Assembly: GCA_022575985.1 (NCBI GenBank)
Contig: JAKSXM010000156.1
Span: 558,001 to 622,000 of the forward strand
Length of the DNA stretch: 64,000 bases
Source: Anagrus nilaparvatae
Taxonomy: Eukaryota; Arthropoda; Insecta; Hymenoptera; Mymaridae
Reading direction: 5' to 3'
Shown: piece by piece, positions 1 to 64,000 of the stretch
How the letters are laid out: the number at the start of each line of letters is the position of its first letter
Position numbering within the stretch: position 1 is the first letter of the stretch
Made by a program: the position numbers and the translations under genes
Notes under the pieces: model-generated
The model's input: only the letters and a program-made list of their open reading frames with translations
What the model was told of the DNA's origin: nothing
Databases searched by the model: none

Positions 1-1077
1 ATCCATTTCATTTATTTGTTACTTTGTGCATAGCAAATTCTTACAATGTATAAATTTTCCAACAACAAAGTCCTTTTTTTTTATTGAAAAACTTTGATTA
101 CTTTTATAGTATTTAGTGACCGAAATAATGAATACACACACACACACGTTTATAAAAATATATGAGCATTGATATATTTTATGATTTGAATATAACATAA
201 ATTTTGTATATGGGTAAGAACACCTGAAATGTGAAATCCTAGTAGAATGACCTCGTCCGATCGTTTCGGAATCTTTCGTAAATAAGAAACACACTTTCCT
301 TTAAAATTTTAGCACAGCCCTAAAAATGCTGATTTGAAGTTTTTAGATTTTTTCACTTTCTTCGGCGATTTTTTAGTAAAAAAATTTGTAAAACTGACTA
401 GATTCACACCTAATCAGTTTTAGTGGGAAATTTTACATTTATGAGAACCTTTGAAACTATTTTTTTTTTGTGCATCTAGTCAGTTTTATAAAGGCTTTTG
501 CTGGATAAGAATAGTGTTTTGGCCTCCACAACCAAACGTAGCCTAAGTAATAGCTCAAAAAGTTGTCAACTCATTGAATCCCGTTGGAATCAGAAAACTG
601 GGCCATTATAGGTCCCTAAAAACCTAAAAAAACGGTTTTTAGGCCCTATTTAATTTTTCATCAACACTCTCAAGTATCCTAGAACAGAGAATATTTTGAA
701 CATAGACTGAAAAACTTGAAAAATCAACATTTTTAAAGAAAAATATTATTTTAGGCCTTAAGGATCTCTTTAAGACCCCGAAATACATGTTTGAATTTTT
801 TAAAAACTGATTTTTTGAACATAAAAAAATACAGCGTCCTTAATTTTTTACTTAAAGCCTTGTTGGGATGAGAAACAACATTCTTTAGTTTTTTAGAAAA
901 TCTTCTTGAGGAGAAACCACTTTCTGATGCCCAAAAATCCAAAATCTACCCACACTTTTTTAACTACTATAAAATTTGTATTTTAAACAGTTTATCATTG
1001 TGCTAAAATGTAAAGGCATAGTTATTAAACTGATTTTTAACCCACCCACCATTTTGTGGCCAGGATCATTCTATGCT

Positions 1078-1154
1078 GTTACCATCGTTTATCCGCACTT
1101 TACGTACATATTATTGATTTTTAAATACATAAAGCGCGGATAAATGGTGGTAAC
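1078..1154. repeat. short inverted repeat (hairpin)
   Basis: A 19-bp arm at 1078-1096 pairs with the arm at 1136-1154, matching at 17 of 19 positions, around a 39-bp AT-rich loop. The arm core is TTTATCCGC against GCGGATAAA. It could be the ends of a tiny decayed transposon or a cruciform; no target duplication is evident. Confidence 0.55.
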
Positions 1155-1190
1155 AACAACGGGGATGCACGAAAAAAATCAAAACTCTTT

Positions 1191-1276
1191 GCAACTCCTT
1201 TGCAACTCCATTTAAACTCCGTGCAACTCATATGTATGAGGAGTTTGAAGTTGGTTGAAGGTTGGTAAGAGTTGTA
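1191..1276. repeat. cluster of GCAACTC words with inverted partners
   Basis: The word GCAACTC occurs three times (1191, 1202, 1223), with further AACTC-type words among them, followed by inverted relatives such as GGAGTT and AGAGTTG (1240-1274). The cluster can fold on itself. Its role is unknown; it may be a degenerate tandem repeat. Confidence 0.4.
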
Positions 1277-3799
1277 CCTTCTAGTTATATTTTTACCCGT
1301 GTATACGTTATTTATTTAAGACTAGACGGTAATATAAATGATATTTATGTATTTGTTTAATTTATAAAGATTTTATATTTTTATAACATTTATAAAGTAT
1401 ATACTATTCTTTGGTTTATTCCAGCATAAAATGGAAAATTTGATCAAAATAGTTTTTTTGACAATATCGATAATTTTCGATTTATTAAAATTTTGGAAAA
1501 AAGCATAATTTTAAGTTTGATTCTTTTCAAATGAAATCCATGAAAAAAGTACCTTAAGAAAAAAATCTGATTCCAAAGAAGTATAAGGTAAAGCACAGTA
1601 GTTTAATTATTCTTTCATCTAAAATTACTTAAATTAAGAATTTAGTTTCAAGATTTAAAATTTTTGAAAAGCTTTAATTTAAATCCATGCAGTTAAGATC
1701 CTTTGGGTCATCCTATGCAAACCACTTCTTTATCTTGGAATTACTCATATATGAATTATAAAAAAAAAATGATAAAGAAAAAAGTAATTTTAGCACTGGT
1801 GTCCTCTTTTGACCTAGACTCAACTTTGTAAAAGAAAAATATTTAGCGCGAGTTTCGCCTTTTATTGCTACCCTCATTCATTCATATTTGTATGTATCTG
1901 TGAATAGAAATAAAAATGTATTTGTACGTACGTATGTATATGTTTTTTTTTCTCTTTATTAAATACACACGTATTTACAAAAGTTTTGATATGTATTTGT
2001 GAAAAAAATATATTGTATAAGTTTGTATAGGGCATATATTAGACTACAACTTATTTTGGTTGTAATTCATCATTTTCTTAATTTATAAAAATTCCTTCTA
2101 AAATTTGGATCCAGACAGTATAAAAAAAACGGTTTGCAAAAAAATTTTTTTGTTGATACTATTATACGAGCTCTTAGCCCTTACGTGTCTAGTATCTGCA
2201 TGTAATTTATTTACTACTCTAGGATGAAAAACAAAAATGTATGAAAAAAATATTTAATTTGTGGAGAAATGTTGTTTTCAAGGTATTTGAGTGTTTTTCA
2301 CAGTATATACAATTGTAAGTAAAATTGAATTTCAGTTTTTAGGTCAGGGTATGTAATGTTCAAAAAAATTTATCCTCTAAATTTTGGAACCAACGCAATG
2401 AAATTATAATACTTAGGAGCAAACTTTTTGATATCAGAACTTTTGGACAAATTTATAATTTGATATGCTACTCCTTTCCTTAGTATTTGGAAAAAACTGA
2501 TTATAAATTTAAAAAAATTAGAAACAATAACAAGAAAGAATTCTTCAAAAAAAGCATACAGTGACCTAAAACTAGCCTAAAACATATAAAAAACAGGTTA
2601 ATTGTTAAAAATTATTATTTCAACCGCTTTAAAGAGATTTTAGTCTACTTTAAAATTATAACCTGTTTTATGAGTTTAAGAGACCAGTTTACTACTGTAT
2701 TCAGCATTATCTTTTGTTTTTAATTAAAAGGGGGTAACATGGGTAAAAACCATAAAAACTGAATTAAGCTAAGGTCTAATACATAATATAAATTCATATA
2801 ATGATTTCAATAAAAATAAATATACATATTTTTTTTAATATTTTTATTTGTATATTTGCATACTCTTTATTTATCTGTCAACTGTATTTCTTTCAAGTAA
2901 AGAAAAACAATCGCAATATACGTACACCTTCTCTGCTTGTCATAAAATATGATAAAGAATAAATATGCTTATATTTTTCAAGAAGTAATATTTTTTATAT
3001 ATTTTGATAAAATAAAAATAAAATGATAAAAATAAAATTATTACTAGTACTTGAATAACAAAAATTTCAATCTGATTTTAAAATTATATTACCATGTTGC
3101 TCTGTTTGAACTGTTTGAGGATTTAAGCAATTTAATCTGATTTTAATATTTAAATTCTTTTTAGCTGTCTCGTGTTTTATCATCAGGTATATTTCAACAA
3201 AATTTAAACCCAGGTATGCGATCAATGGTTTTGAAATATGTTTTTTAAAAGAATTTTAAGGGAGTTTAAATAAAATTTTTATCTAATGTTTAATTATTCA
3301 AAAATCTGCATAAAAAATGTTGGAGAAAAAAAAATATCAACGGATGGTCTTAGTTTGAAAGACTTAGATTAAAATTTCAGAGATTTCAAATAAAATTATC
3401 ACTGAAAATTTGGATTTTGCAGAAAATTTAACATTAGCATTTAAGTTTTTACGTTTTTAGAAGGTTTTGTTTGAAAATAACCAAATTTTGAAAGTTAAAG
3501 TTTGAAAAATCTAAATTTTAAAGATAATTTACATTTTTTGGAAAATAAACTATTCTAAAAAACATTAATAGTTACATCCTTATGTAAAACTTTCCGCAGA
3601 TTCAAATTTTTTGGTCAGAATTTTATTTGGCTAAGTGATTAAGGAAATTTAAATTTTAAAAACTGTTAATTTTTTATCTAAAGTTTTATTCATTTAGGCC
3701 ACATATTTTTGAGAAATTTTACTTTTTACTCCAGTCAAAATACGGATTTAGTTGTATTGTTAGCGAAAACTACCAGATTTGGTCTATAGTATAGGTTTT

Positions 3800-4076
3800 A
3801 ACATGAAACATGTTCAATGGATGGAGTATTTGAAAAATTTTGGCTCGGCAGGGGAAGGGGGTGACGTTTTTAGGGGGGGGAATGAAATGGGCTTAGAATA
3901 TTTTTGATTTAGGGACTTAGAATAATTTGAAGTTGGAGTCAGGGCCTGATTAGGCCCTGACAAGAACAAGAAATTAGAATACTTATAGTTTATGGACTTA
4001 GGATGGTATATATTTCAGAATTTATTGTAATTTCGATTTTTGGATTTATTACTGTTATGAGTGAACATGTTTCATG
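3800..4076. repeat. dispersed repeat family D, copy 1
   Basis: The copy is bounded by inverted ends, AACATGAAACATGTT at 3800 and AACATGTTTCATG near 4064. The interior has G runs (around 3850-3880) followed by serial words of the type GACTTAGAATAATTT. Copies at 4637-5322 and 13909-14246 share the same ends and the same order of parts. Downstream of the right end all copies continue into a similar sequence containing ACACA and CCAGTTATAA/CCGGTTATAA-like words, so the true boundary may lie further right. No coding capacity is seen. Confidence 0.6.
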
Positions 4077-4118
4077 ATCGTTGGTTGTGTGAACACACAT
4101 ACCAGTTATAAATTTTTT

Positions 4119-4500
4119 TGGGTCGTTGATCAAGAATTCCGAGGACGCTTTTATGAAAATTTAATATTTCACCCTCAAGTTACCTGAAAAATAAATATTT
4201 ATAGTGAAAGTAAAAATGAATAAATGACACTTAAAATTTTTTTTTTACTTTGATACCTTTGCAGGGGTAGTTTTTGGTAATTTAAGGTTGAAATATTAAT
4301 TTTTCATAAAAACATCCCCCAAATTCGTGATCGGTGACCCAATAGCCCATATGGACAAAATCTACACAAATAATGGGTGAAAATAGCAAAGACACCCTTG
4401 CAGTGATAGTTTTAGCTAATTTAAGGGTGTTCCGCATATTTCTTTACAAGGTGACACCAAAATTCGTGAACAGTGATCCGAAAAATCTATACTAGACCAA
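4119..4500. repeat. dispersed repeat family B, palindromic copy
   Basis: The segment at 4119-4190 is an imperfect reverse complement of 4265-4341, with GGTCGTTGATC on one side and GATCGGTGACC on the other. A third, direct unit follows at about 4380-4490 (TTCGTGAACAGTGATCC). Related units occur at 28660-28780, 29100-29220, 41320-41720, 43010-43170 and 49990-50060. All share a word close to CGTGATCAGCGACCCAAAAA. This is a non-coding repeat of unknown type. Confidence 0.5.
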
Positions 4501-4636
4501 TTTTTGTTTATATTCGCGTTTTAGAGAAAAAATAAAAAAAATTGCCTCTTTTTTTCAAAATGGCCAAAAAACAAAAATGACCGCCAAAAATCGATAATTG
4601 AACTTTAGAAGCTATAAACTTGCATAGAGACGTATT

Positions 4637-5322
4637 AACATGGAACATGTTTATAGGGAGGGGGTACTTCAGAACTTGAAAATTAAGGGGGGTGGTCAAA
4701 TATGTCCTATTTAAGGGGGGTGGTAGTCAAATTTGTCCTATTTAAGGGGGGTTGTCAAATATGTCCTATTTAAGGGGGGTGGTCAAATATGTCCTATTTA
4801 AGGGGGGTGGTTAAATATGTCCTATCTAAGGGGGGTAGTTAAATATGTCCTATCTAAGGGGGGTGGTTAAATATGTACTATTTAAGGGGGGTGGTCAAAT
4901 ATGTCCTATTTAAGGGGGGTGGTCAAATATGTCCTATTTAAGGGGGGTGGTCAAATTTGTCCTGTTTAAGGGGGGTGGTCAAATATGTCCCATTTAAGGG
5001 GGGTGGTCAAATTTGTCTTATTTAAGGGGGGGGGGGTCAAATGAAACTTAGAATAATTAGGAGACTTTGAAAAATCTGAGCTTAAGGACTTAAGATAATA
5101 CAGGCTTATGGACTTAAAATAATATCGATTTAGGAACTTCGAATAATATCGATTAAGGGACTTAGAATAATTCAGATTTAGGGAATCAAAATAGTTTGGG
5201 TTTAGAATCTTAACAGCTAGTAATGTGATAATTACAAATTATAAAATTAGAAAATTGTATTGTAATTTTGAGTAATATTTGTATTATACCTAGTCTTCAG
5301 CTGGAAGTAAACATGTTCCATG
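4637..5322. repeat. dispersed repeat family D, copy 2 (expanded)
   Basis: Inverted ends AACATGGAACATGTT (4637) and AACATGTTCCATG (5310) bracket a 28-bp G-rich tandem array (4685-5043) and then serial GACTTAGAATAATTC-like words (5060-5200). It is longer than copies 1 and 3 because the G-rich part, a single or double unit elsewhere, has expanded to about a dozen units here. Confidence 0.65.
4685..5043. repeat. 28-bp G-rich tandem array, about 12 to 13 units
   Basis: The unit starts AAGGGGGGTGGTCAAATATG and finishes TCCTATTT. Most units are exactly 28 bp; the first is 31 bp because of a TAG insertion. Single-base variants (TTAAATATG, ATTTGTCC, CCTGTTT) mark individual units. Each unit carries a G6 run followed by TGG, so the plus strand has more than a dozen regularly spaced G runs and could form quadruplexes, while the minus strand is C-rich. 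The array is embedded in repeat family D. Confidence 0.9.
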
Positions 5323-6525
5323 CATTTAGGTTGAGTTTACACAAACCGGTTATAAGTATTTTTTATTAGTACTTTAAAAAAAAAATACTTTGGATCCCAT
5401 TTTAAAACCAGATCATAAGTATCAAATACGTTAAATTTGAAAATACCCACATAATTTCAAATGAAATAAAATTCTAAGCAATTGCTCAGTGTTTTTAACA
5501 CACTTGAAAAATAACTAGAAATTACATCCTAGAGTTATTGTTTTAAGGTATATATAAAATCACTTAACTACGAGCTTAAATTTATTAGTTTTGAAAATAT
5601 GCATTTGGGAATTTATTTTACAATATTAACAGCGAATACAATTCTTTATATTGCATAGAACATAAAATTTCACTAATTATTTATATTATTTTTTAATTCT
5701 TATCCTTGTCTCAACCAATCATAATACCCAAGAGATCAACTCTCTAATACCCTTATGTCTTGTATAGAAATAAGTTTAACTTTCTCTATATATATGAATT
5801 TCTTACCGCAATCCCTTAGGTACAACCAATATAATTTTCTTTTTATATATTATATATATATATATTTTTTAAGGATTTTATATTAAATATATATAGAAAT
5901 AATCTGAAACTTTTTTTGCCGAAATAAAATTATATATATTTACGTCATTGAATGTAAATATCTTGAAATTTAATCTAATGGGTTTTATTGAATTATATAT
6001 ATAAATATATATATATATGGATGTGTCTGTTATATTATTAATGTTTCGAGCTTAGAAACATCCACATGCCTTTTTAAAACTAGGCCAATAAAAAAGGAAT
6101 ATCAAAACTGATGAGTTTAATATATTTTTTGAATAAATTTAAAAATACTACTATTATGTTTATAACGTATTTCTAAAACAGTAAATTTTGTTTAAGAATA
6201 TTTATTTATATGTTTTTTAATAATTATTTGTATTTCCTTCTCTGTATATCATACTTAATGGCTAATTCTGTCCAAAAATTCATTTTTAACAACCTTACCA
6301 ACATTGGATTATTGAAATTGAAATTTTCCAAATATCTAATGGATTAAGGTTATCGATCACAATATCAAATAATAATTTCACTTTTTAGCTGTTTTAATGG
6401 CCAATTTAATTGAAAAAACTTTAAGTGATTTGCTCGTGCTAGGTATAATAAATAAACGGTACATTTAAGCTTCCAATTTGCTAGTTTTATAATTCGTAAT
6501 TATTAACTTTTTTAGATTTTAAGTA
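5323..6525. other. AT-rich DNA, no gene recognised
   Basis: Contains (TA)n stretches near 5840-5870 and 6000-6020 and no reading frame or RNA signature worth naming. Confidence 0.7.
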
Positions 6526-6911
6526 CACTGTAAAAAGTAACTCCCTTAGATTAACAAAAAAAAATAGAATATTTTCGAAAAATTAGTAAATTTTCAACAA
6601 AATTTGTAAATATTCGAAAAAAATCGTAAATTTACTAAATTTAGTATATTAACAAAAAATTCGAAAATTTTCGATTTATTTTGTGAATTTACGAAAAAAG
6701 TTGTAAATTCACAACTATTTTTTGTAAATTTTCGAAAAAAAAATGGTAAATTATCAATTCTTCTTGCGAATTCACAAAAAAAATCGAGAATATAAATTTA
6801 GTAAATTTACGATTTTTTTCGAATATTTACAAATTTTTTTGAAAATTTACTAATTATTCGTAAATGTTCTATTTTTTTTGTTAATATAAGAAAGTTACTT
6901 TTTACAGTGTA
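6526..6911. mobile_element. TA-flanked palindromic MITE, CACTGTAAAAAG family
   Basis: This 386-bp element starts CACTGTAAAAAGTAAC (6526) and ends with its reverse complement CTTTTTACAGTG (to 6911). TA dinucleotides flank both ends (6524-6525 and 6912-6913). The whole interior is a quasi-palindrome of AATTTACGAAAAAA/TTTTTTCGTAAATT words. TA duplications with short inverted ends are typical of Tc1/mariner-type MITEs, which is an inference here because no transposase is present. A second member with the same ends lies at 9004-10764. Confidence 0.85.
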
Positions 6912-7703
6912 TATAAACTTGAGTTTTTCGACTTGAAAGTCCTAAAACTAGGATTATTCTAATACCTCATCCTAAATTATTCCAAGTTCCATTTGACTAC
7001 CTCCCTGAACAGATTTGACCAACCGCTTCAAATTCACCCTGTACCCTTTCCTAACCTCTCTAAATATTAAAACAGGAAAAATGTCTCCTCCAACACATAC
7101 CACTAATGGAATTTTAGTTATTTCTTTATTCATACTGAGAATGAAATTATATTAAATTGAATTTTATCTTGCAAATAACAAAATTTACGATAAATAAATA
7201 ACTAGTATATCCTATATTGTACATTTCTGATAATAAATTTTAAAAATTTAAATAAAATTAATTATTAAGTAAAATAGGTAAAAATAGGTAAAATATGTCA
7301 GACTATAAAATATGTATATATGCGAATTATAATAAGTAATATAATATAGTTCAATAAGTATATTTGGAATATCCAATACAATAAATTTGTTTTAAATGTT
7401 GATAAGGATGTCACAGTCAATTTTTGTGTCAGTTTCATGACAAATCAGTATAATATATTTTGAGTAAATAATATATGATTACGTTTCTATACTTAGTTAA
7501 TAAATCATCGATTCGAGACTGCATCATGTATTATAAAACTTAGATATTAATAAATATTAGCAATATATTAAAATAATTTAAAATTTTGACTTGCAAATTT
7601 TTAAATATGACTCAAATGGCAGTTTAAAGATACCGTGTTAATTAGTAGATTTCTGGATAGTCTGATTTTAAAATTAATTAAATTTGATATTTGTCTAATT
7701 TTA

Positions 7704-8046
7704 CACTGAAAAAATATCCTCTGATGGTGGAAACCGGAATTCCATTTGTGACTAGTAGAATTTTATTTTTTTTCTCAAACGATTTAACATTACCTGAAAC
7801 GTAAAGACAATTGTGAAAAAAAATTCGCTCATTTAGAATATGCAAGCAACTGTAAAATGTAAAAAAAAAATTTTTTTAAACAAAGAAAAAAATTTCTTTA
7901 ATTTTCTTTACGTTTCAAGTCATTTCCAATCGATTAAGCACTAAAAAAATTCCAACAGCTACCAGCGGAATTCCGTTAGCCAAAAGTGGAGTTTTGCTAA
8001 CCACAAGCGGAATATTTCCGCTATCAGCAAACGGTTTTTTTTTATG
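7704..8046. mobile_element. degenerate palindromic element with CACTGAAAAA end
   Basis: The left end is TA followed by CACTGAAAAAATATCC. The interior is an imperfect inverted repeat: CTGAAACGTAAAGA near 7795 pairs with TCTTTACGTTTCA near 7905, and the outer arms carry GGAATTCC words on both sides (7736-7745, 7967-7976). The right end (TTTTTTTTATGTA) is a decayed version of the expected TTTTTCAGTG-TA. The same start sequence appears in a minimal 38-bp element at 31548. It is non-coding. Confidence 0.5.
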
Positions 8047-9003
8047 TAGAATAAATAAGCATAAAAATTATAAAATTTTGTCTCTTGTAGTCTTGAAAAG
8101 GGGGGTTCTACAATCTTTGTCAAAAAATATTGCTGTTTTTTTTTATTTTGTTATTTAGGCAAATATCATTAGTTCAAGCAAAGATCTTGAGTGCGATACC
8201 TGATAGTTTAAAAATGGCAATTGAAACTATTTCTGGTGAACTTTGACGCCCGCTTGAAAATCGTCAGCTGCATATATTAGATGTGAAGAATCTGGGGGTA
8301 AATGAGAATTTATTTCCTTTATGTAAAGACAAAAAGTAGTCGTTTCGAACACTGAAGCACTCCTTAAGTGTCCCCAAATTATATGTTGAAATAACCAATA
8401 ATGCCTAACCTGATGATAAATTTTAATCTACAATAATACCACCTTTGAAAACCTCGTACCCGTAAGCTTGTTCAACAACTTTGAAGGTGATGTAAAGCAC
8501 TTTACTAAATTCAAACTGAAGTATAATTATGAGCTTGTAATTTTTTTTGACATTTGAGCCCGCAGAGGGCAATAAGTTAATTTTCAACGATCTAATTTTA
8601 CAAGCCGTAGCTCATTAAACAAACTTAAATTAATTTGACATAATTTAGGAAAATAAAAAAAATTTAATACCAAATGTTTAATAATTAGGCTGAAAAAGAT
8701 AAAAGGTATAATTCGAAAAAAAATTTATGTGTACTTATTCCTAATACTTCAATTTTATAGGATAAATTTAGAAATTTTAGTTTAGAAAAAAATTTTAAGA
8801 AAAGTTATTTTTATATCTATCACTATCTATTATAATCTATCAGTAACTTGATATCTTACTACAATTGTCACTAAAAATTATGTGGAAAAAAATTCAACTA
8901 AGTGACTTATCAAGTACCTCTGGGACTACCATGCTAAAACCGAGTAAGATATTACATAAATCCTATACTTCTTATACTAAAAATGATATAAAGCAATAAC
9001 ATA
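8047..9003. other. AT-rich DNA, no gene recognised
   Basis: No gene-like frame, repeat array or regulatory signal stands out in this stretch. Confidence 0.65.
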
Positions 9004-10764
9004 CACGGTAAAAAGTAACTTTTTTAAAAAAAATAGAATGTTTTCAAAAAATTAGTAATTTTTCGAAAAAAATCGCAAATTTACTAAATTTAGTATGGGT
9101 AGATTTAAATGAAGTGAGTGCGACTTACATGGTCGGGTCTTCAAAACTGCCCCAAAGTGTTTTTTTCTGAAAGTACTACCAAAAATAAGTAACCAGCCCA
9201 ATTTTTAGCCTCCCAGAGCGAAATCTCGATTTTTGGCAGCCATTTTAGTGTTTTTGACTGTCGTAAAAAAAGTAAGAAAAATGAGTCATAATTTTTTTTA
9301 TTATTGCTGTAAAAAACTCACATTATCATGAAAAATTTTTTCCATTTAAGTCCGGGTAGGAAATTTCCCTGGCTATCTGATTCCGGGGTCAAAAATTTTT
9401 TTTGAGTTGCGCATGCGCGAGGAATCGCTAAGATAGGCTGTTTTTTTTCAAAAGTCGATTTCTCAAATGCCTATAAGTGAAAAATCTTGTAACCAGGCTT
9501 AAAATTTTCGTTAAACCTTATATTTTTTGGCAAAAAAAACATTTCGATGGGACACTGCTTTTTGGGAGCTCTAGATAAAAAAATAGCAGCTTTCAAAACC
9601 TCATTTTTTACAAATTTCAAATTTCCCGCCAAGTCACGTGACCAATCAAAAATCTGACCAAAAATTTGGATTCCGCGGGAAATTTTACATAAGGATATAT
9701 CTTTTCATGTTTTTAAGAGCGTTTATGTTAAAGCGGCGAAAAACAGTGAAATAATAAAGAATTTTCTGAATAATTTTGAATAATTTGGAATAATTTAAAA
9801 AATAAAAAAATTCCTTAATAAATGAGATATTTTAATCTTTCATTTTAAAATTTCGCTGCTTTAACATAAACGCTCTTAAAAACATGAAAAGATATATCCT
9901 TATGTAAAATTTCCCGCGGAATCCAAATTTTTGATCAGATTTTTGATTGGTCACGTGACTTGGCGGGAAATTTGAAATTTGTAAAAAATGAGGTTTAGAA
10001 AGCTGCTATTTTTTTATTTAGAGCTCCCAAAAAGCAGTGTCCCATCGAAATGTTTTTTTTGCCAAAAAATATAAGGTTTAACGAAAATTTTAAGGCTGGT
10101 TACAAGATTTTTTACTAATAGGCATTTGAGAAATCAACTTTTGAAAAAAAACAGCCTATCTTAGCGATTCCTCGCGCATGCGCAACTCAAAAAAAATTTT
10201 TGACCCCGGAATCAGATAGCCAGGGAAATTTCCTATCCAGGCCTAAAAAGAAAAAATTTTTCATGATAATGTGAGTTTTTTACAGCAATAATAAAAAAAA
10301 TTATGACTCATTTTTCTTACTTTTTTTACGACATTCAAAAACACTAAAATGGCTGCCAAAAATCGAGATTTCGCTCTGGGAGGCTAAAAATTGGGCTGGT
10401 TACTTATTTTTGGTAGTACTTTCAGAAAAAAACACTTTGGGGCAGTTTTGAAGACCCGACCATGTAAGTCGCACTCACTTCATTTAAATCTACCCGTATA
10501 TTAACTAAAAATTTGAGTATTTCCAATTTTTTTTTGTAAATTCACGAGAAAAATTGAAAATTTACAACTTTTTTTCGAAAATTTACAAAAAATATTTGCT
10601 AATTTATAAATTTTTTCATAAATTTACAAGAAAAAATCGAGAATTCTCGAATTTGTTGTTAATATACTAAATTTAGTAAATTTACGATTATTTTCGAAAA
10701 TTTACTAATTTTTCGAAAATATTCTTTTTTTTTTGTGAATCTAAGAAAGTTACTTTTTACAGTG
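9004..10764. mobile_element. second CACTGTAAAAAG MITE, interrupted by a foldback element
   Basis: Left end CACGGTAAAAAGTAACTTTT (9004) and right end GTTACTTTTTACAGTG (to 10764) are both flanked by TA. The parts outside 9097-10495 align with the intact copy at 6526-6911, including the AAATTTACTAAATTTAGTAT segment. The rest is a separate insertion, so this is a roughly 360-bp MITE split into 9004-9096 and 10496-10764. Confidence 0.85.
9097..10495. mobile_element. 1.4 kb foldback (giant palindromic) transposable element
   Basis: The first arm starts GGGTAGATTTAAATGAAGTG at 9097, and the second arm ends with its exact reverse complement at 10495. The arms run about 640 bp each (to about 9737 and from about 9854) with only scattered mismatches; the unpaired centre is about 115 bp. 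Directly repeated GTAT flanks the element (9093-9096 and 10496-10499). The uninterrupted MITE copy near 6655 has GTAT once, so this is a true 4-bp target duplication. There is no coding capacity. The arms contain GCGCATGCGC and TCACGTGAC words. A single-arm, strongly diverged relative lies at 59315-59720. The superfamily is not assigned. Confidence 0.9.
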
Positions 10765-11771
10765 TATAAGTAAATCTTATTATAAAAAATTATTAAAAAA
10801 CAAAAAAAGAGTTGATCTGCATGATTTTTGATAAAATTGATAAATTATATATTTATTTGCTTCCATGAAATTTTTGAAAAATACTCGAATAACTTTAAGA
10901 TATTAAAATTGAGAAGAACATTTTAACAGTTGACAGAATAATAGCAGTAGTCAAGTCATGCGATTAGCTTTGCAAATACCATAGTTTATTGGTTCAAAAT
11001 AAATATTTTAACTAAAGTAACAACCAATAGACATAATCATAAAATTCATAATTACAGATATCCATCTGTCTAAATATCAAAGCATTTCTAGTATTACTAA
11101 CCAGCAAATTCTGACTTATTTATTTTATATATTATTCAAGCATTAATTTAAAAATAAAATTTACACTGAATTTTAAAAAAAGCAAATTTGTAAAATATCT
11201 CAATTGCATAAATTAACACTTTTTCTTTATAATTATTCTAAAGAAATTTTAATTACTTGCAAATATTATAATTATAATTTAAGTACAAATACTTTTTTAT
11301 TATTATTTTCTTTTTTAAGTCTTTTGAAATTAAATGTTTTTAACAATACAGGTTTTAATTATAAAGAGGAATTTGATATTTAAAAAAAAAAGGTTTATAT
11401 AAAACGCTTTTGTTATACATTTTCCAGGTATTTGAATTTATAAATTACTAGTTAAAAGGAGTGCATAATTAATTACAATAATTAAAATAATAATTATGCA
11501 AACCTGTTAAATTTTAATTTATTTTTTTAAAAAAGGGATTTTTATTTTTTACTATTTTTTTAAGGTGGGGTGTCCTAGAGGATCCAGATGTCATGATTGA
11601 CATAGAGGGTGATATGGAATATACTTTTATTTTCAAATTAGTTTATATTTTAACTTATGCACTTCTTACGTGCAACAAATACGATTAGAAAAGAGATTAT
11701 CGCAATTCAAACATTTTTCCATACTTTTTAAGTATAGTATAGTAAGTATTAAGGGCACAACAGTTTTGGCA
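10765..11771. other. AT-rich DNA, no gene recognised
   Basis: Low-complexity AT-rich sequence with no supportable gene or repeat array. Confidence 0.65.
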
Positions 11772-11815
11772 CTAGCGTGAGCACCATCATCAGTGCTCGG
11801 CGAAGCCGGGCACGA
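11772..11815 (-). mobile_element. possible Helitron 3' end on the minus strand
   Basis: Read on the minus strand, a hairpin (GTGCCCGGC, TTC loop, GCCGAGCAC; about 11792-11812) is followed after 17 nt by CTAG and then T. A GC-rich hairpin just before CTRR with a T beyond it is the Helitron 3' signature. The spacing is a little longer than usual and I could not place the matching 5' TC end, so this is tentative. The plus-strand frame at 11777-11980 overlaps it and looks incidental. Confidence 0.35.
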
Positions 11816-13908
11816 GTGATATGTGTATATCGTATTTCGCCCATGGTGCTTACAATATTTTTTGCCTACCTAGGCGTAGAACGAGTGCAGAAAATTCTTT
11901 ACGTACGAGTTTTACGCCCGGGAGGACAAAAATTTCATTTTTTTTTTAAATTTTTGAAACGCAAAAAAAAAAGAAATTAAAAAAATTCAAATATACACTG
12001 TTAGGTTGTTTTGCTTGAAATTTCAAAATTACTAAATACGAATAATATACGATAAAATTTTATGAAAATTTCAATCAATTTAAAAATTGAATATTTCAAC
12101 AAAAAAGATGTCTGTTATACTGTTACTATGTTAAAAAAAAATTGAAAATTTAATACCTTCGTCATCCATAGACTTTTTTTCTTAATTTTGAAAACATTTT
12201 GATTCTCAAATGAACATACAGTTACATCAGCACACAGCCTCTTAAATAAATTTTTAAATGCATCGTTTCAGGCCTCCAGTAAATGATCAATATTGTGTAC
12301 TCTTATACCAAAAAAGAGGTCATTTACTAAAATTTAATCGGTCATTCAATGGTTAATCTACCCTATAAAAGCATAAAACTAGATATAAACTAAACAAAAA
12401 ATTTTGAATATAGAATATCTAAGCCCTTCAATTTAATGCAAATCTAATGCTGTAAAGGATTACTCTGTTGTGCTAAATTTCATGTATTCAATCACATAAA
12501 ATAAGATTATTAATATTTATGTTAATATCCCTTGTAAATAGCTTATCCATCATACAAGGTATATGTCTACAAATATCCATTTACACACGGATACACTCAC
12601 AATTGCAAATACATGCGATTAAATGTCTAAAAATCTTTAAAATATATATTTTTTTACAGCCAATAAAATTTAGAAAAATATCGTATTTTGACACTAAAAA
12701 AAGTTTTTTTATACAAAGAAAATCGAGCATCAAAAGCAGTGAAAAAAATAAAAAGTTTCTTTTTAAAGTACACATTGCCCGAAGGTCGTACTTATCAGCG
12801 CTTTGAAATACTAAAAAATCCATTTTCAATAAAAATACTTAAATGTTTTTAAATTAAACGTAAAATAAAAATTAATTATTTACTTCTAATCAATCATTAT
12901 TTATAATTATTTAAATAAAATAAAAAGAAATGTAATATGTGTCAATTATCTAAATGTTAAAATGTGCATCAGGTGCGTTGTTTAGCATTTATTTAATATA
13001 TGCAATATAGAAAAGCTAGTGTGCTTGGCTGACTAGACTTTGCAGTTTTCTTCTTAGCCCATTTGCGTTACTGTTTTCTCTCTAATACATGCGACCTCGT
13101 GAATAATTTATCTTCTTCGAGGTCTGGGTTGAATTTTATACACGTTTATTTGTGTCTGTGTGTGTGTGTTTTAAGTAATATTTATTCATACGACATTACT
13201 GTAGCTAGATTCACTAAATTAAAAAAAAAGCTCACTTTGTGTACCCTAATTTTTTTTTTATCCCTTTGGCGACTCAGAACCTTTTGACGTACAAAATAAA
13301 AATAAAGTTATACAACGATGATTAATATTAAATGTTTTTTTTTATTTATTTAAAAATAAAAGAAATTTAATGTGTAATTTAAAATAAAAAAATTTATTTT
13401 ACTTCACATGTGTCTTAAATAAGTTATTTGATTTTCTTTTTTAATAAATTCTAGGTTTAATCAATGGAATTTTATAGTGGGTGGCGAGGACACTGAATTT
13501 TTTTTTTGCACGTGGAAAAAAAAGGAATGAACAAAAAAAAAAAGTGAATAATTTCTTGAATAATGTGCATAAAAAAATGCATTATAAATAGATTTTTTTT
13601 TTAAAGAATGAAATAAAAAAATTTTTTTTTTCAAATAATACCTATATAGATTTAACCTTTATTATTATTATTATTATTATATTCATATTCTTATTGAAAT
13701 ATAATGTGATCCATATAAATATATTATACAAAAGTATTCGCGAATGTTAGAAAAAAACGAAGTCAAATATAAGCATTATTTAAATTTTTCGTTGCTTTAT
13801 GATATTAATCGTTAATTTTTATAATATTAGAGTCAGATTAATTTTTTGGAACTTAAGAACTTGAGTCATGGCCATTGAAATTTAAATTTTTGAGCGTTTA
13901 TAGTTTTT
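11816..13908. other. AT-rich DNA, no gene recognised
   Basis: Holds a (TG)n run near 13155-13170 and an (ATT)n run near 13660-13680. Overlapping frames at 12519-12829 occur on both strands and have low-complexity composition. Nothing gene-like is supported. Confidence 0.65.
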
Positions 13909-14246
13909 AACATGGAACATGTTTATAGGGAGGGAATACCCTGGTAATCTGAAAATCAAGGAGGGTCAAATATGTCCGATTGAAGGGGGGGGGGAGTCAA
14001 ATTAGATTTAGAATAATTAAAGTTCAGGGACTTAGAAAAATCCATGTTTTGGGATTTGTATTAATTCAGGATAAGGGACTTAAAATAATACGGGGTTAGA
14101 GAATCAGAATAGTTTGGGTTTAAAATCTTAACATTTAGTACAGGTGATAATTACAAATTATGAAAATAGCAAATTGTATTGTAATGTTGCATGACATTTA
14201 TGCATTATTAACCCATCAGCACTCAACTATAGTAAACATTTTCCAA
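13909..14246. repeat. dispersed repeat family D, copy 3
   Basis: The left end AACATGGAACATGTT (13909) and the following ATAGGGAGGG match copy 2. There are one or two degenerate G-rich units (13965-14000), then GACTTAGAAAAATCC-like words, then a decayed right end with AAACATTTTCCAA (14233). It shows the family in its unexpanded form. A fragment lacking the G-rich part is near 34440-34600. Confidence 0.6.
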
Positions 14247-14973
14247 ACTTTTAGATTGTGTTTACACAAACCGATAAGTTTTTATTTTATAACTGCATTT
14301 TATTGATGAAAAGGTTTATCAAAAAATTTCTCTCGGGCCTTTTACCTTAAAGTTGAATTTTCTTCAGCATTAGTTTAACAGAATTTAGTTCTGATTTCTA
14401 TAGTTTTTAGTCTTTTTATGGTACATTTAATTTAAATTATTTAGCTTAATATTTCTTTTAACCATTTCATTTTTTTTGTTACTTCAACTCTCTCAAATAA
14501 AAAGTTTGCTCTTCTTTATGGTGTATTTATTATTGTAAGGCTGCTCTGCTTGAAATTTCAGTTTATTCCAATCGAAGTATCCTTCATGTCATTGTTAATA
14601 AGTTATCTATGACAAAGGCTAGAGTTTCGCTTACATGACAGAAAAATTTTAAATGTCTCTTGAAATTAATATTTCACAGATAATTACATTCCTAACTAAA
14701 AATACCATTCTTTGATTATCTTCAAATTTGAACCAAACATTTCATACATATTTTTTGTATTGTTTGAATTTAACTAAAATAACATTTAAATATTAATTTC
14801 TGCCTCGATTTTTACTACTAGTGAAGGCGCAATTTTTTAGAGGAAAGTCTCAGAAATCCAAGCAAGTGGTTCTTTTAGTCGGCAATCGTGCAAAAATAAG
14901 AAATAGAGCGAAATTCTACATGGGGTCTTATGGGTAATACGTGGTATCCTGACATTAGATAAATATAGAACAC

Positions 14974-15462
14974 CGCACAGTGTGGCAAAATGGACAAAAA
15001 TCGCTCTTGGACTGAGTTTTTGAGCTATCGACTTGAAACTTGTTTTGAACGACTTTAAAATAAGCCTACTTTCGTCTCTCACTGCGGATTTTTCATATTT
15101 TTTTATTTTTAATTAGCCTATTTACACGACCTCAACCTATTCATTTATCGAAATTTTCACTTCCTACATTTTTTGCACTCTAAAACAAACGGGAAATTTT
15201 TTTGTGTTATCCAGCATTATATACATAAAAATTAAAAAACATTTTTAAGTAAAAAAATATTAAATCATAATTTTTGCATATTTTAGAATCTTGCATAAAA
15301 TTAATTTTTAGTAAATAGGCTAATTATAAATAAAGAAATATGAAAAATCCGCAGTGATACACGAAAGCAGACTTATTTTAAAGTCGTTCAAAACAGGTTT
15401 CAAGTCGATAGCTCAAAAACTCAGTCCAAGAGCGATTTTTGTCCATTTTGCCACACTGTGCG
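14974..15462. mobile_element. palindromic element with CGCACAGTGTGG ends
   Basis: Arms of about 150 bp (14974-15124 and 15309-15462) are near-perfect reverse complements, starting CGCACAGTGTGGCAAAATGG and separated by about 185 bp of AT-rich spacer. The arms include CGATAGCTCAAAAACTCAG-type and AAAATCCGCAGTGA-type words. No clear target duplication was found. The minus-strand frame at 14837-15082 is only a reading of one arm. A non-autonomous DNA transposon is the likely identity. Confidence 0.75.
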
Positions 15463-15710
15463 CCGCTTGTAATTAAAGTATAACTGAAATAACCTTACCT
15501 AGCATAAGAACACGTGCTAAGTTTTGCATCTTTATAGCAATAACTTACCTACTTTATAGCAATAATTTACCTGCTAAATATAGTAGGTAAATTTATTTTT
15601 TCTGACAGTAAATGGTAATCATAATCAAATCGACTCATAGGGTTATCAGTTCTAAATTAATAGAATCTAATAAACTTTCTACGAGTTTGTCTAAACTAAA
15701 ACAAAATATA

Positions 15711-18299
15711 TCTTAATACTATATATATCTGAAAATTTATTTGTCTGTTTGTTTGCTTGTTTGTTTGTTTGTTTGTTTGTACCCTAATGACTCACGAACC
15801 ACCGAACCGATTGGCATGAAACCGACGTCAAAATGAAGAAAAAAAAAATGCGGGTGACATAGGCCCTATATTTTTTGATTAGCTATCGTAGGTTTTGAAA
15901 TATTTAATTTTTAGTATTTTTGAACTTGTTAACATTTTTTAAAAATTTTAACAAAAATTGAAATATCTCGAGACTATCGAATGGTATTTTTAATCATTTA
16001 TTTGTGGGTCTGTGTATATTATAATGTAATTTATATTCTATATTTAAATGTAATTTATGCGTACTTATAGTTAAATTTTTATTAAAAACGTACGTTTCTT
16101 TAAAATTAAAAAAAAAAAAAAATTGATGGAGTTAAAATAATGTTTGGTTTTTAAAATAATTATAATAAAAATAAGACAAATTCAAGAAATTAATTATACA
16201 ATATAATTTTTTTCGTTAAAAAAATAAATTAGTTAATATTAGTTTTAATTACATTTTCTACGATATTTAAAATTTTTTTTAAAATTAAAATATAGGAAAA
16301 ACGCTGCAAAATTATTGGCACTGCAGTTCTTTAAGCAATGCAAATATTCATATGTGCATTTCTACGAGAAAGTACTTTTTATGAGCACCAAAAATGAAGA
16401 AAAAAAAATTTACGAGGCCGCGACTGCCACCATGATTTTCTGGTAGTTTGAACCTTATAGAATGCAAAAAAAAGCGTGAAAACGAAATCGGCGATGGTTG
16501 CCAAAAAGATTTTGCCACTTTTATGTCAAAAACCGTGTTTTTCGTATCTGAGATACCCTAAATTTTCAAAATAACTTTTCAGGTAAATAAAATTTTTTAA
16601 AACTAGGTAAAAAATCTGATTGCCAGGAAAAAATCACTCCAGAAGAAAAAAAAACTTTTCTTTTTCCGAAGAAATTTAGCCAAGTTATCGTCAATTTAAG
16701 ATTTCACTCAAATTTGTCTTAAAACAGGTTGAAGTTCTATATTGAAAAATGCCTGTTTCTGAACTTTAAACATGCATTACTCGCTTGATTTTCATCGTAA
16801 AACAATAATTTTTTTTTTTAAATATACGTATTTTTCCCTGGCAATTCATTTCTTTATGAAAGAAATCATTTTTATTTACCAAATTTCCATTTTCTAGGTC
16901 AAAAGCCTTTGAAAACTATAAGTAGCAAAATTTACTTAACATAGTTTTTGACCTAAAAATTCAAATTCGTTCAATAAAAATGATTTCTGTCTTGAAAAAA
17001 TGAATACTCAGGGAAAAATTAATTGATTTTTAAAAAAACGTCGAAAATGAAGCGAATAATGTATATTATTGCTGAAATTTGTCTTAAAAATGATTGAAAT
17101 TCTATTGAAATATGACTGTTTCTGAACATATAATATGCATTACTAGCTTGATTTTCATCGTAAATAATAAATTTTTTTTTTAAATCAATTAATTTTTCCC
17201 TGAGTATTCATTTCTTCAAGAAAGAAATCATTTTTATTGACCAAATTTCAATTTTTAGGTCAAAAACTGTGTTAAGTAAATTTTGCTACTTACAGTTTTC
17301 AAAGGCTTTTGACCTAAAAATTGAAATTCGGTACATAAAAATGATTTTTTTTCATAAAGAAATGAATTGCCAGGGAAAAATACATCGATTTAAAAAAAAA
17401 ATTATTATTTTACGATGAAAATCAAGCGAGTAATGCATGTTTAAAGTTCAGAAACAGGCATTTTTCAATATAGAACTTCAACCTGTTTTAAGACAAATTT
17501 GAGTGAAATCTTAAATTGACGATAACTTGGCTAAATTTTATCGGAAAAAGAAAAGTTTTTTTTTCTTCTGGAGTGATTTTTTCCTGGCAATTAGATTTTT
17601 TACCTAGTTTTTAAAAATTTTATTTACCTGAAAAGTTATTTTGAAAATTTAGGGTAGCTCAGATACGAAAAACACGGTTTTTGACATAAAAGTGGCAAAA
17701 TATTTTTGGCATCCATCGCCGATTTCGTGTTCACGCTTTTTTTTGCATTCTGTAGGGTTCAAACTACCAGAAAATCATGGTGGCAGTCGCGGCCTCGTAA
17801 ATTTTTTTTTCTTCATTTTTGATGCTCATAAAAAGTACTTTCTCGTAGAAATGCACATATGAGTTAAAATTTTTTACTATATCTTAATACTATATATATT
17901 CATATGAGTTAAAATTTTTTACTATATATTATATATATTCAACTCAAATTTTAGGGTATAGTTTGGTGATAAAAAAGTCCCTCAGCCAAAGTTTTAGTCC
18001 TCTAGCACCTCATGATCCCGAAATATGTCTGTTTAAAGGTCCAAAAATAGCCTGATTTGGCCCATTTTCAAAATTACGCCATTCCTTTGAATTTACTACA
18101 AATTTTATCTTATTGGTCACATTTGAACTGGTAAAAGGTCTACATTAAGAAAAAAATTTTAGCTTATTTCAAGGCGTTAATTTTTTTTGGCATTGATATA
18201 TCTTTTGGACAATAACAACATAATAATAATAAAAAATCAATAACAACAACACCGGGAATAGATCAGGGGGGACGGAGCCCCCCCTCTCACCTATGCTAG
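15711..18299 (+). mobile_element. non-autonomous Helitron
   Basis: The 5' end is TCTTAATACTATATATATCT at 15711, preceded by A and followed by a (GTTT)n tract and ACCGAACCGATTGGCATGAA. The 3' end has a GGGGGG/CCCCCC hairpin (18266-18284), then 11 nt, then CTAG (18296-18299) and T. Insertion between A and T without duplication, TC start, subterminal hairpin and CTAG end are the defining Helitron features. No Rep/helicase coding sequence is present, so it is non-autonomous. About 1.5 kb of its length is a separate palindrome (16348-17862). A second TCTTAATACTATATATAT-like 5' end lies inside at 17882. Confidence 0.8.
16348..17862. mobile_element. 1.5 kb near-perfect palindrome inside the Helitron
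   Basis: The outer arm begins TCATATGTGCATTTCTACGA and the far end is its reverse complement. Symmetry continues to a centre near 17105, giving arms of about 750 bp with few mismatches. The arms carry GC-richer islands such as GAGGCCGCGACTGCC, and each arm contains internal duplications (for example the TGTTTCTGAAC...GCATTACT segment). No reading frame of note and no clear target duplication. It is probably a foldback transposon inserted into, or captured by, the Helitron. Confidence 0.8.
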
Positions 18300-18826
18300 T
18301 ATATATATATATTTTCGCCTTTTTCCAAAATGTTTAATTTTATATATACTGTAAAGTTAAGAGGCCAGTAATATTTAGTATACCTTGAGACGGTATGATG
18401 AGCACCCTGCCTATTTATAAAATTATTAACTATAATTTTTTATTATTAAAATTATACCCTCTCATGGCTGACCCAACCTAACATTACTTAAAAAAATAAC
18501 AGCTGTGTTTCCGTAATCAAAGATTACGAATACACAGATGTTAAAGGCGACGCATGCGCCTCTCAAAAACATATGACTATAGTTATATCAAATTAGCATA
18601 GAAAGCATATAGTATTTTTTTTATTTAGTTTTTTTAGTTTATTCAAACAAAGTATGAATAATTTTCTTATTGTTTATTAAAGTTAAACTAGTAAGTAAAA
18701 TCATTAATTGAAAATTAAAACAAAACTAGTCTTCGTTTAATTAAAATTAAACTCCAAATAATAATTTGTTATCTCGTTTTAATACCGTCCTTTATTATCT
18801 TACGCGAGTAGATACAAGCGCAAGGG

Positions 18827-18834
18827 TATAAATA
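18827..18834 (+). promoter_or_regulatory. TATA box of the LTR promoter
   Basis: TATAAATA in the context AAGGGTATAAATACGGAG. Transcription would start about 30 nt downstream, near 18857, immediately before the stem-loop array. This is expected for a U3/R boundary. Confidence 0.65.
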
Positions 18835-18871
18835 CGGAGTCGTAAAGCGAGAAATATTCATTCATTCTCTG

Positions 18872-19338
18872 GTTGTGGTGCACAACAGACACAGTAAAGG
18901 TAACTTGAGTTGCTCTCGTTCTCTTTACACTTGGAGTTGCTCCAGGTTAAATATATAGGTTGGTTGCCACCTATAAACATATAACGGGTGTACATTGGCG
19001 AGATGCTCCCATTGTACTTACTATAGTCCTGTTAAGGGAATCTGGCGATGCCACTAGCGGTTGCTCGACCTAATCAGTAGAAGCAGGTTGCCTCTTCTAC
19101 AGGTAAAATCTCTCGGTTACCTTGACCATCATTAATGGGAGTTGCTCTCTTAATACGATTGGGTTAATTAAGGATTATACTGCGATTAGAGTTTAGTGTC
19201 CCTAGATGGTCACGCGGGTCTGGTTACCAACCGTGTGACGTCAGAAGCCTTTTGCTCTACTATAGTTTTCCGACGGCGAGTTGCTCCCGTCTTGTATATT
19301 CCCGTATACGTTTATTTCACTTGGAGGTGCTCCGAGTG
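18872..19338 (+). other. array of eleven TTG-type triloop hairpins in the LTR leader
   Basis: Stem-loops occur at 18872-18886, 18902-18920, 18929-18947, 18954-18975, 18990-19017, 19043-19053, 19077-19100, 19131-19154, 19209-19239, 19272-19291 and 19318-19338. Loops are TTG (six), GTG (two), ATG, TTA and GAT. The closing stem is GAG/CTC in six copies and AGG/CCT or TGG/CCA in three others. Five hairpins (loops at 18965, 19004, 19089, 19225, 19282) have one unpaired C or T exactly three pairs below the loop. Outer stems differ in sequence but stay paired, and wobble pairs are G-T on this strand. The array sits in the predicted 5' leader. A protein-binding, packaging or translation role is only an inference. 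Confidence 0.75.
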
Positions 19339-21076
19339 CGAAGATTAATTAGAGCAATTTCTTTTATATTTAAATTTCTCTATTTTATTTTTTATATTAT
19401 TCGCGTCTTTGACTAGTACGCCAACCGCGGATAATAAATTCATTATTTTATATTTTTTTGCATTGTATAATTTTGCACCGTATTAAAAAACTCAATGTCA
19501 ATTAATAAAATTAATTAACTTCTTTTTGATTTGATTGAAATATTGTAATGAAATTACATAAATACTTAATTAATTGATTAACGTTGTTTTATATAAGTTT
19601 TGCTACATACACAACAAAATTTTGTAAATATTAATTGTAAGACAAAGTATATCTTTTCTAAAAATAAATTGATTTTATTTTTGTTACATTAAATCAAGTC
19701 TGGTCATTGTGTTAAACCAATACCCATCCTAATGCATCCGGTAATTTCTTATTACGGAAAAGAATCGAAGGTACGTCAGGCCCCCTTTCGTACCGTCTCA
19801 ACCTAAAAATTTTTAATGGACGGAAACGGATCTGTCTCAGTTGAATTAATTAAAAACCATTTTCTAATGGTCAGTTTTAAGCAAATTACGCTATATTGCT
19901 CAAATTGAAATAAAAATTTAAAAAAAAATAAAAATATAAAAAAACATATTCTTGAAAAATATTGTTAATTGAGACAATTTTGGAACCTGTTAGATTTGTG
20001 GTTAGAGTTTTTGGAGACTATGCTTAGATAAAATTGGATGCTTTTATATATATATACATATATATATATATGCACCTATTTCAAAGTTATGATTACTTTA
20101 ATATAATTAATTTTAGTAACTGTTTAAAATTATTAAGTACAAAAGTTTTATTTTACTATATTAAATGCAAAATAATTGTTCCCTGACCAAGTTTGAATGT
20201 AATTAATATAAATAAAAATCAGGGACTTTGAAATATCACAGGTTACATAAATACATACGTACCTACAAACAAACTTCTATAAATACATACATACATTCAT
20301 ACACATAATACTTTTTTTATGAGGAACCAAATGAAAAATATAAGATAGAATGCGTGAATATAATTTAAAATATTGTTTGATTAGTGTGTTAGGCGATGTC
20401 TAGGTGGCGCTATTTTCTCAAACGAGAAATGAATTTTTAATGTTATATAAGATGCATTAAGTAATCATGAAATTAATCAATTTACTATTTTATTTATGAA
20501 TATTATCTTTAAATATTAATTTGTCTATAAATTTATTTCTGATAATAATTTAGAATTTTTATAGATGCCTATCTTTTTGAACACGTTTAAGAAATATTTT
20601 ATTTAATAATTATATTCTCATATAAATTACAATTAAAGTTTTGGATGCATACTTTAAATGGATTATCGCCTCCCTTTGAAAATGGTTAATTTTATATATA
20701 CTGTTAAGTTAAGAGGCCAGTAATATTTAGTATACCTAAAGTTTTACGAGCTTTGGATACATACTTAATACGGTTTTTCGCTTTCTTTCCAAAATATTTA
20801 ATATATACTGTAAAGTGAAGAGGCTAAAATATATATAAATATATATGAGACTTTGTTTCCGTGTACTTAATTCATAAGAATATATATATCATTAAGATAT
20901 TAAGAAATAAAAATTGGCCACAAAGTGGTCCATGTTATAAATTGATTTCAAGTATATTTTCTCGCAAGCAAAATGAATCAGGGAGAGTATATAAGAAATC
21001 AAAGGCATCTCAAGCTAATATTATTAATATATAAGAAATAATTCTCGAGCGCGTAAATATAAATGTTTTTATATTT

Positions 21077-21639
21077 TTATAAATATCTTATTCCATAAGG
21101 GGTACTCAACCAATAGCTCAAGTTAGTCAGGTGTGAGTCAGGAAAATTTTTGATATTATTAAAGAATAGTATAGATTTATCAATCAATTTATCAGTATAA
21201 ACAGAAGAGAAAAACCTTTGGAAGAAATTTGAAGATTCTACGTCACTATTAGACTCAGAATCATCAAAATTCATATATCTGGGAAAAGTTATACTCTTAT
21301 TACTCTTCGAGGAACTTATATACTACCAATAAAATTTGTTGTTAGTCTTAATGCTCTTTTGAACATCCAATAAATATTGAACATGCAAACTCCTTGACAA
21401 GTAAGAGCACCTTTTGCCCGAGTCTTCTTGGAAGCTTCATGAAGCTTCTCATTCCATAGAAATTTTTGCCAAGCAGCATGATAACTTTTCTTTAATTGAG
21501 TTAATTGTATTAATTCATAATTAAACCATATTAAAGTAAAAAATAAATTTAAAATAATTATGTACCATATACAAGTTGATGGGATAATCATGATAATATA
21601 AGAACCGTAGATACTGAAGTTTTTTAATTTTAGGGGCAT
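21077..21639 (-). pseudogene. non-LTR retrotransposon ORF2 fragment (endonuclease-RT linker)
   Basis: Two minus-strand frames lie in the order expected for jockey-like ORF2 proteins. The upstream one (21639-21316) contains WFNYELIQL followed by LKKSYHAAWQKF and a SKKTRAK segment, resembling the conserved region just before the reverse transcriptase domain. The downstream one (21274-21077) contains FFSSVYTD and NIKNFPDSH, the usual next block. The frames are separated by a shift and stop, and the RT domain itself is absent. It is a decayed fragment, not a gene. Recognition is by motif memory, so the clade is tentative. Confidence 0.6.
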
Positions 21640-24600
21640 TTCTTTGAATGCAGGCTTAAATTTTTAAAAAATCTAGGATAACACACGTTATCAACCCGAA
21701 ATATCTTATAAAATTTTTTAGCAATTATACTTTCTGTACAAAATACACAGTATTACTTTAGCATTAAGCAAAATTGCTGATAGAGAATCAATAAATTTAT
21801 TGCCAAGCAAAAAACTAATTGTGAAAATTGGTTTTAAAAGCCTGTATAGCCTCCATTTATAGCATCCCAGAACGTAGGGCCGAATAACATAAGGCAAAAT
21901 GTACGACAAAAACTTAATAAATCAAAAAGAAAAATCACAATATATTTATTTTTATTACTTAATTATTACTTAATTATTTATTTAAATATAAACAAATAAT
22001 AAATCAATTAAACGATAAAAATTTTCATTTCAACACTGAATTAAAAAAATGAAGAATAAAATAATAATATTAATTAAATTTTGTATTAAAAAAAAAATAT
22101 TAAAAAAAAGATTTATTATTATTATAAAATAAATTATTTCGAGTAATTAAAAAAAAAAAAAAATTAATTACTCGCTTTAACGTAATAATTGTCTTAGCGT
22201 GTTTTGTTTATTATAAAATAGGCTATTAATAAATAAAGTAACGCTGACCTAATACATTTGATAAGTACTTAAAACGTTTTATAATAATAAAAAGATAAAA
22301 TGACAATGGTCGTATAAAGTGACATTAAACTTTTTTACAATCACATTTTTCTTTTTTTTTTTTTTTCTTTTTTAATTGTCTGTCTATTAAAAATAGCACT
22401 TTAATAATTTATTTCTTTTCGTTAATTTTATTTAAGTTTTTTTAAGTTGTTTTATGAAGAGTACTTATTTTTTTATTAAAACTTTTAACATTAAAATTAT
22501 TAAATTCAAAAAAATTTTTACATCTATTTGTAAAAAGAATATGATAATTTTAGAGTTAATTATTATCCTGGGCTTTATTAATGTTAAAGTTTTTTGTAGT
22601 TTTGAAGTATCAAAAGTAAAAACTTATTCAATAAGGTATAATAGGTACTTTGGAAATTTCAGAAAATTGTTAATTGTTGTCATGGAATTGTTAATTTTGA
22701 TGCTAAAAAGATTCAAAAATTAGCTCGAAATTTAGGTTTTTTAAAAAAACAGATTTAATCTAACCCATTTCGGTAGAAGCAAGAATAATACTTGATATGA
22801 TGTTAAAGCCTGTTTAAAATTGGACCAAAATACCTAAAAATAAGAAGAAAAAAATTACCCTGTTAAAAAGTTTTATTTCATATATTTATTATCTATGAGG
22901 GGTAACTTTAAATTTTGGTACAATATGGTAATTTTTTTTGAGAAAATCATTTATTTTAAGGATTATTTTTAATTGATTTGATCCAATGTCCTAATTAAAT
23001 AGGTCTTAACCTAATTACAAGTGTAATTTTTGCTTCGGCTGTAGTAGGTTATTTTACAAATTTTAAAAAGGTGCAGTTAGGAGGGAAGTTATGTATGATT
23101 ATCGAATCATTATCCAAGAAAAATAATAATAATCTCAAGTTTTAACTCATGAAAATATTGCTCGAATAATATAATACCTTCCAAATAAATTTTTGGTTTC
23201 AATAAAGAACCAATGAGATTTTTAGTCAACCAATAGCATCACTTATGAACTAAAAATTGAGGATTTTATTTTTTTTTTTATTTTTTCTTATGTAACTAAC
23301 GAATCGATCATTTAGCTATTTTTTCCTTGACTTTATTTCACATTAAATTTATTTTTCTGTTAGATAATTTAAAAAATTTTTCAATCAATACAATTAAATG
23401 GTATAATTTTAATATTTACTAGTGAATGACCCTAAAAATTTTTTCCAGTGTATATGATTAATAAATTCTTTTCATTATTAAATTATTTTAAAATCAAATT
23501 AAATGGTATTTTTTGTCACATAAAATATTTAAATTAAGTCTAGATAAGTTTATAAATTTAAATCACGTTCTCAATTTGATTTTTGTTAATTAATAAAACA
23601 ATAATAAATTTAAAAAAAAAAATTGTATTGTATAAATAAAACTAAGCCCAAATTTTTTTAAAAGTAAATTTATATTTGTATATCAAATTAACTTTTTTAT
23701 GCATAAAAGTTATTAATTCAAGCAATTTTATTATAAGAACAAAAAAATAAAAAGACACACAAAAAATTATTCATTGACCTACTATTTTATCTCAAAATGA
23801 TGATATTTAAAGCTGTAGAATAAGCTTAATTAATTTATATTCAAATGCATAATTTATAATTTTAACAGTTTCTAGGATTTTATTTAATTATTTATAGAAT
23901 ATTTTAAAGGATTTTATTTTTTGAGGTTCGAGAGACAATCGACTTAAAGTTACTGCTAGAGTAACTTCAAAAATCATTTTTAATATTTAATTTATAAATT
24001 TCAGATTTTTATAAGCATAAAATTTTTAAAGATTATCAAAATTAATTTTGCAAATTTTATAAGTCTACTTGTTTTATAATGTTTAAGATATTAATATTTC
24101 AGGTGTGAAGGATTTTTATTTATAAATGACATCACCTCCTTGTCCAAAAATAAGCACAACGTTGAAGAGTGCGAATGATCTCATAAAACAAGTCTTGTTA
24201 CACTTAAAGTACTTAAAAAGCATACTAATATGAACCCAATAAGAATATCCAAGTGACAATACCTCTAAAAGTTTCCCAGATACAAAACAATTTTTAAACA
24301 AACTTAAATTGGTGTTACAGCTTATGAAGATAACTCCTTACGTCAATTCGAGTCAAAAAATTTAATTTAACCCAGAAATAACAGTGATTTAAGAAAATCC
24401 AATACAATAGTGAAATCATTTTTATTTCAAAATATAGCCGCAAAAGTAAATTACTTTAAATAATTGTTTTTCGATAGTACCATTAACCACAATACGTGGT
24501 TCTTTGAATAAAAGCTTTAGTTACCTTTGTTAGTTATTTACGCAACACCTAGTAATTATTTATTTGTTTTTATTATTTTCTTTTTAAGCTTAAACATGTA
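21640..24600. other. AT-rich DNA, no gene recognised
   Basis: Includes poly-A and poly-T runs (22080-22160, 22350-22370). The frames at 21718-21909 (minus) and 22454-22723 (plus) resemble no protein I know and have the I/K/L/F bias of AT-rich noise, although the first lies upstream of the retrotransposon fragment and could be more of it. Nothing else is supported. Confidence 0.55.
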
Positions 24601-24603
24601 TTA

Positions 24604-26302
24604 TAGTCCTGTCGCCCACCATGCTATTTAATGCCATAAAAGTTCCATGGAAAAAAATGGTTGGTATTTATATTTTTGACCCGCTAAACACGCATCCGAG
24701 GTCCGTTTTGCAAAATTCGTGGTCAATTTTTTGTTATTAACAATTTATTGCAAAATTTGATAACAATCTAAATGTTAAATATCCTGTAGCTAAAACAATT
24801 CAAAATTTTGATAAGCCCCTGATTTTATTATACATATTTTGACTCACTTAATCCAAATTTATAATTTATAAGCTCGTATGATTAATTGTTTAAACAATAT
24901 TTAATTGTTAATAAATTGTTTAAACAATATTTTTTTGAAAATTACGTGTGACACCTTTTTATGTGTATTTTTTAACCCTCTGATCACGATTTTCAAGTTA
25001 TTTTTTTCATAAACCTTACTTATAGTAATTGTTTAAACAATTTTAATTTGTTTATAAGCCAAAATTAGTATGTTGCTATTTAAAATTTGACAAAAACATG
25101 AATTCCGTAGCTTACAGCTTTCGTGATTTCGAAAAGCAATCACCAATTTTTATTTGCTGTATCCGAATTTTTAATTTGCAATGTCGTAGGACTAATTGTT
25201 TAAACAATATTAAATTGTTTATAATTTATTTAAACAATATTTTTTTGAAAATTACGTGTGACACCTTTTTATATGTATTTTTTGACCCTCTGATCACGAT
25301 TTTCAAGTTATTTTTTTCATAAACCTTACTTATAGTAATTGTTTAAACAATTTTAATTTGTTTATAACCCAAAATAAGTATGTTGTTAGGTAAAATTCCA
25401 ATTCTTGAAATACATTGGTATTTAAGTTCATCAAAATGCTTTTTTTACCTTAGTAATGTTTATACAAAAAAATGTAATAATACATTAAATAAATTATCTT
25501 CCATATTACTAACCCGAGAGTTAATTTTATTTATTATATGATTTTAAAGTTTAAATTGTTTAAGCAAATAATGGGGTTGGTTTTTTGAAAAAAAGATCCT
25601 GAAAATCGTGATCGGAGGGTCAACAAATACATAAACAAAAGTGATTTTCAAAAAAAATATGTTTAAACAATTTATTAATAATTAAATATTGTTTAAACAA
25701 TTAAACCTATGACCTTGGGAATTTAAAATTCAGATTCAGCAAGTTAAAATAAAAAAAATTATCGATCACTTTTTGAAATCACGAAATCTGTAAGCCACGG
25801 AATTCATGTTTTTGTCAAATTTTAAATAGCAACATACTAATTTTGGCTTATAAACAAATTAAAATTGTTTAAACAATTACTATAAGTAAGGTTTATGAAA
25901 AAAATAACTTGAAAATCGTGATCAGAGGGTTAAAAAATATATATAAAAAGGTGTCACACGTAATTTTCAAAAAAATATTGTTTAAACAATTTATTAACAA
26001 TTAAATATTGTTTAAAAAATTAATCATACGAGCTTATAAATTAGAAATTTGGATTAAGTGAGTCAAAATATGTATAATAAAAGCAGGGGCTTATCAAAAT
26101 TTTGAATTGTTTTAGCTACAAGATATTTAACATTTAGATTGTTGTCAAATTTTGCAATAAATTGTTAATGACAAAAAATTGACTACGAATTTTGCAAAAC
26201 GGACCTCGGATTCGTGTTTAGCGGGTCAAAAAACATAAATACCAACCATTTTTTTCCATGGAACTTTTATGGCATTAAATAGCATGGTGGGCGACAGGAC
26301 TA
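24604..26302. mobile_element. 1.7 kb foldback element with internal GTTTAAAC palindromes
   Basis: The left arm begins TAGTCCTGTCGCCCACCATG and the right end is its reverse complement; symmetry runs to a centre near 25453. TTA flanks both sides (24601-24603 and 26303-26305), a possible 3-bp target duplication. Each arm holds two direct copies of a roughly 200-bp block (24877-25075 and 25190-25385 on the left) with the perfect palindrome ATTGTTTAAACAAT, which recurs about seven or eight times across the element. Mismatches between arms are sparse. No transposase is present. A three-base duplication would fit PIF/Harbinger-like elements, but this is not secure. Confidence 0.8.
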
Positions 26303-26305
26303 TTA

Positions 26306-27214
26306 TGTTACACAAACGTATAATTAACTATTTTGCCAATTATTTAAAAAATTTAACTCTTTCATTTTCAAAAGATGTCAAAGCCAAAATGACTAACTTC
26401 AGCAGAAAAGTAATTTTGATATGATGAAAAATTATAATTTTCAGTTATTGTTGTTCGGACGTTTTGACGAAGTTCGTGGTTCGTTTTGTAATATTTTTAA
26501 AATATTTTTTGATGGTGTTTTCTTGCTCGGAAAATAATAATAATAAATTAATAATTAATAATAAATTAAATAAATAAAACAACTCAAATTTTATAGTTTT
26601 AGCAAAATTTAGATTTTTTGAGTCTTAGCTAATGATGGCTTCTAGAAAATAAAACCAATGAGACGCAATACCAATTATTAATATTGATTTTACCAAATCA
26701 AATTTTTTAAATACCAATTATTAATATTGACTTTCTCAAATTAAATCTTTTAAATAACAAACAGGTTTAACTATTTCCAGAACCACCTGTCATGATTTAA
26801 TTCCTGAACATTTTTATTAGGAGTGTGTTAGTATGTATTATCGAGAAACCGTGATCAGCAAATATCTGGTTTGATTTAATGAATAAAAAAAAGATTTAAA
26901 AAAGGTTGTTTGTTTTTCCCACTTCTGCCCAGTATTGTTCAATAAAAAACAACCTTTTTTATGAATAATCTGTAAATCATGGGCGATGACAACATTAACA
27001 AATTATTATGTTTAATAATAACAAGTTTTGTCTCCTACAATTCGTTTAAACATTCAGTTGTTGTCGAGTTATCAAAAAAGAACTGGTTTAAGATATAAAA
27101 AATCAACTAAAAATTTCTTAAAAAATAGCAAATTTCTGTAGCTATTTGGAGGCATCCATTAATGATGTCATCTTTTTTAGGAAAGAGGGGATTTACGATT
27201 GATAGCAGCTGATT
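26306..27214. other. AT-rich DNA with a small direct repeat
   Basis: Near 26670-26755 the segment ACCAATTATTAATATTGA followed by an AAATTTTTTAAATA-like tract occurs twice in tandem. No gene is recognised. At 27150-27195 a CATTAATGATGTCAT-containing arm faces an inverted partner at 27795-27815, outside the MITE listed next, suggesting an older element that received it. Confidence 0.5.
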
Positions 27215-27218
27215 TTAA

Positions 27219-27720
27219 GGATACATTCTCCCAGTTTTGAAATTGAAAATCAATTTTTTTTTTTTTTTTAATTGATTTGTGTTCAAAAAGTATTCAAGAA
27301 TAAATTTTAAATCGGAAGATTATTTTGGTCTGTAGGCTCCGTTTTTAGGCTAAAAATACGGTCAAATTTCGACTTTTTTCTATTTACCTTCATAAATTTT
27401 TTAATTTTCAATATTTTTCATATATCCTAGAGGAGTGCCACCAAAAACTCATGTACTTTATGGTGTTTTATTTTTTTTTATTTTAGACGATTCTAAACCG
27501 AGTTCGGATGTGGGCCAATTTGGAACTTTTTTTTTAGACACCAACTTCAGCGCCATCTAATAATATGAAAAAAAGAAAAAATAAAAAATAAATTTTTTTT
27601 TATGTTTATTATGAGTGTATAAAATAGCTGTAAAAAAATCTTTTTATTATGCAATATAGTTTTTGAGAAATTTATATGAAAAATTACGTTATTTTTACTC
27701 AAAACTGGGAGAATGTACCC
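27219..27720. mobile_element. TTAA-flanked MITE (piggyBac-like target site)
   Basis: The terminal inverted repeats read GGATACATTCTCCCAGTTTT at 27219 and its near-exact complement AAAACTGGGAGAATGTACCC at 27701-27720. TTAA lies directly outside both ends (27215-27218 and 27721-27724). TTAA target duplication is characteristic of the piggyBac superfamily. The 502-bp interior is AT-rich and non-coding. The frames at 27663-27917 and 27695-27892 run across its right end and are chance readings. Confidence 0.75.
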
Positions 27721-27724
27721 TTAA

Positions 27725-29589
27725 CAAAAAATTTGAGAAAGTGAGACGAGGCAGAAGGTGGGACGAGGATGGGGGTAATGTTACCTCAATTTTTGTTGAC
27801 GTCAGTAATGATTGCTCCCCTAAACAAATAAAAAAAAAATTACATCTTAGAGTACGTCCTTCAATTTGGATGGTTTCATTAAGCTTCATCACAAAAAAAC
27901 TGATAACTATAAATTAACTAAGAAAAGTTTTAAAAAAACAAATATCAGAACTAATTTGATGAATAAATAATTGGTACACAATTCTTTAAATTATTCCGTG
28001 TTATCATAGTGGTACCTCCTGCATTATTGCAAAATTTCATTAAGTTCTTGTCGAATTAACACAAAAAAACTAATTTTAGATGTCAAAAAAATTAACGAAG
28101 GAATGTTGATAACCTTTTTTTTACATAAAAAATTCCTATTGTTAAAAATAAAACGCTAGATGAACTTGTGATCATGCCTAGAACAAATCAGTTCTAGACA
28201 ATTTTTAAACCTGACTATACTACAGTAGAATATTAATAATTTACAATATTAGAAAAAAAATATAAAACTATAGTTACTAGTTAAAACAAAAAACAAAAAT
28301 AAAATTGAAGTTCACTCATGTACCGTTATATCATATTTATAAATATAAAAATTATTCAAAAAAATAAAATAAAATGTTATCTTTTATATTATAAAGTTTA
28401 CAAAGTCATTATATAAGTAAATAAATATACAAGCGTTACGTGTGACTATTGCATTCATTAGTTTGAAAATATTAAATTTTATTTTCTAATTTTTTTTAAA
28501 AACGTATTTAGCCTAAATGTATGAAAAAATTGGTTTTTATAAAAAATTAAATTATTAAATAAGTACTTGTATTTTTTTCTGAGAGCCCATATATTTTTTT
28601 AATTATTGGGTTTTTGGAATGATAATTTTACAAAGGGTAAGGTGTAATTTATAGATGGTTTACTCTGAGTTTTTTGGGTCACTGATTACAAATTTCGTGA
28701 TTTCACTACTGCTAAATTTAGGAACACCCTTAAATTAACAAAAAACCATTCTTTTTAAAAAATTTAGGGCATAATAATTTACAAAAGATAAAGAGAGTAA
28801 CATTTAAGTTTTACAACTTAGCCTATTGAGATTTTGGAGATACCGCGTATAAAAAATGTATGACAAACAAAATTAAGGAATTATATCTCTTGCTAAAAGT
28901 GTTTGTTATTAATTTAATAGTGTTTCGAAAATTTTGTATGCGCAGAAGCCCCCAAAATCTAATACGAGCGATCCAAAAAACGTATAGTAGCGCAAATTTT
29001 GTTATGAGTTTATATTATAGCAAAAATATCCCAGAAGTTTATTTTTTTAATATAATGATATTTAACAATTTTTTATGCATTAAAGTTTATAAATTTTGCA
29101 AAAAGTCTAAAAAGGGTACTTTGCTAATTTAAGGATATTACAAAAATTAAAATTTTGAATGAACAAATGCACCAAATTCCTAATCAACGATCCGAAAAAT
29201 CGTTAATAGTCTTCACATTATATAAATAATTAACCTCTATCTCAATATCAGACAAGCATTAGCTCCCAGCAATGGGACTTGGTCCCAATATTTACTTTGA
29301 ATTAAATATTGTATTCTTTTAATAAAGTAAACATCGTAATAGAGCAAGAATTTTATATGAATTTTTTTTAGAATATTTGACTATGGATACTATTTTACTG
29401 GAAAAAATCATTGCAAAACAAGTATTATAAATATTAATCTGATTCAATTTAATTTTGATGTATTATGTCAACTTATTCATAACTATTGGACCAAACGTCT
29501 ATTGTTAATTTATACTATAGATATTAGAATTATTTTAGAAAATACCAAGTAGTGATAACTTATTAGTTGAATCAAATATTAAAATTAAG
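27725..29589. other. AT-rich DNA with family B repeat fragments
   Basis: Family B words occur at 28660-28780 (inverted, GGGTCACTGATTACAAATTT) and 29150-29215 (direct, AATCAACGATCCGAAAAATC). The frame at 28860-29132 lies between them and resembles no known protein. No gene is supported. Confidence 0.5.
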
Positions 29590-30400
29590 ATAAATATAGA
29601 AGGTAAAAAACCTTATAAACAATCCATTCAAATTCTAATTGTAATTTATATGAGGATATAACTATTAACTACAATATTTCTTAAACATACTTAAAACGAT
29701 AGGTATCTGAAAAAATTCTGTAAGTAATCATAACTTTAAAATAGATGCACATATATTTAAAAGCACCCAATTTTATCTAACCGTAGCCCCCAAAAATGAC
29801 ACGTAATGTCTTGTTCTCTGACCACAAACCTAATAAGTACCAAAATTGTCTCAATTTACAATATTCTTCAAGAATTTTTTTTTTTTTTTTGCGAATTAGT
29901 TTATTTTGAGCAATACAGCGTCAAATACTCAAAACTGACCATTAGAAAATCGTTCTTAGTGAATTCTAGTGAGATGGATCCATTTCTATCCATTCAAAAA
30001 TTTTAGGTACAGTTAACATTACTGACCACTTGACTTTACAGTATATATTAAACATTTTGGAAAGAAGGCGAAAACCCGTACAAAATATGCGTACAAAACT
30101 CTAATTGTAATTTATATACTTACACATACTCAAAAGAAAGGTATCTGAAAAAATTCTAAATTTTTATCAGAAATAAGTTTATAGACAAATTAATATTTAA
30201 AGATGATATTCATAAATAAAATAGAAAATTGATTATAATTTCATGGTTACTTAATGCATCTTATATAACATTAAAAAGTCATTTCTCTTTTGAGAAAATA
30301 GCGCCACCTAGATATCGCCTAACACACCGATCAAACAATACTTTTATATTATATTCATACATTCCCTGATATTTTTCATTTTTTTTTCTTCATAGATCAA
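29590..30400 (-). repeat. dispersed repeat family A, minus-strand copy
   Basis: Reverse complement of the blocks at 18312-18385 and 19801-20760, including CGCCACCTAGATATCGCCTA (30301-30320) and ACTTTACAGTATATATTAAA (30034-30053). The site that received the LTR in the other copy reads AGGTACAGTTA here (30005 onward) without an insertion, which makes it the empty-site reference. The frame at 29806-30006 is incidental. Confidence 0.65.
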
Positions 30401-30519
30401 TCACGAAATTTTGATTTCTGATTTTTTGGCATATAAGCACGTTTTGAGACTTCTGGAATCTAAAAAACTGGTTTTTAAAAAAGTCTGTATACGCGGGTGT
30501 TTTTTTTACCAAAAATCTT

Positions 30520-31400
30520 GAGGTCCCTTTTTTTTTAATTTGGATGTGATACCTCATTTTTTCCATAAAAGCACTAATATTTAGAAGTATTGTTTTTATT
30601 CTATATCTTAAATATAATTACATTATATTATGTATTATGAATCTTATAATTAATTTTTTTTCAACTTTTTTGTCACCAAAAAATACAAAAAGTACCAATT
30701 TTTTTTCTTTTTGGACTTATAGTACCTGATATTTTTCTATGGGAGTACTAGTCTTAGAAATACCGTTTCTAGTCGATTTTTTGGATCTGATATACCTTAT
30801 TTTAAAAAAACAGCAATATTTTTATTCTTCTAGGACGTAGTACTTTTCTTTTTCTATGAAATTAGTAATATCTAGAATTATCGTTTTTACTCGATATCTT
30901 CAATCTGATATTAATTTTTTGAAAATTTTTCTCTGAAAATTTTCCCCTTTAAAAAATACAAAAAACATTAATTTTTTTTTATTTTCATACATAGTACCTA
31001 ATTTTTTTCAAAATAAAAGTATTTTAGTGTTCATTGAAAAAGAAGAATTAACACCTTTTCTCATAGTCGTTTTGCCCCACCAATACCCTAGGGTATTATC
31101 AGATATGTTTGGGTGGTGGCTCTATTATGTCGACTATACTTTATCGCCTTTTATTCCGCATCATATATGAATTGAACCCCTCTTTTTCTCACTTGCGACA
31201 AACTGTAGCCATCTAATATCTGCGTTAGAACCACCAATCCCACAGTATTAATTTTAGAAAAATGGTTTGTACTCTATTTCTGGAATTTGATATCAGAAAT
31301 CGAGTTAATTTTTTGAAAATTTTCTTCTAAAAATTTTTTAAATAAGAAAATAAAAAAGACACCATTCTTGTGTTCCTCTTTTTTGTTGTGTAAAAAGTAT
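30520..31400. repeat. degenerate tandem repeat, about 120-170 bp unit
   Basis: A recurrent block of the form TAGTACCTGATATTTTTC..., then a TAGAA-T-CGTTTTTACTCGATATCTT-like segment, then an AAAAAATACAAAAA segment, occurs at about 30547, 30721, 30838 and 30989, with a further relative near 31270. Unit length varies (172, 117 and 152 bp between starts). It is old and diverged, and no coding frame runs through it. Confidence 0.5.
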
Positions 31401-31547
31401 ATTTTTTTCCATAAATTTTAAGCTGAAAATATCAAGGAAAAGATCAATTTTAATTTTTCTTATGACATTATACTTTGTTAATAATATCAGAGTGCGTATA
31501 TTATTGAGCGGCAACAATGTGATAACTCTTGCTGATTGGTTTCACTA

Positions 31548-31585
31548 CACTGAAAAATTGCGGCAAGCGGATTTTTTTTTCAGTG
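31548..31585. mobile_element. 38-bp minimal TA-flanked inverted-repeat element
   Basis: Starts CACTGAAAAATTG and ends TTTTTTTTTTCAGTG, flanked by TA on both sides (31546-31547, 31586-31587). The end sequence equals that of the degenerate element at 7704. Only about 15 bp separate the two ends, so it is either an extreme internal deletion derivative or a chance palindrome. Confidence 0.45.
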
Positions 31586-31722
31586 TATTTTTCGCCTTCC
31601 CCGTTATATTTTTGGATTTAATTTTTTTTAATTAAAGTTAATTTTTATTTATTTTGGCAGACTTAGAAAAGTTTTATCTAAAAGCAATAATAAAATAAAA
31701 ATTAATTTTTGTTGCTTTGGCG

Positions 31723-31725
<3 letters not shown>

Positions 31726-31778
<53 letters not shown>
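31726..31778. repeat. (CT)n microsatellite, about 53 bp
   Basis: Uninterrupted CT dinucleotides ending in TCTCTCGAAACG. On the minus strand this is a (GA)n tract of the kind bound by GAGA factor in insects; whether it acts that way here is unknown. Confidence 0.95.
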
Positions 31779-31779
<1 letters not shown>

Positions 31780-31799
31780 AAACGCTCTCTGGTTAATGG

Positions 31800-34439
31800 T
31801 CTAATAGACCATTAAGACCATTTTATTATTGCTAATGAGGAATCATAGTGCCAATTACTTTGCAGCATTTTTTTTCCTTTATTAATCACCCCCGATATTA
31901 AACATTTCATTATCACTATTAATAATGTATTTTTAATATCAAGCTTTTGCAGATTTTCTACAATGAGAGAGAACCTTAAAATGATCACCTGTTTAAAAAA
32001 TTCCACCATCGGTTTTTTGAGATAATAAAATTAGAATAAAAAGAAAAATAAAAAAAACTTTAACCTAATGTCACCTTGTTTCCACCATTTTGAATTTAAA
32101 AATTTTGAAGCTAGTTTTCGTGATCAGTAATTTCAATAAGCTATAATCTCATTTCAATAACTTAGGAAGTCAAAGACAAATTAAAAAAAAATTAAGTGGT
32201 TCAAAAGTGTCCAAAATCGTTGTTAAAGATGAATTTCTAAAAATTCAGAAAGAATTTAACAGCCTGATATTAAACTACAAATAATAAAATACATTAATAA
32301 AATAATAGTGAATTTTACTCTTAAAAAATATTTCAAGTAAAAAAAAAACTATTTTTCAATGAATTTTCATTTAAAAAACTGAAAAATATAAAAATAAATT
32401 GTAATTAAATGTGTAATATCTGTTCAAACAAAGATATAGTAGGTAAATAATAGTAATAATATAAATAAAAAAGTTGCGGTTTCTTTTAAAATTTATTTTA
32501 TGCCGTACCACACTCGTCCCTTATCTACTTATCTTGTATTGAGTATATTCCACGTATAATATTCGTTGAATCACAAAACATATATAAATGATAAGAAATA
32601 AAACTTTTAAATTAAATAAAACATTGCAATGAAATTATACTTATTATTATTATATTTAATTAATTTTACTATTTTATTTACATATAGGGGAAAATGGGGC
32701 GATTTGGTCTGCTGATATATTTTAACGTTCTTGCAAAATTATTTTTTTTTATTATTGTTTTTTAAACTTGGTAACTAAGGATAGAATTTTTAAACTCATT
32801 CATTGTTAAATTAAATGTAAAAACATTGACTAAAATGTCTAAAAAGATAAAAAAAGTTATTAATTTTTAGTTATTTGGTGCAAAATAAAAAATAAATATT
32901 ACTTATAAAATTGGACAATTGACAACAAAAATTTTTTTTATACCGCAATATCCTTGAAATGATTGAAGTATTTAAATTATTATATATGCTGCAATAATTA
33001 TTTTTACAAAAAATCATCAATAACTGATTCTGCATTTTTATCATCAATCGACTAAATACTTTAAAAAATGTAATTATTTTAAAATTTATTTTATTTCATA
33101 TTTTAATTAATTTTTCAATTATTCAGATTATTGTTATAAAGAAAAATTTAATTAGTTTTTATATATCAATAAAACACAGCATGATACAACAAAATGGTAT
33201 CAAAATTTTATAATTAAAAATATGACATTAAAGATTACTGGACGTTTCGTTATTTTTCATCTTTTTTAATTTCAAGTTTTGAGCAACAAAGATTTATAAA
33301 ATAAATTTAATATTTCATAAAGATTTTTTATATTATAGAAATTTTATTAAAAATCATGTTTGACTATGACACTACTTTTAAAAGGTTTCGCAAACTATGT
33401 ATTTTACACGAGCCAATAAATAATTGCTGTTAATCTACCTATTCACTTAATGATACTTTATGAGATCAATTTTCAACAGTCTTAAAACCATAATTTAAAC
33501 GTCAAAATATTTCAAAAAATAAGTAAATTATTTTTAAAAGATTTAATTATTTAAAATAATGACTCGAGTTTTTTTTTTCTTCAATGAATTCAATTAAACA
33601 TTTATATTTTTTATTGCATAACTTTTTTATTCCTCCAGAGAATTAACTGCATTGAAATCGATATTAATAAAAATAAAAATAAAATATTACACATTATTTA
33701 TTAAGTACATTTTTTTTGCAACAAAGAATTGAAAAACATAATTTCCAAACTGTTAAATTTATAAATAAAAATTGTCAGCCAGGAGCTCCAGTTTTAGGCA
33801 ATTTAAGAAAATTCGTGATTTTGGAAATAACTTTGAAGAGTTAAAAGTCAGAATTAAGAAAATTTAGAAGTAAAACATCTTTTTAATTTCTTTGTCTAAA
33901 AGTTGTTACTAATCATAACAGAGAAAACAATAAGACTATCCGAGTGTTGACAGCTGATTTCTCGAAATTTTTTGAATAATATGCCCTTTACTGATATTTC
34001 GGGGTTGATAGACCCAAATTGAAAAAGCTGAAGTGCAAAAAAATAGTTTATAACTAATATTAAAGTTAGAAATTAGCTCTCAAATCAGAATTATCCATAA
34101 AGTCCCATTTTACCCTCCTCCCTAATCATTTTTCTCTTCCTTCCCTTGTTTGTGTCCATTTATACCTCCCCCCTTTGAGCTTTCTAGGGTATACATCCAA
34201 TAGGTAAGTAAGTTCCATCTAAAATTCTTCTCAGAATGATAAACTATATATTTTTCCCTGTTTTTGAGACCATACCTTACGTCCTTCTATATTGAGCCAA
34301 TTGTCAGATAAAGAAGGTTGTTTAATTTTAAAAAGTATAGCCCAATTATATTTCATTTTAATGAGTCTTACTTAGGCTGAAAAAATATATCTCAAATCTC
34401 ACTTAAATAACAATTCAAAGAGAAAATACGAGGTTTCTG
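31800..34439. other. AT-rich DNA, no gene recognised
   Basis: Starts with a short palindrome (ATGGTCTAATAGACCATT, 31796-31813). The rest is AT-rich with no recognisable transposon, tandem array or reading frame. It is the beginning of the most transposon-poor part of the window. Confidence 0.6.
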
Positions 34440-34600
34440 GTCGCCGGATTCTGGAAAATTGATTTTGAATAATTTTGGTTTAGGAACTTAAAAGGTGAGG
34501 ATTTATATTAATTCAGCTTTATGAACTTAAAACAATTGGTCTAAAACTGTTATAGGTCATGCTCATTGACTGTATTAATTAACACACAAACCAGTTATAA
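34440..34600. repeat. fragment of dispersed repeat family D
   Basis: Contains the TTTAGGAACTTAAAA and TTAATTCAGCTTTATGAACTT words and then ACACACAAACCAGTTATAAG, matching the right half of the copies at 3800, 4637 and 13909. The G-rich part is missing and the TAAACATGTT-like end is not recognisable. Confidence 0.4.
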
Positions 34601-34745
34601 GTTTTTTGTATTAATTGATAATATATCAAATAGGATATCATTTTCTAAGTCGTGTTAATGAAAATAAGTACTCATAAAGTGATAATAAGTACACATAAAT
34701 ATTTATAGCATCGCCTAGTAAGTATAGGTATATATTTTCAAGCAT

Positions 34746-34748
<3 letters not shown>

Positions 34749-34780
<32 letters not shown>
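34749..34780. repeat. (AT)n microsatellite inside a small palindrome
   Basis: About 32 bp of alternating A and T. The flanks CAAGCATG... and ...ATGCTTG extend the symmetry. Further (AT)n runs occur at 36322-36352, 36459-36487 and 36877-36892. Confidence 0.85.
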
Positions 34781-34782
<2 letters not shown>

Positions 34783-34829
34783 TTGTAAATATTTTTGTAA
34801 AATGTTTAGAAAATAAAAAAAAAGTGTGA

Positions 34830-35600
34830 CAGGGCGATGCCCTGCAACGTCAGTACAAGATCAGTTATAGCAAGGTCTTTGATTGCAGATAAAATGTACA
34901 TGATTAACAATTTTATTTTAGTTTTCCGTAATTGTGCCTTATATACATTGAGTACTTGTTTTGTCCCTGCGTTGATCACGATTCCAAATGCTTTGCGTGC
35001 GCGTGCGTGGCTAAATACCAACACATACTGAGACCATCATTTTTTGAAATGCAAAACAGAAAAAGCACGCGCAAAATCGAAATTATTCACCCCTTCTTCT
35101 TTTTCTACATAACGCCAACCCTCTCGAATTCGATATATATAAGAAAATGAGGAAGATAGAATGAAATAATCTCCCTAGGGCGTTTGGTGACCCGGTGGCC
35201 GGCGGCAGCGGCGGCGACGACGGCATCGGCGCGGCGCTCCCAAGTCCGGCTCTTCTGACGCATTGCAGGTGTGCACCAACCAATCATACAACAGACCAAT
35301 CCCTCTCGTTCCTTTTCTATCTCACGCGGAGTATATTTATATACAGTTGCAAATTTATATATATAAGTATATTTTGCTATACTTTTCAAGTGTACGTTAA
35401 CTCAACCTTTACTTTACTACTACATTGTTATATTTGAATACACATTCATATATTGCCCATGTAAATGTATATTTGCGTATTATTATTAATTCTTGCCATC
35501 CGCGCGCTTTTCCCTCACTTCGCTAAAATTGTTGTGTCAAACAAGGAGAGATAGACCGCGCCCAAATGGACATCACATGAACACATTTATGTATAATTAT
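34830..35600. promoter_or_regulatory. CpG/GC-rich patch, probable promoter region
   Basis: This is one of the few stretches with many CpG dinucleotides in an otherwise AT-dominated window: GCGTGCGCGTGCGTGG near 34995, a GGCGGCAGCGGCGGCGACGA tract near 35200-35220, and CCGCGCGC near 35500. Overlapping frames are open on both strands simply because the patch is GC-rich; none resembles a known protein. Similar but smaller patches follow at 36215-36260, 36630-36720, 37425-37470 and 38750-38780. I infer an unmethylated regulatory region of a real gene, but the target gene is not visible. Confidence 0.4.
35280..35344 (+). promoter_or_regulatory. candidate core promoter (two CCAAT boxes and a TATA-like box)
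   Basis: CCAAT occurs at 35280-35284 and 35296-35300, and GTATATTTATATAC lies at 35331-35344, immediately downstream of the GC-rich patch. The order and spacing fit a plus-strand start near 35362. No exon could be assigned behind it. Confidence 0.3.
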
Positions 35601-36321
35601 AAATATGTGTAAACATCACCTTTTTTTCTAAGAGCGCAAAAATTTTATAATTCCATCTTATATTGTACCCATTCTTTCAATAGAAGATAATGATAATCTT
35701 AAATTGAATGAAATCTATAATGAGCGCTATTGAACCCAATTACCTATTACGATTCACCCAGAAAATCGTTCATGTAATTCAAAATAACACGTTCAAAAAG
35801 AGAGCAAAAGCGAAAAGAGCTAGATGTATCCACATGTTTTTAAAAAACCGCAGTGCGGGAGATACATATAGAATCGCGCAGGAAAGAGAACACTAAGTAC
35901 TAAGATTAAAATTCAAAGTCAAAAAATTTGAATTATAATCTTATTACTCTCTTTGTAATTCCCTATTTTCAAAGATGCAAATTATAACAAAAAATTTTAG
36001 GATAGGTACTTTTTGCTTCCTCCAGCAAAATCTTCAAATTATTCATATTTTATCAAAGCTTATTGTGTGCCTTCTTTACCTTTGGAGGAATTAATATAAA
36101 CGAAAATTCGCAACTTGTATAAGCAAACCATTTATTGCACATGTGTAAATATGCAATGCATGTATATATCGTAATAGGAATATCACTCCTACTAAGATAT
36201 TTTCATCGCCGCAATAAAGAGCGCGCGGTCGCGAACCTCTACTGCAGCGGCAACCCCCACTTGATACCCTAGCAGTGTGTATCCTATATTTATTTATTAA
36301 CCCTCGGGCCGATGTATGCAT

Positions 36322-36353
<32 letters not shown>

Positions 36354-36454
36354 GCATGTATGTTTTCATAAACGTTGTTATATATGTGTGATATGAGCAC
36401 TTTATCGCATGTAACGTGAAGCCCTGGCGATGTCGAATTCGCTATGTACCTAAA

Positions 36455-36489
<35 letters not shown>

Positions 36490-37319
36490 ACATTATTTGC
36501 AAGAAGATGACGATGACGAGGAGATGATTTGCACCGATGACCATGCGTGCGCAGTTTTTCATCCTTTTCCAACTTCTTTTGAATTATAAGGCTTATTGTA
36601 GATATCTTGCTTACCTCCCCATGTACTCACCGGCTCTGGCAGGGACGAATCGAGCGAAGCGCCAGTAAAAGCCGACTAGTACTCGAGGAATCGCTGATGT
36701 GTGTTTTTTAAAGCGCACGCTTTTGCTGAGTTCAATTAAGGAAAAAAACTAATTTTTAGTTTTTAATTATATTGTACACATCGTCATCTTTTTTTGACGA
36801 ATGTATGTTAATAAATAAATAAAGTGTTTATATGATATAAGTAAATAAATATATAAATTTATATAAATATACATATATATATATATATATACATATACAT
36901 TGAAAATATATATGTATATGTGTGTATGTATGTGCTAAACCAATTTATTAGAACATATTATAACCAATTGTTATAAAATATATATTTAAAAATTTTTTTA
37001 AAAGTTATAAGAAAATCAGTTGTTCAATTCAAAAAGAACGCGACGGGAGGTGCCATAAAATATATATAAGAAAGAAAGAGAAAGTGAATTTCGTGAATAA
37101 AAATAATAATTAATAATTTGAAGACAATTTAAATATATTTAGTGTGCCTTTATTGAAATATATTAAGGATTTTGGTCAGATCAGAACCAAAATCAGTTTG
37201 ATTTTTTTCTGTTTTTTGTAAATCAAAAGTTGTTAATAAAGGGTTGTCTACTTGAAAGTATATATTAAGTTTATATAAGCTTATTGATAAAAAATAAATA
37301 GTTTGATAAATCATCTAAA
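35601..37319. other. non-coding DNA with scattered CpG patches and (AT)n runs
   Basis: No reading frame is recognised. A run GACGATGACGAGGAG near 36508 would encode an acidic stretch within a frame of about 40 codons, but there is no start or splice context to support an exon. TATATATAAG near 37057 could be a TATA box for the exon candidate that follows. Confidence 0.5.
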
Positions 37320-37488
37320 TTTACGTTGAATAAGCTGGTGGTACACGAAAGAACCATCATCAGCTTTTAGAACGAAGAAATATAAAAAAGGAAGGCGAAT
37401 ACATTTAGCGTAGTAGCTATTAAGCCGACCGGCGCCGATAAAGCGGAAGAGTAGCGGCAGCGCCGCAACCACACACGACAAGCAAATG
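37320..37488 (+). CDS. candidate first exon: 5' leader with ATG directly before a splice donor
   Basis: The sequence AAGCAAATG is followed at once by GTAAGT (37489-37494), a consensus splice donor, so the ATG at 37486-37488 could be the only coding codon of a first exon. Read through, the frame ends two codons later (GTA AGT TGA), so a start here is productive only if spliced. The preceding about 100 bp are CpG-rich (GGCGCCG, GCGGCAGCGCCGC), like a transcribed leader. First exons coding only the initiator methionine are known in calmodulin and some ribosomal protein genes; which gene this would be cannot be told because no downstream coding exon is recognised in the window. The exon start is a guess. 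Confidence 0.3.
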
Positions 37489-37494
37489 GTAAGT

Positions 37495-39358
37495 TGAATT
37501 TTATGAAGGAAAAAGATATACACATGAGCTCATGCATTTTTTTTTGTGCAAATTTAAGAGCTTATCAGTTTTGAAGATGTTTTTTAAAGTATTTTAAAAT
37601 GTCAGTTATAATGAGACTATTATCAACTGAAATATAGAATGTGCCATTTGATATGGATTTACCTGACTGTAGAAAAATTGTATATATACACGCGAATTTC
37701 TAAAAATTGATACCAATTTCTTAGAAGTAATATTTTACGAATGCATAATAATATACTGAGAATCGATTAAGTTATTTGAAAATTTCATAATGTTTTGACT
37801 AAAAGTTTTGTTATTATGAATACAATTTTCTTTTTGCATATATAATATTTTAAACTTTAATAAACTAGAAATTATTTACTTCGTTTACTTTTTATATTGT
37901 CGTGTGCTTACTTTATGGTGGTTATATATATATATATATATTTCTTTTTCTAAAATTTATATATAGCTCATAGACATTGTAAACACGTTAAATATAAATA
38001 CACGCACAGAATGTGAAAATATCGTAAGATTCATACATAATACCGTTTGTAGCGACGCGGCAATTTCTTTTTTAATTCTTCCGGTATACGCGCCTTGCAC
38101 TTGTACTTCATAGAGCTTTTTTTTAGAATCTTTTTTTTTTTATGAGTTATTCAGAAAATTCTTTTTTGACAAAGTAAAAAAAAATTTTTAAATCGATCTT
38201 GCAAGCTCTAATTTGTATAAATATAATTACAATGGTAAAAATATATATAAAAAGCCATTAAAATTTTGAGTATTCTAAAAATAAATTCAAATAAAAAAAT
38301 TGATTCAATGTGGCAGATGTTTGTGAATAGTTTTATTTTTTTTCATATCTTTATCGAGCTTTTCTTTGAGAAAATTTGAATATAACTTTTTATGTTCCAC
38401 TAAATTTTTAAAGGTTACATTAACGAATTTCATCATAATTTGATTAAAAATAATAAATTATTGTTCTTAAAATTATACTTTAACAAAAATTACGAAAAAT
38501 TAATTTAAAAATTGGCAAAAAATAATTATCATAAAATTGTAAAATAAAATAACGGAGCTTTTTCGTTTTTCTAGCAGAGTATGATTAATTTAGAAATTAT
38601 TAATTAAAATTTTAATAATAAATATAAATTACACATTTAAAATTACGTGAATTATACCTCGTGGAAAAACAACAAAAGCGCTGTAAGTGAGAATTTCCAT
38701 AACTAAATATTTTTTCTATAATAAAAGTTATAAAACGTGTATTATATACATGCGCGAGCGACGAATGCTCGAGAAGCCACACAAAAGTATCAAATTTGAT
38801 AAAGAATTAAGAGTAAACATATAGTGCTGAATTGTGCAATAATTTTCTTGAATAGTGCAACAAATATTTTAATTAATAAAAATTAATAATAAATAACAAA
38901 AAGTTATTAAAAGTTTCCAGTTCAATTACTGATATTAATGATTGTAGAACATTTTTGGCATTACATTGCACATTGTAAGCTCCTCAGTAAGCTCAGATTA
39001 AAACAATTATCAAAGAGAATAATTCAAATGTTTTATATATACCATTAAATATACAAATATTATAAATAAATTTACATGCAAATATTATGGATAATCCCAG
39101 GACTTTCCTTTGACAACTTGGAAATCGCTTTTTACTTTTTTGATTTAAAATTATTGAAACCTTTTAAATTTATTTTAATATTGATATTGAATAAAATAAT
39201 TTAGCAAAAAAAAACAAAAAAAATATAAATATTTACAAATATTATTTATAAATTTTTACAATGATTGGTTAAATTAAACCAAAATCGAAACCAAATGAAT
39301 ATTATAAATCGAGCTTGAAATCGAGTTATAAATATTGCTTTGCTTAAAATTTACTTTT
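37495..39358. other. AT-rich DNA, possible intron
   Basis: No coding exon is recognised. CpG words occur at 38080-38100 and 38750-38780 (CATGCGCGAGCGACG), and (AT)n occurs near 37925-37940. If the exon candidate at 37320 is real this is intronic. Confidence 0.4.
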
Positions 39359-39359
39359 C

Positions 39360-39880
39360 TGAACAGTGGCCACAAAAGTACGATTAGCACTAGATTAGTA
39401 GGAAATTATGATTTCTCGCAACTGACGCAGAAAAATCATATACGACCCTTGGCCTTAAGGGGCAGTGCAGGTTAAAATTTTCAAAAAATGTTAGCAAAAA
39501 ATTGAAAATCTAAGAAAAAGGTCACATTGACAAGCCTTTGGCGGATTCAAAACTGTGGGTTTGGGCAGACCACTTTTTATAGTATGTTTGTTCGGAGAAT
39601 TTTTTGTTTGAAAATTTATTCTAAAAAATTGAGGATAAATTTTCAAACAAAAAATTCTCCGAACAAACATACTATTAAAAGACCCAAACCCACAGTTTTG
39701 AATCCGCCAAAGGCTTGTCAATGTGACCTTTTTCTTAGATTTTCAATTTTTTGTTAACATTTTCTGAAAATTAGGTTTTTTCAAAAAAGTCGGATTTTAG
39801 CCTGCACTGACCCTTAAATAAAGAATGCCCCCAAATCGCAGTTTACCATTCTCGGCTTCGCCTCGGAAGATAATTTAACG
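39360..39880 (-). repeat. dispersed repeat family E copy, split by a MITE
   Basis: The flanks of the TTAA MITE (ATCATATACGACCCTTGGCC on the left, GCAGTTTACCATTCTCGGCT on the right) match, in reverse orientation, the continuous segment at 45125-45260. That segment reads across without the 355-bp insertion. The family is non-coding and of unknown class. Confidence 0.55.
39459..39813. mobile_element. 355-bp TTAA-flanked palindromic MITE
   Basis: Starts GGGGCAGTGCAGG and ends CCTGCACTGACCC, with TTAA on both sides (39455-39458, 39814-39817). Nearly the whole element is palindromic around about 39635, with the arm sequence TTTGGCGGATTCAAAACTGT and its complement. Because of this symmetry the two 76-codon frames at 39491-39721 (minus) and 39527-39757 (plus) give almost the same peptide, MTSLWRIQNCGFG onward; neither is a gene. 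A piggyBac-type target site is indicated. Confidence 0.85.
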
Positions 39881-41319
39881 ATTTGAGCCATTCCTTATTT
39901 TTCTGACTATGGTTCAAAATATATTATAAATTACTTGATAAATTGTCTTGAATTTCAAATTATTTGAAAAAATTTATTTGAATTTTCAAGCGTAATTCTA
40001 TAGCAGAAATAGTTTGTATATTATCAAAAAAAGATGAGTTTCAATGCGTTTATAACTTTTTAAACTTGATGGATTATCTATAATAGGAGTCGTATCAGGA
40101 ATCGTATGATATTGATATTTAACAGCTAATAAAATAAAATACTTTTTAGAATTGAGATATTTGTTTCAGCAAAAAATTTGATAAGACATCAATCTTATCA
40201 AATAAATAAAGATTAAATGGATATATAAGATTTCAAATGAAAAATATAAAAAAAGTATTAAAAAGGAAAGAAAAAAGGCTATATTGAATTTATAAAGATG
40301 ATATGAACTTCATGGTAGCAATATAGGCTCGACAATAAATTATAATTTCCATGGGATTAAAACAATATTGATCAATAAAATTTCAGTCTCAAGTTTGCTC
40401 TTCAAATATTCTAAAATTTACAAAGAATAACTCGCTATTCGGTGACCTTCACGGATTTCTTGCTCCGATTATATGAAAGGAAAATAATCGTGAAAGAAAA
40501 TCCTAGTCGAATATGTTTTAAAATAAAATAAAAATTCGATAAAAATAAAGTGAAGCGAGTGAAGCCACTGTTTTTCAATTCAAGTAAATACTAAAAATGA
40601 GAAAGAGCTTTTTATAAACTTTTTCTAAAACAATTTTGAACCTTATTATGATTAAACCGTTTTGAGTCTAACAATTTTTAGCTAAAAACAAGTTAAAAAT
40701 TTTAGTATAAAATCAATTCTTATGAAACCTAATTTCATACATTATAAAAAATAAATTCAGTGGAATATTGATTACTCTTTGATGATATTTCGCTCATTTT
40801 CAGCTATAATACTTGCATACGTTTGAAACAATTTGAAATACTAATTTTACGTGAAATTTTGATTTTCTGCCTGGAGGTTCAATTTTATACCCGGCAGTTT
40901 AAATTGTATTTGTATATATCGATGTGTCGCAATTTCAATTTTCTTTACATAACTGATTCGCTTTTAATAATCTTAAAAACCAATGGCTAACAGCGGTTAA
41001 AAAATTTTTTATTTGAAATATCGTTAAAATAAAATTACGATTTACATTTTCTTGTACCAGAATCGCAATGTTTTCATAGCCATCATAAACTTTAATTTTT
41101 AGACTTGCGATTTCATTTTGATATATTTTATTAACAAACCTTCCTGATAAAATTTAATCGAGAATTTAATGAAGTAATCCAAATTGGACCTCAAAATTCT
41201 ATTGTCATCAAAAAATTCTAAAATAATTCTACCCCGAAAATTGAAAAAAACCAAGATCATTAAAACTACCCCCGAAAAGGGTAAAACGTATGTATAAGAA
41301 CGTACTTTGGACACTCAAA
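39881..41319. other. AT-rich DNA, no gene recognised
   Basis: No repeat structure or gene-like frame could be supported; the minus-strand frame at 41099-41314 has no recognisable feature. Confidence 0.55.
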
Positions 41320-41720
41320 GTGCAAAAATAGCAAAAACATAGCTATGGGTGAAACATTGAATTCTCATGAAAAAGGAGTCGAAATTCTTGATTAGCGACC
41401 CAAAAAACCTATGTGGACATATCCTGGATGCTAAAAGTACAAAAATAGCAAAAACACCCCCTTTTCGGGGCTATAGTTTTATCTAATTTAGGGATGAAAT
41501 TTTAATTATTTATAAAAAAGAAGTCGAAATTCTTGATCAGCAGCCCAAAAAATCCGTATGGTGCAAATCTGAGCGCTCAAAGTGCTTTTTTCAATAAGAA
41601 AAAAAACCTCTTTTTGGGGGTAGTTTTTGCAAAGCAAGAAGCCCCAATTTCTCTGCCAAATGACCCCGATTTTTGTCTTCAGCGACCCAAAAATCTTTTA
41701 GTAAAGCAAATCTGGTTTTC
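41320..41720 (+). repeat. family B repeat, three tandem units
   Basis: Units of about 130-150 bp carry ATTCTTGATTAGCGACCCAA (about 41382), ATTCTTGATCAGCAGCCCAA (about 41530) and TTTGTCTTCAGCGACCC (about 41673), each followed by AAAAA and a TATGG/TTAGT tail and preceded by a GGGG-containing block. The 148-codon frame at 41533-41979 starts inside this array and its peptide is a reading of repeat sequence, so I do not call it a gene. Confidence 0.5.
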
Positions 41721-44700
41721 GCCAATGATAATACAATCAACCCCGTATTTTGACTGGAGTACCACCCCTATCCACGTTTTAAGGGTTGTAAATAGGGCTA
41801 AAATGAATGAGACCTCAATGTATACGAAGCTTACTCAAATTTACATAAAAAATATTATTTTCAAACATTTTTCAATAAAATTGGATACTTTTTTCATTGA
41901 TTTTTCCAAACATTTCCTAATAATTATACCTTTCACTCCCGTATTTAGAGTATATTTAAGGGTTGTAGGTGAAAACTAATGTCAGATTCTGAACGAGCCT
42001 ACAATTTTACTAAAGGAATGAACTTTTTAGCCACTTATCTATAAGGGAATATATTTATTTTTGCTCTCTTCCAAAACTCTCCGCCCCGGCGTTAATGAGT
42101 TAAAACAGTGTCAAAAAGTATTTAGATTAGACTCGGATTAGACATTCTGTTCAAAAGTTTCCATATATAAAAAAAACTATATACATTTTCGGATAATTTT
42201 TTCCTTTAATTTATTTTTAAAACCTCGAAAAAAAACATTGTTTTATATATAAAACATATTTATTATAAAATAATAAATTAATTATGAGCATTAAAGCAAG
42301 CGTGCAAAGTTTTGCAATAAAATAAATTCATTATGAATGATATTGATTACAAATTAACTTGCAAATTGGTATAATAAATATAAAAAACTTGCAATTTATG
42401 AGCATTCAAGCAAGTATTCGAAATTTTTAAGAATGCAATTATTTAAATTTTTCTTTGCTGCTTTACTGAATGAATAAAGCATACAAAATTTCGAAATTTA
42501 TTAAGCATTTTTTTTAATTTTATTTTTCTATACCAGCAATGCTACAAGCTGTAAAAATTTTTTAAATTTACCCTTTCGGAATAAAATTGAATTATTTATT
42601 TAAAAAAATTTTACAGTCTATTTATTACGAATAGAATTATTGAAACATTAATATTATAATTTGGTTTCATTCAGGGTTTCATTGTATGGTTCGTATTTTT
42701 GAATATTCTTGATATTTATTAAAATGAAAACAATAATTACCGATAATTACCTATTATGTAATAACAATGTCAATTATTTTACAAAAACACTTCAATAATT
42801 CTCTATTATGTAAAAGAGCAGGCAATACTATAGGCTATATTTCAAGTTTAAGAGTTCGTCATTATTGACCTATTGATTGCACCTCGGATTGCACTTTTTA
42901 ATAAAAAAATGCTTGTAAAAATGCATTCTTGGCCCTATTTTTTTTTTAGCAAATACGATTCTACGATCCGGTTCGATCCGGTTAATAATGTACCTCGTAA
43001 TGTACTATAGCAGATACCATATTTGTGTTCAGAGATCCAAAAAACATAAGTAACAGATGAAAATGCTTGGCAACCCGCAAAACATAGCCTCGAAATTCCT
43101 ATTGTGGGCAACCAGATCAATTTCAATGACAACAAATTTCTTATTCGTATTCAGCATCCTAAAAAATATAAAATCTCATTGATAAATTTTATGGACCTAT
43201 ATCATCAAAAAAGCTCTCATGGACCTTCTTTCATCTTGGCTGCTAAAGAGAATTGCAAAACCGAGATTTGATTGGATTAATGCGAGAAAAATTTGAATAG
43301 AAAATAGAAAAATAAAGAAAAAAAAGTGGAAATTAAAATAGCTTGTTGACAAGTTTTAGCTGGAAAATTCTAATTTCTAAAGGAGTTTTTTAATAATTTA
43401 AATGCATTTATTTCAAAAATTACGAAATATATTGGGGGCGGCACGACTATAAGGATAGATCCAGAGATAGATCCCTACTAAAATCCCCTATAGGATCCCT
43501 GGATAAATCATTGTAATAATATATGAAATTAAGCATTTTAAAAAATCGGAACAAGTAAAAAAATTATACATATAGCTTGCGAGGTTCAAAAAGTATTAGA
43601 GACTTTTTCGAAACTGTTCGAGAAATTTTGAAGATAAGGTTCTAGAGTGCTTATCTTGAAATTTCAACAAAAATATGACGTTTTATCATTTTGTTTTCAA
43701 CCAAAGAAATTTAGCCGTGAACCAGAAATCAATAATGCTGTTATAGGATATTAAAGATTGTTGTCCTAGGGCTATCAAATTACCCATCAAAGAGCACTAT
43801 TAAATTAACTGAATATTAGCAAGAGAAATTTTATCAAAGACAAATAATCCTGCAAATTATACATTTTCCACCATTAAATTTATAAACTCTACCTGGTATA
43901 TTGAGGGTATATTAAAAAATTTTTTAATAATTTTATTGACTCGTATTTTGATTTTTGTGATTTTTCTTTACTCATCAATATTTACATAATATATTATTTA
44001 ACGAGCCATTTCTCTATAATTACGAGTCAGAACAAATTATTTTTAATTTATTATAATTGGCTCATAATTGGTTTACTTTTAAAAAATTTACTTAACATGA
44101 GAATTGTGTTACACACAACCACATACTACATAATACTTGCTAAAATGTTTCATAAATTTCATATAACTTTTACTTTACAAGTTCTAAACATCATTAATTA
44201 TATTTACATATACATATTATGTACTTTTAGACTGAATAAACGGTTAATTACAATGCAACTTTTTATTCTTGCGCATTTTTGCTCTGCCATGAAATTCGCT
44301 TAAAATCAATTGGAAATTAATGGGAAATTATAAAAATATGTATTTTTTCAAGAACATTAAGGCGATTTAATTGATTCAGTAAAATAAAAAAATCTCAAAA
44401 AATAAAATCATTTAAATTTGAAAATCCAGAAGAATAAAAAACGAATAAAAAAATAATTAAAAAAATAATTGATTAAATACTTGAAATATTTTTATATATA
44501 AATTAATGTTAACAAAACAGCGCAACGTATTCTAAGAAAATCGTTTTAATATATAATATTGAGTATCAGGAAGTTTGCAAGAATTTTATCAGATTTTAAA
44601 TCAACTTAATTTTTCTCTTTGTTGGTATTCTCTTGATATAATCTTTATAAAAATTTATTTTATCTAAAAAGTTATTAATAAGTGCTTGCTAAAACAGCTT

Positions 44701-45124
44701 GCCTTGAAAATATCTACACTTTAACTGGATTAGGTTAGGAGTCTGATCTGGCTATCTGAAAATCCGATTAATACATATAAATTTAAAAAAGTTAGTTAGG
44801 ATGATTTAAAACTTTTTGAGATAGCACTTATGGCATAAACTCAATTAAAAAACAAACTAAAACACTGTTTAATTAATTTTTGCGTATAACTATTAGAATA
44901 ATTTTTTGCAAAAATTAAATATACATCATTTTTGGACTAAAATACTTATCCGGTCAATCCAGAATCCTTATAATTGAGGTCTAGTCTTAAAAATTTATTT
45001 TTATTCTTTTAAGAAAAATTCTTATATTAATTCGGTACTGATGTGGAATTAGATAGTAACAAATTTTATATTACGAGCCCGTATCCAGAGAAGTAAAAAA
45101 AGACCTAAACTGCACATAAATTAC
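41721..45124. other. AT-rich DNA with short family B remnants
   Basis: Family B words reappear at about 43020-43050 and 43148-43165. A short series of ATAGATCC words lies at 43461-43505. The frames at 42935-43135 and 44097-44303 show no known motif. No gene is supported. Confidence 0.55.
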
Positions 45125-45260
45125 CTTCTGAAGTGAAGCCGAGAATGGTAAACTGCAATTTCGGGCATTCTCTTCTCGCTCTTTTTATGGACAGTGGTCC
45201 AGTCATATACGATTTTCAACGTTAGTAAAGTGAAGAAAACATCGTGTTTTTTTGTCAGTG
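45125..45260 (+). repeat. dispersed repeat family E, uninterrupted copy
   Basis: Contains AGCCGAGAATGGTAAACTGC and AGTCATATACGATTTTCAAC, the reverse complement of the sequences flanking the MITE at 39459-39813. It supplies the empty-site version of that locus. Confidence 0.5.
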
Positions 45261-46439
45261 GCCAAAAACTTTATACGGCATATACCTTTGAATTTTTTTA
45301 TATTGAATTGAGCATTGAATAGTCTTGAAATATTGAAGATACTATAAAGAGGCAATTAATAAAAAATAATACCGACAAATTGTTTAATTGAGAATTTACA
45401 GTTAAATTTTTTTTTTTGTGGTTGAGATGTTCAAGTAAACGTGCCTAAATTGTATGTAAATCCTATGAAAATATTATATTCAATTTTTGTTCGTTTAAAA
45501 TTAGACCCCCGAGGCTAAAAATTTACCTACTGGGAATATATAGAATTCTCTGAAGCGTAATTGGTCTTCTAGGAAGAAATTTGACTTCAAAGAGTTAAAG
45601 CAAAGCTTCGTTGCTAAAATTGATTTTTTTTTTTTTTTTAATTAAATTAGTATTCTGAGAGTTAAAAAAATCAAGAATCAAAGACATGAATTTTCATTTT
45701 CATTTCGAAAATTAATTTTTACTACCTTGTATCTTAATCCGAAATCTAGTTTCTTTTGTAGGAATTTCATTGTTAGTAAAATTAATTTTGAGTTTTCTTT
45801 AATGTTCATCTTTCATGTTTGTATCTTCCAGATACAATTTCCAAATTGATGTAAAAAAAAAATATTAATAATAATTTTTATATTTAATTTTAGGCTATTT
45901 TTTAAAACTTAAGCACATTTAAGTTACAGTGTACCGCAGCGTAGACATGCAATTAACTAAAATTATTAAAAAACTAATGGCTAAAATATACTAAATTAAT
46001 ACAGGCATAACTCTCACAATCAGTATAATATAGAAAAAAAAATATTTGAATAAAAGTGAATCTATTCAATTTCTATTTTAATATTATATTAAATTAAATA
46101 ATATGATAATAAACTTGATAATAAATCACAAATACGCGCATAAAAAAAGTGTTAATATTTCTTTTCACAAATAAAATACGAATAATAAAAATAATAAATT
46201 TGAAAAATCGCGCCTTTTTATAAAAATTTAAAGCTTCCTTTTCAAAAAAATCGGAAGCGAATATATAGAGAAAAAAAGAGAGTAGAGTATATATTTTAAA
46301 AAGATATGCCCGTGTATATGCTGCCTCTATGTATAATAATTTTAGTACTTTGACGCAAGGTGGCGCTTTATAATATAGAAAGGGATAAAAGGTCCATTTT
46401 CAATATATATTTATTATATTTGTATATTTAATGCAGTGA
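45261..46439. other. AT-rich DNA, no gene recognised
   Basis: No repeat or frame is supported. GC content rises slightly towards 46200-46400 (AATCGCGCC, TGACGCAAGGTGGCGC), just ahead of the next exon candidate. Confidence 0.5.
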
Positions 46440-46590
46440 TTTTGATAGCGTGGTGCGTGTTTTAATCATGTTACACGAGTTATAGCTAACAAAAGTGCCT
46501 CTTAAATTAATAAATTATTTTAGTTTTTAATTATTATTAATAATAAAAGACTGATTAAAAGTGAAGTGAAATAAAAAACAAAACAAAATG
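46440..46590 (+). CDS. second candidate first exon ending ATG|GT
   Basis: The string AACAAAATG (ATG at 46588-46590) is followed by GTAATA, a weaker donor than the one at 37489. The AACAAAATG context is a good insect start context. Read through, the frame stops after about 15 low-complexity codons. If both sites are real they would be alternative first exons coding only methionine for the same downstream gene. The exon start is not defined; TATAATAT and ATAAAAGG words upstream (46371-46392) might be promoter elements. The evidence is positional and weak. Confidence 0.2.
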
Positions 46591-46596
46591 GTAATA

Positions 46597-47913
46597 TTTT
46601 TATTTATAAGATACAAAAAATTTCATTTTTAAAATATTTCAATTGAATTTCCGTTAAAAATACACATTGTGTTAAATTAAGGTTATGAATATTATTATTT
46701 AAATCTAAACGTTAAATTATTATTTTTATGTGTAGGTAAATAAATAAAAAATGTGTTTAATAAACGTGACTTGAAGTAAAATTTTTGCTCCGAAAAAAAC
46801 TTTCTTTTTTATTCTTAGAATACAAAAAAAAAAAATCAATAAAATAACGCGTCTTTGAAACATTAATTACATACTTAAATCTAAAATTAATTACAAATAT
46901 TTCATTATTTACACATAATTTATAATAAAAGTTCGTTTAATCAAGAAAAGTTATTACACCTATAAATACAGTGTTGTTTATACATAATATTAATAAAAAT
47001 TTTATTAGTTCTCATTTCCTAGAAAAAAAGCCTCGTTTATAAGAAAAAAACATATATATATATATATAGTTTAGATAGGTTTTAGAGAAAGATAAGTTAA
47101 AATAAAAAAAAAGTGTATTCCGCTCGGAACAACCCCCTAATGACGCTTTGACCTAGTTTCCCTAGCTTGTATATATACATTTTCCAACCCCTCAGTGTTA
47201 TAACTATTAAGGATGTATGTGTAAATATGTGTATATCCGTTAAAGATGTATTATATATATTTTCCTCGTCACTTCAGCCCTTTTTCTGGTTATGTTCTCA
47301 TTACTAAAGATGACAACTAAATAAATAAATAAATAAACAATATATTTTTTTTAATATCTTTATTATTATCATTATTTTATAGGTAAATCAAGAATTTATT
47401 CATATTTTATTTCTACTGCATTTTATTTATACTGATAAATCTGAAAAATAAAAGTTTCTTTTTTTTTTTTTTGGCTCACGTGCGCGCTTCTCTTCTCTTA
47501 TAAACTATAGTATGTGTATATATATATTATATACTCTTGTCTTTCTTCGTGGAATATGGTATTGATTTTTTGCTGTCGCTGCATTTTCACCAACTTTTCC
47601 TTACGTGGCAAATTTCTTTTACTGCATTTTTTTAAAAATAATAATAAATCTAAATATGTGTAAACGAATACTTAGAATTAGTACTTTAAGTTATGTATGA
47701 TTACGATTATAACCTAAAAATTAAATTTTTTTTTGTTTTAATTATTTCGAATACGAATATTTTGTAAAAATTGTTAATTAATAATAAATTTTCATTTTAT
47801 AATTATTTGATTTTTGTAAATTTAAAAAAGCATAATTATAATAATAATTACCTATATGGACTCGTCGCGTCGGTCAATGTAGACGGAAATTTGTATATTT
47901 GTGTATGTGCGGG
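46597..47913. other. AT-rich DNA with a few CpG words
   Basis: Contains (AT)n near 47050 and 47515-47535, and CACGTGCGCGC at 47477-47487. No reading frame is recognised. Confidence 0.5.
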
Positions 47914-47923
47914 TATATAAAAG
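47914..47923 (+). promoter_or_regulatory. TATA box in a CpG-rich context
   Basis: TATATAAAAG lies in the context GCGGGTATATAAAAGCGCGC, close to the metazoan TATA consensus, with GTCGCGTCGGTC about 45 bp upstream. The predicted start falls near 47945 (AATCAAGCGG). No exon or long frame follows; a 25-codon frame from 48123 is too short to support. Confidence 0.4.
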
Positions 47924-47949
47924 CGCGCGCCAAAGAGATGAATCAAGCG

Positions 47950-50439
47950 GTTATTCTCTTGCTCTCTTATAAATAGTACTTTTGTAATCGTGTAAATATT
48001 ACTTTACATACTTAATTTTTTATTTTTTAACTGTTAAAATATTAAAATTCAGGCATTTTTGAATATTTTTATAATTTATTATTTGATTGAAAATATGAAT
48101 TTTGATTTTTAACGGAGAAACAATGTGTTTGTTAAAAGGAAAGCAGGAAATGAATATTTGGGTTATTGTCAGTATCAGACGTGAGGCGAAATCTGAATAA
48201 CTTTTTTTTAAAAATCAAATTCGAGACTAAGAAGCCCATGAAAAAGTAGAAGCACACTTAAGTTAAAAATTAAAATTTTATGGCGCATTCTATTCTTGTC
48301 CATAATTTATATAATTGTCTATTATTAAAAAGAAATGTTTTTAATTTCCTGTTTGACTAAATAGTAAAGTAAACTTTTTGGAGTAAAAATTATATACTCT
48401 TTGGTAAAAATAAAATTTGACCATTAAGGGGGGTGTCGACTGTTTGGAAAGCAGATTTGCTTCTAATTTTCAGGACAGGTTTTGGTAGTTAAAAAAACAT
48501 CCCTCATACTCTCAATTTACCTTAATGAGCCTCCTAGAAATTAGACCCCTTAGCAGGGTTCTATGCTATAAGATAGGTTTTTTTGATATTCTAAATTACG
48601 CTGATACCTTGTAAGTCAATCAAATACCTTCTATTTATTTTCATTTCTTTGTGTCTCGCTTTGTGTAAAATTTTTTTATCAATCATTCTTTAGTCAGTAA
48701 ACCAAATGGCCATATTTGACCAAACATGACCAATTTTTAAATTGCTGCCAAAATTGTAATTTTTGACTAAAATGGGTGTTATAGATCTCAAAAATATTTT
48801 CAAGCTCCTAGTTTTCACAAAATTCAGTACTCGTCTATTTTCGATCATTTGTTTGCGAGATATGAAAACTTAAAGTCAGATTCCCGCTTTAATGGTAAAT
48901 CAGGCATGAAATATTATTAAAAAATTAATTTTAAAGAGTCTATCTATCTAAATAATTAAACTGTATAAATACAATCTAAAAGTTGAATAGTATGTGAAGT
49001 ATTATATTATAAACATATTGAAGTATGTATCGAATCGGTATAATGACATTTAAATTTATATACTACTAAAAAGTCAAGTAAAAAGTTCTTAAAATAAACA
49101 GGGTATATATTATGAGACACTTATAATTGCACTTTTAAACTATTAAAAAATAGATTTTTACAACGAGGATTAAATAATTATTATTATTATTAATTTTTTT
49201 TTAAGTATAACACGAATTTAATTGTTGAAAAAATTTAATTTCATAAAATAATGCTCGATAATTACCATTTTAATGATGATAATATCGTTCAATGTAAGGG
49301 TCAAATACGTTAAAGTTCGCGCATACTCTTTTAATATAATTTTCTTTATATACTCTAATCGTTAATTTTTTTATATATGCCGTTATAATTATTTAAATAT
49401 TAATATTAAAGTTTAATAGTAAGAAAAAATTATAATTAATTAATATTATAATTATGATTTTGCGTGCATCCTTGAATATTACCAAAAAAAACGTAAACTA
49501 TGTAACACATTTGCGTGCTTTGTGTCATTTCGGTTAATAATATAGTTTTACAAATCGTAAACACAAAAAATATATTTTTCTTATTTGTATATGGAGCTGT
49601 TCACGGTAACAATGATTTGGATAAATATTTAACTAATTGTTTGAATTTTTAACAAAAATCTTAATTTTCAATAATTTTTTCAATAAAAATTTGAAACTTC
49701 TGGTTTAAATTTATTTTTTTACTTATTCTGTTCATCTACGATTTACATTAACCTAACTTTATTTTATATTTTAGAGAGATTTTAGTTGAATTTTCAGTCA
49801 ATTATTTGAGATTTCAGCCGATTAGTTAAAATATACCGTTTTAAATATGAAACTGTAAAATTTAAAATTTTTTGGACGCCAAAAATGATTTTATGATAGT
49901 TTTATTCATTTTCGTAAAGCTAATTTTAAGATGTTAACGATTAACTATTTATTGATGTTAAGTGTTAGAAAATTAACGAAACCTTTGAAATAACTTTCAG
50001 TGACCCAAAAAACGTTTATAATCCACGAAGGCTTCTTTTATGATTAAAAATTTTTGATTTTTGCCGCAATTTATATTTACTATAGAAACAAGCTTAAAAT
50101 TTAAGGCACAAATTTTTTAAATATATATTTTTTTTTTTAATTCATGAAATTAAAACTTTGATAAATTTTTTTAAATCTTCAACAAAATTACAATATTTAA
50201 AAAAAATTTAACTAATTGATACGCTGCCCGAGACGATGGTTGAATAAAATTACAGAAAATTTTTTAACTTTCTTAACATTTTTCTCTATAAGTTACGTTA
50301 TTAAAGCAGAATTTTAAAAAAATTCCTACAAGGAAAGTAGAAACTGAAATTTTGGAAAATTTAAAAATTTGTACATGTATTTGCTAAAAAAATTTTTGAA
50401 AATATGCCTAGCAAATGTCTAACAATGGCTAACGCAGGG
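47950..50439. other. AT-rich DNA, no gene recognised
   Basis: Only a family B remnant near 49995-50030 (CAGTGACCCAAAAAACG) stands out. No gene-like frame is supported. Confidence 0.55.
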
Positions 50440-50600
50440 TTGATAGCGCCTCGATAGCATTAAATAGCTATTTATTAAACAAGGGATAAAATATTGGTTT
50501 CGGCGCAGACAGCATGCAAAAGTCAAACCCCATATTTTGTCCCGTGTTTTAAACAATAGTTTTACATATAATGGGCAAAAAAGCCTTCTCCCTAGGGCAG
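50440..50600 (-). repeat. dispersed repeat family C
   Basis: The block AAACAAGGGATAAAATATTG followed by GCAGACAGCATGCAAAA is the reverse complement of the block at 60318-60372, which reads TTTTGCATGCTGTCTGCAT and later ATATTTTGTCCCTTGTTT. The GCATGCTGTCTGC word is itself repeated in the second copy (60336, 60400). It is non-coding. Confidence 0.5.
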
Positions 50601-52555
50601 AAAATAGGCTTTTTTAAAAATAGATTTTTATTATACAAAAAGGGATACAAAATATGGAATAATGGGTTACCTTAATTGTCGCCTTAATTTCATATATTTG
50701 ACTCGATTTTTAGCAAATAAATCGGGGTTCATATACATTCATGAAATGCTCCGTATATAATCAATACAAATATTACAAAGTATATTACATTAACAAAAAT
50801 GTTCATTAATGAGTTATCGAGTGAGTTATTATATTACTAAAATTAAATAATAATACGTGTAAATTAAATTGAATTAAAAAAGGAAAAACGAGAGGAAAAA
50901 AAATGTGTCACAATTTTTTTCATTATTTATAATAATAATAACACTAAATGAATATAATCAAATTAATAATTTTTTTTAATTATATTAAACTACAAGTTAA
51001 TGGTATACATTAATTGAAGTTGTGTGTATAAGCGTCATTTAAATTAATTATTTTTTTTTTTGATTTAATGTTGAATAAAAATAATTTGAAAAAATATTTA
51101 ATTTTATAAAATTTTTATTTTGGAAAAAATGAACTTTTTTTAAATTTATTTAACATGAAATTTGTGGTTATTCGAAAAAAAATATAAATTTTAGAAAAAA
51201 TAAAAAAATTGTTGACTTTTATGTAATGATGATAATATTTTCATAGAATTTTTCATTTTATGATTTCCAAGAAATTTATTATTTTTTCCAAAAAATATAC
51301 AATTTGCAAACAATTTGTTTATTTGGGTAAAATCGGGTACAATTAACATAACTAATTAAAATAATATAACATTTTCAAAGAAACAAAAAAGGATCTGCTG
51401 AAAAAATCAGCAAAAAATATTTTAATCCTAACGAATCATGTCCACATCTATGGTAGTAAAAAAAGTCAGTACAATTTACAATTAAAATAAAAAATTACAA
51501 TTTCTATTGGCAAAATGCGAGGCAAAATTGGTAAATTTACCCATTTATTAAAATTTTTTTTTATTATAAAAATTTTTATTTTTATCCTGATTTTTATGCA
51601 AAAGTTTAGATTTTTTTTATGTCTCTTCACAAGTGAGCCCTTGCTTCACATTGATCGACAATTTTGTACTGATAGTACAAAATTTATTAATTCTGTCACG
51701 TTTCGCACCATCCTTCACGTGAATTTAATTTTTATTTTCGTTAAATTTTTGAAGATATCAAATAAATGAATAATGATAATAATAACGAAAATAATAAGTA
51801 ATTATCAATACATCGAGGTTGATCTAAGAATTGAATTTCCAGTCTGTAATTTACGTAATCTTATAGATATCAAACGATTTGTTTTGATTTTTAATGACAT
51901 TTATACGCATATTCTTTCGTCATTCTTTCCACACTTAAAAATATTTCACATAAACTAAACATAATTTTTCAATACCACTATAATATTATGTATTTTCCAG
52001 GGTATTTTCTCCTACAATAATTTATAACTTTTAACATTAAATTCAATTAAATTATAATTTATTTTATTTAAGTTCAAATATTTAGTATTTTTATTTTTAT
52101 TAGTTATGTCAATGTACTTTATAAATTAATTTTACGTTGACTTTTATGGATAAAAAATAAAATTTAATAAATATTTTTTTTTTTTTTAATTAAACCTACG
52201 TTCCTTAATTGGAAATCCAAAAATTACTTTTTAGTTTTTTCTGATTTTTTCAATCCTTTTTGGAAATTATTGATAGCTTGAATTTAATAATTTTATTCGA
52301 CACGTGCTTCACACGTGCCAAATAAAATACGAAATAGAATATTATGAAATGAAGTACCAGATTAAGTACCTCAAGGTACCTCAAGAATTTAAAAAAAAAA
52401 ATTTTTTTCGAGAATTTTATTTGATTTTTTTTTTGTTATAAATTTATGCATATAAAATAATAAAAATTTTGAAAAATCGTCTATTTCGACTTATTATTTT
52501 TAACTTATGCGTACTAGTTTATTTAAGGTCTTATGCAGCTTGGACAAACAAAAAT
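50601..52555. other. AT-rich DNA, no gene recognised
   Basis: The frames at 51515-51769 and 51773-51958 have no recognisable domain. The segment contains CACGTGCTTCACACGTG near 52301-52317, a small inverted motif, and otherwise only AT-rich sequence. Confidence 0.55.
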
Positions 52556-53368
52556 AATTTTTTTTATCGCATTCTAAATTATCGACGCTACATGCATATG
52601 TGACATCATTATGTATTAGTACAATTTCAGGTTATTTACATAGTTTTTATTTATTTATTTAAAATTAAAGTCTATAAGGTGGGGAAAATAAATTAAAAAT
52701 TTAATCTTTGATCATTTATTTATCATTTCGTGCTAACTTTAATCTCCTGTGTCATCATTTTCATATTTTTTCAAAGCTCCAAAGTATTGCTCCCATAAGA
52801 TCAATGTTAAAGCTCCGATTTTATTTTCTTAATTACAAAAAAGTTAATGCTATAAGAGGGGTAAAATAAAGTTTATTTAAGTTTTAAAATTTTTAAATTT
52901 TCATAATTTTCCTATTTCATTAAACTCTGTCATCATTTTAATCAAGCTGCATAATACCTTAAAAAAATTTTTTGCCCTTTCAGGCGTAAAATTGGACACT
53001 GAATTTTTTGTATTTGTCTTATGCCCTGGTAAGTGCCATGTGCAAAAAGCTTTTGATCTGAGCTTTTTCCAGTGTACTTAAGATAATGTTCACGCTAGTA
53101 CCAAAACTTTTTGCCTCGCTTTTTGCCCTTGGCACTTAAAGTCTCTTGAAAGTTGAAGAATTTTTTTTCACAGAATTCTAATTTGTCGACGCTTAATGCA
53201 TATGTGAATTCATATATGTATTAGTATAATTTCAGATTATTTGCATATTTTTTATTTAATTATTTAATATTAAAGCCTGTAAGGTGGGGAAAATAAGTTG
53301 AAAATTTAATCTTTGATCATTTATTTACCATTTCATGCTAATTTTAAACTCCCGTGTCATCATTTTTA
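52556..53368. repeat. about 210-bp direct duplication, roughly 600 bp apart
   Basis: The segment 52556-52765 is repeated with moderate divergence at 53160-53368. Shared words are TCGACGCT...ATGCATATGTGA, TAAGGTGGGGAAAATAA, TTTAATCTTTGATCATTTAT and TGTCATCATTTT. A partial third relative is near 52850-52940. The spacer holds a small inverted pair, AAGTGCCATGTGCAAAAAGC (about 53031) against GCTTTTTGCCCTTGGCACTT. Confidence 0.6.
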
Positions 53369-53516
53369 CATAATCATGACAGTGTAATAAGCTAAAGACA
53401 AGATATAATTATAAGTAATTCAAATAGACACTTTCTCACGCACTTTCTGGTGGTGTAGGATTGGATTGAATAGAATTTAAGACCATTAAGGGCTTTATTA
53501 ACTTTTTTGGTCTTTA

Positions 53517-54110
53517 GTGAAGCCAAGAACCGAAAAAAAATGTCTCATCAAATATAACAACAAGACTAATAATTTCATTTTTTATAAAAGGAACAGTATC
53601 ATTTTTGTCACTGACAATGGCTATTTTAATCTTATTTGCATTGACAGAAATACGATTACGTTCTGTTCATACTACATCATGGGCTCAGTTAGTTATCAAA
53701 GTGAATTAGCCTGGATACCTTTAGCAATAGAAATAGTAAGAACTTAACAGAGTTTAAACATTCAAAAATCTAGATACCACTTTAGACTATAATTTAAAAA
53801 GGATCTCACGTATCAAAAGCATTCTAAAAAAACTTTCTAAAAATTTTCTATTCTTATATATTATATAAGCTAAACCATACTGACAAATAAAATCAAACGT
53901 ATGACTGGTATTATACCTTCTGCCACAGTATCTGGACCAATGAAATAACTGCCTGGAGTGGTGCTTACCTCAGTGCTTACAATAAAGAAATACGCCCACT
54001 ACAAAAATCATTAGATAGCATATTCACCAAATCACCTGAATTAAAGGGCAAAGTGCTCGATGTAAAAGACATGTTAACACTCTATAATTTATCACTGTAA
54101 AACTCTCTCA
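53517..54110 (+). pseudogene. decayed jockey-like non-LTR reverse transcriptase, C-terminal part
   Basis: The frame at 53517-53747 ends with a segment (SYQSELAWIPLAIE) that matches the thumb-like LG..ID..L.W..HI block of jockey-type reverse transcriptases. After stops and shifts, 53948-54100 reads ITAWSGAYLSAYNKEIRPLQ and then KSLDSIFT, like the downstream W....LQ..I..I block. A stop follows at 54101. Order and strand agree, so this is one element broken by several frame changes. No catalytic YADD box lies in this part. The 3' non-coding tail follows. Confidence 0.5.
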
Positions 54111-54716
54111 CATAATTATACAAATTCTCAAAGTTGGACAAGATATAAAAGTATACGAATACCTAACATAAGCAAGAAAATTTAAAAAAAAGCAGTTAAC
54201 ATATAATTTAATAAATTGAATCATGACTTAAAATCTATCAACAATTTAACCTCAAAAACAAAGAAAATCAAAAAAATAAGAAAAACTAAACTTAGGAATC
54301 ATTATCTCAACAAACGAATAAAAAAAGAACAATAGTATCAAATATAGAACCATTATTATTATTATAAAAAAATTGACAGTACATTTTAAATAATGAAAAT
54401 ATAAACTTTAGTGAATATGATTAAATTGTTATTTAGTTTTTATTTGATCTGTGATTATTTACAATTACTAATTTAACTACAATTATTAAAGTTATTACTC
54501 ATAGACATTTTTTACTATTAAATATTAAAATTGTACTTAATAACTATGATTTTTATCCCTCTACATTTTATGTTATTATAATATAATTAAATTATGTATA
54601 GATTTATATTTAGAGCCCTAGCTTAGACAGGTTTACCTATCTCTTAGGAATGTATGTATTATAAATGTATTTTATCTGGTTTCGTCTGGTTAAATAAATA
54701 AAAAAATAAATAAACA
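54111..54716 (+). mobile_element. 3' non-coding region and TAAA-type tail of the non-LTR element
   Basis: AT-rich sequence follows the reverse transcriptase stop, including GTTTACCTATCTCTTAGGAA, and ends in TAAATAAATAAAAAAATAAATAAA (spread over 54691-54714). A short tandem A-rich tail is the typical 3' end of jockey/CR1-type elements. It directly abuts the opposite-strand reverse transcriptase fragment at 54717. Confidence 0.5.
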
Positions 54717-54962
54717 TGAATCTTGAGATCATCAGCATAGAGAAGCCCAAATGTATTGCTGTGATCCAGATAAGTTTCCAGATCATTTATGTACAAGCTA
54801 AACAACAGAGGCCCTAAAAGCCTGCCTAAAACTCAACCTCGAGGAACACCCAGATAAATTTTCCGAAAAGTAGATGATGACTGCTTTGCATACAAACATA
54901 AGGAGTGATCATTAAGGTATGACCAAAACCATTGAAGCACGGATTACAAAAAATCTTAATCT
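54717..54962 (-). pseudogene. reverse transcriptase palm fragment with YADD box
   Basis: On the minus strand the sequence reads LGVPRG at 54852-54837, then VLG, a GPLLFSLYINDL block, and LLYADDLKIH at 54740-54720. These are the conserved B and C motifs of non-LTR reverse transcriptases, including the YADD catalytic aspartates. There is a TGA in place of the serine after LGVPRG and a small in-frame duplication (VLGRLLGPLL). It ends sharply at the tail of the plus-strand element, so that element probably inserted here. A short relative with the same TGA is at 57424-57511. Confidence 0.75.
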
Positions 54963-56199
54963 TTAATCTGATGCATAATTTTAATTCTTGAAAAACATTG
55001 ACATTCTACCTTTATAAGAAAAGTTTATAGACATTGCAAACTAGAAGCATTTAAAATTATAATTACAGCCCAAGGGACTTGCAGAGTTCTGATTATCAAT
55101 AAATATTCTCAAACATTCTTTAATATTTAAATAGTTCAGTCGATTCTTCTATTATCTAGTCAATGACTTTATTACATGCTTTATTATCTGAATTTACAAC
55201 TTTAATGATCACGCCAATATAACTTGCCAATAGCATACATAAATTATGTTGATCATATACGATAAAAACCAATAACAAGGATATGTTATAAACTTATAAA
55301 AGTAATTTATGAGTGCTATATTTTAAACTGAGATCATATATACATTAAATTTATTCATATATAAAATTTATTTTAAACTATTGAAAACTACTTAGATGAA
55401 AGTTTATAATATTTAAATGTCTGTTTACTTGTTATCATCTGTTTATTGATCTTCTTTGGTATTGATATTACTTGTTTGTAATAATATTGTCAACTCTGGT
55501 TCTGCAGTTAAGAAAAAAGCTTTTATATGTTTTTACATTCTGGACTTATTCTTACGTACAATCAAGCTTATTAAATTTTTTCTGAAGATTCATCAGGGGT
55601 AAATTTACAATTAGTAAATGAAAATTCCAGATAGTAAATTTACTACTAAGATAGTAATTACATAGATGAGAATTTTTACAGTATATTTAGCGATTGTTCA
55701 GTCTCTTTTCTTCAAAATCAAGTTGAAAAAATACAGTTACAATGGCAAATCTTTTATGCATAATTAAAGAAATGATATCAACCTGTAAAGCTCGTTTAAT
55801 ACATGATAATAAAGACGATTCTCTCATATACAATGTTTTTTATTTTCTAAATCTATTTTTTGTGAAAATTTGTAAATCGTGTAAATATTTGTACGAAAAA
55901 AGAACGTAAAAGGAAATTAGTGAGAGCAATGTGAGAGAATCCTGGAGAGAATGGAAAGGATTTATTGATACAGTGCAAAATCTGTCCTGTACTGAAGCAA
56001 AAAAAAAAACAGATTAAAAAAGACTTGGAAGAATAGAAGGAAAATATTTAGTCCATATAATTAGAAACTGGACTGAGCTGATAAAAGAACTGATTACACA
56101 AAAATCAAAGAAATATGCCTATATTATGTGAAAAGGATAAAAAAATACAAGGAAAGTAAAGAAAAACAATCTAAAAATTTTTCTGTATAGTTAAATGTT
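54963..56199. other. AT-rich DNA between retrotransposon fragments
   Basis: No recognisable block. The last 300 bp (55900-56199), with REW and K/E-rich readings, may be decayed upstream sequence of the following reverse transcriptase relic, but I cannot align it. Confidence 0.4.
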
Positions 56200-57075
56200 T
56201 TACATCGACACCGGAGTTAGCATATGCAGAAGATATGTTCTTTTTATCAAAATCCTCTGTTTACCATAAAAAATTATTGCTTGCCTTAGAATCATACTTG
56301 GATATTAACGAACTAAAAATGAACTTGAAAAAAACAAAAATTATGATTTTTAAAAAAGGGGGACGCGGACACAAAACAAAACTGGATTTTAAATTTAAAA
56401 ATGTATCTATAGACCATGCTATAGACTTTGTAAATGAATACACGTACCCAGGAGTTATTTTTGCTCAATCTGGTGTTTATAATAAAGCAGCTAGAAATTT
56501 TATATCAAAAGGATACAAAGCGATATATCCCACTATTAATATTTTAAATAGACTACAAATTACAAACAGCAATACCTGTAAAAAACTATTTAATGCACTA
56601 GTCTCATCTATGGTACTTTTGCAGCTCCAGTTTGGAGCCGTAGAAACCTACCAGAACTGGAAAAAGTCCAAAAAACATATTTTAGAAAACTCCTCTCTTT
56701 ACCCTGCAATACACCTGGTTATGCAATAAGACTTGAACTGAATATAAAAAGCATAGAACTAATATGCATTAAATTAATTCTCAACTTTACCCAAAGAATT
56801 TTAGAGATGGAGGATGACAGATATCTTAAAATTTGCTTTAACAGGCTGAAATAACTAGCGGAATATAATGACGCATCTCCAAAATTTAACTGGTGCGTAC
56901 AAATAAATGGATACTTTTTCAAAAAAATAGATGAAAGCCACTTTTGGTCAAATTTAACTTTGGTACTTGAAAAAAATAATTAAATCACTAAAATGAGTAG
57001 CTTTCTAGCAAAAAATGACCAAGAGTGTTGCAAAAATTCTAGTTCATTTGCACTCTATCCTAATTCTAATTAAGT
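56200..57075 (+). pseudogene. non-LTR reverse transcriptase relic, C-terminal half
   Basis: The reading opens with TPELAYAEDMFFLS (about 56208-56250), the catalytic YADD box with the first Asp changed to Glu. The open frame at 56235-56729 carries ALESYLDINELKMNLKKTKI and IFKKGG, then VNEYTYPGVIFAQSGVYNKA, both typical of the block after YADD. Near 56615 the frame shifts: the sequence APVWSRRNLPELEKV and then LLSLPCNTPGYAIRLEL is found in another plus frame until a stop at about 56852, with a possible C-terminal end near 57073. Upstream palm motifs are missing. The frameshift and the altered catalytic residue show it is dead. Confidence 0.8.
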
Positions 57076-57423
57076 GTTTTAAATAATGATAGTACAATTC
57101 TAAATAGGTATTAAAAAAGTTTATTTCGGTTCATTGGACGGATTATAGACCCAAGGTGCGTCACGTGGAGGCACTGTAGTCGCATTTGGTATACATGGAA
57201 ACTTGCGTATTCTCGGTTTCGTCTATTAACTATTTTTGTAATGATTCAAATTAAAAAATATTATAATATTATAATATTATTAGTTTATAACTAATAAATT
57301 TGTTGTAAATTAAATTATTATTATTAAAAATTAAGGATCCTTGGCAAAATTCTCAAAGTTTTCAAAATAAAAAGACAGGAAGAAAAAAAAATGTTATGGA
57401 TCTAGCACAAAAAATGAAGATTT

Positions 57424-57511
57424 TAGATTATGTACAAGCTTAACAGCTTAACAGTAAGAAGCAACAGAGGCACTAAAACTCAACCTCGAGGAACACCTAG
57501 ATTAATTTTCC
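57424..57511 (-). pseudogene. short reverse transcriptase fragment sharing a stop with 54717-54962
   Basis: About 88 bp matching 54780-54865, including CTCAACCTCGAGGAACACC. On the minus strand it reads LGVPRG, stop, VL, PLL. The in-frame TGA is at the same codon as in the larger fragment, but the 12-bp duplication is absent. Confidence 0.6.
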
Positions 57512-57550
57512 TAATTTAATTAATTTAAATTATTGTTTGAAAATAAACAA

Positions 57551-58440
57551 ACGGTGGCGTCAATGGCAAATAGATTTGGAATATACGAATCAACGATTCG
57601 ATCAATTCGTGATAAAAAATCAAAAATTACAAATTGTTTCTTAAAATGCGGACCTAATTGTTGGGCGCTATATGTTGCAAAATTAGTAGTTTCGGTACTA
57701 TTTTAATACTTGCATAAAAATTTAAAAACACATTATTTAACTTTTTTTAAATATTTTAACTGAAGAATAATTTTTGCATAAAGAACGTATAGACAGAATT
57801 GAAGATATGTTGATGATTTGGATACAGGATATGATACACAAAAAAATTTCATTATGTGATCTTGCTATTTGGGATCAAACTCGGGATCAAACTCTTGGTT
57901 TTTACAATTATTTTTAAAAAATTCTGCTTGTGATTCCAAAGATACTTTTGTAGCAAGTAGAAGATGGTTTGAGAATTACAAGGCTAGATTTTTTTGCTTA
58001 ACGTTTTATTTTCAGGCAAAAAAGCTTCTGCTGTGATCATGCTAAAGTGTATTTAGTCAAAAATTCTCTGACATTGGAATTCACAGAGTAGAAGAGTCTT
58101 CCGTAGAGTCTTCTTATGATGAATGTGTCCAAAGTTGCTCCGTTTAGCAAAAGAAATTGGAGTAGATGGTTTAAATGATATGAAAGAGAAAGGTATAAAA
58201 GAAGTTATCCAATCAACTGCGGGATTAATAGCACAAGAGATAATCGGTATGATTAAAGATAACAAATAAGATGGAAGAAACAATGATTAAAGAGCCCTTA
58301 TCAAAGATTACTTCAATCACTGAAATTTTAAATTTTGTTCAAAATGCTATCGAAGAATCAATTAATTTTGATCTTATCATGACGTCAAGTTTAAAATTTA
58401 AGTATAACTGCGAAACTGCAATTAGATTTTTTATAATTAA
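57551..58440 (+). pseudogene. pogo/Tigger-type transposase relic lacking the DDE core
   Basis: Parts appear in the order of a Tigger transposase. 57551-57631 reads TVASMANRFGIYESTIRSIR, the N-terminal psq-like helix-turn-helix. 57785-57870 reads RIDRIEDMLMIWIQDMIHKK and 57931-57989 contains FVASRRWFENYKAR, the CENP-B DNA-binding domain, followed near 58014 by SGKKASA. Then 58140-58265 (AKEIGVDGLNDM and onwards) and 58271-58440 (SKITSITEILNFV... KYNCETAIRFF) resemble the C-terminal acidic tail. About 200 residues of catalytic DDE domain expected between the CENP-B and C-terminal parts are deleted, leaving about 100 bp. Several frame changes occur. The minus-strand frame at 58053-58283 is a shadow. 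Confidence 0.75.
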
Positions 58441-58543
58441 TTGCATAAAGATATGGCACAATCAAATTCAAAAGTGTTTTGGATTATTTTGGATAAAATG
58501 AATAAATAAAAATGTCAAAAATGACAACTATATTCCAATTTTG

Positions 58544-58752
58544 AGAGGCCGCCATTATTGTTCTTAGCAGAGAATAGTACATTCACAACCTCATCTAGAA
58601 TATTCTATTTTACCAAATGGTAAAAATAAATATTTAGTGCGACGCGCCTTGGTCCTTAATATTAAAACCTTCGCATTTGACAAAACAAATATTTCTATAT
58701 AAGGTTATTATGAATGTACTACTCTGTATTCAAAACAATAATGGCGGCCTCT
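58544..58752. mobile_element. 209-bp palindromic MITE
   Basis: Perfect 19-bp inverted ends (AGAGGCCGCCATTATTGTT at 58544-58562 and its complement at 58734-58752). The similarity extends inward through AGAATAGTACATTCA against TGAATGTACTACTCT. The interior contains GTGCGACGCGCCTTGG. No target duplication is obvious. It lies 100 bp downstream of the Tigger relic, but its ends are not known to me as Tigger ends. Confidence 0.7.
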
Positions 58753-59314
58753 TAACATTAGAGTAACATCATAACTGGATCTTAAAAATTAAGAAAACAA
58801 ATGTAATTTCATCAATGCAAACTGAAACAAAAATCTGATAACCAAAATGTATTAACTTGTATACGATTTAAATTTTTAAAGCTAAACAGCAGTAAATACT
58901 TAAATATTAATCTCGCGAATAATTTGCAGGGAAAAATCTGAAAAAAACATGCGATCACTCGCAATATTGAGAGGGTTAATATCGTTACAAATCATTTTTT
59001 ATTTTGATTTTGTAAATAACTTGTAACTTTTAATAATTTATTTTTAAAGCAAATTAATACTATAAAAATTAAATTAAGATTTAACCTTTCTTCCCATTGG
59101 GAATAAAATTTAGTTTCATACACGCTATAAAAATATACATAATTAACTATTGCTAGAACTTTGTAGCATTAAAAATTATCGAAAATCTGATCTTGAATTT
59201 GATTAAAAATGTTAATACCTAAATATTTTTAAATGAATAAATTGTTTAGAACAAACGGTTAAGATAAGATATGATAGATAAGATACAAGTATTAATAACT
59301 CTCTATACTATGGC
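58753..59314. other. AT-rich DNA, no gene recognised
   Basis: No reading frame or repeat could be supported here. Confidence 0.6.
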
Positions 59315-59720
59315 TAATTTTAAATCAAACCAGAGTAAACCTAATGGTCGGGTCTTCAAATTGGTTACAAAGTATTTTTCCTGAATGTGCTCTTAAAAAC
59401 AAGGCTCAATGTCATTTTTTTATCCTAGGACGGTTCGTATAGAAAAATTCCCTTGAAATCCGATTCTGGGGTCAAAAATTTGTTTTGAACTGCGCATGCG
59501 CAAGAAATCAATAAAATTAGTCCTTTTTTTAAGTTGATTTCTCAAAATAAGGATGAAAAATCCTTCTAGAGTAGGACTTAAATTTCTTACTGACTTCAAA
59601 TTTTTTAATGAAAAAAAGAAACCGATGGGTTAAAATTTCTATTTTTGGATATCTCCAGATGAACCGTACCGAAATTTAAATTAACGCCTTTTTTGCGTAT
59701 GCGTAATTCTGTTAAAATCT
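59315..59720 (+). mobile_element. diverged single arm of the foldback family seen at 9097-10495
   Basis: Shares with the left arm of that element, in the same order, TGGTCGGGTCTTCAAA (59345), a GATTCTGGGGTCAAAAATTT block (59462), AACTGCGCATGCGC (59490) and a TTGATTTCTCAAA block. The second arm is absent and divergence is considerable, so it is an older relic. It shows the family is dispersed. Confidence 0.7.
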
Positions 59721-61406
59721 GCCAAAATTGCATTTAATCAGTATTTTTTTCCCCCACTGAAATTATTCGCAATAATTATTTTGATTTTCCCTGGAGAAAA
59801 TAATGGCGAACAGGCACCTAAATAATTAATACATTCATTTTTAAATACCACACAAATATGCAAGAATAATGCATGGATATTTGCTACGTATATGATTGTT
59901 ACAAATATTTTAAAATAAATTGTTATTAACACATGAACCAAAATATAACATTATCAGTAAATATTTGATTGAGTATGTTATTATTAAAAACAAATAATAA
60001 TCATCGGATTATGTTATTAATGTTATCAACAAAAATTTTATGTTTTATTTATCACAAAATTCATTATCATTGTTTAAATATCTCGTTAAATATTTGAACT
60101 GACTAAATGTATGAATACTATGGCTGAGTGTACTATTAATGTTTGAGTATTATTTAACTTATTCGCAAATAAGTATAATATTCAGTTTTATTTATTTATT
60201 AAGTGAAAATTGAAAACCTATTTCATTTTCATATTTAAGGCAAAAAATCCTATTTCCTACTTTAGGGTGGCAGCTTTTTTTCCCATATGAAAAACTATGT
60301 TTTAAATCATGGGGCTCGAGTTTTGCATGCTGTCTGCATAGTCAAAACAAATATTTTGTCCCTTGTTTAGAAAAATTATTGGACCTTCTATGCTGTCTGC
60401 ATGCAACTTTATGAATAGTAAAATTTATATTTTGTTTCGTTGACAAAATCTATATTTCATCAGAAATACCTAAGAAACCTGCTAAGAAACCACCGATTTT
60501 TAATTTAGACGTTTTTTGTTTTCGATTTTGATCATATTTTTGTTAAGTTTCAACCATTGCACTATATTTTGTTTCTTGTTTTACAAGCTATTTTTATTGG
60601 GCATTTACGTTTTTTTAATTGCTCTATACGTATATATTACTGTTGCCAATTATCTAATTGTCAAATGTAATTATTGCTCACATATGTTGTTTTCGGTTGT
60701 TTTCAAGAGAAAATCTATATTTTAAACGGATAATTTGACATAAATTACCTCAAACGTTTAATTTTGCGTATAAAATATTTTCAGTAGTTTTTTTTCTGTA
60801 TTTTATTGTCAAGCGGTTGGCATTAAAATTGATTATTTTAACAAAATTATTCTCTTTGTGGTCATCACAATTTAAAAATGATTCATGCCTGTATAATGTT
60901 TTTGAAAAACTCTTAATCGTGTATTTGAGACAAATTTGACTTCTGCGGTTGTTAAAAATTTGATATTAAAACAATTTTTTTTACAAAATATCTTGAAAGA
61001 AGCCTAGAAAACACAGAAAAAATTTTGGGTTAAAAAAAAGACACCCTGAGTATAATAAAAATTCATCAATGAAGAAACAACGGATGGAGGATTTAAAAAG
61101 AATTTCCTCTTGAAAGTTAAATTTTCAACAAAATGAAAAAATTTCCCGAGATTTCCTTTTATTTTACCATTTTTATAATAAAAAACTAAATTCTAATCGA
61201 TAGGTAGCTAGCTGCTTTTTGATTTTCAATTTGTTTATATCCTTCGTGTATAACCTAAAGAAAATAAAATTTTAAATTAAAATTTTTTCAAATATTTTCA
61301 AAATAAAAGTTAAGTTTTTTTTTTTTCAAACCCTTCAAAAGTAACTTTTATTTGATATTAAGACAAAAATAGGGCAATAAATGTTAAAAAGTCCTTTCTG
61401 TGCTCT
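59721..61406. other. AT-rich DNA with a family C repeat
   Basis: 60260-60450 is the second copy of repeat family C, with two GCATGCTGTCTGC-type words and two ATTTTGT(C/T)(C/T)C words. The frames at 59738-59941 and 60516-60725 are unremarkable. No gene is supported. Confidence 0.5.
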
Positions 61407-61480
61407 AATAAAAATCAATACACGTGTGTTTTGACTATACCAAATGCTACAGTCAAAGCACACGTGTATATATTTTTATT
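61407..61480. repeat. 74-bp perfect-type palindrome with CACGTG cores
   Basis: Arms of about 29 bp (AATACACGTGTGTTTTGACT on the left, AGTCAAAGCACACGTGTATA on the right) are separated by about 15 bp. Each arm contains CACGTG, an E-box-type motif. It may be a tiny inverted-repeat element or a regulatory cruciform. Confidence 0.6.
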
Positions 61481-62193
61481 CAAACAGTAGAAAAAGGCTG
61501 CAGATATAAGAAAATCTAAAAAATTTTGAAAATTTTAGTAAAAATAGAACAATTTACAAAGAATAAAAAAAAAATTCCAAAGAAAAATTCTTTATTTTTT
61601 TTACAATTTCTTTTTTATTTTCCTTTTCAGTACTTAAAAAACCTCAATAACAATTTCTTTGATCTCTTTCAAAGTCAATTTTTTTTAAACAAAATATGTT
61701 AAAAAATTATTCAAATTTTAAATGTAAAAAAGAAAAAAAAATTAAAGTTTATAAAAAAATCTGTTAAACACCGCGAAGGGCCATTGTCATCTGATACATT
61801 GACACCGTAAAATATGTAAAGCTTTTCTCTATTATGTGTAGCTGTAGGTACATCAGCTTTAGATGAGATTAAACCGCAAAATATTTACAATACCTGCACA
61901 ATAAAAGATTATTTTCAATGAAAACCAGGATAAAACTGCTAGTCAAAAATTTATCATGATTTTTGCTGTTTACAATAAATTTTTGAGAGAGACTGTGGTT
62001 AAGTGTTACAAGGGTAAATTCATAAATACCAGAATTCAATGCTTCAGTTTAAAATTTGTTCATTTAGAAAATAGCTTGTATAAAAAATTATCTCGAAAAT
62101 TATTAATGTTGGAGCGAAAAGTTGCAATTTTATTTTTCTTTATTTTTATGATGCTTGCTTATTAATCTAGTAGTTATTTTAAAAAATTGATTA
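61481..62193. other. AT-rich DNA, no gene recognised
   Basis: The 69-codon frame at 61956-62165 has no recognisable motif and ends in a low-complexity hydrophobic stretch. Nothing else is supported. Confidence 0.55.
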
Positions 62194-62396
62194 GATTTTC
62201 GATTACCAATGAAAAAAGTTGCCAATTACCAAAAAAATGAAATTCCCAAAATTATAATTCATTTAATCACTTCTAATTAGGAGTTGTTAGATGCCAACCT
62301 TAGTGGCAACACTTAGCAGTGATTAACTGAGTTATAATTTTAGGAATCTCATTTTTTTGGTAATTGTCAGCTTTTTTCAGCCGGTCATCGAAACTC
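62194..62396. mobile_element. about 200-bp inverted-repeat element
   Basis: Arms with GCCAATTACCAAAAAAATGA (62221) and TCATTTTTTTGGTAATTGTC (62349), extending outward through GAAAAAAGTTG against CAGCTTTTTTC and TTCGAT against ATCGAA. The centre holds GCCAACCTTAGTGGC, a smaller hairpin. It is probably a decayed MITE. Confidence 0.55.
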
Positions 62397-64000
62397 TAAG
62401 CAATTTTTAAAAAAAACTGCTAAAAGGCTAATATTTAAATTATAAAACTTTTTCAACCAAAGAATCTCATCTTGAATCTCATTAATTTCAACATATTATT
62501 ATGTTGAAGGACATAATTAAAAATGTTTTTTTAAAAAATAAAAATTAAATAAAAAAAAAAATGGATTTTTTCATTAAAAAAAAAAAAAATAGAAAGTAAA
62601 ATGTCAAACTTAAATAAATATTATAATTTTATGTGATTAATAAATCATAGAAATTTAAATATTTCAAGAAACGTGACTCTGATTTAAATCAGTTTTAGGT
62701 CAATTTAGCTAAAATAATTGTAAAAAAAAAAAAATTAGATTAAATAAATCAAATTTTTTATACATGCAAAATTTTCTCTATTTATTATCAAGCACGTGAT
62801 TAATTTTTAAAAGTTGTAAAAAATAGTCAAAATATTATTAAAATTAATTCAAACCAACTTCTACAATATGTGAATATCTAACCTACAAAGATTGAAGAGA
62901 AAAAACTACTGATAAGAAATTAAACGTGAAAATAGACACACAAAAAAATAGTATGTCATAATTTATAAGTAAATAAAGTTTTGGATATAATTTAAATATA
63001 CACGGTAAAAAAGTAGTTTTTCTGTTTCATAATAAATGTACATTATTTATTTTTTTATTTTATCATAATTTTGTCGTTACAATTTTATTTTTTATTACAC
63101 GCAAATGTAAAATTATGTTGTATGATTAAATAATTTTTGCTAAATTCATGCTATGGTAAAAATAAAACTTTCTTGAAATCAATGAATTCTAAAAAAATGT
63201 GATTAGATAGATTTTTTAATTTCTCGGTCAAAGCATATAAAAAATCGTTAAACAAAAATTTTTTCTTGGTAAAAATATTTTGTTTCTTTACACACCTTAC
63301 ATACAATTTATGGGTAAATATCTGTAATTTAGCGTATTAACTTAAAGAAGTGATTGCGTGAATATTTGTTTTTGACCTGGTTTATTAAATAATAAAAACA
63401 TTAAATTAAATTAACTGTAATTGCAAAAAATACTGATTTTCGATTACTAAATAAAGTTTTATGCTATTGTACCCCCAAAGAAAAATACTAGAAATTAGTC
63501 AACTTTGAAAGGTCAAAAATTTTTAAATTTTGACTCCAAATATTCAAAAAGGAAAACATTTTTGTCTAAAATAAATTTTCATTTTTTATAACTTTTCTAA
63601 CCGGAAATTCAATCGAATATTTAAATCCGCTTGGGAAGATATGGGCTAACATACCTTGTATATTGATGGCTAGATTGTTTTGGTTAAATATTTAAGTAAT
63701 TTTTTAATTCTAAATTATTGGTTGATTTTTGGCATATAATACATTAGCCAGTCAGAATAAAGATATGCATTCATCAGATATTCATAGGATGGCAGCTTAT
63801 TTTTCCCAACCAGAAACAATGTTCGATTATTCAACCGAATCAATCTTGCTTTGGTGTTAATTCTGAATTGTTTTATTGCAAAGTTGAATGCTTTATAGGT
63901 ACACTCGAGGTATACTGAAAATAAATCCACGCGTGGCTAGCAAAATTTTTTTTTCGTTTTCAAATTATTGCAAATGATTTGAAACGCGAAGAAATCGCGA
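62397..64000. other. AT-rich DNA, no gene recognised
   Basis: A lone CACGGTAAAAAAGTAG near 63002 resembles one end of the CACTGTAAAAAG MITE family. Sequence near 63785-63830 (GGATGGCAGCTTATTTTTCC) resembles 60267-60290 in family C. The minus-strand frame at 63715-63930 has no recognisable domain. Confidence 0.5.

Follow-up and report, generated by a model that had tools for sequence, protein, structure and literature searches.

A tandem array of triloop hairpins in the leader of Ty3/gypsy-type LTR retrotransposons of Anagrus nilaparvatae

An array of eleven hairpins was found in the LTR of a retrotransposon in the window, the whole 64-kb stretch of Anagrus nilaparvatae DNA that was analysed. 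The array is real, and comparison of its genomic copies supports selection on it as a folded sense-strand RNA in lineages in which the elements were active. As the leading explanation, with a probability of about one half, the array would bind the Gag protein of an autonomous relative, family C, in a multivalent manner, and thereby serve RNA packaging.

The hairpin array and its element

All eleven stem-loops of the original prediction, which was made from the window alone, are present on the plus strand at the positions given there (18872-19338; Table 1). The triloop design that they were said to share holds for ten of them, while HP6, with its GAT loop closed by C-G, falls outside it. A single unpaired 5' pyrimidine exactly three pairs below the loop was confirmed for HP4, HP5, HP7, HP9 and HP10. 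The statement that imperfect pairs are G-T only turned out to be wrong, as the window copy has mismatches in HP2 (U.C, U.U) and HP5 (U.U).

Chance hairpins are ruled out by shuffle folding, with base-pair span free as well as limited, and by the excess of triloops. Folding of 18857-19345 gave z -5.07 on the plus and -4.71 on the minus strand, and 0 of 100 dinucleotide shuffles equalled the array on either strand. With a base-pair span of <=40, z was -4.26 (+) and -4.76 (-), and 0 of 200 shuffles were as good on either strand. A mechanical triloop scan (score >=18), which overlooks HP2, HP5, HP6 and HP9, detected seven triloop hairpins on the plus and six on the minus strand. Shuffled sequences did not give as many, the seven on the plus strand comparing with 0.28 on average and never more than 2 in 200 shuffles. 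The sequence GAGTTGCTC occurs four times in the 64 kb, each time inside the array on the plus strand (mean of 100 shuffles, 0.11). At gathering score, the window has no match in Rfam; five sub-threshold matches in 18400-19800 (E 0.45-8) all lie far under the gathering scores.

Table 1. Coordinates in the window of the hairpins, longer stems and features of the element
Feature	Position	Strand	Description or basis
HP1	18868..18889	+	loop GTG, bulged G
HP2	18899..18923	+	loop TTG, U.U three pairs below loop
HP3	18929..18947	+	loop TTG, bulge absent
HP4	18954..18975	+	loop TTG, pyrimidine bulge on 5' strand three pairs below loop
HP5	18990..19017	+	loop ATG, 5' pyrimidine bulge; double change at two pairs
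HP6	19043..19053	+	loop GAT (most copies GCT); outside common motif
HP7	19077..19100	+	loop TTG, 5' pyrimidine bulge; upper pair no. 3 broken in 22/39 rows
HP8	19131..19154	+	loop TTG; three pairs below loop: window G.U, 34/39 copies U.U
HP9	19209..19239	+	loop TTA without change on tree; bulged C in 39/39
HP10	19272..19291	+	loop TTG, 5' pyrimidine bulge
HP11	19318..19338	+	loop GTG, bulge absent; double change at two pairs
Stem L1	5' arm 19057..19065, 3' arm 19195..19202	+	RNAalifold and covariation
Stem L2	5' arm CTAATC 19070..19075, 3' arm GATTAG 19184..19189	+	encloses HP7 and HP8
Stem L3, beneath HP8	5' arm 19111..19130, 3' arm 19157..19173	+	RNAalifold and covariation
Solo LTR, family A, 1415 bp, ends TGAGACGGTA...TACCGTCTCA	18386..19800	+	empty site and related copies
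Target-site duplication ACCT, left	18382..18385		empty-site comparison
Target-site duplication ACCT, right	19801..19804		empty-site comparison
TATA box TATAAATA	18827..18834	+	little changed across families A-D
U3/R boundary, predicted transcription start	18847..18858	+	TATA spacing and mosaic LTR switch points
First AATAAA past array	19433..19438	+	LTR position 1048; if used, R includes the entire array; further ones 19504 and 19663 (LTR 1119, 1278)

Judged by its LTR ends, target-site duplication (TSD), PBS, PPT and pol domain order, the element that carries the array is a Ty3/gypsy-type LTR retrotransposon. Its identity as an LTR retrotransposon, already proposed in the original prediction, follows from the TSD, an empty site, the TG..CA ends, and copies with LTR pairs, PBS, PPT and gag-pol. 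The empty site is a diverged copy of the flanking repeat (window 29600-30200, reverse strand), and defines the insertion as 18386-19800. The window copy is a solo LTR and so has no PBS or PPT. TG..CA LTRs with a short TSD were found, although some loci have no matching TSD; B and C copies carry the tRNA-like PBS TGGTGCCGAAACCCGGAT and the PPT AAAAAGTGGGGGGGCGA, and the order RVP, RVT_1, RT_RNaseH, Integrase_H2C2, rve was found in the one C copy examined. The LTR pairs with outer TSD, PBS and PPT of related copies exclude a DNA transposon or MITE, and the element boundaries and genomic copies exclude a host lncRNA gene.

Outside the array, the LTR has further inverted repeats. The U3 contains an imperfect 16-bp palindrome (CTGTGTTTCCGTAATC/GATTACGAATACACAG) followed by GGCGACGCATGCGCC (window 18502-18561), and the end of U5 has more inverted repeats, GGTACG/CGTACC (19740-19800). 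Folding z was -2.8 (+) and -3.3 (-) for the 300 nt from 18400, and -4.33 on the plus strand for the 300 nt from 19650. Elsewhere in the window, two large inverted repeats (24673-26232 and 16348-17862; arms of 482 and 474 nt, 96-97% complementary) are, by their layout, foldback-like elements, and a 184-aa frame (56175-56729) resembles by eye a fragment of a non-LTR reverse transcriptase.

A search of the 488.7-Mb genome (393 contigs) with the LTR gave at least 79 matches, a lower bound because only 40 of the 145 candidates were scored. Among the matches listed were seven other full-length LTR copies, with 89-98% identity to the window LTR, and none was seen as a pair of complete family A LTRs. 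A second search, with a diverged leader as query, retrieved further copies, with leaders 7.2 kb apart. Altogether, four related leader families retain the array: A, that of the window; B, without gag-pol; C, with gag-PR-RT-RH-IN; and D. These other families, as well as the longer-range stems, had been overlooked in the original prediction. In the tree built from unpaired columns, support is 100/99 for A, B and C and 92/68 for D, of whose two rows L173 is damaged around HP10.

Families B and C have LTRs of 1185 and 1433 bp. A B copy (L151) has two LTRs, the TSD AGGT, PBS, PPT and an internal region of 1734 bp, in which the longest frame is 87 aa. The B internal region resembles that of C only over its first 62 and last 64 bases, the PBS and PPT ends. 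In family B, much of U3 and some sequence downstream of the array are missing, and the array itself is full length. A C copy (L201-L203, TSD ATAT) has a PBS identical to that of B. Its frames for gag and pol stay in register from one piece to the next, the pieces being unjoined, and pol encodes protease, RT, RNase H and integrase. After integrase comes a separate 257-aa frame (L203:202-975), which is lysine-rich and has no Pfam match at E<=0.01. The nearest named protein relatives are arthropod (Trichogramma, Clastoptera and Callosobruchus), with plants and others lower among the 101 matches listed. A protein search with Gag gave one homologue (46% identity over 77%).

In viral contigs, the protease-RT half of pol had 16 pattern matches, none a relative; a two-unit motif pattern matched at least 120 stretches, and no examined locus had more than two motif units per 500 nt; and the 17-mer of HP9 occurred in three contigs, none with a surrounding array by eye. 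Within the genome, the leader pairs L179/L180, L191/L192, L193/L194 and L189/L190 lie about 7.2 kb apart, are identical within each pair, and are best read as recent family C insertions. One further LTR copy (L141 and L138, G000:C337:6257237-6267887) is split in two: it stops after position 869 and starts again at 864, about 9.8 kb further on, with the inverted termini TACGACAGGGCC at the inner ends. By these marks, the insert is a large terminal-inverted-repeat element with a 6-bp duplication.

Pairing changes and the repeated motif

The leaders amounted to 73 stretches in loci, some of which overlap one place; 48 were distinct and 39 were aligned. The nine omitted were each at least 99% identical to a family reference (B: L146, L147, L149, L150, L152, L158, L159, L163; C: L193). 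A coverage filter removed partial copies, and four rows damaged in paired columns (L129, L133, L172, L173) were retained. The model of HP8 was fitted by eye to several families, the remaining hairpins being drawn on the window copy.

Over the 101 hairpin pairs of the 39 leaders, 93.9% of cells are paired, compared with 37.8-51.4% for slid partners. Cells changed on both sides number 113 (at most 39 when slid), and the covariation score is 0.128 (at most 0.055 when slid). Against column shuffles, three measures lie above all 500 shuffles, whereas the pairs with a double change (11, mean 11.2) and the further pair types (47, mean 52.3) are not above chance. A home-made R-scape-like test, which has low power here, found two of 126 pairs at E<=0.05, with 0-1 in slid controls; the one control among six that shows any has 1 of 120 pairs.

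The direction of change along the tree is more telling. Branch events were counted by parsimony on a single tree, in which terminal branches hold mostly post-insertion change, and internal branches hold change inherited through active lineages. Internal branches show 41 changes from Watson-Crick pairs to G.U and five to A.C (p 2e-8), compared with 34 and 39 on terminal branches (p 0.64). Double changes that keep the pair were 15 on internal and 0 on terminal branches (slid partners, 1-3 in total). For the hairpins alone, the G.U:A.C counts are 22:5 internal and 27:36 terminal. A restricted check, which omits HP8, any pair that the window copy does not form and the branches leading to that copy, still gave 16:5 internal (p 0.013) versus 24:35 terminal (Fisher p 0.010). 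Constraint at the DNA level would equalise change to G.U and to A.C, and the G.U excess on internal but not terminal branches thus points to selection on the array as sense-strand RNA while the elements were active. Pairing was retained through compensatory and G.U change on the sense strand, as in a conserved RNA structure.

The claim of sense-strand selection in the original prediction is therefore supported by G.U-biased and compensatory change on internal branches, absent on terminal ones. Uncompensated stem changes, which would have spoken against it, do exist in the upper pair of HP7 and parts of HP1, HP2, HP5 and HP8, yet are far fewer in active lineages than after insertion. The pairs most often broken are an outer pair of HP2 (26 of 39 rows) and the third upper pair of HP7 (22), followed by one pair each in HP1 (18), HP8 (16) and HP5 (15). 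For repeat families full of dead copies, the contrast between internal and terminal branches offers a clean route to demonstrate RNA-level selection.

Around HP7 and HP8, RNAalifold proposed the three longer stems L1, L2 and L3, with 26 pairs. In these, 95.9% of cells are paired (at most 51.7% when slid), ten pairs and 101 cells show a double change (at most six and 39), and the covariation score is 0.423 (at most 0.153); this test is favoured, because the stems were picked by a score that includes covariation. Against column shuffles, they are not clearly above chance (double-change pairs, 32 of 500 as high; further types, 163 of 500).

Thermodynamic folding alone, at a span of <=160, fails to predict the conserved model. 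At this span, hairpins with a closing-pair probability >0.6 number nine of 11 in L121 (A), six in L143 (B), five in L189 (C) and four in L140 (D), and the mean probability of the long-range pairs is 0.04 in A, 0.07 in B, 0.69 in C and 0.31 in D. The minimum-energy fold pairs hairpins with one another, and its unconstrained version omits some of them; pairs within the conserved model are 56 of 173 (L121), 76 of 169 (L143) and 83 of 173 (L189). For minimum-energy pairs outside the model, internal G.U:A.C changes are 26:17, 20:13 and 20:18, with 10-13 double changes, so that further real helices may be among them.

Ten of the hairpins share a common motif, a G-[N-U-R]-C triloop on a 3-bp stem, and in seven of these an unpaired pyrimidine or a U.U lies beneath the stem. 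Majority votes per family (11 hairpins in four families, 44 in total, with L140 as the sole voter for D) gave G as the closing 5' base 40 times, U at loop position 2 41 times and a purine at position 3 40 times. Along internal branches, the 11 loops changed 16 times at position 1, never at position 2 and three times at position 3. The bulge of HP4, HP5, HP7, HP9 and HP10 is a pyrimidine in each row that bears a letter there, and changes only between C and T. Among the 39 copies, T and C are found 30 and 9 times in HP4, 13 and 26 times in HP5, 24 and 15 times in HP7, and 10 and 28 times in HP10, where one copy has a gap; HP9 has C in all. The U.U three pairs below the loop is present in 37 of 39 copies of HP2 and in most copies of HP8, the window copy being one of five with G.U. 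HP1, HP3 and HP11 have neither an unpaired pyrimidine nor a U.U at this place. A repeated motif with fixed and free positions suggests a single recognising protein, and such a covarying motif makes a testable recognition code.

The R region, packaging and rival explanations

The AATAAA signals that follow the TATA box in A, B and C are located past the array. R therefore probably includes the array, which would place it at both RNA ends.

Mosaic LTRs were surveyed in 39 distinct complete LTRs, a different set from the 39 leaders. Of these, 32 were uniform, three were clear mosaics (L132, L139, L188) and four were ambiguous (L140, L172, L174, L178); L133, L134 and L200 yielded no complete LTR. 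L132 passes from a B/C-like promoter to A at LTR 466-468 (18851-18853), with a U3 end equally near A and B. L139 passes from A to B at LTR 462-473 (18847-18858) and by eye returns to A after the array. With the predicted start at about LTR 472, these two mosaics change family at the U3/R border, which is what strand transfer between two RNAs would produce. L188 joins a B-type U3 to a C-type R-U5 and a B internal region, with its switch at 419-441, slightly upstream of the TATA box; over the part examined, its other LTR is C-type too. A similar switch near LTR 462-479 was found in L135, which exceeds the length limit of the survey. The mosaics suggest that RNAs of different families meet in one reverse-transcription complex, i.e. 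that they are co-packaged, and DNA recombination could be an alternative origin.

We propose that the array is a cis-acting RNA element of the leader, probably within R, and that its repeated motif would let a single protein bind multivalently, the best candidate being Gag of the autonomous family C. Capsid binding or packaging was also the first function suggested in the original prediction. Binding by Gag would select the genomic RNA for packaging, and the non-autonomous family B would be carried along because it has retained these sites. R being present at both ends of the RNA, there would be two arrays per genome. The gag piece of C has weak matches to Arc capsids (Pfam E 1.3e-4, under the curated cut-off; PDB E 2.4e-5), and its Gag has a basic tail. 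A CCHC pattern is absent from the 454 residues of this piece and the first 100 of the next, in which the protease match starts at about residue 15. The repetition of the motif, the retention of the array in B and the weakly Arc-like Gag together favour Gag binding and packaging. A more tentative extension is a multivalent packaging code, in which about ten copies of an operator-like hairpin at each RNA end may bind Gag cooperatively, this Gag having no zinc knuckle. A stripped-down parasite family would have kept these copies, and would be packed together with its helper and recombine with it.

A packaging signal should be retained in elements that can be mobilised in trans, as the array is in B, whose mobilisation in trans we infer. 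Such retention does not single out packaging, since between-family identity in the array (0.70-0.74, all columns) does not exceed that at the LTR ends or in the promoter. Besides, a homologous R is needed for strand transfer regardless of the role of the array. A strict motif scan, which is insensitive and sees four of the ten hairpins per C LTR, gave no match in L202 or in the internal sequences of L151, L201 and L203. The retention in family B and the natural mosaics are built-in experiments on what the helper machinery requires. Even in yeast, the choice of RNA by Ty3/gypsy elements was still imprecisely defined in 2016; in the words of an excerpt from a 2016 review, Ty1/Ty3 packaging sequences 'have not been precisely defined' (PMC4974528).

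A protein of the host might bind the hairpins instead, for nuclear export, localisation or RNA stability. This is unlikely, though the least so among the alternatives, as multivalent like sites suit a host protein as well as Gag, and non-autonomous elements would need it too. Egl-BicD, for instance, binds Drosophila localisation signals including that of the I factor, but these signals, as characterised in an excerpt of the source, are bulged on the 3' strand and comprise two helices, each 6 bp or longer (PMC13186709), in contrast to the 5' bulges and 3-bp upper stems found here. Outside the array, moreover, a strict scan of the 64-kb window gave four matches on the plus and two on the minus strand, the four listed having A-T or G-T outer pairs only. 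Unlikely as well is a leader that governs gag-pol translation, where structure and upstream AUGs would block scanning and an IRES or ribosome shunt would start Gag. The C leader measures about 1.15 kb between the predicted start and gag, and its 11 upstream AUGs each begin a frame of 3-27 codons. An IRES occurs in the leader of Drosophila gypsy. Another is reported, in a partial text, from the antisense mRNA of a mussel LTR-retrotransposon (PMC10974842). The array is nonetheless still present in B copies, which have no gag-pol; this argues against a role solely in its translation, and a near-identical repeated recognition motif would be unexpected in an IRES.

The hairpins might also serve dimerisation or strand transfer, if self-complementary copies paired in trans and so aligned two genomes. 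The cores are self-complementary, the minimum-energy fold joins hairpins to each other, the mosaic LTRs suggest strand transfer between RNAs, and Ty3 dimers are described, in an excerpt of one account, as held through short 5'-end palindromes (PMC11381356). UUG loops, however, have no self-complementarity, and a loop with a fixed U and purine and a free position 1, together with the fixed pyrimidine bulge, fits recognition by a protein better, which makes this role quite improbable. The Su(Hw) insulator of gypsy is an array of sites for a DNA-binding protein, and repeated palindromic cores adjoin the promoter here too. Yet stem letters change while pairing is kept, and the strand-specific excess of G.U over A.C on internal branches indicates RNA, which leaves such a DNA-level array next to no probability.

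Comparison with known systems

In the open-access PMC literature searched, we found no report of a tandem hairpin array in an LTR element. The element resembles Ty3/gypsy (Metaviridae) in its LTR ends, 4-bp TSD, PBS, PPT, order of protease, RT, RNase H and integrase, and cis-acting 5' leader. It differs from Ty1 and Ty3, in whose descriptions, as excerpted from two accounts, no tandem array of like hairpins appears (PMC11381356, PMC4974528). A structured 5' leader used in packaging, as we propose here, is shared with retroviral packaging signals. We know of no such signal in which ten copies of one triloop motif are a feature.

The resemblance to iron-responsive elements that had been pointed out holds for the geometry, a 5' bulged pyrimidine below a short loop, and does not extend to membership. 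The upper helix has three bp instead of five, and the loop is a true triloop instead of the six-base pseudo-triloop (C-AGU-G-N); according to an excerpt of the same source, cutting the element down to a simple triloop abolishes its function (PMC8466369). With both traits missing and no Rfam match at gathering score, an iron-responsive element is rejected. Egl-BicD localisation signals, including that of the I factor, are likewise bulged stem-loops within transposon RNA. They too are rejected, as in the excerpt available their two helices of 6 bp or more are separated by 3'-strand bulges (PMC13186709), and those of the array lie on the 5' strand.

A parallel with phage coat-protein hairpins was also drawn in the original prediction. 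The operator of MS2-type phages is a short hairpin with one unpaired base below the loop, and is bound by the coat protein. The hairpins described here are alike in this build, and differ in having a triloop, a pyrimidine bulge, ten tandem copies and a putative protein partner. Among non-autonomous LTR elements, Cassandra carries a 5S RNA within its LTR. Family B resembles elements of the LARD/TRIM kind in having LTRs, PBS and PPT without gag-pol, which is also absent from Cassandra, as stated in an excerpt on that element (PMC7215508). Unlike elements of this kind, family B retains a covarying hairpin array.
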